Assembly (NCBI RefSeq): GCF_026410385.1
Contig: NZ_JAPMLT010000003.1
Coordinates: 310,001 to 374,000, forward strand
Direction of reading: 5' to 3'
Length of the DNA: 64,000 nucleotides
DNA from: Tumebacillus lacus
Lineage (GTDB): Bacteria > Bacillota > Bacilli > Tumebacillales > Tumebacillaceae
In this document: piece by piece, positions 1 through 64,000 of the stretch
How the letters are laid out: each line of letters opens with the position of its first letter
How positions within the stretch are numbered: the first letter of the stretch is position 1
The notes under the pieces: generated by a model
Databases searched by the model: none
What the model was told of the DNA's origin: nothing
The model's input: the letters and a program-made list of their open reading frames with translations, nothing else
Program-made: the position numbers and the translations under genes

Positions 1-397
1 CGTATTTCACCACTTCCTGCGGTGTCGCCACTCGTTTCGCCGTGTCCGTTGTCATGTTGGCTGCCGCGGACGAAGCGGATTCTGTCGCGGATGTCTCCCC
101 TCTCGCCTTCGGTTCTCCCGCCTGGCTGTAGAGTCCCGCACCCTGCTCCGTCTGCGAAGCGGTGAACGGATCGGCGATCAACAGCCCCGCCCAGACCGCA
201 GCCGCCGCCGTCAAGCCCGTCAGCCCCCGGCCCAGCCAGCGCGAACGGGTCTCCGCATGCGTGCGCCGCTTGTATTCGCGCACCACCCGCCGCTTAAAAC
301 GCGCCTCGTCAAACTCCGGTCCCACCGGCAGTTCGCCCTGTTGCGGTCGGATCGACTTCAGTTCCTCGTCGAGGCCTTCCCACTGTCTGTCGGTCAT
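1..397 (-). CDS. Probable anti-sigma factor, N-terminal part (runs off the left edge)
   Basis: About 132 residues are visible. A charged N-terminal region of about 55 residues is followed by one hydrophobic stretch (LTAAAAVWAGLLI, about residues 61-73) and a Ser/Ala/Thr-rich outer part. This is the layout of a membrane-anchored anti-sigma protein. The start overlaps the stop of the upstream ECF sigma gene in an ATGA, so the two are translationally coupled, the usual arrangement for a sigma factor and its antagonist. No zinc-finger HxxxCxxC motif is visible in the N-terminal part, so the family is not established. The C-terminal domain is outside the window. The anti-sigma role is inferred from position and topology. 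Confidence 0.6.
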   Translation of the reverse strand, partial: MTDRQWEGLDEELKSIRPQQGELPVGPEFDEARFKRRVVREYKRRTHAETRSRWLGRGLTGLTAAAAVWAGLLIADPFTASQTEQGAGLYSQAGEPKARGETSATESASSAAANMTTDTAKRVATPQEVVKY

Positions 398-936
398 TTC
401 ACGCTCACTCCTTTCTCCGCAGACTCCGGCGCAAACAGCTCATCCTCGCCAAGCAACTCCTGCAATTTTTTCATCGCCCGATGCAGCGTCGTGCGCGTCT
501 TCGCCGACGACCAGCCGAGGATCTCCGCCGTCTCTTCCGTCGAAAACTCATGGAGCATCCGCAGCACCACCACATCGCGGGCGTCTTTTTTCAACTGCAA
601 CAGACCTTCGCGCAGCCTCGCTTCCCGTGCGCCCATCACCGCCTGTTCATGCGGCGACGGCTCCTCGCTGACCACGTCAAACGCCTCCGACAGCGAAAAC
701 AACGCCTTCAACCGCTTCTTGCGGTACCAGTCGGCCACCGTCCGGCGGGCGATCGCCAAGATCCACGTCTTGGGACTGGCCAGCCCCTGATATCGTTCCG
801 CCCCGATCAGCACCCGGACGAACACCTCCTGCGCGATGTCCTCCACATCCTGTCGCCCCCGCACATGATAGCCGATATACGCAAATACATCGCGGTGATA
901 CAGCCGGTACCACTCGTCCAGATCCCGTTCCACCAT
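394..936 (-). CDS. ECF-type RNA polymerase sigma factor
   Basis: About 180 residues, the normal length for the family. Region 2 spans about residues 10-75, with a DVEDIAQEVF core and TWILAIARRTVADWYR. Region 4 spans about 115-165 with a helix-turn-helix (EETAEILGWSSAKTRTTLHRA). The frame stays open to a TTG at 966. The ATG at 936 is preferred because a GGGGG ribosome-binding site lies 9 bases upstream and the TTG has none. It overlaps the downstream anti-sigma-like gene in an ATGA. A sigma-ECF-like promoter lies just upstream (987-1013), which suggests autoregulation. The regulon is unknown. Confidence 0.88.
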   Translation of the reverse strand: MVERDLDEWYRLYHRDVFAYIGYHVRGRQDVEDIAQEVFVRVLIGAERYQGLASPKTWILAIARRTVADWYRKKRLKALFSLSEAFDVVSEEPSPHEQAVMGAREARLREGLLQLKKDARDVVVLRMLHEFSTEETAEILGWSSAKTRTTLHRAMKKLQELLGEDELFAPESAEKGVSVK

Positions 937-986
937 CTCTCGTTTGTCCCCCGCCTTCTCCACCAACGCGTTCTTCTGCCTATCTA

Positions 987-1013
987 GTCGCGGCCCGCCC
1001 CCTTTTTGTTACA
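987..1013 (-). promoter_or_regulatory. Candidate ECF-type promoter of the sigma gene
   Basis: On the minus strand TGTAAC (ending at 1008) and CGAC (990-987) are separated by 17 bases. This resembles the AAC/CGT-type boxes of ECF promoters. The second sigma gene in the window has a GAAC-N17-CGTC element in the same position. The match is short and judged by eye. Confidence 0.35.
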
Positions 1014-1039
1014 GAGCCGCAAACACGAAAAACTCCCCA

Positions 1040-1630
1040 TCATGTCGATGGAGAGTTGCGCTTTTCGATGGCGAGCAGCACGGGCGGGTCGTTTTTCTGG
1101 TTCCAGAACTGATAGAGCAACACGTGCGCCCGCTTCTGATCCAGCCCCTTCGCCCACTCCAGCACCGCCTGCGCCTCTTCTTTGCCCTGCGGATGCCCGG
1201 AGTAGAGCATCGCCGTCACCAGCCCGCCGGGTGCCAGCAGATCGAGCGCCGCTTCGAGGGCGGGCAATGTCGTCGACGTCACCGTCACCCGCTCCTTGTC
1301 ACCGCCTGGCAGATAGCCGAGGTTGAACGTCACCGCCTTGACCTGACCGCGATGCATCGCAAGCCGCTCCCCCATCTGCTCATGCCCGGCCTGCCACAGC
1401 GTCACCCGCTCCAGCACACCGGCCTCGTCGAGCCTCGCCTTGGCGCTGGCCAACGCCTCCGCCTGCACATCAAATCCGTACACCTGCCCGTCCGCGCCCG
1501 TGCACGTCGCTAAAAACAGCGTGTCGTGCCCGTTGCCGACCGTCGCGTCGACCGCGATGTCGCCCGGTTCCAGCACCTTGGACAGGATCTCTTTCCCATA
1601 GCCGAGCAGCGGCTTCAGCGTCAAGCTCAT
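1040..1630 (-). CDS. ytqB: Class I SAM-dependent methyltransferase, YtqB-like
   Basis: About 196 residues. The Rossmann-fold motif I reads VDATVGNGHDT (about residues 23-33), characteristic of the YtqB/putative rRNA methylase family. VYGFDVQ supplies the acidic residue for ribose binding, and FNLGYLPGG is the NLGY-type motif IV. The ATG at 1630 is chosen because it overlaps the ytqA stop in an ATGA; the open frame upstream lies inside ytqA. Pairing with ytqA is as in Bacillus subtilis. The methylated substrate is not known from sequence. Confidence 0.85.
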   Translation of the reverse strand: MSLTLKPLLGYGKEILSKVLEPGDIAVDATVGNGHDTLFLATCTGADGQVYGFDVQAEALASAKARLDEAGVLERVTLWQAGHEQMGERLAMHRGQVKAVTFNLGYLPGGDKERVTVTSTTLPALEAALDLLAPGGLVTAMLYSGHPQGKEEAQAVLEWAKGLDQKRAHVLLYQFWNQKNDPPVLLAIEKRNSPST

Positions 1631-2586
1631 GCTTCCGTCGCCACCTGCTTTTTCTGATAATACTTGCCCTGCCACGAGTTGCGCCGTTTCATCTCATCGT
1701 CGATCCCGTTGAGCACCGACCATTTGTCCAAGCTCCACAGCGGACCGATCAGCGTATCGGGCGGACCGTCCCCGGTCAGGCGGTGGATCACCATGTCGGG
1801 CGGCAAGATCTCCAGCATGTCACAGACCAACTTCAGATAGCGGTCCATATCCAAAAACTCGACCAGCCCCTGCTCATGCTGCTTGACCATCGGCGTGTAT
1901 TTCAGCAGATGCAACAGGTGGATCTTGATCCCCTGCACATCCATGTCGGCCACCGCTTTCGCCGTCTGCATCATCATCTCATCCGTCTCACCCGGCAGGC
2001 CGAGGATGATGTGCGAGCAGACGCGGATGTCCTGTTTGCGGAGCCGCTCCACCGCATCGAGATACGTCTGGAAATCATGCGCCCGGTTGACCAGTTCGGC
2101 CGTCTCTTCATGCATCGTCTGCAGGCCGAGCTCCAGCCACAGATACGTGCGCTTGTTCAGATCGGCGAGGTACTCGACCACGTCGTCCGGCAGGCAGTCC
2201 GGCCGTGTCGCGATCGACAGCCCGACCACGTCCGGCTGGGCGAGGATCGTCTCATAGTACTCGCGCAGCTCTTCCACCGGCGCGTACGTGTTGGTGTACG
2301 CTTGGAAATAGCCGAGGTATTTCGCTTTCGGCCATTTTTTGTGCATCTTCTGGCGGATGTCGTCAAACTGCTGCACGAGGTCATCGCTGCGGTTGCCCGC
2401 AAAGTCGCCCGACCCGCGCGCCGAGCAGAACGTGCAGCCGCCGGTCGCCACCGACCCGTCGCGGTTCGGACAGGTAAATCCGGCGTCGAGCGGCACTTTG
2501 AAGATCTTCTCTCCAAAAATGCCGCGCAGGTGATGATTCCATGTATGATAGCGTTTATCTCCCCAGAGGAGAGGTTGTTGTTCCAT
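1627..2586 (-). CDS. ytqA: Radical SAM protein YtqA (TIGR01212-type)
   Basis: 319 residues. The N-terminus (WGDKRYHTWNHHLRGIFGEK) and the radical SAM cysteines in CPNRDG...GGCTFC (about residues 39-54) are typical of the YtqA/YhcC family, which binds a 4Fe-4S cluster and SAM. The TIM-barrel region includes LGLQTMHEETAELVNR and SHIILGLPGET. It is the first gene of a two-gene operon with ytqB. GGGGTGA lies 7 bases before the ATG. The substrate is probably RNA or translation-related and cannot be read from sequence. Confidence 0.9.
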   Translation of the reverse strand: MEQQPLLWGDKRYHTWNHHLRGIFGEKIFKVPLDAGFTCPNRDGSVATGGCTFCSARGSGDFAGNRSDDLVQQFDDIRQKMHKKWPKAKYLGYFQAYTNTYAPVEELREYYETILAQPDVVGLSIATRPDCLPDDVVEYLADLNKRTYLWLELGLQTMHEETAELVNRAHDFQTYLDAVERLRKQDIRVCSHIILGLPGETDEMMMQTAKAVADMDVQGIKIHLLHLLKYTPMVKQHEQGLVEFLDMDRYLKLVCDMLEILPPDMVIHRLTGDGPPDTLIGPLWSLDKWSVLNGIDDEMKRRNSWQGKYYQKKQVATEA

Positions 2587-2620
2587 TGCGTGGTCACCCC
2601 TTTTTCAAACAGTCTCTCCT

Positions 2621-2626
2621 ATTGTA
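2621..2626 (-). promoter_or_regulatory. Candidate -10 element for ytqAB
   Basis: TACAAT on the minus strand is preceded by TGA, giving an extended -10 (TGATACAAT). It lies about 35 bases before the ytqA start. No good -35 box is seen. Confidence 0.4.
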
Positions 2627-2795
2627 TCACATCCGACAAAAAGCCCTCTTGGAGAAAGAAATCCGCATCCGCCCACCGTTTTTTGAGCACCGAACCAAAC
2701 CTTTTGGACATATGATACAACACATCAGCGGGTCATGATGCAGGTCTAGGACGAGAAAGTACTTACCATGCACCTCTCCGATCAAACGCTTGCAA

Positions 2796-2838
2796 AGAAA
2801 AAGCCCCTTTGCCCCTCTCCGGCAAAGGGGCTTTTTCT
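2796..2838. terminator. Intrinsic terminator, symmetrical
   Basis: An 18-base perfect inverted repeat (AGAAAAAGCCCC / GGGGCTTTTTCT core, loop about 7) with A/T runs on both sides works in both directions. It isolates sodA from upstream transcription. Confidence 0.8.
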
Positions 2839-2956
2839 TGTTCCACTCCCCCGGCTGACGTATGAACCGCCGAGGTCGCGAGTATCCTAGTTCGTGGGAT
2901 GCGTTACAAAAACACCACTTGGCTTTCCCATCTTTATAAGATAAGATACAAGTATG

Positions 2957-2962
2957 TATAAT
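2957..2962 (+). promoter_or_regulatory. sodA promoter -10 box
   Basis: TATAAT lies 28 bases before the sodA start codon. A weak TTATAA occupies the -35 position with a 17-base spacer. No clear operator is seen. Confidence 0.55.
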
Positions 2963-2990
2963 AACTCGACTACATAGGAGGTTTTTCCCA

Positions 2991-3599
2991 ATGGCACATC
3001 AACTCCCGGCACTCCCGTACGCGTTTGACGCACTCGAACCGCATTTTGACGCGCTGACCATGGAGATCCACCATGACCGTCACCACGCGACCTACGTAAA
3101 CGGCCTGAACGCAGCTCTGGAAGCACACGCAGACCTGCAAGGCAAATCCCTGGAAGAGCTGCTCGCAAACATCGACGCGCTTCCGGAAGGCATCCGCACC
3201 CCGGTTCGCAACCACGGCGGAGGCCATCACAACCACTCCCTGTTCTGGGAAATCCTCTCCCCGAACGGCGGCGGCGAGCCGACCGGCGCAATCGGTGACG
3301 CGATCAACGCGGCATTCGGTTCCTACGAGAACTTCAAAGCCGAGTTCACCAAAGCGGCTACCACCCGTTTCGGCTCCGGCTGGGCATGGCTGGTCGTAAA
3401 CAACGGCAAGCTCGAAGTCACCTCCACCCCGAACCAAGACTCCCCGGTCATGGAAGGCAAAACGCCGATCCTCGGCCTCGACGTCTGGGAGCACGCGTAC
3501 TACCTCAAGTTCCAAAACAAACGCCCGGACTACATCGGCGCGTTCTACAACATCATCAACTGGGACGAAGTCAACAAGCGCTTCGCAGCTGCGAAGTAA
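2991..3599 (+). CDS. sodA: Superoxide dismutase, Mn/Fe type
   Basis: 202 residues, the usual length. It converts superoxide to oxygen and hydrogen peroxide in the cytosol. The metal ligands are visible in order: a His in [13 protein letters not shown] (about residue 27), a His in [14 protein letters not shown] (about 82), and Asp and His in [13 protein letters not shown] (about 164 and 168). The [11 protein letters not shown] and DVWEHAYY signatures are family-specific. Metal choice cannot be fixed by eye; Mn is usual in Bacilli. AGGAGG precedes the ATG. It is a single-gene unit with its own promoter and terminator. Confidence 0.97.
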
Positions 3600-3611
3600 T
3601 TCGTCTTTCAT

Positions 3612-3652
3612 AAAAAACAACCGACTCTCACTGCAGAGTCGGTTGTTTTTTA
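3612..3652. terminator. Bidirectional terminator between sodA and the convergent HEAT-gene transcript
   Basis: A 17-base perfect stem (AACAACCGACTCT / AGAGTCGGTTGTT) has A-runs on the left and T-runs on the right. It ends sodA on the plus strand, and the small minus-strand frame at 3650-3811 stops exactly at its edge. Confidence 0.9.
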
Positions 3653-3811
3653 TTTCTCATACACATACCCGATATCTCTGAGGTCTTTCAACAACTTCTC
3701 TTGATCCAAAGAAATCAAAAAATCATCCTCACTTTCCCAATCATCTCCCGCGGAAATTCGACGTCTCATACAGGGCTTTGCGATTACGAAAGAATTGAAG
3801 CCGTTTTTCAA
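3650..3811 (-). CDS. Small hypothetical protein, 53 aa, TTG start
   Basis: The frame starts at a TTG that overlaps the restored stop codon of the HEAT-repeat gene (TTGA) and ends at the shared terminator. The product is acidic at its C-terminal half (GDDWESEDDFLISLDQEKLL, then KDLRDIGYVYEK) and resembles no family I recognise. No separate ribosome-binding site is visible, so expression would depend on coupling. It could be a real coupled gene or the remnant end of an older one. Confidence 0.35.
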   Translation of the reverse strand: MKNGFNSFVIAKPCMRRRISAGDDWESEDDFLISLDQEKLLKDLRDIGYVYEK

Positions 3812-4409
3812 TGTTGTGTGGGTGGAGCTTGTTTTTCACGAATTTTTTCTAGTTTCTTGATCACTTTTTTCGCTTCGTTGCGATATCCGGCAACTTGGTG
3901 AGTCAAAAAAGGCTCCACATAGGGAATTAAGTTCGAGTTCTTCAAGCCCCAATCGCATCAATCGCATGCAAATTCACATCCTGATCGTGTAACAACTCGA
4001 GTAAGACAGATGCTTCCTTTGCACCCCCGAGTTTCCCAACTAGCGTTACAATCATCTGTCTCGATCTTCCATGCTCTTTGTTCTTAATGATCTCTACATA
4101 TTCGTGAAGTTTAGACTTATCCCGGATGATTTCTAACGAATTGCCGATCGCCCATTTATAGTAGTGACTATCAGATTTACGGTACTCCTCGATAAGAAAC
4201 GAAGTCACCTCATCGTATCCCTTTACCCCTAAACATCGTACCAGTGTTTGCTTGTCCCGTTCATCTGTGATCGTTTGCAGATGTTCTAAAAGAACAGGTA
4301 TGACAACTTTGTCCTTTGGACCGATCTTCATTAGATCGTTTAACCCAGAAATACTGTATCCAAGCTGATTAACTTGCTCAATTAATCGATTCTTATCTAA
4401 TGGGATCAT
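3808..4409 (-). pseudogene. HEAT-repeat protein interrupted by a -1 frameshift
   Basis: An open frame from 4409 (GAGGAGG ribosome-binding site) encodes 155 residues of HEAT/PBS-lyase-like repeats, for example VIPVLLEHLQTITDERDKQT and VTLVGKLGGAKEASVLLELL. It stops at 3942 in the middle of a repeat (LHAIDAIGA). Adding one T at about 3945 joins it to LKNSNLIPYVEPFLTHQVAG and a lysine-rich end that stops at 3808, completing the repeat naturally. Such solenoid proteins bind partners, and some act as immunity proteins in toxin systems; no toxin gene is nearby. Either a real frameshift has truncated the gene or one base was missed in sequencing. Confidence 0.7.
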
Positions 4410-4584
4410 GGTACCTCCTCACTTCTTAGCTTCTATATGAGTGTAATCTTGCCTATATCGATTCTTGTTAGCCCCTGTCCACTCCTTCCACCTCGCCAGC
4501 ACTTCCTCTCATTCTGCGACTCGCATGTCTCATGGCTCAACCCCACTTGAATCCTTCCTGATTTTCCCGCAAAAGATATTTAAA

Positions 4585-4646
4585 ATGTCGAATCATCGTG
4601 CAGGAATCTGTGTTTTCTTGTCGAATTCATGTCGAAACGTGACGAA
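4585..4646 (+). promoter_or_regulatory. Cluster of four Spo0A boxes (TGNCGAA)
   Basis: TGTCGAA occurs at 4586-4592, 4619-4625 and 4630-4636, and TGACGAA at 4640-4646. The middle one is the full TTGTCGAA consensus. Spacings are 33, 11 and 10 bases, so all lie on about the same face of the helix. They surround the sigma-H-like promoter of the kinase operon. Confidence 0.65.
4600..4628 (+). promoter_or_regulatory. Candidate sigma-H promoter for the sensor-kinase pair
   Basis: GCAGGAATC (4600-4608) and GTCGAATTC (4620-4628) with an 11-base spacer match the sigma-H consensus RNAGGAWWW-N11/12-RNNGAATWW except at the last base of each box. The expected transcript would start near 4635, about 55 bases before the TTG start. 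The Spo0A box at 4618-4625 overlaps the -10. Confidence 0.6.
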
Positions 4647-4689
4647 CGAACGCCTGTATTCTGTTTGACTTGATTGAGGTGAAAACCAG

Positions 4690-5976
4690 TTGTCCGGTAT
4701 TCAAGACTTATTTCTGAATTTCCTGTTGATTTTGATTCCGATCTTTATCTACCAGTCGTTTTGGGTGGAACGCCGGGACTTCGTGCCGCATCGCAACCGC
4801 GCCGCGATCACCGTGCTCACCGCCGTTTCCATACTGCTGTGCATGACCTTCCCGCTGCGTCTGTCGCCCGACTATCTCTATGACCTGCGCTTGATCCCGC
4901 TTCTGCTCGGCATCCTCTACGGCGGACGCCGTTCCGGGCTGTTGCTGATCGCCGTGTTGTTCGCCTATCGCCTGTTTCTGGGCGGCAACGGACTGTGGGT
5001 GGCGCTCGGGACGTACCCGGTCGTTCTGCTGATCGCCTTTTGGCTGGCTCCCCGCTTCCGCTATTTTGCGAGAGGTCAGAAAGTCATGCTCGCCGTCCTG
5101 CTGGCGACGCTTTCCTCGACGCTGGTCAACCTCGTCATCCTGCTCTCCGAAGGGATGCCTTTCTTTGAGAATGAGCATCTGCCGCTGTTTGCCGCCTATA
5201 CGCTTCTTCACGCGTTCGGCATGTGGCTCGCTCTCTATCTGATCGAAAACATGCGGGAAAAAGTCCACATGCGCCGTGAGATCCAACGCGCCGAAAAGCT
5301 TCAGGTGCTCGGCGAACTGGCCGCCTCGCTGGCCCACGAGATCCGCAATCCGATGACGGTCGTGCGCGGCTTCCTCCAACTCCTGCTCGAAGGCCGCCTC
5401 GACAAAGAAAAAGAGGCCCTCTTCCTGCGCATGAGCATTGAAGAACTGGACCGCTCGGAAAAGATCATCACCAACTACCTGTCCTTCGCCCGTCCCAAAA
5501 CGGAAGAAGAGCAGATCTCCTTCGACGTCGGGGAACGCATCGCCCACGTCACCGGCATCATCTCCTCGTTTGCGCTGTTGCGCAGCGTCGAGATCCGCCA
5601 ACACACGGAGCTCGGGCTGTTTGTCGAGGCCGATCCGTCCAAGTTGAGCCAAGTGCTGGTCAACCTGTTCAAAAACGGCATCGAAGCGATGCCCACAGGC
5701 GGCACGCTGACGATCCAGGCCGGCCGGGAAAACCGTCACGTCATCATCGACGTGCGGGACACCGGCATCGGCATGACCAAGGAAGAGACGGCGCAGCTCG
5801 GCAGCGCCTTTTACACGACGAAAGAATCGGGCACCGGCCTTGGCTTCATGGTCTCCTACCAACTGATCCAAGCCATGAACGGCACGATCGAAGTCACCAG
5901 CGAAAAGGACATCGGCACCCGCTTTAAAATCTCCCTGCCCGCCGCTGACGAAGAGATGCGAGGTGAGCCTGCATGA
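4690..5976 (+). CDS. KinB-like sporulation sensor histidine kinase (first copy)
   Basis: 428 residues starting at a TTG, 9 bases after AGGTG. About residues 1-190 form six or so membrane spans of the 5TM/LYT type seen in KinB. The HisKA domain follows, with the phosphorylated His in SLAHEIRNP (about 216). HATPase_c has VNLFKNGIEAM (N box), DTGIGM (G1), and FYTTKESGTGLGF (F/G2) near the end. In Bacilli such orphan kinases feed phosphate to Spo0F/Spo0A. No response regulator is adjacent, which fits a phosphorelay kinase. The promoter region carries sigma-H and Spo0A signals. The sporulation role is inferred from these features. Confidence 0.85.
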   Translation: MSGIQDLFLNFLLILIPIFIYQSFWVERRDFVPHRNRAAITVLTAVSILLCMTFPLRLSPDYLYDLRLIPLLLGILYGGRRSGLLLIAVLFAYRLFLGGNGLWVALGTYPVVLLIAFWLAPRFRYFARGQKVMLAVLLATLSSTLVNLVILLSEGMPFFENEHLPLFAAYTLLHAFGMWLALYLIENMREKVHMRREIQRAEKLQVLGELAASLAHEIRNPMTVVRGFLQLLLEGRLDKEKEALFLRMSIEELDRSEKIITNYLSFARPKTEEEQISFDVGERIAHVTGIISSFALLRSVEIRQHTELGLFVEADPSKLSQVLVNLFKNGIEAMPTGGTLTIQAGRENRHVIIDVRDTGIGMTKEETAQLGSAFYTTKESGTGLGFMVSYQLIQAMNGTIEVTSEKDIGTRFKISLPAADEEMRGEPA

Positions 5977-7244
5977 GCGAATTTAAAGACCTGTTGTTTA
6001 ACGTGCTGATCGTCCTGTTGCCGATCTTCCTGTTCCAAAGCCTCTGGGCGGAGAAATCCACCCAGTGGTCGCGCTCCCGGCACCGGGCGGTGATCTCCCT
6101 GTTTTCCATCCTGTCTCTGCTCCTCGTCATGACCGTCCCGGTGCGCCTCGTGCCGGGTTTTCTCTTCGATCTGCGCCTCGTGCCGATGGTGATCGGCATC
6201 CTCTACGGCGGCTATCGGGGCGGAGCTGTGCTCGTCGCAGCCTTCTTTCTTTATCGGTTCGCCATCGGCGGAGTCGGCGCGCTGTACATGTCGCTGACCT
6301 TCCCGCTGATGTTCCTGCCCGCCTTTCTGTTGATCCCGTATTTTCCGAGATACGCCAGACGGACCAAAGTGCTGGTCGCGATGGGACTCGCCCTGCTGGA
6401 ACTGGTGATCCTGGTCGTTGTCGCGCTCTGGCAAATGCACGATCAGATGCAGATCCCGCCGCTTTCCAATCCGCTCATGCCCTTCTTCCTCTGCCTCACC
6501 GCCATCACGCTGCTCTGTCTGTTCATCGCCGTCTACCTGCTGGAAAGCACGCGGGAAAAAGAGGTGATGCGCTATCAGATGCATCGCAACGCCAAATGGC
6601 AAGGCATCGGCGAATTGACCGCTTCGATGGCGCACGAACTGCGCAATCCTTTGACGGTCGTGCGCGGCTTTCTCCAACTCTTGCAACGCGACGGCGTCGA
6701 TCCCCAAAAGCGCGAGACGTTTTTGAAAATGGGCATCGAAGAGCTCGACCGCTCCGAGAGCATCATCCGCAACTACCTCTCTTACGCCAAACCGCAGTTC
6801 GAACGCATGGAGGCGGTCGACGTCTGCGAGCGGATCACTCACGTCACGGGGATCATCTCACCGTTCGCCACGCTGCGAGGCGTCATGATCGATACGGTGT
6901 GCGAACACAATTTGAGCACGATGGCCGACCCGGAGCAGCTCAGCCAAGTGCTGATGAACCTGCTCAAAAACGGCATCGAAGCGATGCCGGACGGCGGTAC
7001 TGTCACCGTCCGCGCCTACAAGCGCAGTCGGCAACTGATCATCGAGATCGCCGACTGTGGCGTCGGCATGACCCCGGATGAGCTGACCAAGCTCGGCAAT
7101 CCGTTCTTCACCACCAAAGAAAGCGGCACCGGGCTCGGCCTGATGGTCTGCTACCAGATCATCCACTCGATCAACGGCCGCATCGACGTGCAAAGCGAAA
7201 AAGGCAAAGGCACGCAGTTCACCCTGCTCTTGCCCGCTCTCTAA
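5973..7244 (+). CDS. KinB-like sporulation sensor histidine kinase (second copy)
   Basis: 423 residues, a paralogue of the preceding kinase along its whole length. Shared blocks include VRLVPGFLFDLRLVPMVIGILYGG in the membrane part, SMAHELRNPLTVVRGFLQLL (His about 221), LLKNGIEAMPDGGT and FFTTKESGTGLGL. Its start overlaps the previous stop in an ATGA, so the two are coupled and probably made in similar amounts, possibly as heterodimers. A terminator follows directly. The pair most likely arose by tandem duplication. Confidence 0.85.
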   Translation: MSEFKDLLFNVLIVLLPIFLFQSLWAEKSTQWSRSRHRAVISLFSILSLLLVMTVPVRLVPGFLFDLRLVPMVIGILYGGYRGGAVLVAAFFLYRFAIGGVGALYMSLTFPLMFLPAFLLIPYFPRYARRTKVLVAMGLALLELVILVVVALWQMHDQMQIPPLSNPLMPFFLCLTAITLLCLFIAVYLLESTREKEVMRYQMHRNAKWQGIGELTASMAHELRNPLTVVRGFLQLLQRDGVDPQKRETFLKMGIEELDRSESIIRNYLSYAKPQFERMEAVDVCERITHVTGIISPFATLRGVMIDTVCEHNLSTMADPEQLSQVLMNLLKNGIEAMPDGGTVTVRAYKRSRQLIIEIADCGVGMTPDELTKLGNPFFTTKESGTGLGLMVCYQIIHSINGRIDVQSEKGKGTQFTLLLPAL

Positions 7245-7250
7245 ACAGCA

Positions 7251-7287
7251 AAAAGCAAGTCTCCGGACCGGAGACTTGCTTTTTTTG
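7251..7287. terminator. Bidirectional terminator between the kinases and ykoC
   Basis: Perfect 14-base inverted repeat (AAGCAAGTCTCCGG / CCGGAGACTTGCTT) with A-run before and T-run after. It separates the convergent kinase and ykoEDC operons. Confidence 0.88.
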
Positions 7288-7288
7288 T

Positions 7289-8038
7289 TTACTTCACCAG
7301 CACCCACACACCCACGTGCAGCACGGCGAGGATCACCAGATACACCCCGTCGCGCCACGTGATCGGCACCGTGCGGTAAAACGTGCGGTTCCACGAGCCG
7401 TCAAAGCCCCGTGCTTCCAATGCGACCGCCACTCGCTCCGCTTTGCGGATGCCCTGAGCCAGCAGCGGCACGGTGTAGCGGAGCACCGCCTGCACCTTGC
7501 CCCGTATCCCCGGTACGCGGGCCACGCCGCGCACGCGATGCGCCGCTTTGACCTGCTCGTACTCCTCTTTGAACATCGGCAAAAATCGAAACGCGGCCAG
7601 CATCGCATAGGCGATCTTCGGCGGCAGTTTGCACTGTTGCATCAAGGACAGCACCAGTTTGGTCACATCGGTCGTCTCGGTGAACAGCAGCCCGTAGCTC
7701 ACGAACGCCATCGTCCGAAACCCGATGTTGAGGCCGTTGCTCAGCCCCTCCTCCGTAAATCGGAACCAACCCAGTTCATACACCACCGTCGTGCCTTTGC
7801 CGTACGCCGCGAGCATCCACGTCGTCGTCGCCAGCAAGACCAAAAACGGCGCGATCCGCACGAGGAATCGCTTCAGCGGAATCCGAGCCACCGTCAGCGA
7901 CAGGAGCACCGGAATCGCCAGCAGATACAGCGTGGTCACCGGGTCTTTCGCCACGATCAACAGCAACATCGCGATCAGATGCAGAAACAGCTTGATCGAC
8001 GGATTGACCCGGCTGACCAGACTATCGGTCTCAGACAT
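7289..8038 (-). CDS. ykoC: Energy-coupling factor transporter T component (YkoC-like)
   Basis: About 249 residues with at least five hydrophobic segments. The conserved EcfT coupling motifs are visible near the C-terminus as RKAERVAVALEARGF and earlier as KAAHRVRGV. It is the membrane scaffold that links the ATPases to the substrate-binding S protein. The ATG at 8038 overlaps the ykoD stop by 8 bases and is chosen over an upstream start inside ykoD. It is the last gene of the TPP-riboswitch-controlled operon. Confidence 0.88.
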   Translation of the reverse strand: MSETDSLVSRVNPSIKLFLHLIAMLLLIVAKDPVTTLYLLAIPVLLSLTVARIPLKRFLVRIAPFLVLLATTTWMLAAYGKGTTVVYELGWFRFTEEGLSNGLNIGFRTMAFVSYGLLFTETTDVTKLVLSLMQQCKLPPKIAYAMLAAFRFLPMFKEEYEQVKAAHRVRGVARVPGIRGKVQAVLRYTVPLLAQGIRKAERVAVALEARGFDGSWNRTFYRTVPITWRDGVYLVILAVLHVGVWVLVK

Positions 8039-9665
8039 GCACGGCACCTTCCTCCCGTTCGCGCACCCGGCGCTTGTACTCATACGCCAGCGGCTCGTTC
8101 AGCGACGCGTGGCGCAACAGGTCCGGCCGGGCAAACAACTCCTGCGGCTGCCCGTCAAAGAGCAGCCCGCCCTCGGCAAACACCAACACCCTCGTCGCAT
8201 ACGCTGCCACGATCTCCATGTCATGCGTCGCCATCAGGATCGTCGTGCCCTGCCCGTTGCGCTCGGCGAGGCGCTGGAGCAGTTCTTCCGTCGTCGCCGC
8301 ATCCTGCCCGAACGTCGGCTCGTCGAGGAGGAGCAACTCCTGATTTTTCAAGAGCATCCCGGCGACGCTCAGCCGCCGCTTTTGCCCCTGAGACAGCGTG
8401 AACGGGTTTTTGCCGCGCAACTCCTCAAGGCGGAAATCGACCAGCAACCGCTCCGTCTCCGCCTGCACCTGCTCCTGCGGCCATCCGGCGAGCTTGCCGC
8501 CAAATGCGACCTCCTCATAGACCGTGTCGGCGATAAACTGATGCTCCGGGTTTTGAAACACAAATCCGACCGCGTCATACAACGCTTCTGATTTGTAGCT
8601 CTTCAGTTCCTTTTTCTTCCACAAGACCTTGCCTTCCGTCAACTCGTGCAGACCGCCGACCGCCTTCAGGAACGTGCTCTTGCCCGCTCCGTTCGCGCCG
8701 ACGACCGCGACCCACTCGCCCGGCCGCACCTCGACGTCCACATCCGACCAGACCCGCAGGCCGCTGCGGTACGTCAGCCCGCCGCCCTGCACAGCCAGCA
8801 GCGGTGCATCCGCTTTTCGAACCGCCTGCTCCATCTGCGTCTCGACCGCCCGCTGCTCAAAGCGGGCCGCCTGCTGAGTCAACGAAGCACCCAGTTCATG
8901 GCCCGGAAGCAACAGCTCCGGCCACGTCACCGGCCACAGGCGCGGCGTCCAGATCCCGTACCGCTTGATCGCATCGGCGTGATCGCGCAGCACATCCTCC
9001 GGTCGCCCTTCACCTTCGATCCTCCCCTGCGATCCGAACAGCAGCACCCGGTCGACCGCTTCCATCGCACCGTCCAGTTTATGCTCGATCAGCACAAGCG
9101 TCTTTTTGCCATGCAGGCGGCGGATGTCCTCCAGCACATAACGCGTGTTCTCCGGGTCAAGCTGCGCCGTCGGCTCGTCAAAAAACAGCACATCCGGCTC
9201 CAAAGCCAACAGACACGCCAAAGCCAATCGCTGCTTCAACCCGCCCGACAGCTCATTGATCCTGCGGCAAAGCGGCACATCCAACCGCACTTCCTTCATC
9301 AAGGCCTCGATTCGTCCGCGCATCTCGGCAGGCGGCACCATGCGATTTTCCAAGGAGAACGCGATCTCGTCCTCCACCGTCATCATGCAAAACTGCGCAT
9401 CCGGGTCTTGGAACATCACCCCGACCCGGTCCGGCCGGTAGACCGTCCCTTTCATCCACGCATCGACCGAGCGCGGGATGATCCCGGACAGCACCAGAGC
9501 CAGCGTGCTTTTGCCGCTGCCGCTCGGGCCGAGCAGGAGCACGCTTTCCTTTTCTTCGATCGAAACACTCATCTCGCTCAGGGCAGGCGTTTCCCGGTCA
9601 AAAAATTGCACAGACACCCCTTCACAGCCGAGAAAGGGTGTCTTGTTGAGGTGCGTATGGTTCAT
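8031..9665 (-). CDS. ykoD: Fused double ABC ATPase of an ECF transporter (YkoD-like)
   Basis: 544 residues containing two complete ABC domains. The first has Walker A GPSGSGKST (about 46-54), signature ELSGGLKQR and Walker B VLFFDEPTAQLDP. The second has Walker A GANGAGKST (about 325), signature TLSQGQKRR and Walker B LLLLDEPTFGQD. Both are intact, so both should hydrolyse ATP. A single fused ATPase is the YkoD arrangement; most ECF systems use two separate genes. The start overlaps the ykoE stop (TAATG). It powers uptake by YkoE/YkoC. Confidence 0.9.
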   Translation of the reverse strand: MNHTHLNKTPFLGCEGVSVQFFDRETPALSEMSVSIEEKESVLLLGPSGSGKSTLALVLSGIIPRSVDAWMKGTVYRPDRVGVMFQDPDAQFCMMTVEDEIAFSLENRMVPPAEMRGRIEALMKEVRLDVPLCRRINELSGGLKQRLALACLLALEPDVLFFDEPTAQLDPENTRYVLEDIRRLHGKKTLVLIEHKLDGAMEAVDRVLLFGSQGRIEGEGRPEDVLRDHADAIKRYGIWTPRLWPVTWPELLLPGHELGASLTQQAARFEQRAVETQMEQAVRKADAPLLAVQGGGLTYRSGLRVWSDVDVEVRPGEWVAVVGANGAGKSTFLKAVGGLHELTEGKVLWKKKELKSYKSEALYDAVGFVFQNPEHQFIADTVYEEVAFGGKLAGWPQEQVQAETERLLVDFRLEELRGKNPFTLSQGQKRRLSVAGMLLKNQELLLLDEPTFGQDAATTEELLQRLAERNGQGTTILMATHDMEIVAAYATRVLVFAEGGLLFDGQPQELFARPDLLRHASLNEPLAYEYKRRVREREEGAVHV

Positions 9666-10246
9666 TAGAACGGCCGTTCCATCTTTTTCTTGACGATCGC
9701 GTAGGAGTTCAGCACGCCGGTCTTGACCAGCAGACCTGCCACCACTTGTGCGAGGAGACCTGCAAAGATCGCCCCGGACAGCACGCGCAGCACGATCTTC
9801 GCCGTCATCGCCGTCGTGTTCAGCTCCGCCAGGTAGCCGGAGAACGCGTCGTACACAAGGCTCGCCGCACCTGCAGCCGCGCCTGCCAGCAGCAGCACCG
9901 GGAGCTTGAAGTTTTTGTAGCCGAAGATCAGGAAGATCACCTCGGTCGCCGCGCCTTGCGCCAGACCGTAGAGCAGCGTCGACAGCCCGTACGGACCGCC
10001 CATCAAAAGCTCCCCGGAAGCGGCCGCCACTTCAGCCAGCAGCGCGATGCCCGGCTTTTGCACGATCAGCGCGGCCAGCACGCCCGCAAAGAACCAGACC
10101 CCATAAATCGAATCGCCCGCGCCCGGAAGCGCTGCGTCCAAGCCCATAAACAGCGGAGCCCACCCCACGTAGAGAAAACCACAGATGATCGCCAGGATCA
10201 CCGTGATCATCACTTCGCGGAAGTTTACGACATTGCCAGTTTTCAT
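9665..10246 (-). CDS. ykoE: ECF transporter S component, thiamine/HMP-related (YkoE-like)
   Basis: 193 residues, almost all hydrophobic, with about six membrane spans. The N-terminus (FREVMITVILAIICGFLYVGW) and GELLMGGPYGLSTLLYGLAQG are characteristic of YkoE. In B. subtilis the YkoEDC system is assigned to uptake of the thiamine precursor hydroxymethylpyrimidine or thiamine. The TPP riboswitch directly upstream supports this. It is the first gene of the operon, followed by ykoD and ykoC with overlapping ends. No ykoF is present. Confidence 0.88.
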   Translation of the reverse strand: MKTGNVVNFREVMITVILAIICGFLYVGWAPLFMGLDAALPGAGDSIYGVWFFAGVLAALIVQKPGIALLAEVAAASGELLMGGPYGLSTLLYGLAQGAATEVIFLIFGYKNFKLPVLLLAGAAAGAASLVYDAFSGYLAELNTTAMTAKIVLRVLSGAIFAGLLAQVVAGLLVKTGVLNSYAIVKKKMERPF

Positions 10247-10283
10247 GTCCCATTTCCTCCCAAGATGTCATGTATGATGCGGA

Positions 10284-10320
10284 TAAATAAAAATCCTCTC
10301 CCGCAGAAACGCGGCAGAGG
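10284..10320 (-). terminator. Terminator hairpin of the TPP riboswitch
   Basis: On the minus strand, CCTCTGCCGC and GCGGGAGAGG pair around a short loop with one G-G mismatch, followed by ATTTTTATTT. It lies between the aptamer and ykoE, so it is the likely expression platform: TPP binding would favour this hairpin. Confidence 0.75.
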
Positions 10321-10364
10321 ACGAGACAGATCGAGGCTGAGTGTTTCAGTACTTTTGCTCAGTC

Positions 10365-10462
10365 AGGTCACTTCCTCACGCCGGTATTACCCAGGATCGA
10401 GTTCGGAGGGTTAGCGTTCTTTACGCTTCTCAGCCTGCAAAAGGCACCCCTAGCGACTGCGG
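10365..10462 (-). ncRNA. TPP riboswitch (THI element)
   Basis: The minus strand carries the conserved THI-box parts in order: CTAGGGGTGCC, then GGCTGAGA, ACCCTCCGAA, and CTGGGTAATACCGGCGTGAGGAAG. These are the pyrimidine- and pyrophosphate-sensing arms of the TPP aptamer. It precedes ykoEDC and is followed by a terminator, so it should turn the operon off when thiamine pyrophosphate is plentiful. Confidence 0.92.
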
Positions 10463-10522
10463 GTATGGAATTGTCCAGTACGAGTTACATTTTAGAGGAA
10501 AGACGAACCTTTTGTAAAGAAC

Positions 10523-10566
10523 AAAAAAAGCCCGGCCTGCGTCCTGCGCATAACCGGACTTTTTTT
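10523..10566 (-). terminator. Terminator of the 9-codon peptide gene
   Basis: The minus-strand RNA forms AAAAAAAGUCCGG / CCGGGCUUUUUUU with a U-G wobble. On the plus strand the same position is a C-A mismatch, so it is built for minus-strand transcripts. Its AAAAAGTCCGGT arm is shared with the terminator at 10726-10765. Confidence 0.75.
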
Positions 10567-10585
10567 GGTTGTTCGCCCGCTCATA

Positions 10586-10615
10586 TTACCAGATGATGAG
10601 GATGTTGCGCTCCAT
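10586..10615 (-). CDS. Nine-residue peptide gene MERNILIIW
   Basis: A complete mini-gene on the minus strand. TTGTAA-N17-TAAAAT promoter (10638-10666) is followed by a full AAGGAGGTGA ribosome-binding site 6 bases before the ATG, nine codons, TAA, then an intrinsic terminator. The product ends in IIW, as does the 34-residue PIIW-repeat peptide encoded 165 bases upstream. Its promoter and terminator are diverged copies of those flanking the radical-SAM/PIIW unit. It could be a minimal precursor for the radical-SAM enzyme, a short hydrophobic signal peptide, or a shrunken duplicate. The perfect ribosome-binding site argues that it is translated. Confidence 0.6.
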   Translation of the reverse strand: MERNILIIW

Positions 10616-10637
10616 GTCTGCTCACCTCCTTGACTTC

Positions 10638-10699
10638 ATTTTATCTGATTATTCTTTTTATTACAACTATTGACTTTATTTCTGAAATGAATATAATAG
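10638..10699. promoter_or_regulatory. Back-to-back promoter block A
   Basis: Minus strand: TTGTAA (10666-10661), 17 bases, TAAAAT (10643-10638), driving the 9-codon gene. Plus strand: TTGACT (10670-10675), 16 bases, TATAAT (10692-10697), which reads only about 30 bases before meeting the terminator at 10726. The block is a diverged copy of 12488-12558 upstream of the radical-SAM gene. Confidence 0.6.
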
Positions 10700-10725
10700 C
10701 AAACAATACATTAATGGATAAAATA

Positions 10726-10765
10726 AAAAGTCCGGTCAGCGTCAGACGCGTGGACCGGACTTTTT
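10726..10765. terminator. Terminator after the PIIW-repeat peptide gene
   Basis: A 12-base perfect stem (AAAAGTCCGGTC / GACCGGACTTTT) encloses a second stem GCGTC/GACGC. It works on both strands and ends the radical-SAM/peptide transcript. Confidence 0.85.
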
Positions 10766-10779
10766 GGGTCATCGGGTGA

Positions 10780-10884
10780 TTACCAGATGATCGGAGCGAC
10801 TTCGTTGTTCCAGATGATCGGCTCAGCCGCGTTTTTCCAGATGATCGGCTCAACGTTTTTCCAGATGATCGGTTGGTTTTCCAT
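10780..10884 (-). CDS. 34-residue peptide with four PIIW repeats; candidate RiPP precursor
   Basis: The product begins MENQ and contains four PIIW blocks separated by KNVE, KNAAE and NNEVA; the last block is followed directly by the stop. At DNA level the four repeats are identical 12-mers (ccgatcatctgg). AGGGGATG precedes the ATG at a normal distance. The gene lies 71 bases after the radical-SAM gene with no terminator between, so the two share a transcript that ends at 10726-10765. Repeated short cores next to a radical-SAM enzyme and an exporter are the hallmark of ribosomally made, post-translationally modified peptides. Trp or Ile in PIIW would be the modification site. I know no described family with this core. 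Confidence 0.75.
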   Translation of the reverse strand: MENQPIIWKNVEPIIWKNAAEPIIWNNEVAPIIW

Positions 10885-10955
10885 GTTTGTCATCCCCTGT
10901 TCTCGATTTTTTATATGGAAGCGGTCAAGCCGCAGGTCCATCAGTTAGGAAGATC

Positions 10956-12398
10956 TTACGCGTTTTCCAAAACGACCGTCGGCTTCTCGTCGAACGGAAG
11001 CAGCAGCTCCGTCCGATCCGGCTCTCGGCCGTCTTCGATGCGGCCCTCGATGTAGTTCGAGATGATCGTGCGGCCTTTTTCCGGCATCAGGTAGTAGATG
11101 AGGTTGACGTAGAACAGCCAGCCGGGCTGTGCCAGCAGATAGCGGTCCTCGTACTCCACCACAAACCCGCCTGCCACCACTTCGTCAAACCGCTGCTTGA
11201 CCTCGGCCGGGATGCGATCCCAGTCGATGCGGTCTTTTTCCAGCGAGCCGCGGTACGGGAAGTAGATGATGCCTTTTTCCGGGCATGCCTCGATCTCGTA
11301 CGCCTGCGTCGGCAGTTCACCTTCGTCCAGCGCTTTGAAATACTGGTCGAGGTTGGCCACGTTGGTCATCAGGAAGCCCTGCGCCTGAGTGTAAGCGCCG
11401 GCGCCGAATGCGATGACTTCGTCTTCTTCATGGCCGTACGCAACATCATGATACATGAACACCGGGTCCGGATGAATCGAGACGCGACCGGTGACTTCGG
11501 CCGGTTTTTTGGTGTAGGCATAGCCGTTGATCGCGACGTAGCCCCGAGCACGCATGTACTCGTCGAGGAACATCCGGTGCGAGACCTTGGTCATCATCGA
11601 GAGCTGCGGCAGCGATTGCTTGCGCATCTCGCGGTGCATCTTCATCGACGCCGCCATGTTGTTCAGCGGGTAGAAGTCGACCGTCTTGGTCCCGAGCGCC
11701 ATCGCATGTTCCGCGTCTTCGATCAGTTCTTCGACCGTCTGCCCGGCCATGCCGTAGATCATGTCCACGTTGACGTAGCCGATGATCTCTTTGCCCCACT
11801 CGGCCACCTGGCGCACTTGCTCCACCGTCGACGTGATGTTGAAGATCTCGCGGTATTTCGGGTTGAAGGTTTGAATGCCGAAGGAGATCCGGTTGACCCC
11901 GATCGACTTCATCGCTTCGAGTTTCTCGCGGGTCACGCTCTTGACTTCCAACTCGAACGTGAACTCTTTGAGCTGTGAGAGATCGAAGTGGCGATGGATC
12001 GCTTCGCCGAGGCGCTTGATCTGGTCGGCGGTCATGACCGACGGCGTGCCGCCGCCGATGAAGATCACCTCGACCGGGACTTTCCCGACCGCCGGATACT
12101 GGCTCTTCAACTCGATCTCTTTCAGTAAAGCGTTTACATATCGTTCTACCGCATCAGACTCCGAATGGTTGGCGATCCGGTAGAAGGGGCAAAACGTACA
12201 GATCGTGTCACAGAACGGCACGTGGAAGTACAGAGCGCGGCGGCGGCTTCCCGGCACATTTTCCAACCGAACCAGCGCTTCGTGAGCGGATACTTTCGGG
12301 CTATCCGCTGTCAAGAATGGATAGTACCAGTTGTAAACCGGCAGCTGACGGTCGAACTTGAGCAGGGTATCGTGTTCGTTGATCTTCAAATCAAACAT
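10956..12398 (-). CDS. HemN/HemW-like radical SAM protein, candidate PIIW-peptide-modifying enzyme
   Basis: 480 residues. The radical SAM cluster motif CDTICTFC (Cys 63, 67, 70) sits in YFHVPFCDTICTFCPFYR, the arrangement of the coproporphyrinogen-oxidase-like group. FIGGGTPS (about 115) and NRISFGIQTFNPKYREIF are also typical of that group. An unusual N-terminal segment contains VYNWYYPF. HemN-like proteins include porphyrin enzymes, haem chaperones and methyltransferases that act on peptide natural products. No haem-synthesis gene adjoins it. The next gene is the PIIW-repeat peptide and an MFS exporter is divergent, so a peptide-modifying role is inferred. GGGAGG precedes the ATG. Confidence 0.8.
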   Translation of the reverse strand: MFDLKINEHDTLLKFDRQLPVYNWYYPFLTADSPKVSAHEALVRLENVPGSRRRALYFHVPFCDTICTFCPFYRIANHSESDAVERYVNALLKEIELKSQYPAVGKVPVEVIFIGGGTPSVMTADQIKRLGEAIHRHFDLSQLKEFTFELEVKSVTREKLEAMKSIGVNRISFGIQTFNPKYREIFNITSTVEQVRQVAEWGKEIIGYVNVDMIYGMAGQTVEELIEDAEHAMALGTKTVDFYPLNNMAASMKMHREMRKQSLPQLSMMTKVSHRMFLDEYMRARGYVAINGYAYTKKPAEVTGRVSIHPDPVFMYHDVAYGHEEDEVIAFGAGAYTQAQGFLMTNVANLDQYFKALDEGELPTQAYEIEACPEKGIIYFPYRGSLEKDRIDWDRIPAEVKQRFDEVVAGGFVVEYEDRYLLAQPGWLFYVNLIYYLMPEKGRTIISNYIEGRIEDGREPDRTELLLPFDEKPTVVLENA

Positions 12399-12487
12399 GT
12401 TCGTCCTCCCGTTCCAGATGCGGACCGGTGACGCCCGCAGCCGTTGTAATGTTTTATTTTTGCATGATTACTTTCAAGCGTTTCTTG

Positions 12488-12558
12488 TTGACTCAATAGT
12501 ATCTGATAATTCTATGTATTTCAACTATTGACTTTACAGTATCTTTGATTATAATAAT
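12488..12558. promoter_or_regulatory. Back-to-back promoter block B of the radical-SAM/PIIW operon
   Basis: Minus strand: TTGAAA (12524-12519), 17 bases, TACTAT (12501-12496), toward the radical-SAM gene. Plus strand: TTGACT (12528-12533), 16 bases, TATAAT (12550-12555), toward the MFS gene. The two -35 boxes are three bases apart around TCAA-CTA-TTGA, an inverted repeat that could bind a regulator. About 70 bases align with block A (10630-10699). Confidence 0.65.
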
Positions 12559-12658
12559 CAGGCATATTGGGTTAGGGTAATTAATACACAAATGCATAGG
12601 AATTTCACTTCTTTTCGAAAATGTTTTCTTCCTTCCGTTTTGCATGCCTTTTGTCCGA

Positions 12659-12687
12659 TTGACCCTTATGAATTTTCGGAATAAAAT
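12659..12687 (+). promoter_or_regulatory. Promoter of the MFS exporter gene
   Basis: TTGACC (12659-12664), 17-base spacer, TAAAAT (12682-12687), 35 bases before the MFS start codon. Confidence 0.6.
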
Positions 12688-12721
12688 AAACTCTTACAAG
12701 CGAATCATGGAGGTGCACTTG

Positions 12722-14023
12722 ATGAGCAACCAGACTGCGCCGCCTGTCACCTACCGCGCTGTCTTGCAAAACCGCAACTATTTCTGGATGTGGATCGGTC
12801 AAGCGATCTCGCAGATCGGCGATGCGCTCAGCGTCGTGGCGATCCCCTTGCTGGTGTATCAGATCACCGGTTCGGCACTCGACCTGGCGATCTCCTTTAT
12901 GATCACCACGTTGCCTTGGATCTTGATCGGTCCCTTTGCCGGCGTGCTCGTCGACCGGGCCGACCGGCGGACGGTGTTGATCGCAACAGATTTGATTCGT
13001 GTCCTGTTTATGTTGATCATCTTCTTCACCAGCAACATCTACCTGATCTACGTCTTGCTCTTCCTGTCGCAGTGCATGGCGACGATCTTCTCCCCGGCCC
13101 GTTCCGCCGTCATTCCGGAACTGGTGCCGCGCGAGATGTACGTCAAGACGATCGGACTCTCCTATACGACCTTCCAGATCTCGCAGATGATCGGGCCGTT
13201 TCTGGCGGCCGGTCTGGTCGCGCTGGCAGGCGGTGCCCGCACGATCATCCTGCTGGACAGCTTCACCTTCCTCGCCGCGGTGCTCGCCACGCTGATGATC
13301 CGCTTCCCGGACAGTGCTCGCCGCTCGGCCGCCCGATCTGCCGCCTCTTCCGCTGGCAGATCAAACGGCATCGTCACGATCCTGAGCCAGATGAAAGAAG
13401 GAGCGATGACGATCCTCCGCACACCGCTGCTGCGCTTTGCGACGATGATCTCGCTGTTGCGCTACTTGGCACGCACGGTGTTGCTCATGGGCGTGTTGCT
13501 CTATTTGAAAGACGGCCTTGGCATGTCGGCGACGGAGAGCGACTCGCTCTACACGCTCGTCGTCTCGGCCGCCGCTGTCGGCACGGTGCTCGGCACGTTG
13601 TTGATCGGCTGGAAAGAGCGCTCGTGGGAGCGTCGTCTCGTGATCGTCGGCGGAGTGATGCTGCAAGGGCTGTGCTACGTCGGCGTGCTGCTGCACCCGT
13701 CCGCGTGGTGGCTGATCGCTCTGTTCCTGCTCTCCGGCCTGTTCGAAGCGGGCGCGATCACCCCGGTGTCCGCGCTCTTCGCCGAAGGAACGCCAAACGA
13801 AGTGCGCGGTCGCGTCTACTCGGTGATCAACGCGATCCTCTACGCGTTCTCGCTCCTCACCTACAGTGTCGCAGGTCCCGTCGTCGAAACGGCTGGACCT
13901 GTCGCGCTGATCGCCCTGGGCGGCCTGTTCATGCTGATCGCCGCCCCGCTGATCGCTTGGAGCACCGGAGCGTATCGCCTGTTAAAACCGGACGTGCCGC
14001 AAGGGCACACGCATTCCGCGTGA
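12722..14023 (+). CDS. MFS transporter, candidate exporter for the PIIW system
   Basis: 433 residues with about 12 membrane spans. It has the drug-exporter-type loop DRADRRT (about residue 75) and GGARTIILLDSFTFLAAV, typical of the Bacilli MFS group related to macrolide-type exporters. The ATG at 12722 has GGAGGTG 7 bases upstream; an earlier start at 12644 has no ribosome-binding site and would precede the promoter. It is transcribed divergently from the radical-SAM/PIIW operon. A role in exporting the modified peptide is inferred from position only; a multidrug efflux role is the alternative. Confidence 0.8.
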   Translation: MSNQTAPPVTYRAVLQNRNYFWMWIGQAISQIGDALSVVAIPLLVYQITGSALDLAISFMITTLPWILIGPFAGVLVDRADRRTVLIATDLIRVLFMLIIFFTSNIYLIYVLLFLSQCMATIFSPARSAVIPELVPREMYVKTIGLSYTTFQISQMIGPFLAAGLVALAGGARTIILLDSFTFLAAVLATLMIRFPDSARRSAARSAASSAGRSNGIVTILSQMKEGAMTILRTPLLRFATMISLLRYLARTVLLMGVLLYLKDGLGMSATESDSLYTLVVSAAAVGTVLGTLLIGWKERSWERRLVIVGGVMLQGLCYVGVLLHPSAWWLIALFLLSGLFEAGAITPVSALFAEGTPNEVRGRVYSVINAILYAFSLLTYSVAGPVVETAGPVALIALGGLFMLIAAPLIAWSTGAYRLLKPDVPQGHTHSA

Positions 14024-14035
14024 TGTTCCCACATC

Positions 14036-14072
14036 AAAAAAGCTCTCCCCGTTTCAGGGGAGAGCTTTTTTT
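14036..14072. terminator. Bidirectional terminator between MFS gene and uvsE
   Basis: Perfect stem AAAAAAGCTCTCCCC / GGGGAGAGCTTTTTT with a 5-base loop. The uvsE stop codon overlaps its right edge. Confidence 0.88.
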
Positions 14073-15018
14073 ACATCTCCAACACCGCACCGTCCACCCG
14101 CTTGATCCCTCGCACTTTCGCGAGGTCTTCCGCCAGTTTCAGGCAGGCCAGATCCTTTTGTTTCGCTTCGACCATCACGTCGACGCGGTTCATTTTCTGC
14201 TCTTTGCACCCTTTGAGAAACAAAAGCAATCGCTCCGGGTCGATAAAGTCGGCGTGCGAGCGAAACTCATGCTCGTCCTTTGGCGACGACACGTGCATTT
14301 TCAGCGGCGCGTCCCCCCACGTGTCCCGGATGCGGGGCAACAGGTCCAGCGTGGTCTCGTCGCTTTTGTTGCACCAGTCGTGGTGGATGTCCAGCATCAT
14401 CGGCTGCCCGAGCCGTTCGCAGGCGGCCAGCGTCTCGGCCATCGTGTAGGCTTTGTCATCATTTTCAAACGTCAGCCGCTGCCGGACGTTTTCCGGCACG
14501 AGCGGAAAATTGTCATACAGCTTTTGCAACGCCGTCTCTTTGTCCCCGTACACGCCGCCGATGTGGATGTTGACCTTGTGCCGGTGATCGAGCTCCATCC
14601 CGTCCATCAGCGACGTGTGGTAGTCGAGGTCGCGCAGGGCCGCCTCCACCACCTTGTCCGAACCGTTGAGCAGCGTGAACTGATTGGGATGCATCGACAG
14701 CCGGATGTCGTGCCTTTTGGCAAATGCGCCGAGGTCGCGCAACTCCTTTGCATACGTCGCCTGCACGTCGATGCCCACGTCCGGGTGCGTCGCCAGCGGG
14801 ATCAGCGACGAACTCATGCGGTACAATTTGATCCCGTGCGCGGCGTTGTAATAGAGAATGCGCCGGGTGGCGGCGATATTTTTGCGCCCGACCTCGATCG
14901 CCCGCGCCATCGCTTCCTCATAAGGTCGCTGCTGAAACAGCTTATACGTAAACGTCGAACTCGGCGTGTTGTTGTAGATCGCCAATGCGATCGACACGTA
15001 TCCGATACGAACTTGCAT
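14071..15018 (-). CDS. uvsE: UV DNA damage endonuclease
   Basis: 315 residues, typical of UvsE. The enzyme nicks DNA 5' of UV photoproducts in a nucleotide-excision-independent pathway. Family blocks are visible: RIGYVSIAL at the start, RMSSSLIPL, RLSMHPNQFTLL, NIHIGGVYGDK, LTFENDDKAY, MMLDIHHDWCN and MHVSSPKDEHEFRSHADFI. The conserved His, Glu and Asp residues that bind the metals of the TIM barrel are all present. It is a single gene. UvsE is common in spore-forming Bacilli. Confidence 0.95.
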   Translation of the reverse strand: MQVRIGYVSIALAIYNNTPSSTFTYKLFQQRPYEEAMARAIEVGRKNIAATRRILYYNAAHGIKLYRMSSSLIPLATHPDVGIDVQATYAKELRDLGAFAKRHDIRLSMHPNQFTLLNGSDKVVEAALRDLDYHTSLMDGMELDHRHKVNIHIGGVYGDKETALQKLYDNFPLVPENVRQRLTFENDDKAYTMAETLAACERLGQPMMLDIHHDWCNKSDETTLDLLPRIRDTWGDAPLKMHVSSPKDEHEFRSHADFIDPERLLLFLKGCKEQKMNRVDVMVEAKQKDLACLKLAEDLAKVRGIKRVDGAVLEM

Positions 15019-15064
15019 AACCAGACCTCACCTCAACGTTCAGCATGCCCGGAACGCTGCATCT

Positions 15065-15325
15065 TCATTGCTTGTCCGCTTTTCGCTCCTCCAGATAACG
15101 CCGCAGCCAGTGCTCGGCGATCTTCGAGACAAACGCCTCTTCCCCGTCGATGTGCAGCACCGGGATCTTATCAAAATAGCGGGCGTACACGCTCTCGTCG
15201 GTCGTGATGTCAAACTCCTCCACCGTCAACGGATAAAACAGCCCCACCCGGTCGAGGATCTCCTTGGTCTTGTCGCAGAGGTGGCAGTCCTCTTTGGTAA
15301 ACAGCGTCACTTGAAACGGCTTCAT
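15065..15325 (-). CDS. Glutaredoxin-like thiol protein (DUF836 type)
   Basis: 86 residues with a thioredoxin-fold start: VTLFTKEDCHLCDKTKEIL gives a CxxC active site (CHLC, about residues 14-17), and KIPVLHIDGEE supplies the cis-proline. The ATG at 15325 has AGGAG upstream; a longer frame to 15595 is an artefact that overlaps the divergent membrane-protein gene. The reductant and target are unknown. Confidence 0.85.
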   Translation of the reverse strand: MKPFQVTLFTKEDCHLCDKTKEILDRVGLFYPLTVEEFDITTDESVYARYFDKIPVLHIDGEEAFVSKIAEHWLRRYLEERKADKQ

Positions 15326-15406
15326 GCCCTCCCACTCCTTTCGTTCCTCTCCCAGTATAAACCACGGCACGCGGCAAATCCTACCGGGTAAAGGAGGCGT
15401 CTCCCC

Positions 15407-15703
15407 ATGCTGCCGTTTTTGTTTGGCCTCAGCGCGATCCTCGCTCCGCTGATCATGTTCGCCCTGCGCAACCGCCGATACGCGTGGTGGTTCGATCTGA
15501 TCGGCGCACTGGCGATGGTCACCGCCAACATCTCCGCCGCCTGGCACACGCTGAAAATCAAGCTGGCGGGCACCGAGTTCACCACGCACATCCACGAGAT
15601 CTTCATGGACCCGTTCTTCCTCATCGCAGCCGGCTACCTCGGCCTCTACGCCGTCTACCGCGTGTTGCTAACCGCCGTCTACACCAAAGCGAAAAACGCC
15701 TGA
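15407..15703 (+). CDS. Small membrane protein of unknown function
   Basis: 98 residues with three hydrophobic segments (about 1-20, 28-46, 68-90) joined by short charged turns. AAAGGAGG precedes the ATG at an ideal distance, supporting a real gene. It is divergent from the glutaredoxin-like gene and ends at a strong terminator. I do not recognise the family. Confidence 0.75.
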   Translation: MLPFLFGLSAILAPLIMFALRNRRYAWWFDLIGALAMVTANISAAWHTLKIKLAGTEFTTHIHEIFMDPFFLIAAGYLGLYAVYRVLLTAVYTKAKNA

Positions 15704-15710
15704 CAAACAA

Positions 15711-15762
15711 AAAATACGGGTCTGTGCCATCCCGTTTCGGGAACACAGACCCGTATTTTTTT
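15711..15762. terminator. Bidirectional terminator
   Basis: Long stem AAAAAATACGGGTCTGTG / CACAGACCCGTATTTTTT, with a further CCCG/CGGG pair in the loop. It separates the convergent membrane-protein gene and second MFS gene. Confidence 0.9.
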
Positions 15763-16996
15763 AGGAAGCCGATTCGACAGCCGAAGACGACGAGGACGCA
15801 GGCACAGGTGTCTCCGCCGCTTTGGGCAGGCGTTTCAGACTGAGCAGGGCGATGAGACCCGCGGTGACCAGACCGCCGTAGATAAAGATCTCACGCACGG
15901 TGAATACCGTTTCCACCACACCGGCCAACGCCATCGACAGCACGGTGCCGGCCATGAAGATCGTGTCGTAAAAGCCCATCACCCGCCCCATGTACTGCGG
16001 GTCGGTCTCCGTCTGAATGATCGTCGCAGCGGCGATCATCGCAAACACCGTGCAGACGCCAAATCCGACGACGACCACCCATTCCGCATAGAACGAGTGC
16101 ACCAGATAGCCGAGTGCGCTGATCAAAAGCGCGTCGACGATCATGCCGAGCCGCACAAAGAGCAGCAGATCGATCCGCTTGGCAAAGTTCATCAGAAACG
16201 CACCGAGGGCAAGTCCAATGCCGATGCCCGCCTCCAGCCAGCCGAACTGACGGTCGGTGACAGCGATGATGTCTTTGGAAAAGACGATGAACAAGACGTT
16301 GAACATGCCCGACAACGCCATCGCCGTAAACATGATCAAGATCGCGTTCATCACGCGCGGCTGACGGACCATATAGGTCGCCCCTTCACTTAATTCACGC
16401 CAAAACTGCGACTTCTCACGCTCCGTGTCCGACGGCGCGATCCACTTCGGCACGATCAGCAAAGCCAACGTGAGGGCTGAGAGGACAAACGTGGCAAAGT
16501 CGACCACGAACGCAGCGGTGTATCCCCACATCGAGACGACGAGGCCGGCGAGAATCGGGCCGACGATGCCCATCGTCTGGATCGCGGTCTGGATCTTGGC
16601 GTTGTAGCCGAGCAACTCCTCGCGCGGGAACAACTGCGGCGTGAGCGCCGACTGAGCCGTGTTGGAGATGTTGCCGATCATCGAAGAGAGGAAGGCGAAC
16701 AGATACATAAGGCGAACATCCGGCATGAACGGGATCGCGAGCACCGTCAATCCGCGCAGAATCTCGCAGATCACCGCGAGTTTGCGTTTGTCGAGGCGGT
16801 CGATCCACACGCCGGCGAGCGGTCCGACGATCAGCATCGGCAGCGTGGTGGCGACCATCGCTTGACCCACGCTGAGCGCAGATTCCGTTTTCGCATAGAT
16901 CATTAAGGAAAGAGCCAGAAAATGAAATGTATTTCCCAAGCGGGAAATCGAGCGACCGATCAGAGTCAACCAAAAATTGCGCTGTAATTCTGTCAT
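15761..16996 (-). CDS. MFS transporter (second)
   Basis: 411 residues with about 12 membrane spans. It has WIDRLDKRK between spans 2 and 3 (motif A) and the same overall plan as the MFS protein at 12.7 kb, including TLPMLIVGPLAGV. The ATG at 16996 has GGGAG upstream. A 64-residue longer version would run through the promoter region and is rejected. The C-terminus is Ser-rich. Substrate unknown; probably an efflux protein. Confidence 0.85.
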   Translation of the reverse strand: MTELQRNFWLTLIGRSISRLGNTFHFLALSLMIYAKTESALSVGQAMVATTLPMLIVGPLAGVWIDRLDKRKLAVICEILRGLTVLAIPFMPDVRLMYLFAFLSSMIGNISNTAQSALTPQLFPREELLGYNAKIQTAIQTMGIVGPILAGLVVSMWGYTAAFVVDFATFVLSALTLALLIVPKWIAPSDTEREKSQFWRELSEGATYMVRQPRVMNAILIMFTAMALSGMFNVLFIVFSKDIIAVTDRQFGWLEAGIGIGLALGAFLMNFAKRIDLLLFVRLGMIVDALLISALGYLVHSFYAEWVVVVGFGVCTVFAMIAAATIIQTETDPQYMGRVMGFYDTIFMAGTVLSMALAGVVETVFTVREIFIYGGLVTAGLIALLSLKRLPKAAETPVPASSSSSAVESAS

Positions 16997-17039
16997 TTTA
17001 GAGAACTCCCGTTTCCTTAATAATGTGTTGGGATTCCTT

Positions 17040-17070
17040 ATAGTATGGTTGACGACAGAGTATAAGTCAA
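17040..17070 (-). promoter_or_regulatory. Candidate promoter of the second MFS gene
   Basis: TTGACT (17070-17065) with CATACT at 17 bases or TACTAT at 19 bases, about 45 bases before the start codon. Confidence 0.45.
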
Positions 17071-17201
17071 CCGGAAGTTCTCGTTTACAATCGATACATC
17101 CCGCTCCCGCTCGGGGATCGCCGTTGGCGTATGCTTCCTCGTTGCCCAGTCGATTTGACTGCTCTGGCGCGTGTAAAAAACGATGCAAGTCTGCTATAAT
17201 G

Positions 17202-17234
17202 AAAAGAAGACCGCACGCGTCGGTCTTCTTTTTT
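17202..17234. terminator. Terminator after the 81-residue protein gene
   Basis: AAAAGAAGACCG / CGGTCTTCTTTT stem with flanking A- and T-runs. It lies 20 bases beyond the stop of the minus-strand gene at 17254. An extended -10 (TGCTATAAT, 17192-17200) on the plus strand abuts it and would yield only a very short RNA. Confidence 0.8.
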
Positions 17235-17253
17235 CACATCATGATTCTGCGGA

Positions 17254-17499
17254 TCAGGCCAGATGATCCCGTTTGCGCATCAGTTTGTCGAGGCGTTTGA
17301 AGCGGATCAGTTCGCTCACCTGCGACTGGATCACCTTCATCACCGTCGCCTCGCTCATCTGCCTGACCGTCTCTTCGCCGTGATGGCGGATCGTCGCCGT
17401 CAGAATACCTGACAGCAGTTCCATAAACTCATCGGCCGTGTAGCCGGGCTGTTGCTCGGCGAGCCGATTGGCATATTCGTGCAATTGGGTCTCCAGCAT
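17254..17499 (-). CDS. Hypothetical protein, 81 aa
   Basis: Small, charged and predicted helical, with no membrane span or cysteine. The ATG is preceded by GGGGTGA. It is divergent from the ylbF-like gene with only 59 bases between the starts, so the two may share a control region. No family recognised. Confidence 0.7.
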   Translation of the reverse strand: MLETQLHEYANRLAEQQPGYTADEFMELLSGILTATIRHHGEETVRQMSEATVMKVIQSQVSELIRFKRLDKLMRKRDHLA

Positions 17500-17558
17500 G
17501 GAGACATCACCCCGATTTCTATCTACCTGTACTGTCCCGAGAGGAGGACATTTCTTAT

Positions 17559-18005
17559 ATGATGAACCTTGTGGATCAACGCGCTGCCATTCTCGGCAAA
17601 GCGCATCAGATCGTCAACCTTTTGCAAAGCTCGGAAGAGATGCACCGCTTCCGTCAAGCGTCCGACAAAATGAACCGCCATGCAGACGCGCAAGCTCTGA
17701 TGTTTATCGTCAAAGCAAAGCGCAACGCGTTTTCGCAGACCTCCTTGCGCCACGGCTACGACCACCCGGCCTCGATCAAGGCGCAACAGGAGTATGAGAC
17801 GGTCCTCGACCAGATCGCGTCCATCCCGCTGATCGACGAGTACCGCGAGGCGCAGGAAGACCTCAACGACATCGTCCAAGGCATCCTGCAGACGGTCGTC
17901 TCCACCGTCTCCGGCGTGCTCCCGGTCGAAAAGAGCGAAGACCCGGGCAGCGGCGCGGCAGGCGGCTGCGGCAGTTGCTCCAGCGGCGGTTGCGGCCGTC
18001 ACTGA
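17559..18005 (+). CDS. ylbF: YlbF-family regulator with a cysteine-rich tail
   Basis: 148 residues. The helical Com_YlbF domain covers about residues 5-120 (for example LMFIVKAKRNAFSQTSLRHG, KAQQEYETVLDQIAS). The tail is GGCGSCSSGGCGRH with three cysteines. YlbF, YmcA and YaaT form the Y-complex, which carries 4Fe-4S clusters, affects the Spo0A phosphorelay and acts with RNase Y. The tail is the likely cluster-binding part. GAGGAGG is 11 bases before the ATG. The usual neighbour ylbG is absent. Assignment to YlbF, not YmcA, rests on the Cys tail. Confidence 0.8.
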   Translation: MMNLVDQRAAILGKAHQIVNLLQSSEEMHRFRQASDKMNRHADAQALMFIVKAKRNAFSQTSLRHGYDHPASIKAQQEYETVLDQIASIPLIDEYREAQEDLNDIVQGILQTVVSTVSGVLPVEKSEDPGSGAAGGCGSCSSGGCGRH

Positions 18006-18055
18006 TTCATGAGCGGAAAAGCCAGCGTATGGTCACATGCGCTGGCTTTTCGCAT

Positions 18056-18922
18056 TTACTCCGCCCGCTGGTACCAGTCGTCCGCGCCCCACTGTTCCGC
18101 TTTCCACGGCAGGGTCTGCGGCGTGGCGAGGTGCATGATTTCCTTCCAGAAATCAAGCCGCTCCATCTCCGTCATCGGGGAGAAGCTTTCGGCGACGGCC
18201 AGATTTTTCTCCAGTTGGTCCATCGTCTCCATGCCGACGATGATCGTCGAGATCGGCAGCGACATCGTGTAGCGAAGCGCTTGCTCGTACCACGGACCGA
18301 GCTTGCCGAGCGCGATCACCTTCATGCCGATGACGGCCGTCTTTTTCTCCATCGCCAGCGGCAGGAACTCATGAGCGAAGGAATAGATATGATGGTCGAG
18401 CGCCGAGAGCGCGACCAACGCCGAGTCAAAGTCAAAGCGGCGCAACGCTTCCACCTGCACCTGCGGGTTGGTGTGGCCGCTGATCGAGAGCTTTTTGACG
18501 ACGCCTTGCTCCTGTGCCTCTTGCAGAGCCTTCAGGGCGCCGTCGGGGGCGAAGCAGCGGTCCAATTGCTCCAGATCGACGACGTTGTGCAGCCGCCATT
18601 CGTCGACAGAGTCGGTCTGAAGTCGTTTCAGGCTCTCCTCCAGCAGCCGCCACGAGCCGTCGCGGGTGCGGTCGTGCGTTTTGGTCGCGATCTTGACCCG
18701 TTCGCGAAGGCCGCCTTGCAGGGCGAGGCCGAGGCGGTGCTCCGATTGACCGTCGGAGTAGCTCGGAGCTGTATCGAAATAGGTGATGCCGCGCTCGATC
18801 GCCGTGTGGACGATCTGAATCGCTTCTTCCTCGGTGCAGTTGTGTTCGTCGACGATGCGCTGGGCACCGAAGCTCAAGATCGGGACTTGCCAGCCGGTTC
18901 GGCCAAAGGAACGTTCGATCAT
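18056..18922 (-). CDS. Aldo/keto reductase family protein
   Basis: 288 residues forming a TIM barrel. The N-terminal strand is RSFGRTGWQVPILSFGAQR. The catalytic Asp and Tyr lie in GITYFDTAPSYSDGQSEHRLG, the Lys in KIATKTHDR, and the usual active-site His of the AKR fold is matched by WRLHNVVD. The NADPH end contains STIIVGMETMDQLEKNL. The ATG at 18922 gives the normal N-terminus; the longer frame upstream is not used. Substrate unknown. Confidence 0.88.
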   Translation of the reverse strand: MIERSFGRTGWQVPILSFGAQRIVDEHNCTEEEAIQIVHTAIERGITYFDTAPSYSDGQSEHRLGLALQGGLRERVKIATKTHDRTRDGSWRLLEESLKRLQTDSVDEWRLHNVVDLEQLDRCFAPDGALKALQEAQEQGVVKKLSISGHTNPQVQVEALRRFDFDSALVALSALDHHIYSFAHEFLPLAMEKKTAVIGMKVIALGKLGPWYEQALRYTMSLPISTIIVGMETMDQLEKNLAVAESFSPMTEMERLDFWKEIMHLATPQTLPWKAEQWGADDWYQRAE

Positions 18923-19010
18923 GTGGACAAGACATCCTTTCCAGCCAATAGCAGTAATGTACAGCAACAGAGATTCGCTTCTTACACAGGATTCCCTTTT
19001 GCTCATGAAA

Positions 19011-19053
19011 AAAAATCCCGTCTCTCCTGAAATGAGAGGCGGGATTTTTTTGG
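19011..19053. terminator. Terminator after the DUF4397 gene
   Basis: Stem AAAAAATCCCGTCTCTC / GAGAGGCGGGATTTTTT (one mismatch) directly beyond the minus-strand stop at 19054. Confidence 0.82.
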
Positions 19054-20274
19054 TCAGGCTTCCGGCAGGAGCAGCGTCTCGACGGCCCGTTGCGGAGAGA
19101 CCTGGGGAAGCACGTACAGCGTGTAGGTGATGTTTTTGTCGAAAGTGATTTGCGGGATCTTGATCAGGGTCTCTTTTTTGCCGGCTTGGCGCAGTTCCAA
19201 GTCGCGCACGCCCGGGGTCACCTGCAGGTAAGGCGAGATCTTGCGGAATCGCAAGTCGCCGATCAGGATCTTGCCGGAGGGAAGCGTCACATCCACAGAC
19301 GGCGCGTTCGTGGCGAGATGGACGATCTTCAAGCGGGCAAAGCCGGGTTTGCCGCCACGACGGCTGTCTTCCACCACCACCGGCTTGACATCTTCGGGGA
19401 TGCCGGAGACAGCGACCGTGTAGTGGCGGTTCGGCAGGAGTTTGACCTCCTGATCGATGACGGCGCCGGTCGTCTGTCCCGTGCGGAACAGTTGGACACG
19501 GTGCGCGCCCGGTCCAAGCGCCAGATACGGGCTGATCCCTTCATAGCCGACGTCGGTCGCCACTTTGCGACCGTCGACGACCACATCGACGTTCGGCACG
19601 CCCGGTGCTGCATGCAAAAATCGAACCTGCGCCTGCGCCGCCTTCTGAGGGCGAATGTCCGTCTCCGTCTGCCCATCGTCCGTAATACCCGCCACAGCCG
19701 TTTCTTCCGCACGCGCCGGCGGCACCAACTCGGTCGGTTGCGGCAAGCCCGTTCCCGGCTGCATCGACTGACTCATGCCCCCGCTCAGATCCACCGCCTC
19801 GTCCGCCGTCTTCGGCATCATGCCCGGCTGCATCGTCCCCGGCTGCATCGTGCCCGGCTGCATCGTGCCCGGCTGCATCGTGCCCGACGGCATCATGCCC
19901 GGTTGCATCGTACCCGGTTGCATCGTACCCGACGGCATCATGCCCGGCTGCATTGTCCCTGACGGCATCAGGCCCGGTTGCATGGTGCCCGTCATCTGCT
20001 GGAACTGATCCTGCAGTTCCGGCGGCAGGGCGATCTCCATCGTGCTCGGCAACTTGCCGTCCGCCTGCAACGCCTGTTGCAATTGCTCCAGAATGTATTG
20101 GCCCAGGCTCTGTTGATGGCGCATCAGTTCCACATCCTGCCCTTGCTCCCGGATGATCTGATAGGCCTCCTGCATAAACTCATGTTGGTTCTGCTGGCTT
20201 TCGTGAATGAGTTCGGCCAATTTCTCCATCTCACGCATCAGCAGTTCATATGCGACCTGTCGTTCGTCCTTCAA
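19054..20274 (-). CDS. DUF4397 protein with a Met-Pro-Gly tandem-repeat linker
   Basis: 406 residues. About 1-90 are helical and Gln/Glu-rich, a probable coiled coil. About 95-155 are a low-complexity tract of TMQPG and MMPSG units. About 210-400 hold two DUF4397 beta domains (VRFLHAAPGVPNVDVVVDG and LKIVHLATNAPSVDVTLPSG). There is no signal peptide or membrane span, although DUF4397 proteins are often exported. DNA for the tract is made of near-identical 15-base units. In spore formers, proteins with this style of linker are sometimes spore-surface proteins, but that is only a suggestion. Confidence 0.8.
   Translation of the reverse strand: MKDERQVAYELLMREMEKLAELIHESQQNQHEFMQEAYQIIREQGQDVELMRHQQSLGQYILEQLQQALQADGKLPSTMEIALPPELQDQFQQMTGTMQPGLMPSGTMQPGMMPSGTMQPGTMQPGMMPSGTMQPGTMQPGTMQPGTMQPGMMPKTADEAVDLSGGMSQSMQPGTGLPQPTELVPPARAEETAVAGITDDGQTETDIRPQKAAQAQVRFLHAAPGVPNVDVVVDGRKVATDVGYEGISPYLALGPGAHRVQLFRTGQTTGAVIDQEVKLLPNRHYTVAVSGIPEDVKPVVVEDSRRGGKPGFARLKIVHLATNAPSVDVTLPSGKILIGDLRFRKISPYLQVTPGVRDLELRQAGKKETLIKIPQITFDKNITYTLYVLPQVSPQRAVETLLLPEA
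19805..19990. repeat. Tandem 15-base repeats coding TMQPG/MMPSG
   Basis: Units of the form catcgtgcccggctg and close variants are repeated about 12 times within the DUF4397 gene. All changes keep the frame. The copy number is likely to vary between strains. Confidence 0.85.
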
Positions 20275-20358
20275 AGCCCAGTTCCTCCTTCATCCTTGAA
20301 AAAATGTCGAATCTGCCTCGACTTCCCTCTTCAAGGTATTACGGGAACTGGGCAATGG

Positions 20359-21813
20359 TTACAACAAAGGCGACAACAACCTCGCCCCCGACTCTTTCAA
20401 CCGATCAAACAACGGCCGTTTCATATACGACTCCCGGCGCACCTCGATGCTGTCCTCCACATCCCGCCAAAAGTCCTGCTCCAACCGCTGCACAAACCCC
20501 CGGTCATACAACAGCGCACTCACCTCAAAATTCAACTGAAAACTGCGGATGTCAAAGTTCGCCGATCCCACCGACCCGACGATGTCATCCACCAGCAACA
20601 CCTTGGCATGCATGATCCCTTTTTGATACTTGTACACTTTTACCCCCGCCTTGAGCAGATCGTCAAAGTACGAGCGCGATGCCCAATACGTCAGTTTGTA
20701 CTCCGCGATGCCCTGCACGATCAACCGCACATCCAGCCCGCTGAGCGCCGCCGTCTTCAACGCCATGATGATATCCTCATCCGGCACAAAATACGGTGTC
20801 TCGATGTAGATTTTCCGCTCCGCCGTCGCCAGCGCCGTAAAGAACACCTGCCGGATCGACTCCCAGTCCGAGTCCGGTCCGCATGCCACTACCTGCGCCA
20901 GTTGCTCTCCGACGGGATCGTGCTCCGGGTAAAAAGGCGCGCCGTTCACTCGCCGCTCGGTGATAAAATACCAGTCGTTCAAAAAGATCTGCTGCAGATA
21001 ATGCACACAGGCCCCTTCCAATTTCAAATGCGTATCCCGCCAAAACCCAAACTTCTGCGTACGCGACAGATACTCGTCGCCGATGTTCATCCCGCCGATA
21101 AACGCTGTCCGCCCATCGACCACCACCGTCTTGCGGTGATTGCGGAAATTCAAGCGTGACGTAAGAAACGGAAAGCGCACCGGGAAAAAGATCGCCAATT
21201 CCACACCGGACTGCCGCATCTTTTCCCAAAACGCCTCCGGTGTCGTCCGCGAGCCGAGCCCGTCGATCAACACCCGCACCTGCACGCCTTCCTCCGCCTT
21301 TTGAATCAGCAGGTCGCGCGTTTCTCGCCCGATCTCATCATCTTTGAAGATGTAATATTGCAGATGCACGTGATGACGAGCCCCGCGAATCGCCGAGAGC
21401 ATCGCGGCAAATTTTTCATCGCCGTCGGTCAGCACCGTGACCCGGTTGTTTTGCGTGATCGGGGCCATCGCGGTGTGCAACAGCAGTTTGATCAGCCGCC
21501 GCTTTTGATCGACCACGTTGCCAAAGCGCTGCTCGCCCGCGAGGATCCCGCGTTGATGATGCACCACGCTTCGCAGTTTCTGTTCGTCGATGTACTTGTG
21601 GTGGAACAGTTTGCGTTTCCGGGCGTTGCGCCCGAAGAGCAGATAGAACACAAAACCGACCAGCGGAAAGACCGCCAGCACGACCAGCCATGCCACAGTC
21701 TTTTCCGGATTGCGGTTTTCAAGGAATATCACAGTCCCGACCAGCAACAGACCGAGGATGGTCAGCAGTACGATCACCGTCGACCAGATGATAGCGATCA
21801 CTCCCTTCCGCAT
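20359..21813 (-). CDS. cls: Cardiolipin synthase
   Basis: 484 residues. Two N-terminal membrane spans (about 5-28 and 38-58) are followed by two phospholipase-D HKD motifs: HRKTVVVDGRTAFIGGMN (about 225) and HAKVLLVDDIVGSVGSANFD (about 405). Both are intact. It joins two phosphatidylglycerols to make cardiolipin in the membrane. No strong ribosome-binding site is seen before the ATG. The upstream neighbour is the PAP2 gene, with a terminator between. Confidence 0.95.
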   Translation of the reverse strand: MRKGVIAIIWSTVIVLLTILGLLLVGTVIFLENRNPEKTVAWLVVLAVFPLVGFVFYLLFGRNARKRKLFHHKYIDEQKLRSVVHHQRGILAGEQRFGNVVDQKRRLIKLLLHTAMAPITQNNRVTVLTDGDEKFAAMLSAIRGARHHVHLQYYIFKDDEIGRETRDLLIQKAEEGVQVRVLIDGLGSRTTPEAFWEKMRQSGVELAIFFPVRFPFLTSRLNFRNHRKTVVVDGRTAFIGGMNIGDEYLSRTQKFGFWRDTHLKLEGACVHYLQQIFLNDWYFITERRVNGAPFYPEHDPVGEQLAQVVACGPDSDWESIRQVFFTALATAERKIYIETPYFVPDEDIIMALKTAALSGLDVRLIVQGIAEYKLTYWASRSYFDDLLKAGVKVYKYQKGIMHAKVLLVDDIVGSVGSANFDIRSFQLNFEVSALLYDRGFVQRLEQDFWRDVEDSIEVRRESYMKRPLFDRLKESGARLLSPLL

Positions 21814-21864
21814 GTGGTTCGGATACGAGTCAGTTAGCCGTTAGTATGTGTCAAACGGGCACAA

Positions 21865-21898
21865 AAAAAGCGCGACTCCGTCACGCAGAGTCACGCTC
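21865..21898 (-). terminator. Terminator after the PAP2 gene
   Basis: AGCGTGACTC / GAGTCGCGCT (one G-U pair) followed by TTTTTTT on the minus strand. The 5' arm overlaps the stop of the PAP2 gene. Confidence 0.78.
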
Positions 21899-22867
21899 TT
21901 CTTGTCTCCCCATCCGCACACGCCACCACACGCTCCACCGCTCGCCCGCATAGCAGGTAAACGCCGCCAGCGCGACACCGGCGAACACGTCGATCACATA
22001 GTGATAGCGCAGATACACCGTGGAGATCAAAATGCTGACCACCATCGGCACGTACAACCACAGCCAGCGGGGACGGTACTTGGCGATGTAATAAAACATC
22101 ACGCAGGAGATCGCCGTATGCAACGACGGGAACACATCGCGCGGCACCGCCAAGTCGTTCGGCGAGACCACTCCTTGCCGCAGGTCGGAGATCGCACCGC
22201 CGGTCAACGACACCGTATAGCTGTCGGCCAGCGTATACAGCGGACCTGTCGCCGGCACCAGCGTATAGCAGAAATAACCGATATAAAACGAAAACAGCGC
22301 GGACGTCACATACGCCGCCACCGTTTGCCGCGCATGCAAAAACATCAGCAGCAACGTGATAAAGATCATCGGGAACCACGCCATATACACGAACGACATC
22401 CAGTCGGTCAACCAAGGCCTGATCATCGGCTCCATCCACAGCGACGGGTGGGTGCCGAACAACCACTGATCGACATCCAACAGCCACTGGTCTCGGTCGA
22501 CCGGCGCAAACAGCGGGATGTAAAAATTCAACGCCCGGTAGATGATCAACAGCACGCAAAACGGCAATGCCACGCGGGCGATCGTCAGCGTCTTTTTCAC
22601 ACCCCAGCGCAGGTCGCGGTACTTCCACCAACCGACGAAAAGCAGCACGGCGAGCGCAATCAGAAACGCCTTGGGGATAAAGTCCCGGTAGATGTCCCAG
22701 ATCCACTGCACCGGATACCAATGCCAGCCCTCCACGCCCTGCTTTTGGTCGACCGCATCGCCATAGGCAAAAAACACGGTCATCGCCAGGATCGAGACCA
22801 CGATGCCGACCACTTCATACAATTCAAAATGAGAGAGCCCCTTGCGAAGCCCGTTCCATGCTTTCAT
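21881..22867 (-). CDS. PAP2-type membrane phosphatase
   Basis: 328 residues with about six membrane spans. The PAP2 active-site motifs are visible: PRDVFPSLHTAISCVMF (PSLHTA, about 243) and YLRYHYVIDVFAGVALA (RYHYVIDV, about 285). This resembles the inositol-phosphotransferase/phosphatidic-acid phosphatase subgroup, which acts on lipid phosphates outside the membrane. It is the last gene of a three-gene operon with two unknown membrane proteins, and cls follows, so a lipid role is plausible. Confidence 0.88.
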   Translation of the reverse strand: MKAWNGLRKGLSHFELYEVVGIVVSILAMTVFFAYGDAVDQKQGVEGWHWYPVQWIWDIYRDFIPKAFLIALAVLLFVGWWKYRDLRWGVKKTLTIARVALPFCVLLIIYRALNFYIPLFAPVDRDQWLLDVDQWLFGTHPSLWMEPMIRPWLTDWMSFVYMAWFPMIFITLLLMFLHARQTVAAYVTSALFSFYIGYFCYTLVPATGPLYTLADSYTVSLTGGAISDLRQGVVSPNDLAVPRDVFPSLHTAISCVMFYYIAKYRPRWLWLYVPMVVSILISTVYLRYHYVIDVFAGVALAAFTCYAGERWSVWWRVRMGRQEERDSA

Positions 22868-22891
22868 TTGCAGGATCCCTTTCCGTCCGAA

Positions 22892-23836
22892 CTACTGCAT
22901 GCGCGGCGCCGGCATCGCTTCTTTGCCCATCTCGCGCAGACGCTGTTCGATCATCGCATGCACACGGTCGTCTATCGATTCATAAAGCCTGTCGTCAGGC
23001 AACGCCAACACCTCGACCGACTCGTCGTCCCACTCCCAGATCAGCCATTCCTGCTCCAACACGCAATCGTCTCCTTGCCAGAGCGCCAAGTGCATGTTGG
23101 CATGTGCCTCGCGCAGCTCGCGGCCGTCAAACTCCTCGTTGTAGAGCACTTGCGGCTCCACGCGCCATCCGTATCCGAGCAGCTCATTCTGATACCCGGC
23201 GATCACATCATCGGCCGTATCGATCAGCCGGGCTTCCAGACGCTCCAGACTGGCGCGGTCCAATTCGGCCGTCGGCAGCGCATCGTACGCGACCAGCTTG
23301 CGGACGCCAAGGGAGTCCAGCACGCGCTCCATCTCTTCGCGGTGCGGACCATACTGCTGTTCGACATGTCCGAGCGGTTTGAGCGCAAACAGGATCGTCC
23401 CCCGCTGCACCGAATAGCCAAAGCAATCCTGCCACTCGATCCGCGTCTCAAACGTCCCCTGCCCGACCAGCGCGTAACGAGGGGGCAAAATCGTCACCCC
23501 CTCAGAATCAAACACCACGATCTCACATGTGCGCGTCTGACTGCGCAGATAAAACGGCCAGACCGCCGAGATCAGCACACCGGCCAACGCGACCCCTTTG
23601 GCAAACTCCACATCCACCCCGCGCAACAGTCCGGCGGTGAAAAAGGTGACGATCATCGTCGACGCGATGGCGTTCAGCGTGCCCGGAGGCGACGAGACGA
23701 CGCGCACGGCGATCTCCGCCCGCACATTGCGCTCCAGAGCCCGGCCCAGTGCCCACTGGCGAAGCGGCACGTTCCATCCATATAAAAACACCCAGACCAG
23801 CGTGGCACATACAAATCCGATCACAGCCCCGCTCAT
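22892..23836 (-). CDS. Membrane protein of unknown function (first of a related pair)
   Basis: 314 residues. Hydrophobic segments lie at about 1-20, 55-75 and 80-95, followed by a large soluble part rich in Glu, Asp and Trp. It begins at an ATG overlapping the previous stop (ATGA). Its plan matches the 321-residue neighbour: membrane part, a domain opening with FVITLRGLHLF or IVVFDSEGVTIL, and a C-terminal region with EQEWLIWEWDDESVEVLALPD. I see no catalytic motif. Context suggests an envelope or lipid function. Confidence 0.72.
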   Translation of the reverse strand: MSGAVIGFVCATLVWVFLYGWNVPLRQWALGRALERNVRAEIAVRVVSSPPGTLNAIASTMIVTFFTAGLLRGVDVEFAKGVALAGVLISAVWPFYLRSQTRTCEIVVFDSEGVTILPPRYALVGQGTFETRIEWQDCFGYSVQRGTILFALKPLGHVEQQYGPHREEMERVLDSLGVRKLVAYDALPTAELDRASLERLEARLIDTADDVIAGYQNELLGYGWRVEPQVLYNEEFDGRELREAHANMHLALWQGDDCVLEQEWLIWEWDDESVEVLALPDDRLYESIDDRVHAMIEQRLREMGKEAMPAPRMQ

Positions 23837-24798
23837 GACACCACCCCCTTCGAAGACGGAGTGCTGTCATGCAACACATGACGAATCCACTCGTTGAGGC
23901 GGTCCAGCAACTCCTGATCGAGCAGACCGATCAGATAACCGACCGACCCGCTGCTCTGCCAGAGCGGGTAAGAGCCGACAGACTGCCGCTCCAACGTCTC
24001 CGCATGGAACAGATGGAGTTGCAGCCACGAGCGCGCATGCTCGTCGAGCAGCCGATCACCCGGCATGTTGCGCATCACGCTCAACTCCGGCCGCAGCCCC
24101 ATCGCCTGCATTTCCTCTTGATAGAGGTCGATCAACTCCCAGCCAAGGGAACAGATCTCATCTTCCAAGCGGAACAACGCCTGCTCATCAACCTGCGCGA
24201 CCCAGACGCGGTCAAACGCTTCCAAGCGGGGGATCTTCAGATCGTGCAACAACTCGCGCAGACGGCGGTGATCCGGCAGGTCAAACTCCACCTGCACCGC
24301 CATGTGCTCCCCGCGGAAAAACTGCAACAGGCTGCCGTCGACCCGGTAGCCGTCGATCTCCTGCCAGTCAAGAAACTGATGACGCCCGCCCTTCCAGATC
24401 GGGCGGCCTTGTCGCTCCGGGAACAGGTGCAGACCACGCAAGGTGATAACAAATCCTTGATCCGCCTGAAAAGCACTGTGACGGTACAGATGACGCACCA
24501 CCATCAGCAGATAAGCAAACGTGGCAATGCCGCGCGTCCCGCTGCTGTCGGTGAGCCACCAGACAAACGCCAGCGCCGCTCCCCAGCCGACCAATTCCCA
24601 ATGATTTTTCACTAGGGTATAGCCGATCAATTCGGTATGAACCTCCGCCGTATGCAACACTTTTTCCCGGCGGCCGATCCGCTCTTTCATCCGTCGTCTC
24701 CACATCGGTTCCAATCCATAAGCAATCGTCCCGACCATCGCGGCCAACAGACCGGCGATCAGCAGGACGCCTGCCGCGTTTAAGATCGTTTCCAGCAA
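23833..24798 (-). CDS. Membrane protein of unknown function (second of a related pair)
   Basis: About 321 residues. The TTG at 24798 is chosen because AAAGGAGG lies 8 bases upstream; an ATG at 24846 has no such site. Hydrophobic segments are at about 5-25 and 65-100, then a soluble part (FVITLRGLHLFPERQG, FDLPDHRRLRELLHDLKIPRLEAFDRV). The two related proteins share the signature of residues following DDL-/SLGV-IPRLEAFD/RKLVAYD. They are coupled and precede a PAP2 phosphatase. No recognised family. Confidence 0.72.
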   Translation of the reverse strand: MLETILNAAGVLLIAGLLAAMVGTIAYGLEPMWRRRMKERIGRREKVLHTAEVHTELIGYTLVKNHWELVGWGAALAFVWWLTDSSGTRGIATFAYLLMVVRHLYRHSAFQADQGFVITLRGLHLFPERQGRPIWKGGRHQFLDWQEIDGYRVDGSLLQFFRGEHMAVQVEFDLPDHRRLRELLHDLKIPRLEAFDRVWVAQVDEQALFRLEDEICSLGWELIDLYQEEMQAMGLRPELSVMRNMPGDRLLDEHARSWLQLHLFHAETLERQSVGSYPLWQSSGSVGYLIGLLDQELLDRLNEWIRHVLHDSTPSSKGVVS

Positions 24799-24890
24799 CG
24801 GTCCTGCCTCCTTTCCCGTTCGATGTTCCGATCCGGCTTTACACATTTCGAGTCAAACAGCCAAAATCCTCCCATCTGTTACTTGTTAAT

Positions 24891-24931
24891 AAAAAAGCAT
24901 GATCCCATGTAAGTTCTACATGGGATCATGC
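24891..24931 (-). terminator. Terminator of the caa3 oxidase operon
   Basis: Perfect 15-base stem GCATGATCCCATGTA / TACATGGGATCATGC followed by TTTTTT on the minus strand. Confidence 0.9.
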
Positions 24932-24944
24932 GGATGTGCGTCGA

Positions 24945-25040
24945 TTATTTCTTCGTAGAGATGGAGGACGTGAAGTTGAACAACATCCACAGCAGGCCGG
25001 AGAAAACAAACAGCCCAAGCGCAGCGCCGATCATAATCAT
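24945..25040 (-). CDS. 31-residue single-span membrane peptide at the end of the cta operon
   Basis: Begins MIMIGAALG and ends SISTKK: one membrane helix of about 20 residues with a short basic C-terminus. GGGAGGG precedes the ATG. It follows ctaE by 18 bases and lies before the operon terminator, so it is co-expressed with the oxidase. Small single-helix subunits are known in several haem-copper oxidases. The usual subunit IV gene (ctaF) is missing here, so this peptide may serve as a small oxidase subunit. That role is inferred. Confidence 0.65.
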   Translation of the reverse strand: MIMIGAALGLFVFSGLLWMLFNFTSSISTKK

Positions 25041-25058
25041 GTTAGAGTCCCTCCCTAC

Positions 25059-25691
25059 TTAGTTGGTGAGTTGCTGGAGCTTCGTGCCGCACCAGTCAGC
25101 GAATTCGCCAATGGAGATCATGTTGGTGATCACGAGGACAGCAAGGCCGATCACAACTGCGTAGAAGATGATCGACATCGTCGCCGGAACCAAGCTGCGC
25201 ATTTGCTTTTCATTGCGGTCGCCGTAGTACTTAACGTTCGCGATGAGGAAGCCGATGATCGTGAAGGCGAGCAGGATCTGGCAGACATAAATGCCGATGT
25301 ATCCGGTCCAAGCGCCGGCACCGAGGTACCAGGTGAACGCGATCAGATACATTTGCAGAGCGGTGTACACGAAGAAGACGAGGGTCAGAGCGACCATGAA
25401 GCCTACGAAGGCTTTGCGCTTGCCCGCTTTCCAGGAGGTACCCGCAAAATAAGCAAGGAAACCTGCCAGCAGCAAAGCAATCACGGTGAAGCTCGGGAGA
25501 TCTGCTTGTGCCCCGAAGTCCACGTTGAACTGGTCGGGCGACCAAGCACGCAGATAAACGTTCGCCGCAACGAAGGTTGCCAGGAAGAACGTGAAAGAGA
25601 TCAGGCTGAGCCACGTTGCGAGGATACCGTCGTGTTTCGCGCCGGTGCCTTCGCGATGCGGGACCCAATCAGGAGCGTGATGGGCAGACAT
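25059..25691 (-). CDS. ctaE: Cytochrome c oxidase subunit III
   Basis: 210 residues with five to six membrane spans (for example TWLSLISFTFFLATFVAANVYL and IYVCQILLAFTIIGFLIANV). It is a structural subunit of the haem-copper oxidase and contains no cofactor. It is somewhat divergent from Bacillus CtaE but its size, topology and operon position fit. It comes after ctaB, not directly after ctaD. Confidence 0.85.
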   Translation of the reverse strand: MSAHHAPDWVPHREGTGAKHDGILATWLSLISFTFFLATFVAANVYLRAWSPDQFNVDFGAQADLPSFTVIALLLAGFLAYFAGTSWKAGKRKAFVGFMVALTLVFFVYTALQMYLIAFTWYLGAGAWTGYIGIYVCQILLAFTIIGFLIANVKYYGDRNEKQMRSLVPATMSIIFYAVVIGLAVLVITNMISIGEFADWCGTKLQQLTN

Positions 25692-25716
25692 TGCGATTCC
25701 TCCTTTTTCAAAACTT

Positions 25717-26652
25717 TTAGATCGATGCTTCGATGATCCACACGACGTTGATCGTCGTGAGGTAGATCAGAGAGAACACAAACGAGATGCGCGACCATTT
25801 GATCGTATCTTTTGCAAAGAATCCGGCGACGGCCAGCGCGAACCAGATCGCGCCCAGCACGATTGCCGTGTACAGGTACACTTCGGTGACCGGTGCCACT
25901 TTGTACAGCAGGAACGAAGCCGGGATCAGACCCGCGACGTACCGGATGTTGTGACGCTTGGTTGCTTCAAAACCTTTGACGACCGGATGAACCGGGATGC
26001 CTGCTGCGCGGTAGTCTTCCGAACGGCGGATCGCCAACGCCAGCGTGTGCGGCATCTGCCACAGGAACATGATCGTAAACAGGACCCAAGCTGCGAGGTC
26101 CATCTGTCCGGTGATCGCCGTCCAACCCATGACGAGCGGCACAGCGCCGGAGATGGCGCCGCCGATGGTCGAGGTGGTCGACGTGCGCTTCAGCCACATC
26201 GTGTAGATCACGACGTAGTCGAAGAGCCCGATCAGACCGAGGATCGCGGTCAGCGGATTGATCATCGTCGCCAGGAGCACAGTCCCGACGGTTGCGAAGC
26301 CAAGGCCCATGTACAGGACCGCTTTTGCAGAGATGCGACCTTCCGGCAGAGCACGGCTGGCGGTGCGCTGCATCATCTTGTCGAGGTCTCGGTCGATATA
26401 GTTGTTCAGGCAGGTGCCGGCCATGATGACCAACGCCGTCCCGAGCAACGTGAAGAGAATCTCCGTGCCGGTCGCCTGACCGCCGGACGCCAGCCAAAGG
26501 CCGGCGAAGACGGTCATCATGTTGGCGACGGTGATCCCGATTTTGGTAACGGTGACAAAGTCACGGAGCGTCCCGGTGCGGTTCAGGTCCGACAGTGGAC
26601 CCGGTTCCATGACCGGGTTGCGGTTGATGCTGGATTTTGCGGTCTGATCCAT
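25717..26652 (-). CDS. ctaB: Protohaem IX farnesyltransferase (haem O synthase)
   Basis: 311 residues with about nine membrane spans. UbiA-family motifs are seen: NNYIDRDLDKMMQRTASRAL (NxxxDxxxD for Mg-prenyl diphosphate, about 106-125) and RRSEDYRAAGIPV. It attaches farnesyl to haem b, the first step toward haem A for the oxidase. AAAGGAGG precedes the ATG. Its position between ctaD and ctaE is unusual; in Bacillus subtilis ctaB precedes ctaC. Confidence 0.94.
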   Translation of the reverse strand: MDQTAKSSINRNPVMEPGPLSDLNRTGTLRDFVTVTKIGITVANMMTVFAGLWLASGGQATGTEILFTLLGTALVIMAGTCLNNYIDRDLDKMMQRTASRALPEGRISAKAVLYMGLGFATVGTVLLATMINPLTAILGLIGLFDYVVIYTMWLKRTSTTSTIGGAISGAVPLVMGWTAITGQMDLAAWVLFTIMFLWQMPHTLALAIRRSEDYRAAGIPVHPVVKGFEATKRHNIRYVAGLIPASFLLYKVAPVTEVYLYTAIVLGAIWFALAVAGFFAKDTIKWSRISFVFSLIYLTTINVVWIIEASI

Positions 26653-26803
26653 TGAGAACCCTCCTTTGGGCGTTTTCTTTTCGATATGCTTGTTTCGTGC
26701 CGATGACGAACCAGCACATCTGCATGAGGACGACCAGAAGGAGTGTGTCGCGGGAACGACCGCAGCTCACTTCTTAACCGGTGACGTCTCTCGCGAAGTA
26801 CCG

Positions 26804-26875
26804 CTACGCGAGGGAAGGCACACCGGATTCCTCATCAGACAGACTGGTGTGAACAACAAACAGCTCGACAGCCAT
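26804..26875 (-). CDS. Possible 23-residue leader peptide between ctaD and ctaB
   Basis: ATG with a good GGAGGAG site, 23 codons beginning MAVELFVVHTS, then TAG inside an imperfect hairpin (CTCGCG / CGCGAG, 26797-26821). The 267-base gap between ctaD and ctaB has no other gene. It may be a small peptide, a coupling leader or chance. Confidence 0.3.
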   Translation of the reverse strand: MAVELFVVHTSLSDEESGVPSLA

Positions 26876-26918
26876 AGATGATCTCCTCCGGCGATTTGTC
26901 CTTCTCACACACGCGAAA

Positions 26919-28544
26919 CTACGCGATGTTGCCTTTCGACTTACCCGGCTTCTCACCATATTGGTACGGATCTTCCGTCACGATCGGGAGAGCTTCGAAG
27001 TTGAACTCGGTCGGCGGCGAGGACGCGTTGGTCCACTCCAGCGTGTTCGCGTTCCACGGGTTTGCCGAAGCTTTTTCGCCCTTCATGGTCGCGACGCAGA
27101 TCTGGATGACAAACGCGAGCGACGCGAGGCCGACGAGGAAAGCACCAGCGGTCGAGATCTGGTTCAGGAACGTCAGGTCCGGCGTGTAAACGAATACGCG
27201 GCGCGGCATGCCGTTCAGACCGATCATGTGCATCGGGAAGAAGGTCAGGTTCGTACCGATGAAGTACGTCCAGAAGATGATCTTCGCGGTCGATTCCTTG
27301 TACATTTTGCCGGTGACTTTCGGGAACCAGAAGTAGGTGCCCGCGATGATCGCCATCATCGAGCCGCCGAACAGAACGTAGTGGAAATGCGCGACAACGA
27401 AGTAGGTGTCGTGCAGATGCAGGTCGAGCGGAACGTTACCCAAGACGATACCGGACAGGCCACCGACGGTGAACAGGCCGATGAAGCCGAAGGTGACGTA
27501 CAGCATCGGAGTCGTGTAGTTGATCTGACCGCCCCACAGGGAAGCCAGCCAGTTGAAGATCTTGATCGCCGTCGGTACCGCGATGATCAGCGAGGTGATC
27601 ATGAACGGAATACCTGCGGACAGTTGCATGCCTGCTACAAACATGTGGTGAGCCCAGACCAAGAAGCCGAGCAGACCGATCATGATGGAAGAATAAGCGA
27701 TTGCTTTGTAACCGAAAATAGGTTTGCGTGCAAAGACCGGAATGATCTCAGACACGATCCCCATCGCCGGTACGATCATGACGTAAACGGCCGGGTGAGA
27801 ATAGAACCAGAACAGATGCTGATACAGCATCGGGTCGCCGCCTGCAGCCACATCGTAGAAGGTGGTCTTCAAGTGACGGTCCATCAGCAGCGTGGTGACA
27901 GCACCGGCCAGAGCCGGGGTACCGAACAACTGGATGAACGAGGTGACGAGGTTCGCCCAGACGAACAGCGGCATGCGGTTCATGGTCATGCCAGGAGCGC
28001 GCATGTTAAAGGTGGTGACGATGAAGTTGATCGCCGCCAGAATGGACGACAGACCCAAGATGTGGACCGAGGTGACCCACAGGTCGAGGCCTGCGCCTTG
28101 CGATTGGATGGAGTACGGCGGATAGGCCGTCCAACCCACTTCCGGAATCGCACCTACAACGAAAGAGCTCATCAGCACAAGGCCGCCGAGCAGGAAGAGC
28201 CAGTAGCTCAGAGCGTTCATTTTCGGGAACGCCATGTCGTGAGCACCGATCATGATCGGCACAAGATAGTTACCAAACGCACCCGTGAGCATCGGAATGA
28301 TCCAAAGGAAGATCATGATCGTACCGTGCATGGTGAAGGCTTGGTTGAACATGTCGGGCGGGATGATCATGTTGCCCGGCATCGCCAGCTGCGTGCGGAT
28401 AAACAGCGCAGCCAAACCGCCGATGAAGAAGAACACGATTGCGGTTACGGCGTACATGATCCCGATTTTCTTGTGGTCTACCGTCAAGATCCACTCACGG
28501 AAGAAAGAACGACGTTTAACATCTCCCGTAGCTGCTGCCAACAT
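26919..28544 (-). CDS. ctaD: Cytochrome c oxidase subunit I, A2-type
   Basis: About 541 residues with 12 membrane spans. Haem and CuB ligands are visible: TMHGTIMIFLW (low-spin haem His), the YSHPAVY segment (CuB His), WAHHMF (two His) and VVAHFHYVLFGG (haem a3 and a His). The D-channel Glu of HPEVY is absent; instead YSHPAV is found, the mark of A2-type oxidases, where Tyr and Ser replace it. It transfers electrons to O2 and pumps protons. The ATG at 28544 has GGGGGTGG close upstream; a TTG three bases later is an alternative. Confidence 0.95.
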   Translation of the reverse strand: MLAAATGDVKRRSFFREWILTVDHKKIGIMYAVTAIVFFFIGGLAALFIRTQLAMPGNMIIPPDMFNQAFTMHGTIMIFLWIIPMLTGAFGNYLVPIMIGAHDMAFPKMNALSYWLFLLGGLVLMSSFVVGAIPEVGWTAYPPYSIQSQGAGLDLWVTSVHILGLSSILAAINFIVTTFNMRAPGMTMNRMPLFVWANLVTSFIQLFGTPALAGAVTTLLMDRHLKTTFYDVAAGGDPMLYQHLFWFYSHPAVYVMIVPAMGIVSEIIPVFARKPIFGYKAIAYSSIMIGLLGFLVWAHHMFVAGMQLSAGIPFMITSLIIAVPTAIKIFNWLASLWGGQINYTTPMLYVTFGFIGLFTVGGLSGIVLGNVPLDLHLHDTYFVVAHFHYVLFGGSMMAIIAGTYFWFPKVTGKMYKESTAKIIFWTYFIGTNLTFFPMHMIGLNGMPRRVFVYTPDLTFLNQISTAGAFLVGLASLAFVIQICVATMKGEKASANPWNANTLEWTNASSPPTEFNFEALPIVTEDPYQYGEKPGKSKGNIA

Positions 28545-28570
28545 TTCCACCCCCAACTTTTAGAAGTCGA

Positions 28571-29503
28571 TTATTTCAGTTCTTCGAAGTATTTGACGAG
28601 GTAGCCGATCGTTTCATCATCAAGTTGGTATGCCGGCATGACACCGGTTACGCCCTTCGCAACTTTCGCGTTCGGGTCGAGGATCGATTCCTTGATGTAG
28701 GCTTCGTCTACTACTACTTTTTGACCGTTTGCCAATTCGCGCTCGGAACCCAGGAGACCTTTCCAGGTCGGGCCTGCGCCCTTGGAGCCGTCGATGGAGT
28801 GGCAAGAGGTGCAACCATTTGCCAGAGCAATGGAGTAACCATCGGTCTTTTTGCGGGTCTTCTCTTCCGCAACCCACGTGTCAAACTCACCTGCCGGCAT
28901 GATGGTGAAGTCAGCCAGCATCTTGGAGTGCGCGTTGCCGCAGTACTCCGCGCAGATGACGCGCTTTTCGTACTTCTGGTTCAGGTTTTCAACGTCTTGC
29001 GCATAGAGCACGAATTGGGTTTCGCGACCCGGCACGGCGTCTTGCTTCAGACGGAATTCAGGAACCCAGAACGAGTGGATAACATCTTTGGAAGTGATCT
29101 TGAACAGAACGTTCTTGCCTTCCGGGATGCGCAGGTCGTTCATGGACTTAGCACCGTTCGGATATTCGAACTCCCAAGCCCATTTCATACCCACTACCTT
29201 GATCTCGTATACGTCACTCGGAGTTTCTTGGATGGTGTATACCATCCCCGAGCTGTAAATACCGAGAACGACGAGGATAATTGCCGGAATCAAAGTCCAG
29301 ATGACTTCCGCTTTGGTGCTACCTTCAATGTAGCGGCCTTCTTTGCCCGGTGCTTTGCGCTTGAAGCGGATCATGAAGATCACCAGCAAGGCTTCGACCA
29401 AAACAAAAACGACCAAAGCGATCGCGAAGGTCAGGTTAAACAGACCGTCGATTTCCGACGCGGTTTTGCCAATCGCTTCCGGCAGCCAGAGAAATCTTTC
29501 CAC
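28571..29503 (-). CDS. ctaC: Cytochrome c oxidase subunit II with a fused cytochrome c domain (caa3 type)
   Basis: About 310 residues. The GTG at 29503 follows GGAGGAGGA. Two N-terminal spans (about 23-45 and 68-88) anchor the cupredoxin domain, whose CuA ligands are in HSFWVPEF and CAEYCGNAHSKM. The C-terminal cytochrome c domain has CTSCH (about 233) and a likely Met ligand in GVMPAYQL. No lipoprotein signal is seen, unlike in Bacillus. It accepts electrons from the bc complex and passes them to subunit I. Confidence 0.95.
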   Translation of the reverse strand: MERFLWLPEAIGKTASEIDGLFNLTFAIALVVFVLVEALLVIFMIRFKRKAPGKEGRYIEGSTKAEVIWTLIPAIILVVLGIYSSGMVYTIQETPSDVYEIKVVGMKWAWEFEYPNGAKSMNDLRIPEGKNVLFKITSKDVIHSFWVPEFRLKQDAVPGRETQFVLYAQDVENLNQKYEKRVICAEYCGNAHSKMLADFTIMPAGEFDTWVAEEKTRKKTDGYSIALANGCTSCHSIDGSKGAGPTWKGLLGSERELANGQKVVVDEAYIKESILDPNAKVAKGVTGVMPAYQLDDETIGYLVKYFEELK

Positions 29504-29631
29504 TTGTCCTCCTCCTATCTTAAGATCTTGATTTGCCTCGGAGAGATCACGGGACAAAGATCGCTCTCCTTGCTCTTCTCACGCCTACTCAGAACTGGTT
29601 TCGACGTGTTCAGACAGCATTCTACCATCTG

Positions 29632-29637
29632 ATTATA
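29632..29637 (-). promoter_or_regulatory. Candidate -10 of the cta operon
   Basis: TATAAT on the minus strand about 130 bases before ctaC; no good -35 box, so an activator may be needed. Confidence 0.4.
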
Positions 29638-29690
29638 CTAGTTCTTTTCGGTTTCATGTTTTGCTTTTCGAGCCCATTTTGGTCATTTTC

Positions 29691-29820
29691 TTGACAAAAG
29701 TGTGACACAAGCCCTAGTATCTACGTTTTTCGACCGTATACGACGTTGGCGCGTGATGGTGCAAGGGTTGCCACGTCAGGAAAAAACCCCTAAACATCAA
29801 GGTTTTCCGGTGTTTTTTCC
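29691..29820 (+). ncRNA. Possible small RNA upstream of and divergent from the cta operon
   Basis: TTGACA (29691-29696), 18-base spacer, TAGTAT (29715-29720) form a good plus-strand promoter. No open frame follows. A terminator-like inverted repeat, GGAAAAAACC(CC) / GGTGTTTTTTCC, lies at about 29779-29820. The implied RNA is about 95 bases. This is the only content seen in the 388 bases between ctaC and the methyltransferase gene, apart from the terminator at 29839. Confidence 0.3.
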
Positions 29821-29838
29821 CGTGCTAAAAACCGCACC

Positions 29839-29873
29839 AAAAGAGGACTTCTTCCATTAAGTGAAGTCCTCTT
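29839..29873 (-). terminator. Terminator after the RlmL-like gene
   Basis: AAGAGGACTTC / GAAGTCCTCTT stem followed by TTTT on the minus strand, just beyond the stop at 29892. Confidence 0.75.
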
Positions 29874-29891
29874 CGGCCACTGGCCGTGGGT

Positions 29892-31049
29892 CTATTCTCC
29901 CGCTTCTTCCGCGCGTTTGCGCGGCGGCAGCGGTCCGAGATACTGATAGAGATTGCATTCGATGCGCCCGTTGAACAACTTGCGCTTCTTGTCAGCACGT
30001 TTTCCGTAAAAACGCTCGAAGCCCGTATGCGATGTTAACACAAACACCGACCAAGAATCAAGGTGATTTGTCAGATCACCCATCTCTTCATAGAGCTTCT
30101 CCACCGATTTGGCTTCACCGAGACGTTCCCCGTACGGCGGGTTGGTGACGATGACCCCGTACTGGGCTTCCAACTTCAGTTCGGCGAGCGGCAGATTTTT
30201 GATCTTGATTGCGTCTTCGAGTCCCGCTTTGCGCACGTGGTAGTTGGCAAGCGACAGCACGTCCGGGTCGATATCGGAGGCGAGGATCTCCAGCGGACGG
30301 TTGCGGTCGGCGAGATCGTGCGCTTCTTCGCGAGCGGCGTCCCACATCTTTTGCGTCACGGTCGGCCAGTGATCGGCGGAAAACTCGCGCAGCAGGCCCG
30401 GTGCAAAGTTGCGGCCGATCAGCGCCGCTTCAATCGGGATCGTGCCGGAGCCGCAGCACGGGTCGAGGAACGGGCGGTGCGGTGCCCAGCGGCTGAGGTC
30501 GATCATCGCGGCGGCCAGCGTTTCTTTGAGCGGGGCTTGGGCGGAGAGTTTACGATACCCGCGTTTATGTAATCCGGCGCCGGTGGTGTCGATCGTCAGC
30601 AGGGCGATGTCTTTGAGCAGGGAGACCTGGATACGGAACAGAGGGCCCTTCTCGTCGAACCATTCAATACCGTATGCGTCCTTCATCTTTTCTACGACCG
30701 CTTTTTTGACGATGCTCTGGCAGGCCGGCACGGAGCTCAGTTGCGATTTTTGCGATTTGCCGTCGACCGGGAACTCGGCATTTTTCGGCAGCCAGTCCGG
30801 CCAGTTCAGCGCTTTCGTCCCTTCGAACAGCTCTTCGAACGACGTGGCTTTAAATTCGCCCATCTTGACGAGCACGCGGTCGGCGCTGCGCAGCCAGAGG
30901 TTGCAGCGGGCGATGGCCGCTTCGTCGGCCTCAAACTCGACGCGGCCGTTTTCGACGCGCACGTTTTCGTAGCCCAGATTTTTTACTTCGCGAGACACGA
31001 TCGCTTCGAGGCCCATCGGGGCGGTGGCGATCAGAGTGACTTTACCCAT
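29892..31049 (-). CDS. THUMP-domain 23S rRNA (guanine-N2) methyltransferase, RlmL/YpsC-like
   Basis: 385 residues. The N-terminal ferredoxin-like and THUMP region (about 1-160) is followed by a Rossmann methyltransferase domain with FLDPCCGSGTIPIEAALIG (SAM binding, about 197) and the catalytic VTNPPYGERLG (about 298). This NPPY form acts on exocyclic amino groups. B. subtilis YpsC is the closest type; the E. coli protein modifies G2445. It is a single gene. Confidence 0.9.
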   Translation of the reverse strand: MGKVTLIATAPMGLEAIVSREVKNLGYENVRVENGRVEFEADEAAIARCNLWLRSADRVLVKMGEFKATSFEELFEGTKALNWPDWLPKNAEFPVDGKSQKSQLSSVPACQSIVKKAVVEKMKDAYGIEWFDEKGPLFRIQVSLLKDIALLTIDTTGAGLHKRGYRKLSAQAPLKETLAAAMIDLSRWAPHRPFLDPCCGSGTIPIEAALIGRNFAPGLLREFSADHWPTVTQKMWDAAREEAHDLADRNRPLEILASDIDPDVLSLANYHVRKAGLEDAIKIKNLPLAELKLEAQYGVIVTNPPYGERLGEAKSVEKLYEEMGDLTNHLDSWSVFVLTSHTGFERFYGKRADKKRKLFNGRIECNLYQYLGPLPPRKRAEEAGE

Positions 31050-31094
31050 CCTTCATCCACATCCATCTTCGTTTTTTTGCTAGTATAGCCCAAT

Positions 31095-31571
31095 TTAGTC
31101 GATTGCAAAGATCAGTTCGCCCTCTTTATCAAAGAAACCCTCGCCGTCCGCTTGCAGCGTACCGTCTGTCGCGTCGAGCAGCAGTTCCAGCAGGTACTCG
31201 ACCAGTTCCCAGCCTTCTTCGGTAAAGTCGTCCGGGATCATGCAGGCGATGATCTGTTCCGTCTCCGAGAGCAGCTTATCGACGACGGCGCGGCCTTCGT
31301 CTTGCCCTTCGACAGCTTGCATGGCGGTGCGGAACTCTTCGATCTCCTCTGCAAAGTCTTCGGCGCCGCTGACGGAGCGGTCGACCATGACGGATGGACG
31401 GCGATCTTCATAAGAAAGATGCACCGTTTTCCAGTCCGGGTCTTGATAACGCGGATCGTCTTTGGCCGGGAAGATTTTCAGTTCGAAGCCGATGTGTTCG
31501 ATCTTATCGACCAGGTGCGGAATGGTCGGGGCTTCTTGAGTCCGACAAAACACGCGCATAAAATGTGCCAT
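31095..31571 (-). CDS. Hypothetical protein, 158 aa
   Basis: An acidic soluble protein. It begins MAHFMRVFCRT and contains SYEDRRPSVMVDRSVSGAEDF. The ATG at 31571 has AAAGGGGA upstream. No membrane span, repeat or catalytic motif is seen. The gene lies directly upstream of the rRNA methyltransferase gene, 45 bases away, and is probably co-transcribed with it. The C-terminal half (YLLELLLDATDGTLQADGEG) looks like a small globular regulatory domain. Function unknown. Confidence 0.72.
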   Translation of the reverse strand: MAHFMRVFCRTQEAPTIPHLVDKIEHIGFELKIFPAKDDPRYQDPDWKTVHLSYEDRRPSVMVDRSVSGAEDFAEEIEEFRTAMQAVEGQDEGRAVVDKLLSETEQIIACMIPDDFTEEGWELVEYLLELLLDATDGTLQADGEGFFDKEGELIFAID

Positions 31572-31716
31572 GATGATGTCCCCTTTTTTCAACCTTTGTC
31601 AAATCATAGCATAACCATTTCCCATCCTATCATATCTCGACATTTATTTCCCGGGAAACCGAATCTTGTCAGGAATGGGCGTAAAGATCAGAGTGGTTTG
31701 TCGTATGTTGGGTGGT

Positions 31717-31795
31717 GGGAGGGGGGAGCAGTATCTACGGAAAACCGCTAGCTTCGCAGACAAAGGTCTTTCCTCCGATACTCCTCCCCCCTCCC
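31717..31795. repeat. Structured hairpin element 1 (inverted relative to 2 and 3)
   Basis: Outer arms of 19 bases (GGGAGGGGGGAG.AGTATC) pair with one mismatch. An asymmetric internal loop and an inner stem (GGAAA-A-CC / GG-T-TTTCC) enclose the 18-base loop shared with elements 2 and 3 on the opposite strand. The stem sequence is unlike theirs. Confidence 0.75.
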
Positions 31796-31833
31796 ATCGC
31801 TTGTCAGGCACAAAACGACAACCACCTTTACAA

Positions 31834-31950
31834 CGACAGAAGGCCGGGGGAGTCCCGGAGGTTTGCCTTTGTCTGCGTAGCTAGCGGCAAACCGCAGGGA
31901 CTCCCCCGGCCTTCGGGCACCCACCGAGCGTCAACCCACCCGGCACCCCA
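31834..31950. repeat. 117-base direct repeat, copy 1, containing hairpin element 2
   Basis: Differs from copy 2 (31991-32107) at only about three positions. It holds the hairpin 31839-31914: an 18-base outer stem (GAAGGCCGGGGGAGTCCC and its complement), GGA/GCA internal loop, 8-base inner stem GGTTTGCC/GGCAAACC and 18-base apical loop TTTGTCTGCGTAGCTAGC. Its right end duplicates the last codons of the hydroxylase gene. Confidence 0.9.
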
Positions 31951-31990
31951 CCATCCTCTAAATCCTGTGCATCCAACTACCACCAGTCAC

Positions 31991-32107
31991 CGACAGAAGG
32001 CCGGGGGAGTCCCGGAGGTTTGCCTTTGTCTGCGAAGCTAGCGGCAAACCGCAGGGACTCCCCCGGCCTTCGGGCACCCAACGAGCGTCAACCCGCCCGG
32101 CACCCCA
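31991..32107. repeat. 117-base direct repeat, copy 2, containing hairpin element 3
   Basis: Holds the hairpin 31996-32071 with the same outer stem, internal loop and inner stem as copy 1 and the loop TTTGTCTGCGAAGCTAGC. The right end overlaps the last residues and stop of the hydroxylase gene. No T-run follows the hairpin, so it is not a standard intrinsic terminator. Confidence 0.9.
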
Positions 32108-33866
32108 CTCTCATCAATTTCATCCCGTTCTCAATCAACGCTCCCTTCTCCTCATCACTCTCACCTGCACGCACCAACTGCGCCTCCACTCTCTCCTGCA
32201 ACTCACGCTCAACACCCCGCGCAGTCAAGATCTCCAAAATCTCCACCCGCAACAACCAATCCTCCGCAAACTCCGCTTCGATCTGTTGCAGCACATCTGC
32301 CAGCGAATCGATCAACTGCCCGTCAGACAGCTCTCCCTCGCGCAAGTCCCGCACCGCTGTGTACAGCCGATGCAAAGCTCGCTCCTCTTCCGAAAGAACA
32401 GCCTTCCCGGTCACCGTAGCCGACACAGCCACCGCCGACGCGTGAAACCGCTCCGGATCGGCAGCCCCGGCAAACACCGAGACGATCTTCGCCCCGACCG
32501 CCATGTCAAACGTTCCCCACTCCGCGCGGAACAACACCGTCTCACCGAGCGTCACCGTGCAGCGATTGAACGCGATCAACACGATCTTGCCGCCGCGACG
32601 AACCACCTCTTTCACGATGCCTTCGACTCTCACCCCGGATCGGAACTTCACGTTTGCCTTGCATCCTGCCACGATCCCGGCCCGTTGCAACAACAGATCG
32701 GAGAAGTCTTCCAACGGTGTGCTGTAGCCCTGCAACAGCCCAACCGGCGAGCCAAACCCTTCCCCGTGGTACACCTGATCATGTCCCGGCAACTCTTGAT
32801 CCGCATACGCCAACGCCGACGACCCCGTGGTTTTCAGGTAGACCGCTTCCCCCTGCTCATCGAACACGAGATCGGTAAACGTCCCCGTCACCTGCAACCC
32901 CGACGCATACACCGCCGTCGCCGTCGCACCGGAATCGACCGCTTTCACAAGGCTTTGCGTCCCGCCGACACGGAACGCCATCCCCGCCGCAAATCGCTCA
33001 ATCGCCTCCGTCAACTGATCAAAATCCCGACACACAAACAACTGCGGCTGCGGCTTCGTGATGTCGTAGTCGGTCGCGATGCACGCCTCCAGCGAGAACG
33101 GAATCTTCCGCACCGCCGGTGCCAAACAGCTCCGGCTCTCCCCCATCGACGACAACAACCCCGCCCCGTAAATCTTCGGATCTTCGAGGTCGCCGATCAG
33201 CCCGTATTCCACCGTCCACCAGTACAGCCGCGCCAACAACGTCGCCTCCGAAGAAGACGTCACCGCCGCAATCGCCGCATCCAACCGCCGCTCCGAAGCG
33301 GCGATCTGCTCGTCTGTCGCCTTCGGATCTTCTTTCAAAATCGACAACAGCCGAATCGCTTCATAGACCTCAAGGTCCTCTTTCGAAGACAAAGCCTTGC
33401 GCCCGATCTCACCGAACCGCCGCAAAAACCGCCCGTATGCCTCATCATGCAGCATCGGAGCATGCCCTGCCGATTCGTGGATGATGTCCGGGGCCGGCGT
33501 GTACGCGATATGAGCCAGAGTGCGCATGTCACAGGCGATCGGCAAGATCCCATGCGCCTGAAAATCAAAAAACGCCACAGGCGGGATAAACCCGTCGACG
33601 GCGACCGCTCCCCAACCCATCGCGGACAGCTCGGCACTCATCGTCGTGATATCAGGAATCGACTCAATCGACATCCCGGTGGAAAGCAACCCGTCCCGGT
33701 AGGAGCCATAGCCCTTTTCCTGAAGAAACGCGCTGTTTTGGCGCAGCACATAACGCCACACCGCCTGGTCGACCGGCGTGTACTTCGCATAGTGCTGATC
33801 CACCACAAACTGTCGCAAATGGGCAGGGACGGCAGGCCCCTGAGTCGTCAGAGTCGTTGTACTCAT
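32088..33866 (-). CDS. Aromatic amino acid hydroxylase (phenylalanine 4-monooxygenase family)
   Basis: About 592 residues, the long form known from Bacilli. The catalytic domain is N-terminal (about 10-300). The iron-binding facial triad appears as HESAGHAPMLHDE (two His, about 127-132) and a downstream Glu in the WWTVEYGLIGD segment. IYGAGLLSSMGES is also characteristic. The enzyme uses tetrahydrobiopterin and O2 to hydroxylate phenylalanine or another aromatic residue. The C-terminal 280 residues are an extra domain of unknown role. AGGAGAG precedes the ATG. The stop lies inside a 117-base repeat. Substrate is not certain. Confidence 0.88.
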   Translation of the reverse strand: MSTTTLTTQGPAVPAHLRQFVVDQHYAKYTPVDQAVWRYVLRQNSAFLQEKGYGSYRDGLLSTGMSIESIPDITTMSAELSAMGWGAVAVDGFIPPVAFFDFQAHGILPIACDMRTLAHIAYTPAPDIIHESAGHAPMLHDEAYGRFLRRFGEIGRKALSSKEDLEVYEAIRLLSILKEDPKATDEQIAASERRLDAAIAAVTSSSEATLLARLYWWTVEYGLIGDLEDPKIYGAGLLSSMGESRSCLAPAVRKIPFSLEACIATDYDITKPQPQLFVCRDFDQLTEAIERFAAGMAFRVGGTQSLVKAVDSGATATAVYASGLQVTGTFTDLVFDEQGEAVYLKTTGSSALAYADQELPGHDQVYHGEGFGSPVGLLQGYSTPLEDFSDLLLQRAGIVAGCKANVKFRSGVRVEGIVKEVVRRGGKIVLIAFNRCTVTLGETVLFRAEWGTFDMAVGAKIVSVFAGAADPERFHASAVAVSATVTGKAVLSEEERALHRLYTAVRDLREGELSDGQLIDSLADVLQQIEAEFAEDWLLRVEILEILTARGVERELQERVEAQLVRAGESDEEKGALIENGMKLMRVGCRAG

Positions 33867-33901
33867 CTCTTTTTCTCTCCTCTCCCGCATTGGGTGCTTT
33901 A

Positions 33902-33931
33902 GCACATAAAAGCATATGTGCATAAAAGCAT
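33902..33931. promoter_or_regulatory. Candidate operator upstream of the hydroxylase gene
   Basis: Two exact copies of CATAAAAGCAT start 16 bases apart (33905 and 33921). The first overlaps a palindrome GCACATA-N6-TATGTGC (33902-33921). They lie 36-65 bases before the start codon. Confidence 0.5.
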
Positions 33932-34071
33932 AAAAGTGTTGAAGCTATTGTATGACCATTCCCGCCGCTTGGCAAGACCCCAACGCACACAATTTTGTTA
34001 AATTTACATCGACCGCGTTGTGTTACGATAAGGGAAGAAGCCCGGAAAGTGTGAACATCTGCCAATTGTGG

Positions 34072-34077
34072 TATACT
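34072..34077 (+). promoter_or_regulatory. Candidate -10 of hemQ
   Basis: TATACT preceded by TGG (extended -10), 42 bases before the start codon. The -35 region is weak. Confidence 0.45.
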
Positions 34078-34118
34078 AACGGGGAAATTTTGAGCGAAAA
34101 ATGAGGAGCTGTTTTCAG

Positions 34119-34871
34119 ATGAGCCAAAACGAAGCATTGCTGACTCTGGAAGGCTGGTACGTCCTGCATGACTTCCGGAAAATCGATTGGGATACGTGGA
34201 AAATGGTTTCGGAAGAAGAGCGTCAAGGCGCACTCGACGACCTGATGAACTTCATCAACGAGTTTGGCGCGGTTGAAACCGACAAAACCGGCAGCACCGC
34301 AATGTACTCGATCCTCGGGCACAAAGCAGACTTTGTTTTCATGTTCCTGCGCCCGACCCTCGAAGAACTGAACGCGGTCGAGACCGCTTTTAACAAGACC
34401 CGCTTTGCGGACTTCACCGCTCCGGCGTACTCCTACGTCTCCGTGGTCGAGCTGTCCAACTACGTCAACACCACCGGTGAAGACCCGTACCAAGACCCGG
34501 CGATCCGCGCCCGCCTGTACCCGGAACTCCCGAAGTCGAACCACATCTGCTTCTACCCGATGAACAAAAAACGTCAAGGCGAAGACAACTGGTACATGCT
34601 GACCATGGAACAACGCCGCGAACTGATGCGCGCCCACGGCATGGTCGGCCGCAAATACGCAGGCAAGATCAAGCAGATCATCACCGGCTCCGTCGGCTTC
34701 GACGACTGGGAATGGGGCGTCACCCTCTTCGCAGACAACGCGCTGGAGTTCAAGCACATCGTCTACGAAATGCGCTTCGACGAAGTCTCCGCCCGCTACG
34801 GCGAGTTCGGCAACTTCCTCGTCGGCAACATCATGGATGCGGACAAGTTCCAAGCGATGCTGCGCGTGTAA
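34119..34871 (+). CDS. hemQ: Coproheme decarboxylase HemQ
   Basis: 250 residues, the family norm. HemQ removes two propionate carboxyls from coprohaem, the last step of the haem route of Gram-positive bacteria. Typical blocks are [33 protein letters not shown] (substrate-side Tyr), [58 protein letters not shown] (proximal His in AHG) and [15 protein letters not shown]. The ATG at 34119 follows GAGGAG. The other haem genes are not in the window. Confidence 0.96.
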
Positions 34872-34883
34872 TCGCGTACATAC

Positions 34884-34918
34884 AAAAACCCTCGATGGTC
34901 GCTCATCGAGGGTTTTTT
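34884..34918. terminator. Terminator after hemQ
   Basis: AAAAACCCTCGATG / CATCGAGGGTTTTTT stem 12 bases after the hemQ stop. Confidence 0.88.
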
Positions 34919-34940
34919 GCATGCGGTATTTTCAAACCTG

Positions 34941-35582
34941 TCACTGGAATTCCTTCTCAATCTCCGAGATCAACTGTTCACCCGTCCAGTTTTCCACTTG
35001 CTCGGTGACGCCCATCTTTCCGTATGAAATGATCTTTTCTTTCAAATAACCTGCATTCCGGTCAAACTTTCCTACCCGCTCGCCCTTGTTGTTCTTTACT
35101 TTATATTTGCCCTCTCCTCCAAGGCAATAATATTTGTCGCCTTTGTCCATGAACAAGAGGTATACGCCTTCATCGAATAGTGGGTCACGCTTCGATTCAA
35201 ATTTCTTCCCCTCATACACGCCGCCTGTTTCATTGAGGGTAATCTCCGTGTTCTCGATCTCTTTCGGACCTTTGTACACTTTGAGCACTTGGAAGTCATT
35301 GTGCGTTTCTACGATCCCGCCTTCAAGGCGAGACGGTTGTTTCTCAAGAAACTCGGCGACTACGATGTACGTGCTGTTCTCTTGAAGTTCCTGCAAATTC
35401 TTATATTCCCGAGGAAGCGCAAACTCGTACTCATGGACGGGCATTTCTGCAAGAGTTGCTTGTGTTGATGTTGCTGTGATGTCAGCTTTATTCGTCTGCT
35501 GTACTTGGTTCAGAGAAAAATAGAGTCCCACGCTAACGACGATCCCCAAGGCCACTAAACATCCGACTTTTGCTTTATTCAT
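34941..35582 (-). CDS. Membrane-anchored protein of unknown function (copy 1)
   Basis: 213 residues starting at 35582 (GGAGGG before the ATG). An N-terminal span (about 5-25, VGCLVALGIVVSVGLYFSL) anchors a soluble outer domain. That domain includes YIVVAEFLEKQPSRLEGGIV, DFQVLKVYKGPKEIENT and EGVYLLFMDKGDKYYCLGG. A related gene lies at 36268-36885, with a middle block almost identical at DNA level. No known catalytic motif. Confidence 0.75.
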   Translation of the reverse strand: MNKAKVGCLVALGIVVSVGLYFSLNQVQQTNKADITATSTQATLAEMPVHEYEFALPREYKNLQELQENSTYIVVAEFLEKQPSRLEGGIVETHNDFQVLKVYKGPKEIENTEITLNETGGVYEGKKFESKRDPLFDEGVYLLFMDKGDKYYCLGGEGKYKVKNNKGERVGKFDRNAGYLKEKIISYGKMGVTEQVENWTGEQLISEIEKEFQ

Positions 35583-35667
35583 TGTAGCCCTCCAATTTCT
35601 TACTATAAATAGAAAGCCTCTTGCGTTACACCTTAAGGTTCTGGCAGAAAGAAACCAGGTGCCTTTT

Positions 35668-36189
35668 CTACACGGCAATTTCTGTTCGTTCCCAACTATC
35701 CAGTACATCAGTTTTCATTTCCCAATAGTCGAGCATGTCATCCGGAGAGTTAGGCACTTCCACTGTTGTGTTAATCGTACAATTCACGAATCCAGCACCA
35801 GAGTCTACTGACACGACAAGTACCTCGTAGTTATTGAAATAAAATTTAACTCCAACGTCCTGAGATACTCTCCATTCGATATGCTCTTCCGATACCCATT
35901 TCACCTCATCGCGAATTATTGAAACTCTTTCTAATTCTCCTACACACAATTCGTCCCATTTGTACTCATTCTCAGGGGAAGTAGTTAACGAGAATATCGG
36001 GTACTCGTCGTGGTCCTGTTTTCCTGTGGGTACATTTAGCAAATATAGGTTTGTATCTACTTGGAATTTAACAGCCAGATACATCCCGTTAAATTCAGTA
36101 GCGACATAGCTCGTTATACATTTGCCGATCAGTTTCTGAAGTTCTGTAATATCTTGACTCACCATGGTGTTGTTCATTTCAAAACTCAT
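35668..36189 (-). CDS. Hypothetical protein, 173 aa, between the two copies
   Basis: Begins MSFEMN after a GGAGG site. It is soluble and rich in aromatic, Val and acidic residues (YLAVKFQVDTNLYLLNV, WVSEEHIEWRVSQDVGVKFY), suggesting a beta-rich fold. No membrane span and no family recognised. Base composition is more AT-rich than the surrounding genes, which suggests later acquisition. Confidence 0.7.
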   Translation of the reverse strand: MSFEMNNTMVSQDITELQKLIGKCITSYVATEFNGMYLAVKFQVDTNLYLLNVPTGKQDHDEYPIFSLTTSPENEYKWDELCVGELERVSIIRDEVKWVSEEHIEWRVSQDVGVKFYFNNYEVLVVSVDSGAGFVNCTINTTVEVPNSPDDMLDYWEMKTDVLDSWERTEIAV

Positions 36190-36267
36190 ACTAGTCCTCC
36201 ATATCATGGTGTCCCTTTTGTTTATGTCAACAATAGGTGTGCCATCAGAGAGTGGACACATCGACTT

Positions 36268-36885
36268 TTAATCGGTACCCTTCTCAATCTCCGAGATCAA
36301 CTGTTCGCCCGTCCAGTCTGCCACTTGCTCTTTGACGCCCATGTTTCCGTACGAGGTGATCTTTTCTTTCAAATAACCTGCATTCCGCTCAAACTTTCCT
36401 ACCCGTTCGCCCTTGCTGTTCTTTACTTTGTATTTGCCTGCTCCGATGCCGAGGCAATAATATTTATCACCTTTGTGCATGAACAAGAGGTATACGCCTT
36501 CATCAAAGAGTTTGTTGTTCGGCGATTGATATTTCTTTCCCTCATAGATACCACCGGTTTCATTGACCGTAATCGCCGTATTCTCGATTTCTTTAGGCCC
36601 TTTGTACACTTTGAGCACTTGGAAGTCATTGTGCGTTTCTACGATCCCACCTTCAAGTCGAGACGGTTTTTTCTCAAGAAACTCGGCGACTACGATGTAC
36701 GTGCTTTCTTCTTGAAGCTCTTGCAGATTCTTATAATCCCGATCCAATGCAAACGCGTACTCAATCACCGGCATTTTCGTTTGAGTTGCTTGCGGCGCTT
36801 GCTGTGCTTGATTCAATGATACATAAAGTCCAGCGACCACAACGATCCCCAAGGCCGCGATACTTGCGGTTATTCCATAATTCAT
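36268..36885 (-). CDS. Membrane-anchored protein of unknown function (copy 2)
   Basis: 205 residues, a paralogue of copy 1 over its whole length. An N-terminal span (about 5-24) precedes the outer domain with YIVVAEFLEKKPSRLEGGIV, FQVLKVYKGPKEIENTAIT and GVYLLFMHKGDKYYCLG. GGAGG precedes the ATG. Ends with a terminator upstream of its own start (36923-36963) that belongs to the next operon. Function unknown. Confidence 0.75.
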   Translation of the reverse strand: MNYGITASIAALGIVVVAGLYVSLNQAQQAPQATQTKMPVIEYAFALDRDYKNLQELQEESTYIVVAEFLEKKPSRLEGGIVETHNDFQVLKVYKGPKEIENTAITVNETGGIYEGKKYQSPNNKLFDEGVYLLFMHKGDKYYCLGIGAGKYKVKNSKGERVGKFERNAGYLKEKITSYGNMGVKEQVADWTGEQLISEIEKGTD

Positions 36886-36922
36886 GGTTGTACCTCCAAT
36901 TATTTACAATCCATTATAAAGC

Positions 36923-36963
36923 AAAAACCCCTTTGATGGACGTATCCATCGAAGGGGTTTTTC
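36923..36963. terminator. Terminator after the nos gene cluster
   Basis: AAAAACCCCTT-GATGGA / TCCATC-GAAGGGGTTTTT stem, 20 bases beyond the nosF stop on the minus strand. Confidence 0.85.
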
Positions 36964-36983
36964 ATGCACAGACCGGTCTGTGC

Positions 36984-37706
36984 TCATTCGGTTCGTTTGA
37001 GGGACGCGCGAAAAGCCGCATTCAACCCGGCCGCGCCGTACTGTTGTTTGAAGCTTTCAACGCTCCCGTGTTGGATCACGCGGCCTTGGTTGAGAAAGAT
37101 GGCTTCATCTGCGACCGCTTCGGCCACATCCAATTGGTGCGTGGAAAACAGGACCGAGTGACCGGCCGCTTTCAAGCGGGTCAGCAAGTCGGACAACGAC
37201 TCCATCCAATAGGGATCGAGGCCGTTGGTCGGCTCATCGAGGACCAACAGAGCCGGCTGGGCCAGCAATGCTTGCGCCAACAAGAGTCGCTGCCTCATCC
37301 CTTTGGAGAAGCGGAAGACCGTTTTGCCCTTCGCCTCGGTCAGACCCACGAGTTCCAGTACGTCTGCCGCACGCTGTTCTCCTACTCCGCGCAGTCCGGC
37401 GTAGAAACGGATCGTATCCCACGCGTTCAATCCGCCGGAGAATTGAAAATCGTCCGGCATGTAGCCGATCTGTTTGGCATAGGCCGCCCGTTGCGAGTGG
37501 GCATCCAGCCCCTGCACGAGGATCGTGCCCGTGGTGGGGCGGCTGATCCCGACGACCATTTTCAAGATCGTGCTCTTCCCCGCTCCGTTTCCTCCGCACA
37601 GGGCCAGCACGCGCCCGGTATCCAGAGTAAAAGAAAGCGGCTCGACGAGTGTCTTGCCGCCCGCTTTTTTGCTGACATGGTTCACTTCCAAGCAAGCATT
37701 ACCCAC
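36984..37706 (-). CDS. nosF: ABC transporter ATPase, NosF-like
   Basis: 240 residues starting at a GTG that overlaps the nosY stop. Walker A is CGGNGAGKST (about 38-46), the signature FSKGMRQRLLLA, and Walker B LLVLDEPTNGLDP. It pairs with the NosY membrane protein. In nitrous-oxide reducers NosDFY delivers sulfur or copper for assembly of the NosZ copper centre, with NosL as the copper chaperone. Here no nosZ is nearby. Confidence 0.88.
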   Translation of the reverse strand: MGNACLEVNHVSKKAGGKTLVEPLSFTLDTGRVLALCGGNGAGKSTILKMVVGISRPTTGTILVQGLDAHSQRAAYAKQIGYMPDDFQFSGGLNAWDTIRFYAGLRGVGEQRAADVLELVGLTEAKGKTVFRFSKGMRQRLLLAQALLAQPALLVLDEPTNGLDPYWMESLSDLLTRLKAAGHSVLFSTHQLDVAEAVADEAIFLNQGRVIQHGSVESFKQQYGAAGLNAAFRASLKRTE

Positions 37707-38523
37707 GTCCCCGCCCCCTTTCCCAGATCCAACTCGAAAGGCCCAAAAAGCCGATCATCCAAAAACACCCGAACACGAGGGCGGTCGCGATCCCCCATTG
37801 GCTGTTGATCCAGTCGATCCATTGGTAATAATCAGGTCCGAACACTGCTCCGCCGCCCAATCGGGTCACGGTGACGATGCGTACCAGTTCGGCCGGATTG
37901 AACAGTGTGAGCAGGCCCAAAGCGGGTTTGATCACCGGATAGGGCAGCGTGTTCAGGACGGCGATTAAAAGCGTCGGCCACGCGAGCACGGTCACAAACC
38001 AGATGCCGACCCCGTAGGTCAACGCTTGCCATCTGTTTTTGGCCAAGGAACCGACGACGACGGCCAAGGCCAGATACAGAAACAGGAGGGCCGCCGAAAA
38101 CGACACGTAGGCAGTCACCCCGGAGAAGGTGAGCGGTTGTCCGGCCCAGACACCCACGACGCCGTAGAGACCCAGTCCTGTTGCCAAGATGGCCAGCAAT
38201 ACGACCGACAGTCCGAGGAATTTCCCGATCAAAAATGAGGAGGAGGACAGCGCGTAGGTCGAGAGCAATGTCCAGGAGCCGTCCTCTTTTTCTGCGGTCA
38301 GTGAAAAAGACCCGAGCAACAAGGTCATCATCGGCAGCAGGTACAGGGTCAGGTTGATCATCGTGCCGGTGGCGTGCGTGTATCCTTGAAATCCCATGGA
38401 TTGATTCGATTGGATCAACAGCAAAGAGATGCTGAACACACTGAATAAGAGCAAAAATGAATACGACCACGGATTGCGAAATCCGATCTGCATCTCACGT
38501 TTTGCGATGAACCAGACGCTCAT
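37699..38523 (-). CDS. nosY: ABC transporter permease, NosY-like
   Basis: 274 residues with six membrane spans. It has the FSLTAEKEDGSWTLL segment typical of the NosY/ABC-2 group and an N-terminal FIAKREMQIGFRNPWSY amphipathic stretch. It forms the membrane channel for NosF. Translation is tightly spaced: 4 bases after nosL and overlapping nosF. Confidence 0.88.
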   Translation of the reverse strand: MSVWFIAKREMQIGFRNPWSYSFLLLFSVFSISLLLIQSNQSMGFQGYTHATGTMINLTLYLLPMMTLLLGSFSLTAEKEDGSWTLLSTYALSSSSFLIGKFLGLSVVLLAILATGLGLYGVVGVWAGQPLTFSGVTAYVSFSAALLFLYLALAVVVGSLAKNRWQALTYGVGIWFVTVLAWPTLLIAVLNTLPYPVIKPALGLLTLFNPAELVRIVTVTRLGGGAVFGPDYYQWIDWINSQWGIATALVFGCFWMIGFLGLSSWIWERGRGRG

Positions 38524-38526
38524 CGG

Positions 38527-39198
38527 TTACATCCCCGATTTCATACCGGAACCCGACATTTCGCTGCCACCGGTCGAATGCCCGTTGTTCGACATGCCGC
38601 CATGTCCGTCCGTCTTATGCCCGTCTGTGGATGCACCGCCGTGTCCGTCCATCTTTTGCCCGTCTGTCGATGCACCGCCATGTCCACCGGACATGCCTTT
38701 TTTGTGTTTTTCCATCAGCTTTTTCATCATGTCTTTGTTGCGTTCCCAACCGTGCTCCAGCAGTTCGTCATAGGTGAGCAGTTCACCGTGCCCGTGTTTG
38801 GCGAGGAAGGCCTCCGCATCCGTTTTCTTTTTAAAGGAAATGACGTTGTAGGCCATCGGCGTTTCGATCTCTTGGTCAAATACATACGTCGCTTCTTCGA
38901 TCTTGACCCACTCCGACGTGTGATAATCGCGGACAAACTGCGCCTCTACTTGCTCCGTTCCGTTTTTATCCGTCCATGAAACCAAACACCCGAGGTCGTC
39001 GAACTTCATCGCCTTGCCGTTTTTCTGCACCATTTCGACCGCATATTGGTTGTTGTGAACCAACATGTTGCAGGTGTCGCACTTGTCCACTTTTTCGTCT
39101 ATCGCCACCGGCTTCGGTTCCGCATTTCCACACCCCGCCACACTTGTTGCGAGCACAAACGCTGCGAGGACGCCAAAAAAGATCGGTTGTTTTTTCAT
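38527..39198 (-). CDS. nosL: NosL-like copper-binding lipoprotein
   Basis: 223 residues. A lipoprotein signal ends LATSVAGC (Cys about 23), so it is anchored outside the membrane. CDTCNM (about 40-45) is the NosL Cu(I) motif. The C-terminal 60 residues are rich in His, Met and Gly (for example KMDGHGGASTDGHKTDGHGG), a further metal-binding tail not usual for NosL. The start overlaps the nosD stop in an ATGA. Confidence 0.92.
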   Translation of the reverse strand: MKKQPIFFGVLAAFVLATSVAGCGNAEPKPVAIDEKVDKCDTCNMLVHNNQYAVEMVQKNGKAMKFDDLGCLVSWTDKNGTEQVEAQFVRDYHTSEWVKIEEATYVFDQEIETPMAYNVISFKKKTDAEAFLAKHGHGELLTYDELLEHGWERNKDMMKKLMEKHKKGMSGGHGGASTDGQKMDGHGGASTDGHKTDGHGGMSNNGHSTGGSEMSGSGMKSGM

Positions 39199-40514
39199 GA
39201 TGACACTCTCCTTCTATAACTTCGCCAAAATGGGTAGAATCCTGCGCCGAGCAGCAGCAGGGAAAACACAAGCACCGACCCCTGCGCGGGAGATGGCTCG
39301 CTCGTTTCGCTCCCCGGCGGGGACATCAGCGGCGAGGGGTCATGCAACCACTGGTCTGTATCGCTGGTCGACAGGTCTTCCAAGACGGTCAAACCGGGCG
39401 ATTGGAAAAATAATTGATACGCCGATACCGCATCGGTCAGCGAGAGAAAGAACGGCGACGCCTGATAGGAGAGGTCCGATGAGCCGTCACCGTTCACATC
39501 AAGTCCCTGGTGGTCGTCCCAGTAGTTTCCGGAAACGAGGTTGTCGCGGCTTTCAATCGCCTGTGCTTGCACGGCGTTTCCGCTCCATGTATTGGCGTGA
39601 AACTGGTTTTGAGCCGATTCTTGCATCCGCATTCCCAAAAAGTTGCGGGTGACTCGATTGTTCGCGATGCGGTTTCCAGTCGCTGCATCGACGTGGAGTC
39701 CGATCCGGTTTCCATCGATCAAGTTGTTCACGATCTCAGCACTTTCGACCTGGTAGAGAAAGATGCCTTGCGACTGGGCATGACCCGCTTGCTTCGTGAT
39801 GCGGTTGCCGACGATTCGACTCCCGACGTCTTCCATCACCATCGCGCCCGTCACGTTTTGTTGCAGATCGTTGTCGGTCACTTCCGACCGATGCGAGAAC
39901 ATCATGTGCACAGCATAACGGGAATTGGAAATGCGATTGTGTGTGATCAGGGTGTTCTCACTGTTGTCGAGATACACCCCGTCTTTCACGTGATCCAAAA
40001 CAGAATCTTCGATCCGGTTGTCATCCGAGTTCCAGATCTCGATGCCGTTTCTCCGCTTTTTCAAATCGGGTTCACGGCCGCTGATGTGCAACCCCTGAAG
40101 GACGTTCCGGTTTGCGTGTTCAAGTTTGACGGCGATCCCTTTCGTTTGGATGGTGAGATCGCGAAATCTATTGTCATCGCCACGTACTGCCAGTCCGCCC
40201 CGCTCATCGGACAGGTTCAAACCGCTGATCGTGGCTCCATCTGTTTCAACCCGCAACAGCGGGGTTTCCGGTGACGAGTGCACAGGACGGATGATCGTGG
40301 CATCCTGACCTGACAGGTGAATCGGTTTGTCGATCAGCAAAGGTCCCTCATACGTTCCGGGCGGCAGTCGCACGATGTCTCCGGGCTTTGCTTGGTCCAG
40401 CACGCTCTGCACGTCCACCGGGCGATCCGCAGCCTGAACGGGCACAGCCATGATCAGAGCGGGTACGACCAGAAACGAGAGGTATCGTCGCATGCTTTTT
40501 GCAAAATCGATCAT
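39195..40514 (-). CDS. nosD: NosD-like beta-helix copper/sulfur-delivery protein
   Basis: About 439 residues. A signal peptide ends VPVQAA. The body is a right-handed beta-helix of NosD/CASH repeats with many N-x-I/L-x-x-N rungs (NRNVLQGLHI, DNRIEDSVLD, NTLITHNRISN). A C-terminal membrane helix (VLVFSLLLLGAGFYPFW) anchors it. The ATG at 40514 follows GGGGGT. It is the first gene of the nosD-L-Y-F operon. Confidence 0.92.
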   Translation of the reverse strand: MIDFAKSMRRYLSFLVVPALIMAVPVQAADRPVDVQSVLDQAKPGDIVRLPPGTYEGPLLIDKPIHLSGQDATIIRPVHSSPETPLLRVETDGATISGLNLSDERGGLAVRGDDNRFRDLTIQTKGIAVKLEHANRNVLQGLHISGREPDLKKRRNGIEIWNSDDNRIEDSVLDHVKDGVYLDNSENTLITHNRISNSRYAVHMMFSHRSEVTDNDLQQNVTGAMVMEDVGSRIVGNRITKQAGHAQSQGIFLYQVESAEIVNNLIDGNRIGLHVDAATGNRIANNRVTRNFLGMRMQESAQNQFHANTWSGNAVQAQAIESRDNLVSGNYWDDHQGLDVNGDGSSDLSYQASPFFLSLTDAVSAYQLFFQSPGLTVLEDLSTSDTDQWLHDPSPLMSPPGSETSEPSPAQGSVLVFSLLLLGAGFYPFWRSYRRRVSS

Positions 40515-40661
40515 GGTGACCCCCTTCCTTCCTGCACCATTATAGCCCCTTCGACCCTCTCGTCCCATGACTCAAACGGGCTATTCTGAGACATCACGTT
40601 TCTTGAACAGTTGCTCGACTTGTGATAATTTGGAAAGAATCGAGAAGGAGAGGATCAGAGG

Positions 40662-41210
40662 ATGAGTACCTTGCACGGCGATCAGATTTACGTGAGAACC
40701 CTTGAGGAATCAGATGCGGAAGCGTTGTTGGCGGTGGAGGAGCGCAACCGGGAGTTTTTCCAGACGTTCACTGCGCTGCGCCGCCCCGACTTTTACACAC
40801 TGGAAGGGCAGCGCACTCGAATCAAGAAAAGTGCCGAACTGAGAGCGGAAGACCAGCAATATATGTTTGGCATCTTCTTGAAAGAGAGAGATGAATTGAT
40901 CGGCTGGGTATCGCTGACAGAAGTGCTCCGAGGTGCCTTGGAGAGTTGCTATGTCGGGTATATGCTGGATCGGTCGCACAACGGGCAAGGCTGTATGACC
41001 GAGGCGGTTCGGCTGGTTGTCTCGTACGCGTTTGATGAACTCAAACTCCATCGAATCGAAGCCGGCGTGATGCCCCATAACATCGGGTCGATTCGCGTTT
41101 TGGAAAAGTCGGGCTTCCATAAAGAAGGCATCGCGAAGAAGAACGTCAAGATCAACGGCCGCTGGGAAGATCATCAGATCTTGGCGATCGTCAACGAAGC
41201 GGATCTGTAA
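40662..41210 (+). CDS. GNAT acetyltransferase of the RimJ/RimL type
   Basis: 182 residues. The acetyl-CoA loop is matched in MLDRSHNGQGCMTEAVRLVV (about 108-127). HRIEAGVMPHNIGSIRVLEKSGFHKEG is the signature C-terminal part. RimJ/RimL-type enzymes acetylate N-termini of ribosomal proteins or small amines. AGGAGAGGATC precedes the ATG. Single gene, divergent from nosD. Substrate unknown. Confidence 0.9.
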   Translation: MSTLHGDQIYVRTLEESDAEALLAVEERNREFFQTFTALRRPDFYTLEGQRTRIKKSAELRAEDQQYMFGIFLKERDELIGWVSLTEVLRGALESCYVGYMLDRSHNGQGCMTEAVRLVVSYAFDELKLHRIEAGVMPHNIGSIRVLEKSGFHKEGIAKKNVKINGRWEDHQILAIVNEADL

Positions 41211-41285
41211 GATCGAGACAAGCACGTCCAACTTTTAAGAATCGACACCTGCAGCGACACCGAAACAGACAACTCGATCCATACG

Positions 41286-41319
41286 AAAAACCCCTCCCGG
41301 TGGTGCCGGGAGGGGTTTT
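41286..41319. terminator. Terminator between the GNAT and DUF3231 genes
   Basis: AAAAACCCCTCCCGG / CCGGGAGGGGTTTT stem, loop about 6; works in both directions. Confidence 0.85.
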
Positions 41320-41328
41320 GGCATCGTG

Positions 41329-42330
41329 CTATTGACTCAGGGTCTTCCGGTCTTTGTTTTGCGGCGGTTGTTCCATCCAGTGATGTTTGATCATCAGTTT
41401 GGCGCCTTCGAGACAATACTGACTGGATTCCGTCATCAGGCGCGTGTACATCGCACTCAGATCGGTTCGATGGCTGGCCGCCAGCGAGGCGGCGTAATTG
41501 CCAAAGCCGGTGCTGCAGACCGCGGTGATGTGGAACGTCATCAATTTGTCCGAAAACGGCGCCTCCTGCGACTCGGTCACATCGCCGATCCAAGTCGCAG
41601 GCTGCATCACGTCGTCCTCCAGCAGATGTTTGGCGAGGATCTCAATGTGATGTTTGGCCATCTCCTTGCCTTTCCACGCATAGTCCCGCACTTCTTTATG
41701 TTGCGCGGACTGAGCAAAACCCAGCAACAACGCCATCCCGATCAGATTCGTCTCCGTGTTCATCCCCATGTGTGTGATCTCCACCGCATTTAAGGGTCGG
41801 TGCGAACCGAAAAATTGCGACAGAAACGATTCGTCCTTGACCATCTCCGCTTTTTCCGGCTTGGCGATCATCGGCGGCCGCACAAAAACACCCTTGCGCA
41901 ACAGAACTTCGGCCGCTCTGTCATACAGATAGGACGCCTTGTTGAGCGCCACCGTAAAACAATCCCGAACGTCCTTTCTCGCCGCTGCCGACTTGGCCAA
42001 CGCAGAAGCGGTCATGCCAAGCCTCGTCATGTGTTTGACATACCGCATCGTAAAAATATCAGGGTACAACCGCTTGGCTTCAGGGTTCCAGTCTTTGTCC
42101 GTAAATCCAATCGGGAGCGGGATCTCTTCACGCTCAAAGATCTCCCGAATGGTGCGAATCTCGTTCTCTGTGATATCGAGTGCCGTTTCTTGAACGTGCC
42201 GGATCGCCGGGTCTTCGCAGACCTTGAGAAAGTGGTGGAGCACACAGCGAACCATCGTATCCGTCTGATAAGCCGACCAGAGCACCGCCATTTCGGACGA
42301 TGTCAGCGATGGATTGTGCGACACCTGCAT
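41329..42330 (-). CDS. DUF3231 family protein
   Basis: About 333 residues, two helical repeats of about 160 residues, each with a segment like LSAYQTDTMVRCVLHHFLKV / TNLIGMALLLGFAQSAQHKE. DUF3231 proteins are found in spore-forming Bacilli and are distantly related to the ferritin-like coat protein F family. The ATG at 42330 follows GAGGTG. The 3' end is at a shared terminator. A spore-coat link is family knowledge, not visible here. Confidence 0.82.
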   Translation of the reverse strand: MQVSHNPSLTSSEMAVLWSAYQTDTMVRCVLHHFLKVCEDPAIRHVQETALDITENEIRTIREIFEREEIPLPIGFTDKDWNPEAKRLYPDIFTMRYVKHMTRLGMTASALAKSAAARKDVRDCFTVALNKASYLYDRAAEVLLRKGVFVRPPMIAKPEKAEMVKDESFLSQFFGSHRPLNAVEITHMGMNTETNLIGMALLLGFAQSAQHKEVRDYAWKGKEMAKHHIEILAKHLLEDDVMQPATWIGDVTESQEAPFSDKLMTFHITAVCSTGFGNYAASLAASHRTDLSAMYTRLMTESSQYCLEGAKLMIKHHWMEQPPQNKDRKTLSQ

Positions 42331-42404
42331 CTGTATCACCTCACGTGTAGTAAAACCTCGTCGGTGATCAGGATTTGTTTCGCTACCGTTCTTATACCTG
42401 CCGT

Positions 42405-43034
42405 TTATACCCGAACCTCATCCAACAGTTCCTGCACCCGCATAAAGAACTGTCCGACATGCACGCCGTCTGCCAGTGCGTGATGGGCTTGCACCCCGAG
42501 CGGCATTTTGATGCGGCCGTTTTCTTCAAAGAACTTGCCCCACGCGATGCGCGGGACGCTGTCGAGTTTGTCCATGTGTATCGGATGCTGGACGCTGGTG
42601 AACGACACCCACGGCATGCACGTCACATAGATCAAGTCGTCGCGTCCAGGCTCGTCCTCGATGTAGACGGTGTGCTTGGCTTCGTCCATCCGCCGCTGCG
42701 CGCCGGCGAGAAACTCCGCCCGATCCAAGTTGTATTTCACTTCACAAAAGCGGAAGACCTCGTCTGTCGTCATCAAGGTAAACGACGGGTGCACCGCTTC
42801 ATGCTCGACCACGCCGTCCTCTCGCAGCCGATACCGAAACTCCTTGCGTTCGTTGGCGGTGCGGGTGATCAGATAGAGAAAGGCTTGGAACAAAGACTCA
42901 TTTCGCTCCTTGACCGCCCGGTACAGGTCGGTGATGTCCACATTGGCGCAGACGTTGAAAAACGGATAATCCATGGTGCGAAAATAATGATAGTGGCTTT
43001 TTCGCGGCCACGTTTCGATGTCGATGTACTTCAT
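42405..43034 (-). CDS. Chloramphenicol acetyltransferase-like protein
   Basis: About 209 residues, the length of type A CATs. The catalytic signature HHALADGVHVGQF (about 183-195) matches HHxxxDGxH, and FNVCANVDITDLYR and CMPWVSFTSVQHP are typical of the family. GGAGGG precedes the ATG. Chromosomal CAT-like proteins often do not give chloramphenicol resistance; acetylation of another substrate is possible. Confidence 0.85.
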   Translation of the reverse strand: MKYIDIETWPRKSHYHYFRTMDYPFFNVCANVDITDLYRAVKERNESLFQAFLYLITRTANERKEFRYRLREDGVVEHEAVHPSFTLMTTDEVFRFCEVKYNLDRAEFLAGAQRRMDEAKHTVYIEDEPGRDDLIYVTCMPWVSFTSVQHPIHMDKLDSVPRIAWGKFFEENGRIKMPLGVQAHHALADGVHVGQFFMRVQELLDEVRV

Positions 43035-43125
43035 GAGAGCAGTCCCTCCGCATTTCGAGTCGCAGTATTTGCCTACAAGTATACACAAGGAACCGCCCCG
43101 TTTCCGAGGCGGCTCTGGACCTGCA

Positions 43126-44007
43126 TCAGTTCGCTTTTTGGACGCGTTTGATCTTTGCCGCGTGGCCAGCCAGTTCGTCGGTGGTCAGGAACGGAGAGAA
43201 GAGTTGGTAAAACACGCCGTTCAGTTCTGCAGTCAGGGCGTGCTCGCCGACACGCGCCCATCGGAACGGGCCGGCCTCGACTTCACCGTTGAAGGTGTAG
43301 ACGCCGAGGTTGTATGTGGAGTGGACCCGCTGCGAGTTGTCCGGGGTGGCAAGGAAGTGGATGACGTCGCCTTTTTCCCCTTTGCCTTGGACGACGTAGT
43401 CGAGCTCGACCATCTGGTAGGCCAGATGGCGGGAGTACTCCGGGGAGAACATCGACGTGGAGACGAGTTTCAGGGAGTCGTCTTGCAACTCCAGCAGCGG
43501 GAAGGCTGCCAGTTTGCGAATCTTGAGGATCGCGGCGGCCGCTTGGTCCGGGTTGTTGTCGGCAAAAACGTCCGGGGCGCTTTTCAGTTCCGGCGCGTGG
43601 GTCGACTCGGCTGTGGAGGCGACCGGCGTCGGTACGTTGGTCTGCTGCGACGGGATCAGTTGTGCCATCCGGTAGCGGACAGTGTTGCCCGTATCGGTCA
43701 TATAGAGAAAAGACGTGCCTGCAATGATCGCCACCGAAGCGGCTACCGCGACTCCCCGCCACCACATCTCCATCTTCCTTTTCTGCGACGCTTCTTCCAG
43801 CCGTTCCAGCGTCTGCGAGAGGATGTCCCGGTGTTCGACGTCCACCCGCAGTCGGTCGATATCGTGAAAGAGCGCTCCGTATTCGTCAAACTCCCGCTGA
43901 CACTCCGGGCACGCGAGCAGGTGCCGCTTCATGATCTGTTGCTCTTCGGTCGCCAGCTCGCCGTCGTAATACCGCTGGATCATGTAGAACGCTTCTTCAC
44001 AGGGCAT
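43126..44007 (-). CDS. Anti-sigma factor with a zinc finger
   Basis: 293 residues. The N-terminal zf-HC2 domain has HLLACPECQREF (HxxxCxxC, about 27-36). A membrane span lies at about 85-105 (VAVAASVAIIAGTSFLYM) and the outer domain follows. The ATG at 44007 has a perfect GGAGGTGA site and overlaps the sigma gene by 11 bases. It should hold its partner ECF sigma inactive at the membrane until a signal arrives. Confidence 0.86.
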   Translation of the reverse strand: MPCEEAFYMIQRYYDGELATEEQQIMKRHLLACPECQREFDEYGALFHDIDRLRVDVEHRDILSQTLERLEEASQKRKMEMWWRGVAVAASVAIIAGTSFLYMTDTGNTVRYRMAQLIPSQQTNVPTPVASTAESTHAPELKSAPDVFADNNPDQAAAAILKIRKLAAFPLLELQDDSLKLVSTSMFSPEYSRHLAYQMVELDYVVQGKGEKGDVIHFLATPDNSQRVHSTYNLGVYTFNGEVEAGPFRWARVGEHALTAELNGVFYQLFSPFLTTDELAGHAAKIKRVQKAN

Positions 44008-44533
44008 CCCGCTCACCTCCATGCAGTTTGGCTTTCAATTTCTGCCGCACCCGATACAGCCGGGAGCGCACATGCGCCTCGCTGACGTCGAGCGTCGCCG
44101 CCACCTCGTGGTAGGACAAGGCTTGCAGGTGGCGCAGGACGAAGATCTCCCGGTCTTCCTGGTTCAGCTTCAAGATCTCTTTGCGAATCTGGTCGAGGTG
44201 CCCCCGCACCGCAACCGTCTCTTCCACCGAGGCGGCGGTGTCGACGAGGTCGTCATCGAGCGGCACGAACCACTTTTTCTTTTTGCGCGCCGCATCGCGG
44301 TAGGTGTTCAAGGTGATCGAGTACACCCACGTGCGAAACGAGCTGTTGCCTTTAAATTGATGCAGGGAACGGCAGATCTTCCACAGCGCGTCCTGCGCCA
44401 CATCTTCGCCGTCCATCTTGCTCCCGGTCAGGTAGTAGGATGTTTGAAACACGTACGGTTCGACTAACCGCAACAGGTCGGCCATCGCCGCTTTGTCGGT
44501 CAGCGCGTCGGCGACCAGTTCTTGCTCTTTCAA
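43997..44533 (-). CDS. ECF-type RNA polymerase sigma factor (second)
   Basis: About 178 residues from a TTG start at 44533. Region 2 contains DGEDVAQDALWKICRSLHQFKG and SFRTWVYSITLNTYRDAARKKK; region 4 is REIFVLRHLQALSYHEVAATLDVSEAHVRSRLYRVRQKLKAKL. The open frame continues 113 codons upstream into the next gene, but the GC-rich low-complexity part is not sigma-like. GGGGAGAGG precedes the TTG. It is autoregulated if the GAAC-N17-CGTC element at 44576 is real. Followed by its anti-sigma gene. Confidence 0.86.
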   Translation of the reverse strand: MKEQELVADALTDKAAMADLLRLVEPYVFQTSYYLTGSKMDGEDVAQDALWKICRSLHQFKGNSSFRTWVYSITLNTYRDAARKKKKWFVPLDDDLVDTAASVEETVAVRGHLDQIRKEILKLNQEDREIFVLRHLQALSYHEVAATLDVSEAHVRSRLYRVRQKLKAKLHGGERDAL

Positions 44534-44575
44534 CCTCTCCCCGCCCCCCTTCTCCGTGATCTCTCTATCTGTTAA

Positions 44576-44600
44576 GACGAGTTGCTTGCGGAAAAAGTTC
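44576..44600 (-). promoter_or_regulatory. Candidate ECF promoter of the second sigma gene
   Basis: TGAAC (GAAC at 44600-44597), 17-base spacer, CGTC (44579-44576). The transcript would start about 35 bases before the TTG. It resembles the GAAC/CGTC boxes of known ECF-dependent genes. Confidence 0.5.
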
Positions 44601-44624
44601 AAGTGTTGCAGAAAAAAATATGGC

Positions 44625-45176
44625 TTACTGCCCGGTGCGCTTCCAGTCGCCGGCCAGCATGGCGAAGGCGATGTGGTCGACGTAGCGGTCGTAGAGCCAT
44701 TCTGACTCTTTGACGATGCCCTCTTCTGTGAAACCGAGCCGGCGCGGGATGGCTTGGCTTTTTTCGTTGGCGACGGCGGCGCGGATCTCGACGCGGTTGA
44801 GTCCCCAGTTGTGGAAGGCGTTGTCGAGCAGGGCGCGGACCGCTGCTGTGACCAGCCCTTTTCCTTGTGCATCCTCGGCGAGCCAGTAGCCGATGCTGGT
44901 TTTTTTGTTGATCCAGTTGATGTTGTGATAGCCGCAGCAACCGACGATTCGGCCTTTATAGACGATGGCGAGGGAGTAGCCTTGGTTGTCGCTCACTTGC
45001 TTGCGGGTGCTGCGGATGAAGCCGAGCGAGTCGGCGGGCGATGTGGTGCTGTCCAGGAAGGGCAGCCAGCGGCGCAGATGAGCGCGGTTGGCGTCGAGAA
45101 GGGCGTAGAGTTCGTCGGCGTCCGCTTCTTCGAGCAGGCGCAGGTGCGCGTCTGGTGACAGGGTATGAGTGAGCAT
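44625..45176 (-). CDS. GNAT acetyltransferase of the RimL/YdaF type
   Basis: 183 residues. Acetyl-CoA loop in GYWLAEDAQGKGLVTAAVRALL (about 92-113) and NRVEIRAAVANEKSQAIPRRLGFTEEG near the end. The family includes ribosomal-protein and polyamine acetyltransferases. Separate from the sigma gene and followed by it. Substrate unknown. Confidence 0.9.
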   Translation of the reverse strand: MLTHTLSPDAHLRLLEEADADELYALLDANRAHLRRWLPFLDSTTSPADSLGFIRSTRKQVSDNQGYSLAIVYKGRIVGCCGYHNINWINKKTSIGYWLAEDAQGKGLVTAAVRALLDNAFHNWGLNRVEIRAAVANEKSQAIPRRLGFTEEGIVKESEWLYDRYVDHIAFAMLAGDWKRTGQ

Positions 45177-45228
45177 GAGGGGCAGAGTCTCCTTTTTCCG
45201 ATAAAGTCTATGCCCTTATAGTAACAGA

Positions 45229-45272
45229 AAAAGAGAGTCCTGCCCGATGCGGGGGGGGGGGGACTCTCTTTT
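45229..45272. terminator. Terminator with a 12-G run in the loop
   Basis: AAAAGAGAGTCC / GGACTCTCTTTT stem with a loop that contains GGGGGGGGGGGG (45251-45262). It separates ppc from the acetyltransferase gene. Confidence 0.8.
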
Positions 45273-45278
45273 GCAGGA

Positions 45279-48035
45279 TCAACCGGTGTTTCGCAGGCCC
45301 GAGGCGATGCCGTTGATGGTGAGCAGGACGTCTTGGAGATCGCCCGCCTCGCCTTTGCGCGTTTCTTCCAAGAGCAGGACTTGGAAGTAGGACAGCGGAT
45401 CGACGTACGGGTTGCGCAGGCGGATCGACTCTTGGATCACCGGCGAGCCGGCGAGGATGTCCTCCTCCCCCGTGATCATCAGCACGATCTGGCGCGTGCG
45501 GGCGTATTCGTCCTCGATGCGGGCAAAGACGCGCCGGGCCAACTCTTGATCCTCCAGCAATCCGGCATACTCGCCCGCGATGAGCATATCCGCTTTGGCC
45601 AGCGCCATCTGCAGGTTGTCGACGAGGGCGCGGAAGAACGGCCAGTGGCGGTACATGCGGCGAAACTCTTCGGCGGCGTCGGGCGTGTGCCGGATGTAGT
45701 GCTGAACCGCCGTGCCAAATCCAAACCATGCCGGGAGCAGGTGGCGGTTTTGCGTCCACGAGAACACCCACGGGATGGCGCGCAGGTCTTGGATGCGGTC
45801 GGAGGCGCGGCGTTTGGCCGGGCGCGATCCGAGGTTGAGCTGACCGACCTCGGCGATCGGCGTGGCTTGATGGAAGTAGGGCAAAAAATCGTCATTGCGG
45901 TACACGAAGTCTTGGTAGGTGCGGAACGAGTCCTGGGAGAGCTGTTCCAAGATCGCCGACCAGTAGATTTCCGTCTCTTTCATTTTGTCGGTCTGCACGT
46001 TGAGCGAGCCGAGCAGCACGGCGGAGACAGCCTTTTCCAGCGAGCGGGTGGCGATGCCCGCGTGGGAGTAGCGTTGGGAGATGACTTCGCCTTGCTCGGT
46101 GATCTTCACTTTCCCTTGCAGGGCTTCCGGCGGCTGGGCGAGGATCGAGCGTTCGACCGGGCCGCCGCCGCGACCGAGCGCACCGCCGCGGCCGTGGAAA
46201 AATTTTAAGGCGACGCCGTGCCGACGGGCGACTTCGTAGATTTTCTTCTGCGATTTATACAGCTCCCAGTTGGCGGTGAGGTAGCCGCCGTCTTTGTTGC
46301 TGTCGGAGTAGCCGAGCATGATCTCCTGCAGGTGACCCCTTGCAGCCAGATGCTGGCGGTAGACCGGATTGGCAAACAGCTCGGAGATGATCCGGGGAGC
46401 CGCTCGCAGGTCTTCGATGGTCTCCAAGAGCGGCACGATGTGCAGGCGCGAGTCGGCTGTGCCGTCCGGGCGCAGGGTGAACAGCCCGGCCTCTTTGGCC
46501 AGCAAAAGCACTTCCAGCAGATCGCTGACCCCCTGCGTCATCGAGATCAGGTAGTTTTGGATGCACGCGGTGCCAAACCAGTCCTGCGCTTTGCGGATCG
46601 TCCGGCACAAGGCAGTCGCCTCGCGGGTGCTCTCGCTCAGTTCGGCGTACGGCGAGACCAGCGGGCGCGGGTCTTGGAGCAGGACGGTGAGCCGGGCGAT
46701 CTTTTCGCTCTCGGACAGGTCGCGGTAGGGGCCGAGTTGGCCGAGTCGGCACAGTTCGTCGAGGGCGTTTTCGTGCACTTCACTGTGCTGACGGATGTCG
46801 AGCGTCGCCATGTGAAAGCCGAACAACTCGATCTGCCGCAGCAAAGGTCTGACCTTTACGTCGACGATCTCCTCACCTTTATGGGCGAGCAGCGACTGCT
46901 CGATCAGACGGATGTCGGCGAGAAAGTCGGTCGGAGTTGCATAATAGTCGGGATCGCCACCCTCGGAGTGGAAACGGTTTTGGGTGCCGCGCAGGCGGCG
47001 CAGGATCTGGGTCGCCTTTTCCCGATACGGTTCGTCGAGCGGCTCCGGTCCCCTCCAGTCGAGGGAGGAGATCAGGTCGACGCTCGCTCCGGCGATCTCG
47101 CAGGACTGGCTGAGATCTTGGCCGAGCTTATGCACGGCCGCTTCGTATTTGCGCATCGCGAGGTCGAAGTGCAGGATCAAAGTCTGGAAGGTGAGGTCGG
47201 CGGTGACGTTCGGGTTGCCGTCGCGATCCCCGCCCATCCACGAGCCGAAGCGAAGAAAGCCGGGCACTTCAAAGGTGGCTTCCGGATAGACGTCGCGCAG
47301 TTGCTCCTCCAATTCGAGATGGAGTCCCGGCAGGACGTCGAACAGGATCTCGTCGAGGAAATACAGCCCGTTGCGCACTTCGTCTAGCACGGTCAACCGC
47401 TCTTTGCGCACGGCGCGGGTCTGCCAGAGCGAGACGATCTCCGCCCGCAGTTGTTTTTCCATGCTGCGCGACTCGCGCGAGGTGAGCCAGGGGTCGTCAA
47501 ACGCTTCCAAGAGCCGGGCGATCTCGCGGTGCTTTTCCAACACGGTGCGGCGCATCGCTTCGGTCGGGTGCGCGGTCAGCACCAGTTCGACGCCGAGTTG
47601 GTGGATCAGCGAGGTCATCTCGGCGGCGTCCACGCCCTTTTCCCGCATCTCGCGGATGACGCTGCGCAAAGAACCTTGCTGCGCGCCGTCCTGCCCGCTG
47701 CGCTCGTATTCGCGCTTGCGGCGGATGCGGTGGTTTTGTTCGGCGATGTTGACCAGTTGGAAATACAAGGCGAACGCGTGAATCACGTGCGTCCGGTGCT
47801 CATCGGGGATGGCGCGGATCGTCTCCCAAAACAAGGTGCGGTTCTCCGCCGTGGGTTGCGCCCGCAGTTCTTTGGCCGACTGGCGCACCGTCTCGACCAG
47901 TTGCAACACGTGTTCGCCGCATTGCGAGACGAGGACGTTGCCCAGCAGATTGCCGAGGATGCGGATGTCGCGGCGGAGGGCGGCATCCCGCACGGCGGTG
48001 GTTTCTCTCTCTTTGTCTCCTACTCCAACTTTCAT
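45279..48035 (-). CDS. ppc: Phosphoenolpyruvate carboxylase
   Basis: 918 residues, the usual length. It makes oxaloacetate from PEP and bicarbonate to refill the TCA cycle. Catalytic landmarks are the His in LVLTAHPTEAMRRTV (about 157), GGDRDGNPNVT, and the glycine-rich FHGRGGALGRGGGP (about 595). The C-terminal NTG is the invariant end. AGGTGA precedes the ATG. The presence of aceA/aceB nearby fits C2 and C3 carbon use. Confidence 0.97.
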   Translation of the reverse strand: MKVGVGDKERETTAVRDAALRRDIRILGNLLGNVLVSQCGEHVLQLVETVRQSAKELRAQPTAENRTLFWETIRAIPDEHRTHVIHAFALYFQLVNIAEQNHRIRRKREYERSGQDGAQQGSLRSVIREMREKGVDAAEMTSLIHQLGVELVLTAHPTEAMRRTVLEKHREIARLLEAFDDPWLTSRESRSMEKQLRAEIVSLWQTRAVRKERLTVLDEVRNGLYFLDEILFDVLPGLHLELEEQLRDVYPEATFEVPGFLRFGSWMGGDRDGNPNVTADLTFQTLILHFDLAMRKYEAAVHKLGQDLSQSCEIAGASVDLISSLDWRGPEPLDEPYREKATQILRRLRGTQNRFHSEGGDPDYYATPTDFLADIRLIEQSLLAHKGEEIVDVKVRPLLRQIELFGFHMATLDIRQHSEVHENALDELCRLGQLGPYRDLSESEKIARLTVLLQDPRPLVSPYAELSESTREATALCRTIRKAQDWFGTACIQNYLISMTQGVSDLLEVLLLAKEAGLFTLRPDGTADSRLHIVPLLETIEDLRAAPRIISELFANPVYRQHLAARGHLQEIMLGYSDSNKDGGYLTANWELYKSQKKIYEVARRHGVALKFFHGRGGALGRGGGPVERSILAQPPEALQGKVKITEQGEVISQRYSHAGIATRSLEKAVSAVLLGSLNVQTDKMKETEIYWSAILEQLSQDSFRTYQDFVYRNDDFLPYFHQATPIAEVGQLNLGSRPAKRRASDRIQDLRAIPWVFSWTQNRHLLPAWFGFGTAVQHYIRHTPDAAEEFRRMYRHWPFFRALVDNLQMALAKADMLIAGEYAGLLEDQELARRVFARIEDEYARTRQIVLMITGEEDILAGSPVIQESIRLRNPYVDPLSYFQVLLLEETRKGEAGDLQDVLLTINGIASGLRNTG

Positions 48036-48098
48036 CTCTTTGTCACCTGCCTGTTTTGATATGCATGAATATTCGGTACTTTTTATTTTATTCCATCT

Positions 48099-48275
48099 TC
48101 ACGAATAAAGAAAGAGCTGCATGCCCGCCTGGGTGAACAACTCGGTGAGTGAGTTGGCTTGCAGCAGGTGGTCTTTAAAAGTCGCTTCCTGCACGCAGGC
48201 GTGGATCGCCGGGAAGTTGCCGACGGCGAGCACAGCCGCTCCCGGCGTGATGTCTTGCGCGATCTCTTGCGTCAC
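48099..48275 (-). CDS. Small hypothetical protein, 58 aa, coupled to phzF
   Basis: Starts at a GTG overlapping the phzF stop in a GTGA and runs 58 codons (MTQEIAQDITPG to LFTQAGMQLFLYS). The composition is protein-like and the coupling is typical of operon partners. No membrane span. No family recognised. It could also be the degenerate end of a longer gene. Confidence 0.5.
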   Translation of the reverse strand: MTQEIAQDITPGAAVLAVGNFPAIHACVQEATFKDHLLQANSLTELFTQAGMQLFLYS

Positions 48276-49180
48276 TTCTTGCTATTCCTGATCTGCCACT
48301 CCGGTGTGCCTTCTCGTTCTCTGCTCGTTCGGTCTATTTCGAAGCGGCCGATCTCCACGACCGGTCCGCCGATCTTGGTCTCGGTATCGCCCGGTTCCAC
48401 AAAAATGGTGGTCGGGTTGAAAAGCGAATGGCCTTGCTCGACCACGAACGGTCCCGTCTTTGGATCCAGCAGCCCGCGCTGATGGAAAACGCCGGCCAGA
48501 GCGCCGGCCGCCACGCCGGTCGCGACGTCTTCCTCGACGCCGGACAGCGGGTTGAAACTGCGCGCCTGCACGGTCGATCCGGCCGCTTCTGTCTCTCGCG
48601 TGTAGGCGTACACGCCGTTGACGCCGTTTTGCAGACTCCACTCGCGGATCGCGGCCAGATCGGGAGTCAGACCGCGCAGCACCGCGAGGCTTTGCACCGG
48701 GATCAGCAGTTTCGGACTGCCGACGGTCGCCACGCACAGCGGCAGCGAGAGATCGAGCGACTCCGGCGTGAGACCGAGCAGCGCAGCCGCCTGCTGCGTC
48801 TCGACCGGCACGTCGAGCACCGTGGCAAGGCTCGTGCGAAACTGCACGCCCCGTTCCCCGCTGCGCTGCACGGTGACGGTGGCCGACCCGGTCTCGACGA
48901 CCGCTTCCTCACGTCCGGCCGCATTCAGAAACATGGCGGCCGCCCCGAGGATGCCGTGCCCGCAAAACGTCATCTCCGTCGCGGCGGTGAAAAACCGAAA
49001 CCGGACATCTCCCGCTTCTGTCTCCGGTGGCAACAAAAACACGGTCAAAACAGATCCGGTCTCTTGCGCCACTCGTTGCATGTCGGCGTCTGTCAACTCC
49101 GCCTCCCCTGCCAAAAGCACAGCGGCCGGATTGCCAAAGCGGGGATCTTCTGCAAATACGTGGACGAGCGTTCCATTCAT
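48272..49180 (-). CDS. PhzF-family isomerase
   Basis: 302 residues. The family start VHVFAEDPRFGNPAAVLL and the conserved GNPA and FTAATEMTFCGHGILGAA (CGHGT-type) and the C-terminal EEDVATGVAAGALAG match PhzF-like epimerase/isomerases. In phenazine producers PhzF isomerises dihydrohydroxyanthranilate, but most homologues act elsewhere. No phenazine genes are nearby. AAGGAG precedes the ATG. Confidence 0.88.
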   Translation of the reverse strand: MNGTLVHVFAEDPRFGNPAAVLLAGEAELTDADMQRVAQETGSVLTVFLLPPETEAGDVRFRFFTAATEMTFCGHGILGAAAMFLNAAGREEAVVETGSATVTVQRSGERGVQFRTSLATVLDVPVETQQAAALLGLTPESLDLSLPLCVATVGSPKLLIPVQSLAVLRGLTPDLAAIREWSLQNGVNGVYAYTRETEAAGSTVQARSFNPLSGVEEDVATGVAAGALAGVFHQRGLLDPKTGPFVVEQGHSLFNPTTIFVEPGDTETKIGGPVVEIGRFEIDRTSREREGTPEWQIRNSKK

Positions 49181-49196
49181 GGGTGAGTGTCTCCTT

Positions 49197-49412
49197 TTAT
49201 TCCGCCAGCGAAAGGATCGGCTGTTTGCAGCCCCCTTGAAAGATGTTCACTTTCAACTCGTCGCTGAGCTTCGAGCCCAGGCGGAACTCCGCATACGTGT
49301 CCTGCTGGATGCCCACAAACGCATCCGTTCCGTGAATGAGTTCGTCACGCAGAGGTGGAAGTTCCTGCAAATACGGCGGCACGCCCGGACGCCAGCCCGG
49401 AGCGAGCACCAT
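49197..49412 (-). CDS. Hypothetical protein, about 71 aa
   Basis: Begins MVLAPGWRPGVPPYLQ and ends GGCKQPILSLAE. The ATG at 49412 has GGGGG at 7 bases; an ATG 15 bases earlier has no site. It stops 16 bases before phzF and starts just after the terminator of the carboxypeptidase gene, leaving no room for its own promoter. Either read-through drives it or it is the tail of a decayed gene. No family recognised. Confidence 0.5.
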   Translation of the reverse strand: MVLAPGWRPGVPPYLQELPPLRDELIHGTDAFVGIQQDTYAEFRLGSKLSDELKVNIFQGGCKQPILSLAE

Positions 49413-49436
49413 GTTCAGCCCCCGCATTTTTCCATA

Positions 49437-49468
49437 AAAAAAGCCTTCACGCGATGTGAAGGCTTTTT
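49437..49468 (-). terminator. Terminator after the carboxypeptidase gene
   Basis: AAAAAGCCTTCACA / TGTGAAGGCTTTTT-type stem (minus strand: AAAAAGCCTTCAC...GTGAAGGCTTTTTTT) just beyond the stop at 49473. Confidence 0.85.
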
Positions 49469-49472
49469 GAGG

Positions 49473-51020
49473 TTACGGAATTTGAACAAACACGGCGCTC
49501 GGTGCGCCCCATGCGCCCGTCTCGTCCTGGGCTTCGACGATCAGCAGGTGCTTGCCTTGGGTCAGGCCCTGCGTGGAAAGCGTCGCCGTGAAGTCGGTCA
49601 GCGAGCCGGCGCTGGTCGTTTTCTCCAGCGTGCCTTTCACGCCGGTGCCGCGTGCGCCGAGGGTGTCGACGAACACTTCGACTGCCTGTACGCGGTCGTT
49701 GCCGTTGTAGCCGTCGTTGGCCGCGCCGGTGATCACGATCCGGCCGTCTTGCACCGTCGCGGTCAATCCGTTGCTGTCCGGACCTTTGACGCGGCCGTAC
49801 GGATCATCGAGGATCTTGTTGCCGTAGAGGAACGGCCCGCGATTTTCGGCGATCTGTCCGGCCAGCTCTTGGTTGGACGGCCAGAAGGTCTTGCCGATCT
49901 CGATGGTGAACGACGGGATCTTGTGGAAGCCGTACGCCCAGTCGGTGGTGTCGCCGGACGTGGCGTACAATTTCGCACCGAGTTGCGGTTTGTAGGTGTT
50001 GTAGGCGGCAAACTTGGTGCCGATCCGCTCCATGTTGGCAATGTCGGAGGCAGCTCCGTGCACGCTGGTGTCTTTGGTCCAGTTCCACGGCCACATCACG
50101 AGGTTGCCGAAGGAGTGCATGTCGACGACCATGTTAAATCCGTTTGCCACCGTCTGCGGCGTGCCGGTCGGTCCCATCACCGAGTCGACCAGGTTTTTGA
50201 TCGCCTGCGTCTCCGGTTCGGAGAACGCTCGCGGTCCCGGATAGACGATGGAGAACGGGTTGGACGAGGTGCCGTACAGCCCCCAGATCCCCGGTACGGC
50301 CTCGTCGTAGTTGCGATTGAGGTCAACGCCGTCCGAGCCCCACGAGGTGTTGGTGTTTTTGCGCTGGTTGATCAGTTGTTCCGCCTTGAGGTGGCCGTCG
50401 GCGTTGAGGACCGGCACGATCCACACTTCGCGGGTGTCGAGCATCCAGGTCACGTCCGCGTCGTTGCCGTAGCCTTCGAGCAGCAGGTCGACGTAGGACA
50501 TCATCACCTCGGGCGGCGAGATCTCGCGTGCGTGCGTGCCGCCGATCCACAGCGACTTCGGCTTGCCGGCCGTCGATTGAGAATTGGTGATCTTGATCGC
50601 TTGGATCGGTCGGCCTTCAAAGGTCTGACCGATGGTCACGACTTGAGCCAGCGACGGATAGCGGTCGGCATAGTCATTCAGCGCGGCGCGGACCGACGCG
50701 TACGTGCGGTATGAAGTGTCAAAGCTCGGGCCGTTGGTCTGACGGCTCATCTTGTAATCCCAGCCGCTGCCCTGCAGCCAGTCGATCTGCTCCGGTGTCA
50801 GCGGCGCTTCCACAAAGTTCGGCTGCACCTGCCAGACGTCGACCCCTTGCGCTTCCAACTGCGCGACGGTGTGCGTGCTGTCGGTCGTGATGCGGAACAG
50901 CGTGATCGAGTTGGCCGCCTGCGCCGTTTCCACCGCCGCCGGCAACGCCGTGAAGACGCCCGCTCCCATCAACACGGACAGGGCGAGGGCCCAAGCTTGT
51001 TTTTTTGTTTTTTTCATCAC
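49473..51020 (-). CDS. Secreted M14-family zinc carboxypeptidase
   Basis: 515 residues. A signal peptide (KKTKKQAWALALSVLMGAG, cut after ETAQAA, about 36) precedes a pro-region and the M14 domain. Zinc ligands are HAREISPPE (His and Glu, about 166-169) and a later His in MVVDMHSFG; the catalytic Glu is in SFTIEIGKTFWP. A C-terminal beta domain of about 100 residues follows. It removes C-terminal residues from peptides outside the cell. The start is GTG at 51020 or ATG at 51017, both near GGGAGG. Confidence 0.93.
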   Translation of the reverse strand: MMKKTKKQAWALALSVLMGAGVFTALPAAVETAQAANSITLFRITTDSTHTVAQLEAQGVDVWQVQPNFVEAPLTPEQIDWLQGSGWDYKMSRQTNGPSFDTSYRTYASVRAALNDYADRYPSLAQVVTIGQTFEGRPIQAIKITNSQSTAGKPKSLWIGGTHAREISPPEVMMSYVDLLLEGYGNDADVTWMLDTREVWIVPVLNADGHLKAEQLINQRKNTNTSWGSDGVDLNRNYDEAVPGIWGLYGTSSNPFSIVYPGPRAFSEPETQAIKNLVDSVMGPTGTPQTVANGFNMVVDMHSFGNLVMWPWNWTKDTSVHGAASDIANMERIGTKFAAYNTYKPQLGAKLYATSGDTTDWAYGFHKIPSFTIEIGKTFWPSNQELAGQIAENRGPFLYGNKILDDPYGRVKGPDSNGLTATVQDGRIVITGAANDGYNGNDRVQAVEVFVDTLGARGTGVKGTLEKTTSAGSLTDFTATLSTQGLTQGKHLLIVEAQDETGAWGAPSAVFVQIP

Positions 51021-51096
51021 GTTTTTGCCTCCCTTTTTTTACCTACTCTTATAATTGAATATTAATTCAGAAAATTGTGTACGTCAATATAAAAGA

Positions 51097-51123
51097 AAAG
51101 GCCGGAGAGTTTTCTCCGACCTT
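51097..51123 (-). terminator. Terminator after the HemAT-like gene
   Basis: AAGGTCGGAGA / TCTCCGGCCTT (one G-U) with a T-rich tail on the minus strand. Confidence 0.7.
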
Positions 51124-51143
51124 CGTCTGTTCGTGCGGTGCGA

Positions 51144-52118
51144 CTAGCGCTTGCCCACTTTCAACCGCTCCGTCAGCGATTCGACACCCATGATCAGCGC
51201 CGACAGCTCCTCGGCTGCGGCTGCCTGTTCTTGGGCGATGCTCATCATGTTGGCGACCTGCGGGTTGATCTGACCCATGCGGTTGATAACCTTGCTGGTC
51301 GATTCTTGGATCTCCTTGGAGGACTGGCGGGCGCGGTCGGCCAGTTTGCGCACTTCGTCGGCGACGACGGAGAAGCCGCGCCCTTGCTCGCCGGCCCGGG
51401 CCGCCTCGATGGCTGCGTTCAAGCCGAGCAGGTTGGTCTGAGAAGCGACCTCCATGACGAACTGCGAGAGCTTTTCGATCTCACGGCTCTCCTCGCGCAG
51501 GTTGTCGACCGAATCGACGATCACCTCTTGCAGTTCGGCGAGCACGGTCGCCGATTGGGCAAAGTCGCTGGCGATGGAGGAGACCTGATGCACAGTCATC
51601 GTCAGTTCTTTCGAGACGTCTTCCATGTTGGCCCGATATTCGCGGTTTTCGCGGTGGGTCGCGCCGATGTACTCCTCCAGGATGACGGCCGCGTCAAAGT
51701 ACAGGCGCTTGTTGACCGCTTCGTAGAAGTCGAGGGCATCCGGCATGTCGCGAAGGCGCTCTTTGATCAATTTCAGATAGATCGAATAGCCGCCCAGATA
51801 CCACGAGGCCGAAAGCCCGATGCGGGCATGCACTTCGCCGACTTTTTGACGGCCTGCGATGTAGGCGTCATCGATGTCCGGGTCGCCGAGCGTCTGGAAG
51901 TACCAGATCTGAGTTTGCTTCAGCCGGTCGATGGTGCTGTGTTGGCCGATGATGGCGTTGAGGTTGCCGTTGGCTCCCACTTCTTCATAAAAGCGGTCGA
52001 CGACATCGACGGCGTGCTGTTGAAAGAAATCGCGATGGCGTGCGAGAAAAGCCAAGTCTTCGTCGCGCACGTTGTAGTAGTCGAGCAAACGTTTCCAATT
52101 TTCTTGTACATGTATCAT
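51144..52118 (-). CDS. Globin-coupled chemotaxis sensor (HemAT-like)
   Basis: About 324 residues without a membrane span. The N-terminal sensor globin (about 1-155) has the proximal-His segment [20 protein letters not shown]. The C-terminal half is an MCP signalling domain with the CheA/W-binding hairpin [38 protein letters not shown]. HemAT binds oxygen in the cytosol and steers swimming. The MCP part is shorter than usual. The gene is single, between the carboxypeptidase and aceA. Confidence 0.88.
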
Positions 52119-52224
52119 CAGGTTCACAACCCCGCTTGTCATTTTTCTATTCTAGATCATTCGACAATCAGGCTCACTTTCCTTTCACTCACATTTGGTC
52201 TTTTATTATCTTTTTAATGGAAAT

Positions 52225-52253
52225 AAAAAACGCACGGGATCAAACCCGTGCGC
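52225..52253 (-). terminator. Terminator after aceA
   Basis: Stem CGCACGGGT / ACCCGTGCG followed by TTTTTT on the minus strand, about 10 bases beyond the aceA stop. Confidence 0.85.
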
Positions 52254-52263
52254 TCCGGAACTC

Positions 52264-53547
52264 TCACGCTTCTGTAAATTGTTCCTCTTCCGTCGAGCCG
52301 GTCAGCGCCGTCGTCGACGATTGCCCGCCGGAGATCGTCACCGCCACGTCATCAAAATAGCCGGTGCCCACCTCGCGTTGGTGGCGCGTGGCCGTGTAGC
52401 CGTTGACTTCGCTGGCAAATTCGGCCTGTTGCAGTTCGGAGTACGCGGCCATGCCGTGCTTTTTGTACGCGCGAGCCAGCTCAAACATGCTGTGATTGAG
52501 CGCATGGAACCCGGCCAACGTGACAAATTGAAACTTGTAGCCCATATCGCCCAGCTCATGTTGGAAAGCGGCGATCGTCTTTTCATCCAGTTTGCGCTTC
52601 CAGTTGAATGACGGCGAGCAGTTGTAGGCGAGCAGTTTGCCGGGGTATTTCGCATGGATCGCCTCGGCGAAGCGGCGGGCTTCGTCGAGGTTCGGCTCGG
52701 ACGTCTCGCACCAGATCAGGTCGGCGTGCGGCGCATAGGCGAGACCGCGAGCGATGGCGGCATCGAGACCGCCGCGCATTTTGAAAAATCCTTCCGCCGT
52801 GCGCTCGCCGGTCAGGAACTCGCGATCCCGCTCGTCGACGTCGCTGGTGATCAGGTGCGCGCCGTTTGCATCGGTGCGGGCGACGATCAAGGTCGGAACG
52901 CCCGACACATCGGCGGCGAGGCGGGCAGCGGTCAGATTGCGGACCGCTTGCGAAGTGGGGATCAACACCTTGCCGCCCATATGGCCGCATTTTTTCTCCG
53001 AGGCGAGCTGGTCTTCAAAATGCACGCCGGCCGCGCCCGCTTCGATCATGCTCTTCATCAGCTCAAACACGTTCAACGCACCGCCAAATCCCGCCTCCGC
53101 ATCGGCGATGATCGGGGCAAACCAGTGGACGTCCTCGTCTTTGCCCTCCGCGTGCGAGATCTGGTCGGCACGCTGCAGCGCTTGGTTGATCCGCTTGACG
53201 ACCTGAGGCACCGAGTTGACCGGATACAGGCTTTGGTCCGGGTACATCTGCCCGGCGAGGTTGGCGTCGGCGGCCACCTGCCAGCCGCTGAGGTAGATCG
53301 CTTTCAGACCGGCTTTGACCTGTTGCATCGCTTGGTTGCCGGTCAGGGCCCCCAGCGCTTTGACATGGTGTTCCGTGTGCAGCAAATTCCACAGCCGCTC
53401 CGCTCCGAGGCGTGCCAGCGTGTGCTCGATCTGCACCGAACCGCGCAGGCGGACGACGTCCTCCGCCGTGTACGTGCGCTCGATCCCCTTCCACCGATCC
53501 GCCTTCCAACTCTCTTGCAGGTGCACCGCTTCTTCGTGTCGCTTCAT
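52264..53547 (-). CDS. aceA: Isocitrate lyase
   Basis: 427 residues. It splits isocitrate into succinate and glyoxylate. The active-site signature [14 protein letters not shown] (about 187-200) is exact, with the catalytic Cys. [16 protein letters not shown], the Mg-binding [10 protein letters not shown] region and [11 protein letters not shown]-like segment ([11 protein letters not shown]) are also present. It follows aceB by 30 bases in one operon and ends at a terminator. Confidence 0.96.
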
Positions 53548-53577
53548 TGTAATCCCTCCGCTTGGCTCAATTTGAAA

Positions 53578-55161
53578 TTACAAATACTGATAGCCCGGCA
53601 CCGTGAGAAAATCGGCAAACTCCTCATCCCGCGTCAGTTTCAGGAACAGACCGGCGGCGAGGTCGTAGCGGCCTTTGATGTAGGACTCGTTTCCGACAGA
53701 ACGCTTGATGTTGTCTAACTCCTCGTCGAGCAACGCTTCCACCAGCTCAATTGTCACCTTGCGCCCATCGTCCAGCACGCCCGCCGGATGGCGAATCCAT
53801 TGCCACACCTGCGCCCGCGAGATCTCGGCGGTGGCGGCGTCCTCCATCAGGTTGAAGATCGGCACCGCGCCGGAACCGCGCAACCAGGCTTCGATATATT
53901 GCACGCCGACGCTCAGATTGAGGCGCAGGCCCGCTTCCGTGATCGACCCTTCCGGCACGGCGAGCAGGTCGGCGGCAGTGACGCGCACATCCTCGCGTTT
54001 GACGTGGACCTGATTTGGGGTCGGCATGTTTTCGTCAAACACCGCCAGCGCGACCGGCACCAGTCCCGGATGGGCCACCCACGTGCCGTCGTGGCCGTCG
54101 GTCGCCTCCCGCTCTTTGTCGGCCCGCACTTTTTCCAAAGCGGCCTCGTGCGCCGCCGGGTCGTTTTTGATCGGGATCTGCGCCGCCATGCCGCCCATCG
54201 CGTGCGCACCGCGACGGTGACAGGTCTGGATCGTCAACAGCGAGTACGCGCGCATAAACGGCGAGGTCATCGTCACCTGCGCCCGGTCGGGCAAGATCAC
54301 ATCGGGGAGATTTCGAAATTTCTTCAAATAGCTGAAGATATAGTCCCAGCGTCCGCAGTTCAATCCGGCCGCGTGATCGCGCAGTTCATACAGGATCTCA
54401 TCCATCTCAAAAGCGGCGAGGATCGTCTCGATCAGCACCGTCGCCTTGATCGTGCCTTGCGGGAGGCCGAGTCTCTCCTGCGCAAAGACGAAGACATCGT
54501 TCCACAGCCGCGCTTCCAGGTGGCTCTCCAGTTTCGGCAGATAGAAATACGGACCGGAGCCGCGGGTCAGCAGCTCTTTGGCGTTGTGGAACAGATGCAG
54601 ACCAAAATCAAACAGAGCGCCGGAGATCGGCTGCCCGTCGCCGTCCAGCACATGCTTTTCCTCAAGATGCCAACCGCGCGGGCGCACGATCAGCACCGCC
54701 GTCTGCTCCTGCAGGTCGTATCGCTTGCCGTTCGGAGCGGTATATCCGATCTGACGTCGGATCGCATCGCGCAGGTTGAGCTGCCCTTGCACCGCGTTGG
54801 TCCACGTCGGCGAGGACGCGTCTTCCAGATCGGCCATGAAGCATTTGGCCCCGGAGTTGAGCGCGTTGATCACCATCTTGCGGTCGCTGGCCGGTCCCGT
54901 GATCTCCACGCGGCGGTCGAGCAGATCGTCCGGCAGCGGCGCGACCGTCCAGTCTGCCTCGCGGATCGCCTTCGTTTCTTGCAAGAAGTCCGGCCGCCTC
55001 CCCGCATCGATCTGCCGCTGCCGCTCGGCTCTGTTCTGTAACAGTTCCAGCCGACGAGCAGAGAACCGCTCGACCAGCTGCCCGACAAACTCCAGCGCTT
55101 CCGGCGTGAGGATCTCCGCAAAATCCCCCCTCACATCCCCTGTTACCCGTAAAGACTTCAT
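53578..55161 (-). CDS. aceB: Malate synthase A
   Basis: About 527 residues. It joins glyoxylate and acetyl-CoA to malate, completing the glyoxylate shunt. Conserved blocks include [22 protein letters not shown] (metal Asp/Glu), [55 protein letters not shown] and [19 protein letters not shown]. The ATG at 55161 follows AAGGAGG. First gene of the aceB-aceA operon. Confidence 0.96.
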
Positions 55162-55347
55162 CTTGGGAAAAGCCTCCTTCCAAACCATCCGTTGCTATAC
55201 AACAGCCATATGTGTCTGCGCGATATTCTATAACAGGAAAATAAGAAATGTCACACGAACAATTTTGGATTTCGGTGCATACTGTTATAGCACAGAGATG
55301 CACAATAACCTCTGTACCAAAACAGTAAACAAGAAGGAGCGATCACG

Positions 55348-55491
55348 ATGAAACATCAACGAGAAGAACTGAAAACGAAAGAAAAGCATATCCAACACAA
55401 CGAGTGCATGACTTGCGGGACGGAGATGAAAGAAGAGTACACCACATACAGTTATGAATGTGAACGCTGCATCAATTTGGCAGACGAGTGA
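55348..55491 (+). CDS. Small zinc-ribbon-like protein, 47 aa
   Basis: The frame is too short to show in most gene calls. AAGGAG lies 10 bases before the ATG. The product starts MKHQREELKTKEKH and has C-x2-C (NECMTCGTEM) and C-x2-C (YECERCINL) pairs about 20 residues apart, a four-cysteine zinc ribbon layout. Likely a small nucleic-acid or protein-binding factor. It is followed by another small gene and a terminator. Confidence 0.72.
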   Translation: MKHQREELKTKEKHIQHNECMTCGTEMKEEYTTYSYECERCINLADE

Positions 55492-55519
55492 GAGAGTAAC
55501 AGCAAGGGGGGAATCGACT

Positions 55520-55666
55520 GTGCAAAACGAGGAATGGACACAAGAAGAGGAAACGGCAACGGAACCGTCGTCCGCGCACACCCATCATTCGATGTGGCTC
55601 GGCGGCAAACGACCGATGCACGAGATGTGGAGCCTGCCGGAGACGGCAGAACCGCAAAGCGACTGA
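55520..55666 (+). CDS. Small protein, 48 aa, His- and Met-containing
   Basis: GTG start after AAGGGGGG. The product is Glu- and Thr-rich at the N-terminus, then THHSMWLGGKRPMHEMW, a cluster of His and Met residues. It follows the zinc-ribbon-like gene by 28 bases and ends just before a terminator, so the two form a unit. No family recognised. Confidence 0.6.
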   Translation: MQNEEWTQEEETATEPSSAHTHHSMWLGGKRPMHEMWSLPETAEPQSD

Positions 55667-55673
55667 CAAAAAC

Positions 55674-55733
55674 AAAAATCCCTCCCGAGCGGCCAGCGGC
55701 TGTCAGCCCACTGCTGCGGGGAGGGATTTTTTG
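55674..55733. terminator. Terminator of the small-protein unit
   Basis: AAAAATCCCTCCC / GGGAGGGATTTTTT outer stem with an inner GC-rich hairpin. It also ends the convergent ASCH gene. Confidence 0.82.
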
Positions 55734-55754
55734 TTTGCCACGCATCGGGATGCG

Positions 55755-56096
55755 TTATTTCACTTCTTTCAATTCGTGGACCCACACTTTCATCTGCGGG
55801 ACCCACGGCATGCCTTTGTGCATGGACAGGATGTAGTTTTTGTACGCCTCCATGCTCTCCATGCCTTCCGCCTGCGCATGCTCGTCGGTCATTTCACCGA
55901 GCGATTGGGCATAGACGTTGACGATTTCAAACCGGCGGCCTTGCGCTTCCCAGATCTCGCCGATATCCGCATAGCGGCCGTTGCGGCGCTGTGCGGTCTT
56001 TTGCCCGTTCAGGACTTTTTGAATGTCTTCTTCCACCGTGATCAGCCGATCGATCTCGCACGTTTTCGGCGGCAGTTGTTGTTGTTCCGTAGACAT
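55755..56096 (-). CDS. ASCH-domain protein
   Basis: 113 residues. The ASCH-like core is visible as VEEDIQKVLNGQKTAQRRNGRYADIGEIWEAQGRRFEIVNVY, which carries the KT-x-RR-type residues and the beta-barrel pattern. ASCH domains are RNA-binding or nucleotide-amide-hydrolysing folds related to PUA. The exact role is unknown. The gene is single. Confidence 0.72.
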   Translation of the reverse strand: MSTEQQQLPPKTCEIDRLITVEEDIQKVLNGQKTAQRRNGRYADIGEIWEAQGRRFEIVNVYAQSLGEMTDEHAQAEGMESMEAYKNYILSMHKGMPWVPQMKVWVHELKEVK

Positions 56097-56180
56097 TTGT
56101 CAGACACCTCCGTCTCTCAGCCCGATTCGAACTGATTTTCCCATCAGGTTATTCTTTCCACAACGGGGTTAAATAATCCT

Positions 56181-57122
56181 TCACTCCGCACGGAGTTGCA
56201 GTTCTTTTTGCACCCTCGCCCGCTCTTCCTCCGCCACCACCACGTAGGACAACTGTTGCGGCCCGAACGTCGCCGTCGTCGCCTCGTACCGCAGCGATTC
56301 CACCGCCCCCGCCTGCAGCGGTGGCAGATGCAACGCCAACGCCGTCATCTGCGGCAGTGAGAGATCGGTGCGCACGCCTTCGCCAAGGATGCCGAGCAAC
56401 TCCTTGATCTTGCCCGGCGACCGCACGCCGCTCGTCTGGTCGAGATACGCTTTGAACACCGCCTGTTGCCGGTCATTGCGACCAAAATCACCGCGCGCGT
56501 CGCTGCGAAACCGGGCAAAGTCCAACGCTTGCGACCCGTCCAGCCGCTGTCGGCCCGGTGTCAGGCCAAATTTGCCCGCAAACGCCGCGTCGACCTCCAA
56601 CTCCAGCCCGCCGACCGCGTCGACCGCCTGTTCAAACCCGGCAAAATCAAATTCCACATAATGATCCACTCGCACGCCGGCAAACGACTCGACGGTGGCG
56701 ATCGTTGTGGCGACGCCGTATCGGTAGGAGTGATTGACCTTGTCTTTGTATCCTTGACCCGCGATCTCGACGTACGTGTCGCGGGGCAAGGAGAGCAGCG
56801 TGATCTTCCCCTTTTCCCCGTTGACCACCGCCAGCAGGATCACATCCGCTCGCCCGATGTCGTTCGACTGCTCCCGGCGGTCGAGTCCGAGCAAGAGGAA
56901 CGTTTTCGTCTCCGGCTGCTCCGATGGCGTCTTCACCGATAGTGGCTTCTCCGGCGGACGCACACTGGACGGCAATCGGTCGACCGGCTGATACACGCTG
57001 TCGGCCGTATCCAGCACCTGCCACACGACATACGTAAACACCCCCGCCACCAGCACGAGCACGGCGAGCACCGCACGCGGCACCCACCGCCCGGCACGCC
57101 GACGCTGCCGACGCGATCTCAT
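56181..57122 (-). CDS. LytR-CpsA-Psr (LCP) family glycopolymer transferase
   Basis: 313 residues. A basic N-terminus and one span (about 18-38) are followed by the LCP domain: TFLLLGLDRREQSNDIGRADVILLAVVNG, LLSLPRDTYVEI (substrate Arg), GLTPGRQRLDGSQALDFARFRSDARGDFGRNDRQQAVF with the conserved Arg residues. LCP proteins attach polymers to cell-wall peptidoglycan. The ATG at 57122 overlaps the previous stop in an ATGA; the longer frame reads through the 12-base repeats as RRDE and is rejected. It is the last gene of the exopolysaccharide operon. Confidence 0.92.
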   Translation of the reverse strand: MRSRRQRRRAGRWVPRAVLAVLVLVAGVFTYVVWQVLDTADSVYQPVDRLPSSVRPPEKPLSVKTPSEQPETKTFLLLGLDRREQSNDIGRADVILLAVVNGEKGKITLLSLPRDTYVEIAGQGYKDKVNHSYRYGVATTIATVESFAGVRVDHYVEFDFAGFEQAVDAVGGLELEVDAAFAGKFGLTPGRQRLDGSQALDFARFRSDARGDFGRNDRQQAVFKAYLDQTSGVRSPGKIKELLGILGEGVRTDLSLPQMTALALHLPPLQAGAVESLRYEATTATFGPQQLSYVVVAEEERARVQKELQLRAE

Positions 57123-58387
57123 CCGCCGCTCCCCTCCCGTCGCATACCGACATTCATCCCGTCGTTCATCCCGTCGTTCATCCCGTCGTTCATCCCGTCG
57201 TTCATCCCGTCGTTCATCCCGTCGCTGCCCGACAGCTGCCACGTATCGTCTCCGAGCGCTTCGCCGTAGATGTGCTGCATCTGCCGCAGCACAAAGCCGA
57301 GATCATAGCGGCGAGCCTGCCGCTGCGCCTGTTTGCCGAGCCGTTCGCGCAGCAGCGGCGAGTCGCAGAGCCTGATCAGCGCGCGCGCCGTCGCTTCCCC
57401 GTCGCCGACCGGCACCAGGAGGCCGTTCTCTCCGTGGCAGACCAGGTCGCGGTTGCCGCGCACGTCGGTGGCGACGACCGGCTTCCCGGCCGCCATCGCT
57501 TCCATCAGACAGCACGGCAGCCCTTCCCGCTTCGACACCAGCGCAGCCGCATCGGAGGCGGCGAGCAGTTCGGCGATGTCCCGGCGAAATCCGAGAAATC
57601 GCACATACCCTTCCAGCCCCCTCGCCGCCACTTCCGCCCGCAGCCGCTCCTCCGCCTCGCCGATGCCCGCCAGCAACAGCGTCACCTGCCGCCCTTCCAA
57701 AGCCATGCGGTGGACCGCGTCAAGGAGTTGGGTCTGATTTTTGTTGGCGTTCAATTCCGCCACGCACAGAATGACAAATTCATACTGCGGCACCCCGAGT
57801 TGCTCGCGCTTCATCAGGCGGTGCCAGACCGGCTCCGGCAGTTGAAACTCCTGCGTCTCGATGCCGACGCCCGGCACATAGTCGATCTTGCCCCGCACGG
57901 GCAACGAGTCGGCACGCTGCGCATCTTCCTGATTGATCGTGATCAGCCGGTCGGTGCAGCGGGCCATCCACCACTCCACCGGGTAATAGAGCAGCCAGTT
58001 CAGCATCGGTGCCCCTTTAAAAAAATGAAACCCGTGCGCCGTGTACAGCACGGCCGGCACCTTGGCCCGCTTGGCTGCCAACCGTCCCAGGATGCTGCCG
58101 ACCGGCGTGTGCACGTGCACGAGTTGAAACATCTCCTGCCGAAACGAATCGGTCAACTCCCGCAGCGCCTGGAGATTTTCCCGCTTGAACGGACTGCGCT
58201 GAAAGGAGATGTCGTGGCAGATCACCCCTTGCGCAGCCACTCCTGCATAGCCGTGATCCGGGCGCGCGTAGGCGTGCACTTCGATGCCGCGCTCCTGCAA
58301 CAAACGCATCTGCGGCACCGTGAACGCCTCAAAAAAGCGGTACCCCGTCGCGACAAACGCCGCCTTGCGTTTTCCCATATTGCTCAT
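57119..58387 (-). CDS. Family 4 glycosyltransferase with a DGMN-repeat tail
   Basis: About 422 residues. GT4 features are VHVHTPVGSILGRLAAKRAKVPAVLYTAHGFHFFKG in the N-terminal half and the donor-binding SKREGLPCCLMEAMAAGKPVVATDVRGNRDLV (E-x7-E) in the C-terminal half. It resembles EpsD/EpsF-type enzymes. The last 25 residues are six DGMN units coded by 12-base repeats. The ATG at 58387 follows GGGGGAGG. Confidence 0.9.
   Translation of the reverse strand: MSNMGKRKAAFVATGYRFFEAFTVPQMRLLQERGIEVHAYARPDHGYAGVAAQGVICHDISFQRSPFKRENLQALRELTDSFRQEMFQLVHVHTPVGSILGRLAAKRAKVPAVLYTAHGFHFFKGAPMLNWLLYYPVEWWMARCTDRLITINQEDAQRADSLPVRGKIDYVPGVGIETQEFQLPEPVWHRLMKREQLGVPQYEFVILCVAELNANKNQTQLLDAVHRMALEGRQVTLLLAGIGEAEERLRAEVAARGLEGYVRFLGFRRDIAELLAASDAAALVSKREGLPCCLMEAMAAGKPVVATDVRGNRDLVCHGENGLLVPVGDGEATARALIRLCDSPLLRERLGKQAQRQARRYDLGFVLRQMQHIYGEALGDDTWQLSGSDGMNDGMNDGMNDGMNDGMNDGMNVGMRREGSGG
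57151..57222. repeat. Six 12-base tandem repeats at the 3' end of a glycosyltransferase gene
   Basis: Unit cgttcatcccgt (first copy cattcatcccgt) repeated six times. It encodes DGMN on the minus strand and keeps the frame. Changes in copy number would lengthen the tail by four residues each. Confidence 0.92.
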
Positions 58388-58408
58388 CCCCCGCGCCTCC
58401 CCCAAGGC

Positions 58409-59635
58409 TTATGTCCTCCCGTGCCGTCCCCTCTTTCCGTTTGCCGATTCGGCCGCGGCGGCGATCATCGCCAGCACCAACCACCAGTGACGCTGATACG
58501 TCGCTTCAATCCCCATCGAAAGCCCGATCATCGCCACATGCGCGAGCAGCAACCCCAGCAACAGCGGCCGCTCCTTGGGCCCTGCCAGCCGATACGCGAC
58601 CCAGCCGCGCCAACCAAACCACAAGATGAATCCGAGAAACACCGAGATCCCCACCAGCCCGAACTCGGTCAAGATCCAAAACAGAGTATTGTGAATAATC
58701 GCTCCCTGCGTCTCGTAAAACGTGCCGAGCCCCGCGCCCAGCAGCGGCGATTCGTAAAACATCTCCCAGCCGGTGTGGATCAAATCCAGCCGCACCGCGA
58801 TCTGATTCTCCCGGGTCGCCATCTCGGTGATGATGCCGATGTACTCCGTGCCCTTGACGAGCAACACCGCTCCGGCGGCGACGGCGAGCAGGGCGAACAA
58901 CTTCGGTACCAGACGCGGGCGCAGGACGGTCATCACCGCCAGCACCAGTGCCATCCCGATCCACGACGAGCGGGAAAACGTAAGAAAAATACCCATCGCC
59001 ATCGTCAACGTCGTGAACAGGCCGAGCACCCCGCCGACCAGCGGTGCCCTGAGAAACGAGGTCGCCGCATGAATGGCAAACGTCACCACGAGCAAGCCCC
59101 CGTACGCGTTCGGATCGATCAGCATCCCGGACAGACGGCCCGAGTAGGAATTGATCCAAGGCGCTTGAAAATCTGCAAAAAAGGCGATCATCGCGATCAA
59201 GTTGTGCACCGTCACACTGAGCACGAACGTGCGCAGCAACCCTTGGATGCGCGTCCAGTCGCAGGCGTAGGCGGTGAGCACCGCGTAGAGCAGAAAGAGC
59301 AGGATCAGCCCGAACCCCTTTTGCACCAGCGCATAACTGCCGACACCCCCCGGCCCCGCCGCCGCCACCGCGAGTCCGCCCGTAAACATCAGGAGCAGCC
59401 CGAGATGCCAGATCGACCACGCGCTTTTCAACACGCGCATCTGCCACAGCGACCCAAGCAGCGCGAGACCGAGAAACAGATCGGACGGCGCGATGCGCGG
59501 TCCGGCTCCCGTGCGAAACTGCATCGGCAAGCAAAAGAGCAGCAGCACCAGCAACCAGCCGATCAAACCCGGCCGCCATGTCGCCGAACCCTCCCCGTCA
59601 CCCGATCCGCTCCGGACTTCCGGCCGTTCCTCCAT
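58409..59635 (-). CDS. O-antigen ligase/Wzy-type polymerase
   Basis: 408 residues with about 11 membrane spans and one large outer loop (about 245-310). The region FLTFSRSSWIGMALVLAVM and RLDLIHTGWEMFYESPLLGAGLGTFYE matches the O-antigen ligase/polymerase family. It should polymerise repeat units outside the membrane. GAGGAGGTGA precedes the ATG, which overlaps the upstream glycosyltransferase by 38 bases. Confidence 0.88.
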   Translation of the reverse strand: MEERPEVRSGSGDGEGSATWRPGLIGWLLVLLLFCLPMQFRTGAGPRIAPSDLFLGLALLGSLWQMRVLKSAWSIWHLGLLLMFTGGLAVAAAGPGGVGSYALVQKGFGLILLFLLYAVLTAYACDWTRIQGLLRTFVLSVTVHNLIAMIAFFADFQAPWINSYSGRLSGMLIDPNAYGGLLVVTFAIHAATSFLRAPLVGGVLGLFTTLTMAMGIFLTFSRSSWIGMALVLAVMTVLRPRLVPKLFALLAVAAGAVLLVKGTEYIGIITEMATRENQIAVRLDLIHTGWEMFYESPLLGAGLGTFYETQGAIIHNTLFWILTEFGLVGISVFLGFILWFGWRGWVAYRLAGPKERPLLLGLLLAHVAMIGLSMGIEATYQRHWWLVLAMIAAAAESANGKRGRHGRT

Positions 59636-60926
59636 GCGGGGTCACCTCCTCGCCGAGCACCCGCTGCAAAAACGCGGCCGTCTCCCGCGCCTGTGCCTCG
59701 CGGGTCAGCCCCAGCGCCGCCTCTTCCCGCATTGCCGGGATCTCACCCCGCCTCGCTTTCACCCACAGCCACCGCCGCAACTGCGACGCGATCTCCTGCG
59801 GATCGTCGAGCACCACCCCTGCCCCTCGCTCGCGGATCAGGTCGCCTGCCACGTTGTCGCCGTACCCGACGGCGAGGATCGGGCGTCCGGCCCCGATGTA
59901 TTCGAACAGCTTGCCGGTGTACACGCCCCGCTCCTCTGGATCATTCCACTGGAGCAACAGCAACAGATCGGCACGCGCCTGCAGCCGCAACGCTTCCTCA
60001 TAGGACACCTGCTGCTCGATCTCCACCTGCCGTTCAACGCCGTACCGGCGCGCCTGCTCCCGCACGCTCTCCAGATACCGCCCGTAAAACGACACCCGCA
60101 CCCGTTTCGCTTCCTCCCCCATCGCCTGCAACGCCGCAAACAGCGGAGCCGGGTCTTGCTTTCCTTCATAGACCATCCCCGTGTAGATCAGATCCAGCCC
60201 ATCCTCCCGCAGCGGCGGCCTCGCGCCGCTCGGCAGATCCTCCGGGTCATACCCGTTCAACACCACCTGCACCGGCTTCTCATATTTGGCCCGCAGCGTC
60301 TGGGCCAGCGGTTCTGACACCGTGATCAGCCCGGCCGCCTGTGACAGTGTCCACGTCTCCAGCCGCGACTCTAACGCCCGCCGCCAGCGCGGGTGCCCGT
60401 ACTGCGCATTGTCGGTCCACAGATCGCGCAGTTCGGCGACAAACGGCACCCCGTGCCGCTTGGACAGCGTGCGGGCGACGAGCAGTGACGTGAACGGAGC
60501 CCCGCTGGCGAGGATCACATCCGGTCGCCATTCCTTGATCCACCGCGACCCGGCCCGCACCGCCTGCCCATACCATCCGATCTGTCCGTCCGGGACGTTC
60601 AGCCACGTTTTGTACAGCCGTCCCAATCCCCGCAACAACCGGCTCTTCCACGACGAACCGCCCCCCACCGCATAGCCTTTCGCCGCCACCTGCCCGCGCC
60701 CGCCCATCGCCCACTCCACAGGCGCATTGACGTTGCGCCACTTCGTCGCCCGGATCGTTGTCGGCGGCACCTCGATCCGCAGATTGCCCTGCAAAGGCAG
60801 ATCCCTCGCCGTCAGCACCCGCACCTCATGCCCGAGACGGCGCAGGTACTTCGCCGTCTTTCCCACGCGCACCGCCCCGATCGTGTTGTACGGCGGGAAC
60901 AGGTACGACACCAGCATGATCCTCAT
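59598..60926 (-). CDS. Family 4 glycosyltransferase (second)
   Basis: 442 residues. The N-terminal domain shows SYLFPPYNTIGAVRVGKTAKYLRRLGHEVRVL and ILASGAPFTSLLVARTLSKRHGVPFVAELRDLW; the C-terminal one FEYIGAGRPILAVGYGDNVAGDLI. Typical of WbuB/EpsF-like enzymes that transfer sugars to lipid-linked intermediates. It is in the exopolysaccharide operon. Confidence 0.9.
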   Translation of the reverse strand: MRIMLVSYLFPPYNTIGAVRVGKTAKYLRRLGHEVRVLTARDLPLQGNLRIEVPPTTIRATKWRNVNAPVEWAMGGRGQVAAKGYAVGGGSSWKSRLLRGLGRLYKTWLNVPDGQIGWYGQAVRAGSRWIKEWRPDVILASGAPFTSLLVARTLSKRHGVPFVAELRDLWTDNAQYGHPRWRRALESRLETWTLSQAAGLITVSEPLAQTLRAKYEKPVQVVLNGYDPEDLPSGARPPLREDGLDLIYTGMVYEGKQDPAPLFAALQAMGEEAKRVRVSFYGRYLESVREQARRYGVERQVEIEQQVSYEEALRLQARADLLLLLQWNDPEERGVYTGKLFEYIGAGRPILAVGYGDNVAGDLIRERGAGVVLDDPQEIASQLRRWLWVKARRGEIPAMREEAALGLTREAQARETAAFLQRVLGEEVTPHGGTAGSPERIG

Positions 60927-60948
60927 CCCCGTCTCGCTCCCCCCACTC

Positions 60949-62394
60949 TCACATCGTCTCGACCAGCCGCCGATACAGATCGGTCTCGCCCTGATCCACC
61001 AGCTGCGAGTTGTGCCACAGCATAGAAAACTCGCCGTCGAACAGGCGGCACCGCGTCCGCAGACGGTCGATCAACACCCACGCCTCCCACGGATCGAGTC
61101 CGAGATACTGCCGGTGCAACACCGTCTGCTCCATCACGATCAACGGCCGCTCCCGCAACTTCAACTCTTCTCCCGTCAGCAGATTGAACACCGGATACTC
61201 ATAGCACACCCCGCAGCGAAATCCAGGTCGCTCCGCAAACGACAGCGTGCTGTCATAGTCGAGCCCGGCCTCCTCCCACGCCTGCCACGTCCCCGGCGCT
61301 TCCCAGCGCAAAAAATGCTGCCGTCCGCCCCACCGCTCCTGCTCGATCCCTTCCTCCGCGCAGACCAAGCGCAGCCGGTCAAACTCCCGCCGCAGCCGCC
61401 TCGGATCGCGATACGTCTCATAGCTCGGGTGCAGCCCGATCTCATGCCCCCGCTCCTTGATCCGCCGCATCAGCCGCCGCACCCACGGCTCCTCCAGCGA
61501 GTAGTCACCGTCGACCTCCCCGGCCCCGCTGTGATCCGCGATCAAATAGAACGCACTTCGCAACCCCTGCTGCTCGCTCCACTCCATCAGGTGATCGAAC
61601 GTGTTGTACGGGTCCCCGTCATAGTCTCCGTGCGCCGCCGCCCGCCACCAACCGCCGAGCCGCCTGACAGCCGCCTGCGCACTCCGCCGCCGCAGCGCAT
61701 CGCCTGCCGCCCGCTTCACCGTCTGGAAAAACGGCCGTCCCGCGCCCATCAGCGGCCAGTCGACATCATGGCTCAACCGGGGCGTGAACCGCCGTTTTTT
61801 CCGCTCCAGATCCGGCCACAGCGCACGCAACGCCCACCAGAGGATCTCCAGATACTCGTTCACCACCGGCCGCTCATAAAAATGCTCCTGCACCGCCAGC
61901 GACGCAAACGCCGGATATCTCCCCCGCACATCCCGCTCCTTGCGCACGATCTCCTCATACCGGGTCAGCATCCAAAACGCCCCGCCGAGCAGATCCGCCC
62001 CGATCTGCAGCCCGCCGTCCCACACGGCCAGATACCCGCCGTTTGGCACCTCCTCGCCGTACAGCACCGGCACGTCGGGCGCGACGAGCGGCGCTTTGAC
62101 CGGATGGCCCCCCGTATGCCAGCGCGGGACCGGTCGCGACGGCATCGCCTTTTCGGTCAGCCACTCCCCTTGCGGCGTCCGAAACAGCACATCGGCCAGA
62201 CGCAATTCCTTCCCGTCCTCCTCCTCGCCCCGTACGATCCGCCAGCCCGCTTCCTGCCCCGCGTGCAGCGCGATCTCCAGACCCAGAAACTCCTCAAACA
62301 TCACACGAGCCGCATACACTCGCTCCCGCTCATAACCCGCTCCATGAAAAACGTGCAGCACCAATACACACCGCCCCCTTTCCCGTGCCGCCAC
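60949..62394 (-). CDS. Polysaccharide deacetylase-like protein with N-terminal extension
   Basis: 481 residues from a GTG at 62394 with AGGGGTAGG upstream. The C-terminal half has the NodB-type fold: RLSHDVDWP (metal Asp), LRSAFYLIADHSG and GHEIGLHPSYETYRDPRRL (metal His residues). The N-terminal 190 residues (ADVLFRTPQGEWLTEKAM, LLGGAFWMLTRYEE) are of the unnamed type that often precedes such domains in polysaccharide clusters. It may deacetylate the exported polymer, although no signal peptide is seen. Confidence 0.8.
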   Translation of the reverse strand: MAARERGRCVLVLHVFHGAGYERERVYAARVMFEEFLGLEIALHAGQEAGWRIVRGEEEDGKELRLADVLFRTPQGEWLTEKAMPSRPVPRWHTGGHPVKAPLVAPDVPVLYGEEVPNGGYLAVWDGGLQIGADLLGGAFWMLTRYEEIVRKERDVRGRYPAFASLAVQEHFYERPVVNEYLEILWWALRALWPDLERKKRRFTPRLSHDVDWPLMGAGRPFFQTVKRAAGDALRRRSAQAAVRRLGGWWRAAAHGDYDGDPYNTFDHLMEWSEQQGLRSAFYLIADHSGAGEVDGDYSLEEPWVRRLMRRIKERGHEIGLHPSYETYRDPRRLRREFDRLRLVCAEEGIEQERWGGRQHFLRWEAPGTWQAWEEAGLDYDSTLSFAERPGFRCGVCYEYPVFNLLTGEELKLRERPLIVMEQTVLHRQYLGLDPWEAWVLIDRLRTRCRLFDGEFSMLWHNSQLVDQGETDLYRRLVETM

Positions 62395-62397
62395 GAC

Positions 62398-63381
62398 CTA
62401 CCCCTTGCTGCTGCGTCGGCTCTTCGCTGACCGATACCAATCCCGCACCCCTCGCAGCAGACTCGCCATCCCGTACTCGCGCACCGTATAATACGGCATG
62501 ATCCGCCCGCCCCAGTTCGTCTTCGAAGCGGCGACACTCTTCATGTTCGCGCCGATAAAGTCAAACCCGTCCGCCCCCGCCGCCTGCAAGTCTTGCAACA
62601 TCTCCCAGATTAACAACTGAGTCGCCCCGGATCGCAGATGTTCGGACGCACTTCCGACCAGCCAGCCGAGCGCCCGCCCGCCGGGTCGGTGCAAGATCAC
62701 CTGCGCCGTCGCCGGTTCGCCGTTTGGCGCGTAGCAGATGTAACTGCGCACCTGCTCCTCTCCCAGCAGTTCGGTCAACAGCCGCAGATCCTCACCGCTC
62801 ACCCGGTGCACAAACCCCTGCCGCTGCTCCGTCTCACGCAGACAGACCTGCACATCCTCCGGCCGCAACACCCGCTCACAGCGATATCCGGCGGCCCCCG
62901 CCTTTTTCACCCGATTGCGCACCATGCCGTCAGCCGCGGAGAGGTCGTAGGGAAAGTCCAGAGAGATCGTATACCGCACCCCCACGTCATACCCCGCCCA
63001 CTGCCACGGCCGCACATCGCTCACCTCCGGCCCGAACATCAGCATCCCCGCCAGCTTGCGTTCCCGCATCCGAGCGGCCAATGCCTCTGACACCTCCAGC
63101 CATTGGTGGGTCAACCTGTGAATCGACCGGGTCGGCGTCGGCAGAAAGCGCAGCGGCAGATAGGGATTGTGCAGCGGCTGACAGATGCGGCCGCGCTTGT
63201 CGAGATAGAGCATCGCCTCCATACTCGGCCGTCCGCTGTCACCCTGAATGCACACCTCCTCCAGCGTCACGCCCCATTTCCAGCGATTAAACTCGTGCCA
63301 CCCCGGCAACTCCAGCGGCGATCCCGATCTACCGTCCGGCTCCTGCATCAGTTCTTGCATCGGCTCCTGTGTCGTCTCCAT
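62398..63381 (-). CDS. FemAB/GNAT-type transferase
   Basis: 327 residues. An N-terminal part (LMFGPEVSDVRPWQWAGYDVGVRYTISLDFPYDL) and a C-terminal GNAT-fold half with the Pep-CTERM/FemAB-like VGSASEHLRSGATQLLIWEMLQDLQAAGADGFDFIG. Such proteins add amino acids or acyl groups to cell-surface saccharides. The ATG at 63381 has GGAGGGG and overlaps the flippase gene by 53 bases. The first 14 codons (TTQEPMQELMQEP) are repetitive. Confidence 0.8.
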   Translation of the reverse strand: METTQEPMQELMQEPDGRSGSPLELPGWHEFNRWKWGVTLEEVCIQGDSGRPSMEAMLYLDKRGRICQPLHNPYLPLRFLPTPTRSIHRLTHQWLEVSEALAARMRERKLAGMLMFGPEVSDVRPWQWAGYDVGVRYTISLDFPYDLSAADGMVRNRVKKAGAAGYRCERVLRPEDVQVCLRETEQRQGFVHRVSGEDLRLLTELLGEEQVRSYICYAPNGEPATAQVILHRPGGRALGWLVGSASEHLRSGATQLLIWEMLQDLQAAGADGFDFIGANMKSVAASKTNWGGRIMPYYTVREYGMASLLRGVRDWYRSAKSRRSSKG

Positions 63382-64000
63382 TTCGATCCCCTCCGATTTC
63401 CCGCTTGAAAAAGTACTGCATCGACCGCCACGACATCCACAGGTGGATCAGATAGCCGATCACCCCGGCCGCGCTCAGCACCAAGATCGCCGGCAGCGGC
63501 TCATACCCGAGGTGCCAGGCCAGCCAGATCGCCCCGGCCATCAGCAACAAGCGGCACACCTCGCGAATCAAATGCAGATCCTGCCGCTCAAACACAAACA
63601 GATTGCCCCCGAGCGGAAACGTGACAAATTGCAGGACAAACATCACGGCGAGCACCTGCACGTACACCCCGGCCTCCCGCCACTCGCTGCCAAAGATCCA
63701 GCCAAAACACCACGGGGCCAGCACAGCCGCCGCACCTGCAATCGGCACGCCGATCATCAGCATCTGCTTCGCCGTCCGCCAGAACAGCCGCCGCAGTTTG
63801 GGCTCCCGCTCCGCTGCCGGGAGTTTGACCAGTTCGGCCGCCTCCGCCAGATACACTTGCGCCATCGACGAGCCGATCACCTGAAGCGGCACCCCCATCA
63901 CCCGCTGAGCCAGCACATACCAGCCGACCACCTGCACCCCGTAGAACGCCGTCAAAAGCAGCGCAGGCAGTTGCAACACGAGGCTGTTCAAGATCGACGA
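63329..64000 (-). CDS. Polysaccharide flippase (Wzx/MATE-like), C-terminal part
   Basis: At least 223 residues, continuing off the right edge. Five or six membrane spans are visible (GVQVVGWYVLAQRVMGVP, MLMIGVPIAGAAAVLAPW, VLAVMFVLQFVTFPLGGNLF). This matches the last half of an oligosaccharide flippase that moves lipid-linked repeat units across the membrane. The C-terminal tail is Asp/Gly-rich. Confidence 0.82.
   Translation of the reverse strand, partial: SSILNSLVLQLPALLLTAFYGVQVVGWYVLAQRVMGVPLQVIGSSMAQVYLAEAAELVKLPAAEREPKLRRLFWRTAKQMLMIGVPIAGAAAVLAPWCFGWIFGSEWREAGVYVQVLAVMFVLQFVTFPLGGNLFVFERQDLHLIREVCRLLLMAGAIWLAWHLGYEPLPAILVLSAAGVIGYLIHLWMSWRSMQYFFKREIGGDRNGDDTGADARTDAGAGR

Follow-up and report, generated by a model that had tools for sequence, protein, structure and literature searches.

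An unnamed family of HemN-like radical-SAM enzymes is strongly associated, as judged from gene neighbourhoods, with tiny ORFs encoding tryptophan peptides, and the Tumebacillus lacus locus analysed here would be a minimal RiPP-type cassette: the Trp peptides would act as substrates, the HemN-like two-SAM enzyme would modify Trp and an MFS transporter would export the product. We put the probability of this reading at roughly 70%. Throughout, 'the window' refers to the whole 64,000-nucleotide stretch of DNA that was analysed.

Organisation of the locus

The initial annotation described a 34-codon gene with four PIIW blocks running up to the stop codon, lying on one transcript behind a radical-SAM gene and opposite an MFS gene, and all of this is borne out (Table 1). 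Four exact copies of the 12-mer CCGATCATCTGG are present in the 64-kb window, all of them inside the 34-codon ORF with spacings of 27, 27 and 24, against a chance expectation of 0.01; no shuffle reached this number. The 34-codon ORF follows the stop codon of the radical-SAM gene after a terminator-free gap of 71 nt. The MFS gene is divergent, and its start is more likely at 12722 than at 12644; its product (Pfam MFS_1, 2.9e-35) is 42–50% identical to the MFS proteins of the clade-1 type-A loci described below, 35% to that of Ktedonosporobacter and 22–31% to the other MFS proteins compared. As the initial annotation had also noted, no protease or recognition-element gene was found in the window, nor was a leader; 4–5 residues precede the motif in the two window peptides, which are 9 and 34 residues long. 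Neither haem genes near the radical-SAM gene nor an adjoining B12 radical-SAM gene were found.

Table 1. Features of the window locus (positions are those of the window)
Feature	Position	Strand	Details
Terminator-like hairpin 3' of MERNILIIW, ahead of TPP riboswitch	10523..10566	-	sequence
Second tiny gene, 9 codons, MERNILIIW then stop	10586..10615	-	Shine-Dalgarno AAGGAGGT, perfect ribosome site
Shared promoter/operator block before MERNILIIW, GTCAATAGTTGTAATAAAAAGAATAATCAGATA	10642..10674	-	-35 TTGTAA, -10 TAAAAT
Terminator-like hairpin 3' of 34-codon gene, AAAAAGTCCGGTC..GACCGGACTTTTT	10725..10765	-	stem 10730-10747
34-codon precursor-like gene, MENQPIIWKNVEPIIWKNAAEPIIWNNEVAPIIW then stop	10780..10884	-	Shine-Dalgarno AGGGG; (PIIW)4 runs up to stop
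Four exact CCGATCATCTGG copies (PIIW)	10783..10872	-	starts 10783, 10810, 10837, 10861
HemN-like radical-SAM gene, 480 codons	10956..12398	-	Shine-Dalgarno GGGAGG; Pfam Radical_SAM
Second copy of shared block, before radical-SAM gene	12500..12532	-	-35 TTGAAA, -10 TACTAT
Divergent sigma-70-like promoter toward MFS gene, TTGACT-16-TATAAT	12528..12555	+	11/12 matches; adjoins shared block
MFS exporter gene (likely start)	12722..14023	+	ATG 12722 after GGAGGTG; longest frame from 12644

A second peptide gene, encoding MERNILIIW, was absent from the initial annotation. In a pattern search of the whole genome it is the sole match of the form Shine-Dalgarno, ATG, IIW, stop, and no further IIW mini-genes turned up elsewhere. 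A 33-base block, matched with a few free positions and searched with at most 3 mismatches, has just two sites in the 4.18-Mb genome (a control pattern has none), one before MERNILIIW and one before the radical-SAM gene; since the block is common to only these two sites, MERNILIIW and the enzyme very likely form one regulated unit. An unrelated TPP riboswitch (10356-10461) lies beyond the terminator-like hairpin of MERNILIIW.

The radical-SAM enzyme

A Pfam scan of the enzyme returned Radical_SAM alone (1.6e-22), with no SPASM domain. Its top NCBIfam model is HutW/ChuW, at 206 bits against a 400-bit cut-off, and this class C methylase model is also the best scorer for all five family members tested; neither the family itself, nor the type-A peptide that was tested, nor a 132-aa neighbour from Alicyclobacillus is assigned to any NCBIfam model. 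Among solved proteins, HemN (1OLT) and NocN (9P2U) are closest in sequence, the similarity to NocN being confined to the radical-SAM domain, and the predicted fold matches HemN best, though the AlphaFold model behind it is weak (mean pLDDT of 64), too weak to support a model with substrate. The cluster motif C-x3-C-x2-C corresponds to C63, C67 and C70 (CDTICTFCPF) and belongs to a family signature, C[DE]x[ILA]C[TS]FCPFx[RK], in place of which the ordinary HemN/HemW-type proteins compared have CxxxCxYCDF. E. coli HemN carries a fourth cysteine (CxxxCxxCxC) that the window enzyme lacks.

In NocN the second SAM is bound by Tyr34, Arg153 and Asp196 (PMC13266988), which align with Y57, R170 and D212 of the window enzyme. 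Y57 and D212 are invariant in all 26 family members, and residue 170 is Arg except in the four clade-1 plasmid enzymes, where it is His; two further SAM(II) contacts of NocN, Tyr96 and Ser225, are not kept, being replaced by the variable F113 and an invariant Asp, D241. As the SAM(II) residues are mostly retained, two-SAM chemistry is plausible for the family. Residues 382-384 divide its members: clade 1 has YRG or YHG (PY[RH]G) where clade 2 has KxM (PKxM), and in clade 1 this segment may read a C-terminal carboxylate. The genome holds three family members, the window enzyme and paralogues 60% and 36% identical to it, besides two ordinary HemN/HemW-type genes.

Phylogeny and distribution

The 26 family members placed on the tree form a group of their own (support 100/100) that splits into two clades (99/98 and 96/95) of 12 and 14 enzymes, and the split coincides with two peptide forms, clade 1 going with a C-terminal Trp and clade 2 with W-[ILVF]-x-[VL]. 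Clade 1 comprises the enzymes of the window, other Tumebacillus, Paenibacillus, Ktedonosporobacter, Microseira, a gammaproteobacterial MAG and plasmids of Alicyclobacillus, Glaesserella and Xenorhabdus, together with a Klebsiella copy; the 14 clade-2 enzymes come from 11 loci and are 32–36% identical to the window enzyme.

The family spans Bacillota, Chloroflexota, Cyanobacteria and Gammaproteobacteria. It was found in 11 of 400 Bacilli sampled and, with the seed genome counted each time, in 1 of 47 genomes of Ktedonosporobacter's class, 1 of 194 of Microseira's class, 1 of 350 Paenibacillaceae, 1 of 369 of the class of the gammaproteobacterial MAG and 1 of 399 of the window's phylum. Viral contigs yielded no relative and phages nothing beyond a weak partial HemN-type match; a search of E. 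coli with the Klebsiella query gave short matches covering about 3% of the query, none covering the cluster. Rare, patchy and partly plasmid-borne, the family shows the pattern that an accessory, mobile trait would be expected to leave.

Peptides beside the relatives

A Trp-final peptide lies near 11 of the 12 clade-1 enzymes and W-[ILVF]-x-[VL] ORFs adjoin all 14 clade-2 enzymes, counts that are not blind, the Trp rules (W-x-x-V included) having been drawn up while the loci were being read. The clade-1 exception is the Klebsiella copy, which is broken up by insertion sequences and where no peptide was found. The initial annotation had looked to PIIW or IIW peptides beside homologues of the enzyme and had named homologues lacking an IIW-type peptide as a refutation. 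Its claim survives in a generalised form: nearly all homologues do have small Trp peptides nearby, but not PIIW itself, and among [ILVFM][ILVFM]W-type ORFs in the loci of the first relatives the repeated form is confined to the window. The PIIW core is real there, yet it is one local version, and what is constant across the family is Trp; for this reason modification of Ile, which had been entertained as well, is less likely than modification of Trp.

The clade-1 peptides terminate, for instance, in DIVWDIVW, DSIW, VSEW, VSQW or NVAW. The loci that we call type A, from Tumebacillus (including a second locus of the window genome) and Paenibacillus xylanexedens (54–60% identity), contain two B12 radical-SAM genes, the family enzyme, an OppA-like binding protein, a peptide of 50–54 residues and an MFS gene. 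The peptide has an acidic N-terminal half and ends in R[VL][VL]SEW; a type-A B12 radical-SAM enzyme is ApyD-like, scoring 268 bits against the 750-bit ApyD cut-off. Near the Paenibacillus enzyme, MDWQGNITPTIW was considered as a peptide and dropped because of its overlap with the B12 radical-SAM gene upstream. In Microseira and the gammaproteobacterial MAG, RAVSQW and RVVSQW, respectively, terminate a lipocalin-like protein encoded beside a B12-type radical-SAM gene and the enzyme; the MAG reading frame is interrupted, and the Microseira protein, 151 aa long, is a weaker case among the 11. In Ktedonosporobacter the Trp-final MAPKLGTDSIWTPKLGTDSIW and MTPQPGTVEGW lie between the enzyme and MFS genes, and a second copy adjoins a LanM/C39-ABC lanthipeptide operon in which two of three leader-bearing precursors are Trp-final, again a weaker case. 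The plasmid copies are accompanied by MRDIVWDIVW (Alicyclobacillus), MENAIELFVSRKNEEHYDFNNVAW (Glaesserella) and MESAMELFEVDINDCDLQGLCMW (Xenorhabdus), each followed directly by the stop. Residues ahead of Trp are kept within types (PIIW; R[VAL][VLA]S[EQ]W), and what stays fixed both in kind and in place throughout clade 1 is Trp alone, always last, on at least four different scaffolds: a 9-aa peptide, a repeat peptide, a 50-aa peptide with an acidic leader and a 151-aa lipocalin-like domain.

The clade-2 ORFs are tiny, with an internal Trp, and often stand in tandem, each with its own ribosome site. Examples are MIKEWLTVVEA (two copies), MSNEWISVKNEWIAV (two copies), MKKEWVALKNEWVAL and MSKWISVEPLWIAVEPLWIPIDADTV; a third locus of the window genome, belonging to this clade, encodes MREWIIVAA and MREWIVVVEN along with neighbours. 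A clade-2 repeat, VEPLWI, resembles the window repeat VEPIIW. In one lineage M16 peptidase genes lie upstream of the clade-2 enzymes, which may be coincidence.

As a control we took Shine-Dalgarno-led ATG ORFs of 8–60 codons from 138 kb, counting both strands, flanking 23 ordinary HemN/HemW-type genes in related genomes; none of these 65 tiny ORFs ends in W or contains [EN]WxxV. The type-A core, compared over 18 codons between loci L031 and L042, which come from different genera, differs by 11 synonymous changes and 1 non-synonymous change, and two other pairs show 10–11 synonymous against 5 non-synonymous changes. This mostly synonymous divergence, taken together with the tandem duplication of tiny ORFs, indicates that the peptide genes are translated and under selection. 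Besides the codon changes, three further signs independent of the counts point the same way: the split of the enzyme tree, the restriction of the promoter block to this locus and the closeness of the window MFS protein, divergent as it is, to those of type A. A general feature of RiPP systems, linkage of a tailoring enzyme to the gene of a ribosomal precursor, recurs across the relatives.

Proposed mechanism and alternatives

In the cassette that we propose, one or more tiny ribosomal Trp peptides would be the substrates of the HemN-like radical-SAM enzyme, which keeps the HemN/NocN two-SAM site and, we infer, acts on tryptophan. By analogy with NosN and NocN, a methylene radical derived from SAM(II) might attack the indole and transfer one carbon, a step to which we give somewhat less than even odds. 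Side-chain chemistry of this kind is favoured by the repeats within one chain and by the internal Trp of clade 2. In the window, carrying four Trp on one chain, with a further peptide supplying a single Trp, would increase the product yield. The co-inherited MFS pump would export the modified peptide, whole or in part, and any cleavage would fall to an unlinked host protease or would not take place at all; that the repeat peptide is cut into several products, as initially suggested, is possible. In type A, the two further B12 radical-SAM enzymes could act on the peptide instead. What speaks against the cassette as formulated is that plain indole methylation does not explain why clade 1 needs Trp exactly at the C-terminus.

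It is this strict placement that favours the second reaction that would fit a two-SAM HemN-like enzyme in such a cassette, the foremost alternative to indole attack, which we regard as possible but less likely: oxidative decarboxylation of the C-terminal Trp via β-hydrogen abstraction, which would yield a terminal indole-vinyl amide (indole-enamide), the internal Trp of the repeat becoming substrates only after cleavage. A C-terminal Trp is chemically similar to the propionate-bearing pyrrole on which HemN acts, HemN is the best structural match (to a weak model), and the clade-1-only PY[RH]G residues could bind the carboxylate. The enzyme, however, lacks the fourth cysteine of HemN, the class C methylase model scores best for every member tested, and the Trp of clade 2 is internal, so a reaction at the carboxylate would not be common to both clades.

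Another, unlikely, explanation is that the peptide is a mere scaffold, the encoded Trp being modified, released by cleavage and pumped out as a metabolite derived from it, with repeats and tandem mini-genes simply supplying more Trp. This would fit a last residue that is the only strict constant of clade 1 on otherwise unrelated scaffolds, and an exporter of the MFS, small-molecule kind rather than a peptidase-ABC transporter; conservation of the residues before Trp within types would be needless in a Trp donor, though, and the window has no linked gene for a peptidase or carboxypeptidase. Less probable still is a role of the tiny peptides as signals or small hydrophobic toxins that stay unmodified and either leave through the MFS protein or act on the membrane, the enzyme having nothing to do with them: hydrophobic peptides of 9–11 residues do resemble signalling peptides and the promoter block resembles a binding site for a regulator, but the peptide form tracks the enzyme tree in different phyla and at different genome positions, and many peptides share an operon with the enzyme. 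Finally, an enzyme of haem or porphyrin metabolism (HemN, HemW or HutW) next to a chance ORF is highly improbable: despite the hutW annotation of the Xenorhabdus copy in the database and the top rank of HutW/ChuW in NCBIfam, signature, a score half of the HutW cut-off and the separate clade in the tree led us to reject a haem function of the window enzyme, the genome has other HemN/HemW-like genes, no haem genes lie nearby and chance is excluded for the repeat.

Significance and comparison with known systems

The cassette reading, extended to the family, would amount to a new RiPP class, which we consider rather probable: an unnamed HemN-like family (CxxxC[TS]FCPFx[RK]) would act on encoded Trp in peptides down to 9 codons by two sub-chemistries (C-terminal Trp; W-[ILVF]-x-[VL]), patchily scattered over the four groups named above and partly on plasmids, and would also have been recruited, as a module that tailors Trp, into lanthipeptide, B12-radical-SAM and P450 pathways. 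The designation would be justified if the chemistry proves new. The whole family appears dedicated to Trp in peptides that gene finders leave unannotated, which makes its products invisible to genome mining. With two clades and two peptide forms one can compare what steers a two-SAM radical enzyme towards ring attack, towards decarboxylation or towards some other reaction, and the enzyme with its 9-residue peptide is a two-gene system small enough for direct testing.

The closest kinds of system are the HemN-like enzymes of thiopeptide pathways, the biarylitide mini-genes and microcin C, none of them identical to the present one. Biarylitide precursor genes measure 18 bp and are missed by gene finders (PMC13417212). 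The likeness lies in an extremely small precursor gene adjoining one modifying enzyme; there, however, a P450 cross-links a 5-residue peptide, whereas here a radical-SAM enzyme is paired with Trp peptides of 9–50 residues, and no P450 gene was found among the window neighbours scanned. Microcin C likewise combines a 7-codon peptide gene with an MFS exporter, but its heptapeptide is modified by the adenylating enzyme MccB; the window peptides are not heptapeptides, and no MccB-like gene was recognised among the neighbours scanned. Streptide-type enzymes carry SPASM domains, whereas the window enzyme shows Radical_SAM only and groups with HemN. In streptide and other RaS-RiPPs, and in tandem-motif RiPPs such as TvgA (TVGG repeats), radical-SAM enzymes act on short peptides with Trp or repeated motifs (PMC9062424). 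The likeness to aminopyruvatide, made by the B12 radical-SAM enzyme ApyD, is limited to the ApyD-like, sub-cut-off enzyme in type-A clusters.

To our knowledge, HemN-like enzymes on encoded peptides come so far only from thiopeptide pathways, where they act late and on heterocycles; in the openly searchable literature we found no pairing of a HemN-like enzyme with mini-peptides of the C-terminal-Trp or W-x-x-V kind. The class C methylases are among the nearest kinds of enzyme. They act on ribosomal peptides, and the target of NocN is a group derived from indole (PMC13266988; PMC11285071). NosN/NocN, TbtI and PbtM2/M3 share with the window enzyme a HemN-like didomain protein and the retained two-SAM residues, and the features that define the class, a CxxxCxxC motif and a HemN-like fold, are found in the window enzyme (the fold in a weak model). 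Their substrates are thiazoles or indolic acid within large thiopeptide clusters, whereas the candidate substrate of the window family is a Trp peptide of 9–50 residues, encoded without azole or dehydration machinery.

Plasmid-borne relatives

TCT1_36270 (AP028979.1) carries the annotation of the haem-degradation protein HutW, but both its tree position and its FCPF signature make it a member of the Trp-peptide radical-SAM enzyme family. Clusters with a family enzyme are carried on Enterobacterial and Pasteurellaceae plasmids (L067, L068 and L069), and these combinations also include an MFS gene. A P450 gene accompanies the enzyme on the Klebsiella and Glaesserella plasmids, and an S-adenosylmethionine-decarboxylase-like gene on those of Glaesserella and Xenorhabdus.

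Surroundings of the cassette in the window

Just beyond the terminator of the nine-codon MERNILIIW gene lies a TPP riboswitch preceding an ECF transporter component gene; the cassette is unrelated to either. A strong plus-strand sigma-70-like promoter (11/12), located within the MERNILIIW promoter region, faces the 34-codon (PIIW)4 gene in antisense, mirroring the divergent MFS promoter. Two short-period tandem repeats lie outside the cassette locus.

Feature coordinates in the window and at related loci
Feature	Location	Strand	Details
ECF transporter component	window 9665-10246	-	ABC_cobalt family (thiamine-type)
TPP riboswitch	window 10356-10461	-	
Antisense promoter	window 10670-10697	+	
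Divergent MFS promoter	window 12528-12555		
Tandem repeat	window 19815-19991		15-bp unit x 11.8
Tandem repeat	window 57135-57224		12-bp unit x 7.7
Plasmid cluster	L067 5031-10033		
Plasmid cluster	L068 1200-4834		
Plasmid cluster	L069 4450-9789		
TCT1_36270	L069 4977-6386		
Lanthipeptide operon	L073 184-7498	-	
Lipocalin-like protein	L044 725-1188		
Lipocalin-like protein	L045 3498-3953		

Neighbourhoods of other family members

An M16 peptidase gene pair lies upstream of clade-2 cassettes (L038, L039, L040); these may be processing proteases, or else the synteny may be due to chance. The lipocalin-like (TIGR03067-like) proteins have a VSQW C-terminus, for which the folded domain looks as if it played the part of a leader; in the MAG copy the reading frame is interrupted. 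The second Ktedonosporobacter enzyme adjoins a class II lanthipeptide operon (LanM, C39 ABC transporter), and Trp is the last residue in two of its three precursor peptides. Clade-1 type-A clusters (L031, L033, L036, L042) encode an OppA-like protein and a 50-54-aa peptide with an SEW end beside two B12 radical-SAM enzymes, one ApyD-like and the other weakly similar to Trp 2-C-methyltransferase.

Follow-up and report, generated by a model that had tools for sequence, protein, structure and literature searches.

The window, which is the whole stretch of 64,000 nucleotides of Tumebacillus lacus DNA that was analysed, contains a small cluster of peptide, enzyme, and exporter genes with the following features:

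12644-14023, forward strand: MFS exporter (MFS_1/MFS_3), likely start at the ATG at 12722 (MSNQTAPP...)
12488-12556, between the divergent genes: divergent promoter region of the radical-SAM (rSAM) and MFS genes, with the dyad TCAATAGT...ACTATTGA, from sequence reading and alignment
10956-12398, reverse strand: HemN-fold rSAM enzyme of 480 aa, with the CxxxCxxC motif at C63, C67, and C70
10780-10884, reverse strand: main precursor MENQPIIWKNVEPIIWKNAAEPIIWNNEVAPIIW, 34 aa plus stop, from sequence reading and the count of SD-preceded small ORFs
~10725-10766, reverse strand: intrinsic terminator of the main precursor gene, AAAGTCCGGTC...GACCGGACTTTTT, from sequence reading
10630-10698, no strand assigned: region upstream of the second precursor gene that resembles the rSAM/MFS divergent promoter region, from alignment to 12488-12556
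10586-10615, reverse strand: second precursor candidate, MERNILIIW, 9 aa, with a strong SD (AAGGAGG) shortly before the ATG and an IIW end
~10523-10567, reverse strand: intrinsic terminator of the second precursor gene, a GC-rich hairpin and T run similar to the terminator of the main precursor gene

The main precursor gene has 34 codons and encodes four PIIW blocks, each of them the same 12-base DNA repeat (4/4 identical, CCGATCATCTGG), and the final Trp codon abuts the stop codon, as the first-pass annotation of this DNA had described. The spacers between the blocks (KNVE, KNAAE, and NNEVA) are unequal in length. An alternative start at the ATG at 10893 would lengthen the reading frame by nine bases (MTNMENQ..., stop at 10780); the start at 10884 (MENQ...) has the better-spaced ribosome site (AGGGG-N9). 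The gene lies on the same strand as the HemN-like rSAM gene, 71 nt 3' of its end, and the MFS gene is divergent from the rSAM gene, so the gene order given in that annotation was also correct.

The first-pass annotation was right about one precursor at the locus; it overlooked a second, MERNILIIW, inside 10586-14023 (AAGGAGGTGAGCAGAC-ATG-GAGCGCAACATCCTCATCATCTGG-TAA). The region upstream of this nine-codon gene (10630-10698) aligned to the region upstream of the rSAM gene (12488-12556) with a score of 76, compared with a best score of 63 and a mean of 36 for 500 shuffled sequences. The end of the MERNILIIW gene with its terminator aligned to the end of the (PIIW)4 gene with a score of 77 (best of 500 shuffles, 45). 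Promoter elements of the form TTGWAA-N17-TAMWAT on the reverse strand and TTGACT-N16-TATAAT on the forward strand were recognized by eye in 10630-10698. Judged from the sequence, the MERNILIIW gene resembles a shortened second copy of the precursor cassette, with the promoter duplicated in front of it. The dyad in 12488-12556, which is in part copied at 10630-10698, is a possible operator.

The only Pfam match of the rSAM enzyme was Radical_SAM (1.6e-22). The best NCBIfam model, that of the haem-degradation methyltransferase ChuW/HutW (TIGR04107), scored 205.7 bits against a cut-off of 400, and the enzyme fell below all NCBIfam cut-offs for HemN-like equivalogs (hemN, 150.7 versus 324.95 bits; HemZ, 138.1 versus 321.4 bits; HemW, 141.5 versus 205.4 bits). 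Unlike ChuW/HutW, which belongs in a haem-uptake context, the enzyme is encoded beside peptide and exporter genes; the neighbours are an ABC_cobalt permease with a TPP riboswitch, the MFS gene, and UvsE, and no haem gene was found among the scanned neighbours of the window cluster. On the NCBIfam scores, a haem enzyme, which the first-pass annotation had named as an outcome that would speak against its proposal, was rejected.

The AlphaFold model of the enzyme (mean pLDDT, 77.8; pTM, 0.81) matched HemN (1olt) best, with a Z score of 33.5 over 401 residues; the next match had a Z score of 14.2. The predicted HemN fold together with CxxxCxxC is a feature of class C radical-SAM methylases. The cluster-binding loop (residues 66-79) was modelled with low confidence, which was counted as a point against the explanation favoured below. 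Comparison of the family profile with solved proteins gave two matches, E. coli HemN and NocN, of which NocN (106 bits) aligned with the rSAM half of the profile and not with the rest. The residues that bind the second SAM (SAM-II) in NocN are Tyr34, Arg153, Asp196, Ser225, and Tyr96 (PMC13266988). In the alignment, Tyr34 and Asp196 correspond to Y57 and D212, both invariant in the family, Arg153 corresponds to R170, which is kept in most members, and Ser225 aligns with the invariant D241. Two points count against the correspondence: Tyr96 is not kept in the aligned family, and the Alicyclobacillus/Glaesserella/Xenorhabdus branch lacks Arg153 at that alignment position. Because the SAM-II residues of NocN mostly map onto kept positions, the enzyme is likely to use two SAM molecules, as HemN and NocN do.

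In the rSAM clade of the window, a candidate precursor with an exact C-terminal Trp was found in 11 of 11 loci, in several phyla, so that a ribosomal precursor gene and a candidate peptide-modifying enzyme recur as a set; the 11 loci are the window, L033, L035, L006, L007, L008, L010, L009, L028, L030, and L031. One ambiguous locus (L042) and one broken by insertion sequences (L029) stand outside this count. The loci of the paralogue, of two other Tumebacillus genomes, and of Paenibacillus (L033, L035, L006, and L007) encode peptides of ~50 residues that end in ...SEW (...LLSEW). The Ktedonosporobacter locus (L008) encodes MAPKLGTDSIWTPKLGTDSIW and the adjoining MTPQPGTVEGW, both behind AAAGGAGGT. 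The precursor on the Alicyclobacillus plasmid (L028) is MRDIVWDIVW. Beside a B12-rSAM and a HemN-like rSAM, Microseira encodes a TIGR03067-like protein that ends in VSQW (L010:3498-3953), and the gammaproteobacterial MAG encodes a TIGR03067-like protein that is frameshifted and retains the VSQW end (L009:725-1187). The precursors of Glaesserella (L030) and Xenorhabdus (L031) are MENAIELFVSRKNEEHYDFNNVAW (MENAIELF...NNVAW) and MESAMELFEVDINDCDLQGLCMW (MESAMELF...GLCMW). A single peptide family accounts for L033, L035, L006, and L007, another for L009 and L010, and probably a third for L030 and L031, so the 11 loci represent about six independent peptide families rather than eleven.

The Trp-ended ORFs were sought with the expectation known, and as a guard, small ORFs that follow an SD and lie outside large ORFs were counted in the window and 18 loci: 12 of 187 ended in Trp, 8 of these 12 in clusters of the rSAM clade of the window, compared with 4 of ~179 outside the clade clusters. 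Of 203 large ORFs, 3 ended in Trp, and these included the Microseira precursor candidate. No Trp-ended ORF was found beside any of the seven rSAMs of a sister clade. In a maximum-likelihood tree, a single branch (support, 97/96) separated the 10 tested rSAMs with Trp peptides from the 7 without, a split that none of 500 label shuffles equalled.

In most relatives the precursor has just one Trp, its last residue. Three unrelated precursors carry tandem Trp units, (PIIW)4, (DIVW)2, and (TPKLGTDSIW)2, and each Trp repeat within a precursor is probably a unit, as judged from the sequence, because the residues before Trp are repeated within these three. Across families, only Trp is invariant, and the residues at positions -1 to -3 before it follow no pattern. 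IIW was therefore rejected as the family core, and the PIIW/IIW core motif proposed in the first-pass annotation was not borne out. Of the two target residues that it had offered, Trp is the sole shared one and Ile, which is not shared, is an unlikely target. It had also recommended a search for IIW peptides beside homologues of the enzyme and would have taken their absence as a refutation; most homologues do lack one, yet other Trp-ended peptides are encoded there, and because of this the rule was too narrow. The absence of a pattern at -1 to -3 disfavours a crosslink of the triceptide or streptide type, which would join Trp to one fixed partner.

The proposed combination of an rSAM enzyme, a short repeated peptide, and an MFS exporter as a RiPP-like set does recur, with MFS partners 35-50% identical to that of the window: 42-50% in the Tumebacillus and Paenibacillus clusters and 35% in Ktedonosporobacter, compared with 24-28% for other MFS proteins. 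Related MFS partners are common to five clusters. The MFS proteins of the Alicyclobacillus (L028), Klebsiella (L029), and Xenorhabdus (L031) clusters are not close relatives of that of the window, so that what these clusters have in common is the exporter function and not the gene itself, and neither the Microseira nor the gammaproteobacterial MAG locus yielded an MFS gene. Two B12-rSAMs and a substrate-binding-type protein are added in four clusters. As scored on the Paenibacillus copies, one B12-rSAM matched the tryptophan 2-C-methyltransferase model, among others (111 bits; cut-off, 500), and the model nearest to the other was ApyD (268 bits; cut-off, 750). SpeD is added in the Glaesserella and Xenorhabdus clusters, and P450 genes in those of Glaesserella and Klebsiella. 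The smallest version is the cluster of the window, with the enzyme, two peptides, and the exporter. Neither a recognition-element gene nor a dedicated protease was seen in it, and no protease is conserved in the relatives.

These results are best explained, with reasonable confidence, by a RiPP family in which a HemN-like enzyme acts on the Trp of Trp-ended, often leaderless precursors and the product leaves through an MFS protein. The two tiny genes would give the (PIIW)4 and MERNILIIW peptides, the Trp of which would be modified by the HemN-like enzyme, probably with two SAM molecules. A one-carbon unit (methyl or methylene) would be moved to the indole ring, and the modified product would exit through the MFS pump. 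The peptide is probably the substrate of the enzyme, and if it is, Trp is very probably the modified residue; Trp rather than IIW is the likely target because the residues before it lack a cross-family pattern. Export by the MFS protein is likely. Transfer of a one-carbon unit is our favoured chemistry, held tentatively and by analogy. It is preferred because HemN-like natural-product enzymes carry out such transfers on sp2 carbons, as the characterized examples do (PMC13266988), and because companions resembling aromatic C-methylases are encoded in some clusters; ApyD itself beta-methylates the Tyr adjoining the C terminus (PMC11117315).

Precursor sizes range from the 9-mer to the 151-aa TIGR03067-like protein. 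The longer relatives carry N-terminal extensions; in those of 9 to 10 aa a leader would not fit. A leader peptide or recognition element is usual in RiPPs but not universal. Precursors of nine and ten residues are extreme for RiPPs, and this was counted against the proposal, as was the fact that the Trp of internal repeats is not C-terminal unless the peptide is cut. Cutting of (PIIW)4 into several products is possible. The family may be leader independent, with a stand-alone two-SAM HemN-type enzyme that recognizes little beyond a (C-terminal) Trp in precursors of 9 to ~150 residues, multicopy (PIIW)4 included. No RiPP that combines a HemN-like enzyme with a C-terminal Trp was found described in the open-access literature, and the family is apparently undescribed. 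If the proposal is right, such a family is hardly visible to present genome mining: precursors of 9 to 34 residues, without a leader or recognition element, are mostly unannotated, and the enzyme is annotated as haem type. HemN-like enzymes would gain a ribosomal-peptide substrate of minimal size, on which two-SAM chemistry at Trp would be easy to assay by means of synthetic peptides, and Trp at the last codon would be a simple trait for finding further members, including those on Gram-negative plasmids.

The main rival for the chemistry is oxidative decarboxylation of the C-terminal Trp by the rSAM enzyme, which would leave an enamide end. HemN, the closest solved fold, decarboxylates propionates, but its substrate is not a peptide. 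The SAM-II radical drives the decarboxylation in HemN (PMC13266988), and MftC decarboxylates the C-terminal Tyr of mycofactocin (PMC9062424). Decarboxylation stays a serious rival because Trp is strictly terminal, a position that is kept in all 11 loci and that side-chain methylation would not require. However, three precursors keep internal Trp repeats, which would need to be cut first, and four clusters encode B12 methylase-like enzymes alongside the rSAM. Decarboxylation is considered less likely than not. Much the same low probability is given to the idea that the Trp-ended polypeptide is a carrier only, with the modified Trp set free as a small Trp-derived metabolite and the rest being a scaffold, as for pearlins. 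The lack of conservation in the remainder of the precursor, the drug-type MFS exporter in place of a peptidase ABC transporter, and the SpeD and P450 genes of the Gram-negative clusters fit a carrier. Against this, no protease that would release the product was seen, and (PIIW)4, (DIVW)2, and (TPKLGTDSIW)2 also keep residues before Trp that a pure carrier would not need.

A further suggestion concerns only the role of the product and is compatible with the modification of Trp in a RiPP family: the modified Trp-ended peptide may be a short signalling pheromone, exported and then sensed by a cytoplasmic TPR receptor. A 405-aa HTH and TPR regulator is divergent from MRDIVWDIVW in Alicyclobacillus, an HTH, NB-ARC, and TPR protein lies upstream of the Ktedonosporobacter cluster, and the dyad-containing promoter region of the window is copied before MERNILIIW. 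However, TPR regulators are common and were not seen in most other clusters, and no HTH-TPR receptor of the kind that defines RRNPP systems was present among the scanned immediate neighbours of the window cluster. A pheromone role is rather improbable, slightly less so than decarboxylation or a carrier. Least probable by a wide distance is the absence of any peptide product, with the enzyme serving in the metabolism of haem or of other compounds and the short reading frames untranslated or due to chance. The enzyme is HemN-like and its nearest named models are haem enzymes, but it is well under all of their cut-offs with no haem genes among the scanned neighbours, and Trp-ended ORFs accompany every one of the 11 loci while being scarce elsewhere and not found in the sister clade.

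Among characterized systems, the class C radical-SAM methylases (NosN/NocN, TbtI, and C10P) share the HemN fold, CxxxCxxC, and a likely second SAM site with the enzyme, and the indole group on which NosN/NocN acts is part of a RiPP (PMC13266988). Their scaffolds are of the thiopeptide or polyketide type, in contrast to the tiny, Trp-ended, and often repeated precursors here. Aminopyruvatide-type RiPPs made with ApyD have an rSAM-modified aromatic residue near the C terminus (PMC11117315), and ApyD-like B12-rSAMs occur in related clusters; the window cluster differs in having no B12-rSAM, MNIO, or recognition-element gene, and in ending its peptides with Trp rather than Asp. In mycofactocin (MftA/MftC), too, an rSAM enzyme acts on an aromatic residue at the C terminus. 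This enzyme, MftC, is of the SPASM type and has a recognition partner, and the residues before Trp are, unlike in mycofactocin, not fixed here. RaS-RiPPs such as streptide and tryglysin are likewise short Trp-containing peptides adjoining an rSAM enzyme and an exporter. They are made by SPASM enzymes, contain Lys-Trp crosslinks, and are regulated by Rgg/SHP, whereas the Trp-ended precursors here have no conserved partner residue.

The T. lacus genome encodes a paralogue of the rSAM with 60% identity. A scan of GTDB genomes recovered relatives in Tumebacillus flagellatus, Paenibacillus xylanexedens, Ktedonosporobacter rubrisoli, a gammaproteobacterial MAG, and Microseira wollei; a genus search added one further Tumebacillus-type genome, and plasmid records added Alicyclobacillus, Klebsiella, Glaesserella, Xenorhabdus, and Cytobacillus. 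No new clade members were found in the own phylum (398 genomes), the Paenibacillus order (399), the Paenibacillus genus (76), the cyanobacterial phylum (386), the gammaproteobacterial class (369), or the Ktedonobacterial class (47), and nothing closer than a distant match (28-31%) came from viral contigs and phage records. Members of the clade are rare and scattered, a pattern like that of specialised metabolism that moves horizontally.

The conjugative plasmid of Klebsiella pneumoniae carries a decayed copy (L029:5300-9799) in which the rSAM and P450 genes are cut by insertion sequences and no peptide is visible. On the plasmids of Glaesserella parasuis (L030:1048-4834) and Xenorhabdus (L031:5435-10789), a Trp-ended peptide, not annotated as such, is followed by an AdoMet decarboxylase-like protein and the HemN-like rSAM, and the clusters continue with P450 or ornithine decarboxylase and then an MFS gene. 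The sister clade (L034, L036-L041, and L032), from Tumebacillus, relatives in the same family, and a Cytobacillus plasmid, consists of HemN-like rSAMs with ~32% identity that adjoin another MFS gene, in places as two tandem copies near two protease-like genes. The ambiguous locus, counted outside the 11, is a lanthipeptide-type cluster near the second group-A rSAM of K. rubrisoli (L042:1940-2903 and 3112-5421). It encodes a C39 peptidase ABC transporter and three peptides with double-glycine-type leaders, two of which end in Trp (CRAGGDW and CADGQEW).

In the window, a TPP riboswitch (Rfam, 63.8 bits) is located at 10356-10461 on the reverse strand, preceding a permease component of the ABC_cobalt family (9665-10246) and ABC genes of the energy-coupling type. 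This operon, which lies right after the second peptide, probably serves the uptake of a thiamine precursor.

Follow-up and report, generated by a model that had tools for sequence, protein, structure and literature searches.

Three long hairpins with a common loop and mutually compensated stems at one intergenic site in Tumebacillus lacus: a lineage-specific cluster possibly kept palindromic by fold-back copying

The window considered here, 64,000 nucleotides of the Tumebacillus lacus genome (contig NZ_JAPMLT010000003.1, positions 310,001 to 374,000), has near its center an intergenic block of hairpins, E1, E2 and E3, flanked by two minus-strand genes in a housekeeping neighborhood (Table 1). 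The gene upstream of the hairpins in the direction of transcription specifies a biopterin-dependent aromatic amino acid hydroxylase that has orthologues in six relatives, G001-G006, and the one downstream a protein of 165 amino acids. In G004-G006, which belong to a sister genus, these two genes adjoin one another and an ordinary terminator separates them; in G001-G003, the other three congeneric genomes searched, the hydroxylase gene is again followed by an ordinary terminator, and the gene for the 165-amino acid protein was not found. The terminator of the relatives at this place has the form GACCAG...CTGGTC followed by a T-run. No terminator-like site is present between 31500 and 32200 of the T. 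lacus window, and the ancestral hydroxylase terminator is absent from 31593-32087. A further stretch, GGGTCTCCCGACCCC, which in G001-G003 (L013, L014, L015) is conserved 3' of the hydroxylase gene and 5' of its terminator, is also absent here. Since the relatives carry an ordinary terminator and no hairpins in the same intergenic region, the block looks lineage-specific and is most simply regarded as a gain in the lineage leading to T. lacus.

Table 1. Features of the hairpin locus and its surroundings (window coordinates)
Feature	Position	Strand	Remarks
TPP riboswitch	10356-10461	minus	Rfam RF00059, 63.8 bits
Gene for 165-amino acid protein	31095-31592	minus	no Pfam match; adjoins hydroxylase gene in G004-G006
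E1 3' flank	31688-31716	minus	resembles the E2 and E3 tails (CACCCAAC...CG.CAA.CC)
Hairpin E1	31717-31795	minus	outer stem of 12 + 6 pairs flanking one G.G mismatch
GCGAAGC in E1 loop	31751-31757	minus	d(GC-GNA-GC) DNA mini-hairpin sequence
Hairpin E2	31839-31914	plus	perfect outer stem of 18 pairs
GCGTAGC in E2 loop	31875-31881	plus	d(GC-GNA-GC) mini-hairpin sequence
E2 unit, 3' tail	31915-31958	plus	within repeat unit 31831-31958
Hairpin E3	31996-32071	plus	as E2 except for A in place of T in the loop
GCGAAGC in E3 loop	32032-32038	plus	d(GC-GNA-GC) mini-hairpin sequence
E3 unit, 3' tail	32072-32115	plus	overlaps end of minus-strand hydroxylase gene
Gene for aromatic amino acid hydroxylase (phenylalanine hydroxylase type)	32088-33923	minus	Pfam PF00351, E 2.5e-26

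The three hairpins are real and unusual. Each is 76-79 nt long, and their calculated RNA folding energies are -50.2 (E1), -59.0 (E2) and -60.2 kcal/mol (E3), with z values of -7.0, -9.0 and -8.0 respectively and none of 200 shuffles as good; with DNA parameters the folding is also strong (z = -6.2 for E1 and -8.9 for E2). The positions and orientations given for them in the initial annotation are borne out, the folds being 7-9 standard deviations better than those of shuffled sequences, as are the 18-base loop and the GGA versus GCA/GTA internal loop said there to be shared by all three. Common to the set is GGA-GG....CC-TTTGTCTGCG[A/T]AGCTAGC-GG....CC-G[C/T]A, that is the loop, both ends of the inner stem and the internal loop, with the middle of the inner stem differing between E1 and E2/E3. 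In E2 the internal loop is GGA/GCA, the 8-pair inner stem is perfect and the variable position of the 18-nt loop is T; in E1 the internal loop is GGA/GTA, and the inner stem, for which eight pairs had been correctly proposed in every copy, has in addition one bulged G. The internal loop can be read in all three as G.A, G-Y, A.G, where the C/T difference would retain a possible G-C or G-U pair. The window contains precisely three occurrences of TTTGTCTGCG[A/T]AGCTAGC, against an expectation of 0.07 even with three mismatches allowed.

How did one site come to have three of them? E2 and E3 are directly repeated and E1 is inverted relative to E2, all at one locus. The units 31831-31958 and 31988-32115 are 95% identical over 128 bp, so that the simple tandem duplication that would have disposed of the initial proposal does account for two of the three copies (E2 and E3). 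The 3' flank of E1 shares its likeness (CACCCAAC...CG.CAA.CC) to the E2 and E3 tails to a degree that none of 500 shuffles equaled over 30 nt, and since the likeness extends 3' of the hairpin, the unit of repetition exceeds the hairpin itself. On the 5' side the flank is common to E2 and E3, and the similarity of E1 to it is not significant; the homology of what lies outside the E2 and E3 units is borderline (p about 0.05). The duplication reaches into coding sequence: the T. lacus hydroxylase ends ...LKLMRVGCRAG, a few residues later than its counterparts in relatives, and the extra codons (VGCRAG and the stop) lie within the E3 tail, at 32088-32115, with a near copy in the E2 tail.

The family is an orphan, with three copies at one locus in one species. 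The exact loop occurs three times in the whole genome, always here, and two covariance models, one of the whole hairpin (R1) and one of the core only (R2, designed to catch members with unrelated outer stems), matched only E1-E3 in that genome. R1 treats the column pair 12/68 as unpaired where 13/67 was meant; as these columns vary little or not at all, the result is unaffected. There was no convincing match to R1 and R2 in 40 relatives, to R1 in about 398 genomes sampled from the class, or to R1 and R2 in about 398 sampled from the phylum, and so the further copies with covarying stems that had been anticipated in the genome and its relatives did not come to light. The class and phylum searches, about 800 genomes, were sampled and filtered, and distant members may escape them. 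An R2 match in one phylum genome, G516 (per-genome E of 0.005, 398 genomes searched), has the core without the expected hairpin and is at chance level. Plasmids and phages gave no match to the hairpins. In Rfam no family exceeds its gathering threshold at the hairpins, with only sub-threshold hairpin-like matches when E values up to 10 are admitted; the TPP riboswitch is the only Rfam family in the window. Exact loop matches in two IMG/VR contigs (L001, L002) and in a Zixiibacteriota contig of the GTDB genome collection (L006), and a near-core match (L011), all have the stems absent and are attributed to chance; a further core pattern had 0 matches in IMG/VR, and none of 34 looser IMG/VR matches was matched by a covariance model. 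In a screen for long hairpins across about 1.26 Mb of the genome, window included, most others of comparable strength are terminator-like with A/T-rich ends, the two exceptions being on another contig and of different sequence. Separately, another local hairpin pair is present at 15090-15208 of L110 (G000:C1, about 575090-575208, G000 being T. lacus): its two members are short, almost identical to each other (CAAACAACCACACC...GGTGTGGTTGTTTG), separated by about 80 bp and without a clear terminator T-run.

A hairpin repeat of the REP/REPIN or IS200/IS605-derived kind, moved by a Y1 transposase, was one of the possibilities raised initially. The inverted E1/E2 pair with its short spacer is REPIN-like, and a conserved loop on a stem interrupted by mismatches is in keeping with such elements, as REP/REPIN and IS200/IS605 end hairpins (PMC8266576) are likewise imperfect, have conserved unpaired features and can occur as two inverted copies. 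However, dispersed copies are lacking, with just three at a single locus, and a search of the genome (95.7% complete) for PF01797, the Y1 transposase, gave no match while controls were positive, so that the transposase of IS200/REP type that had been suggested as worth seeking was not detected. The immediate flanks (CGAT/CGACA on the 5' side, ACCACCC/GGGCACCC on the 3' side) have no GTAG tetranucleotide at the foot of the hairpin, and at 76-79 nt, versus 29-37 nt for E. coli REPs, the elements are twice the length. We regard mobilization of this type as very improbable. Other bacterial stem-loop repeat families (PMC2267715) are similarly intergenic with a common secondary structure, but those were found as repeats within genomes, whereas the present set is confined to a single site, with three copies, and the searches turned up no relatives. 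A retron or group II intron RNA was also considered and set aside, there being no reverse transcriptase (PF00078) match in the 95.7% complete genome.

The location, directly after the hydroxylase stop codon and where relatives have GACCAG...CTGGTC and a T-run and T. lacus has nothing terminator-like between the genes, raises the question of whether the hairpins replaced the ancestral terminator and act at the 3' end of the hydroxylase mRNA, blocking readthrough or 3' exonucleases, a role for which any strong stem would suffice. It would not, however, conserve the loop sequence, and a T-run is absent after every hairpin, which also disqualifies them as intrinsic terminators, for these need it directly 3' of the stem. 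The alignment of the E1 inner hairpin with the terminator of G006 is outdone by only 2 of 466 terminators, yet this is marginal given that six relatives were tested, and the similarity is absent in the same-genus G001 and G003; derivation of E1 from the ancestral terminator was rejected on that account. A 3'-end function for the cluster seems to us distinctly unlikely.

More instructive are the differences between the stems. In the alignment of E1-E3 there are 27 pairs, with 98.7% of cells paired. Comparison of E1 with E2/E3 gives nine pairs in which both partners differ, no pair in which just one does, and a single mismatch (the G.G of E1). The number of changes that preserve pairing was not matched in any of 500 shuffles, and it falls to 0-3 pairs when the partner is shifted by 1-3 columns. 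Compensation in the stems is therefore beyond chance. It is distributed over both stems: in the outer one 12 of 19 pairs are invariant, six compensated and one mismatched (in E1), so that describing the outer stem of E1 as fully different was an overstatement; in the inner one three of eight pairs are compensated, in accord with the covariation proposed for it. Since E2 and E3 are the products of one duplication, the covariation is that of a single independent comparison, E1 versus E2/E3.

Compensation of this sort had been taken to indicate selection on structure. Though the compensation is real, such selection is not required, since template switching during replication can yield multi-base compensatory changes in one event, fixing the stem and retaining the loop (PMC8794818). 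The two-sided changes here proceed in no instance via G-U, and many are adjacent transversions (TTT/AAA to AAA/TTT, CC/GG to GG/CC). Stepwise compensatory evolution of RNA is commonly held to go through G-U intermediates (as stated in PMC8794818); the changes at this locus alter several bases on both sides, keep pairing and loop, and have neither one-sided nor G-U intermediates, which fits template switching. The hairpins analyzed by Monttinen and Loytynoja in 2022 (PMC8794818) likewise have perfect stems and block-wise two-sided changes without G-U, with the loop retained, but those are in rRNA and microRNA genes with reconstructed histories while the present case is a bacterial intergenic cluster without an ancestral sequence. 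The same authors describe as circumstantial their own evidence that short stems are maintained. They also report that exceptionally stable loop motifs are enriched among the hairpins affected by template switching.

Such a motif is present in every loop. The sole loop difference among the three copies, the A/T (T in E2), falls exactly on the free N of GNA in GCGNAGC, and, judged by sequence, each of the three has a GNA loop closed by two G-C pairs. DNA GNA loops with at least two G-C pairs are exceptionally stable, the GCGAAGC fragment melting at 78°C (PMC4686876). The connection was made post hoc: GCGNAGC occurs 529 times in 1.2 Mb, about once per 2.3 kb, and its chance of being in an 18-nt loop is near 0.5%. 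The RNA reading of the same stretch is a GCGA tetraloop of the GNRA type, which would be lost in E2 (GCGT). The absence of G-U intermediates, the GNA motif in every loop and the loss in E2 of the GNRA reading together favor a DNA-level hairpin and fold-back copying. The d(GCGNAGC) mini-hairpins (PMC4686876) and the promoter hairpins of phage N4 virion RNA polymerase (PMC4496689) share GC-GNA-GC with the loops here, but in T. lacus the motif is inside the 18-nt loop of a 76-79 nt hairpin, and, unlike the N4 case, there is no phage polymerase or promoter context.

That a DNA hairpin loop with a sheared G:A pair is recognized by proteins such as the N4 virion RNA polymerase (PMC4496689), and that ssoA origins fold into large structures where RNA polymerase does the priming (PMC5703833), gives some rationale for considering a long hairpin with a conserved loop to be a remnant of a rolling-circle element, namely of its single-strand origin or a comparable initiation site in folded ssDNA. 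The lack of a plasmid or phage match, the housekeeping neighborhood and the three near-copies on a chromosome all run counter to this, and we give it very little credence.

What we tentatively prefer, at a little under an even chance, is that this is a locally duplicated, lineage-specific cluster of DNA hairpins whose arms have been kept complementary by fold-back (template-switch) copying. The E1-E2 relation would be an inverted duplication and that of E2 to E3 a direct one, both arising from local replication events at the one intergenic site. Each hairpin would be a substrate for fold-back DNA synthesis: after mutation of one arm, a nascent strand could fold back at the tip and recopy that arm from the other, the outcome being alteration of several bases on both sides at once with the loop kept, and the GC-GNA-GC mini-hairpin may be a suitable nucleus for priming of this kind. 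The hairpins with their compensated differences, the duplication, the confinement to one lineage-specific site and the failure to detect mobilizing genes are observations; template switching as the cause, the involvement of GCGNAGC and the absence of a separate cellular function are what we infer from the pattern. A bolder version, on which we are considerably more doubtful, has the hairpin as self-maintaining, with its GCGNAGC tip nucleating fold-back synthesis in vivo such that palindrome and loop are preserved and local spread occurs without a transposase.

Copying between arms is not the whole story. Between E1 and E3 the loop has 0 of 18 positions changed and the stems 10 of 26 pairs (Fisher p = 0.003), and for the conservation of the loop, the GGA/GYA internal loop and the GG....CC ends p is 0.003 to 0.005. 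Template switching alone would leave these features unprotected from point mutation, which hints at recognition or some other constraint, unless loss of the tip entails loss of correction as well, in which case arm copying would explain their conservation too. That the loop changes far less than the stems still favors selection. In one form of it, a protein or ligand would bind the 18-nt loop and the GGA/GYA internal loop, in folded ssDNA or RNA, with loop and pairing selected and stem sequence free. The unequal rates of change just described, the possible G-C or G-U pair that survives the C/T difference, and the inner stem with its conserved ends and variable middle are as this would have them. 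Against it, there is but one independent comparison; no relative is found in the about 800 class and phylum genomes, the 40 near relatives, Rfam, phages or plasmids; and with copies in both orientations a single transcript would read E1 in the sense opposite to E2/E3. We consider a recognized element a serious rival, if on balance rather unlikely. The opposite orientations and the lack of the hairpins in any relative count against the RNA motif of the initial annotation without refuting it; the interpretation given there, taken as a whole, is partly supported, the mobile repeat in itself not being so.

Where paired bases change together, it is customary to take this as proof that a structure, in RNA or DNA, is under selection. 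Here there are nine compensated pairs and no detectable family, and for those nine pairs arm-to-arm copying is an equally good or better explanation than selected structure. Should the GCGNAGC tip really be what drives arm copying, this locus would offer a natural test of how a hairpin preserves its palindrome; should the loop be recognized instead, the locus would mark an unknown binding element.
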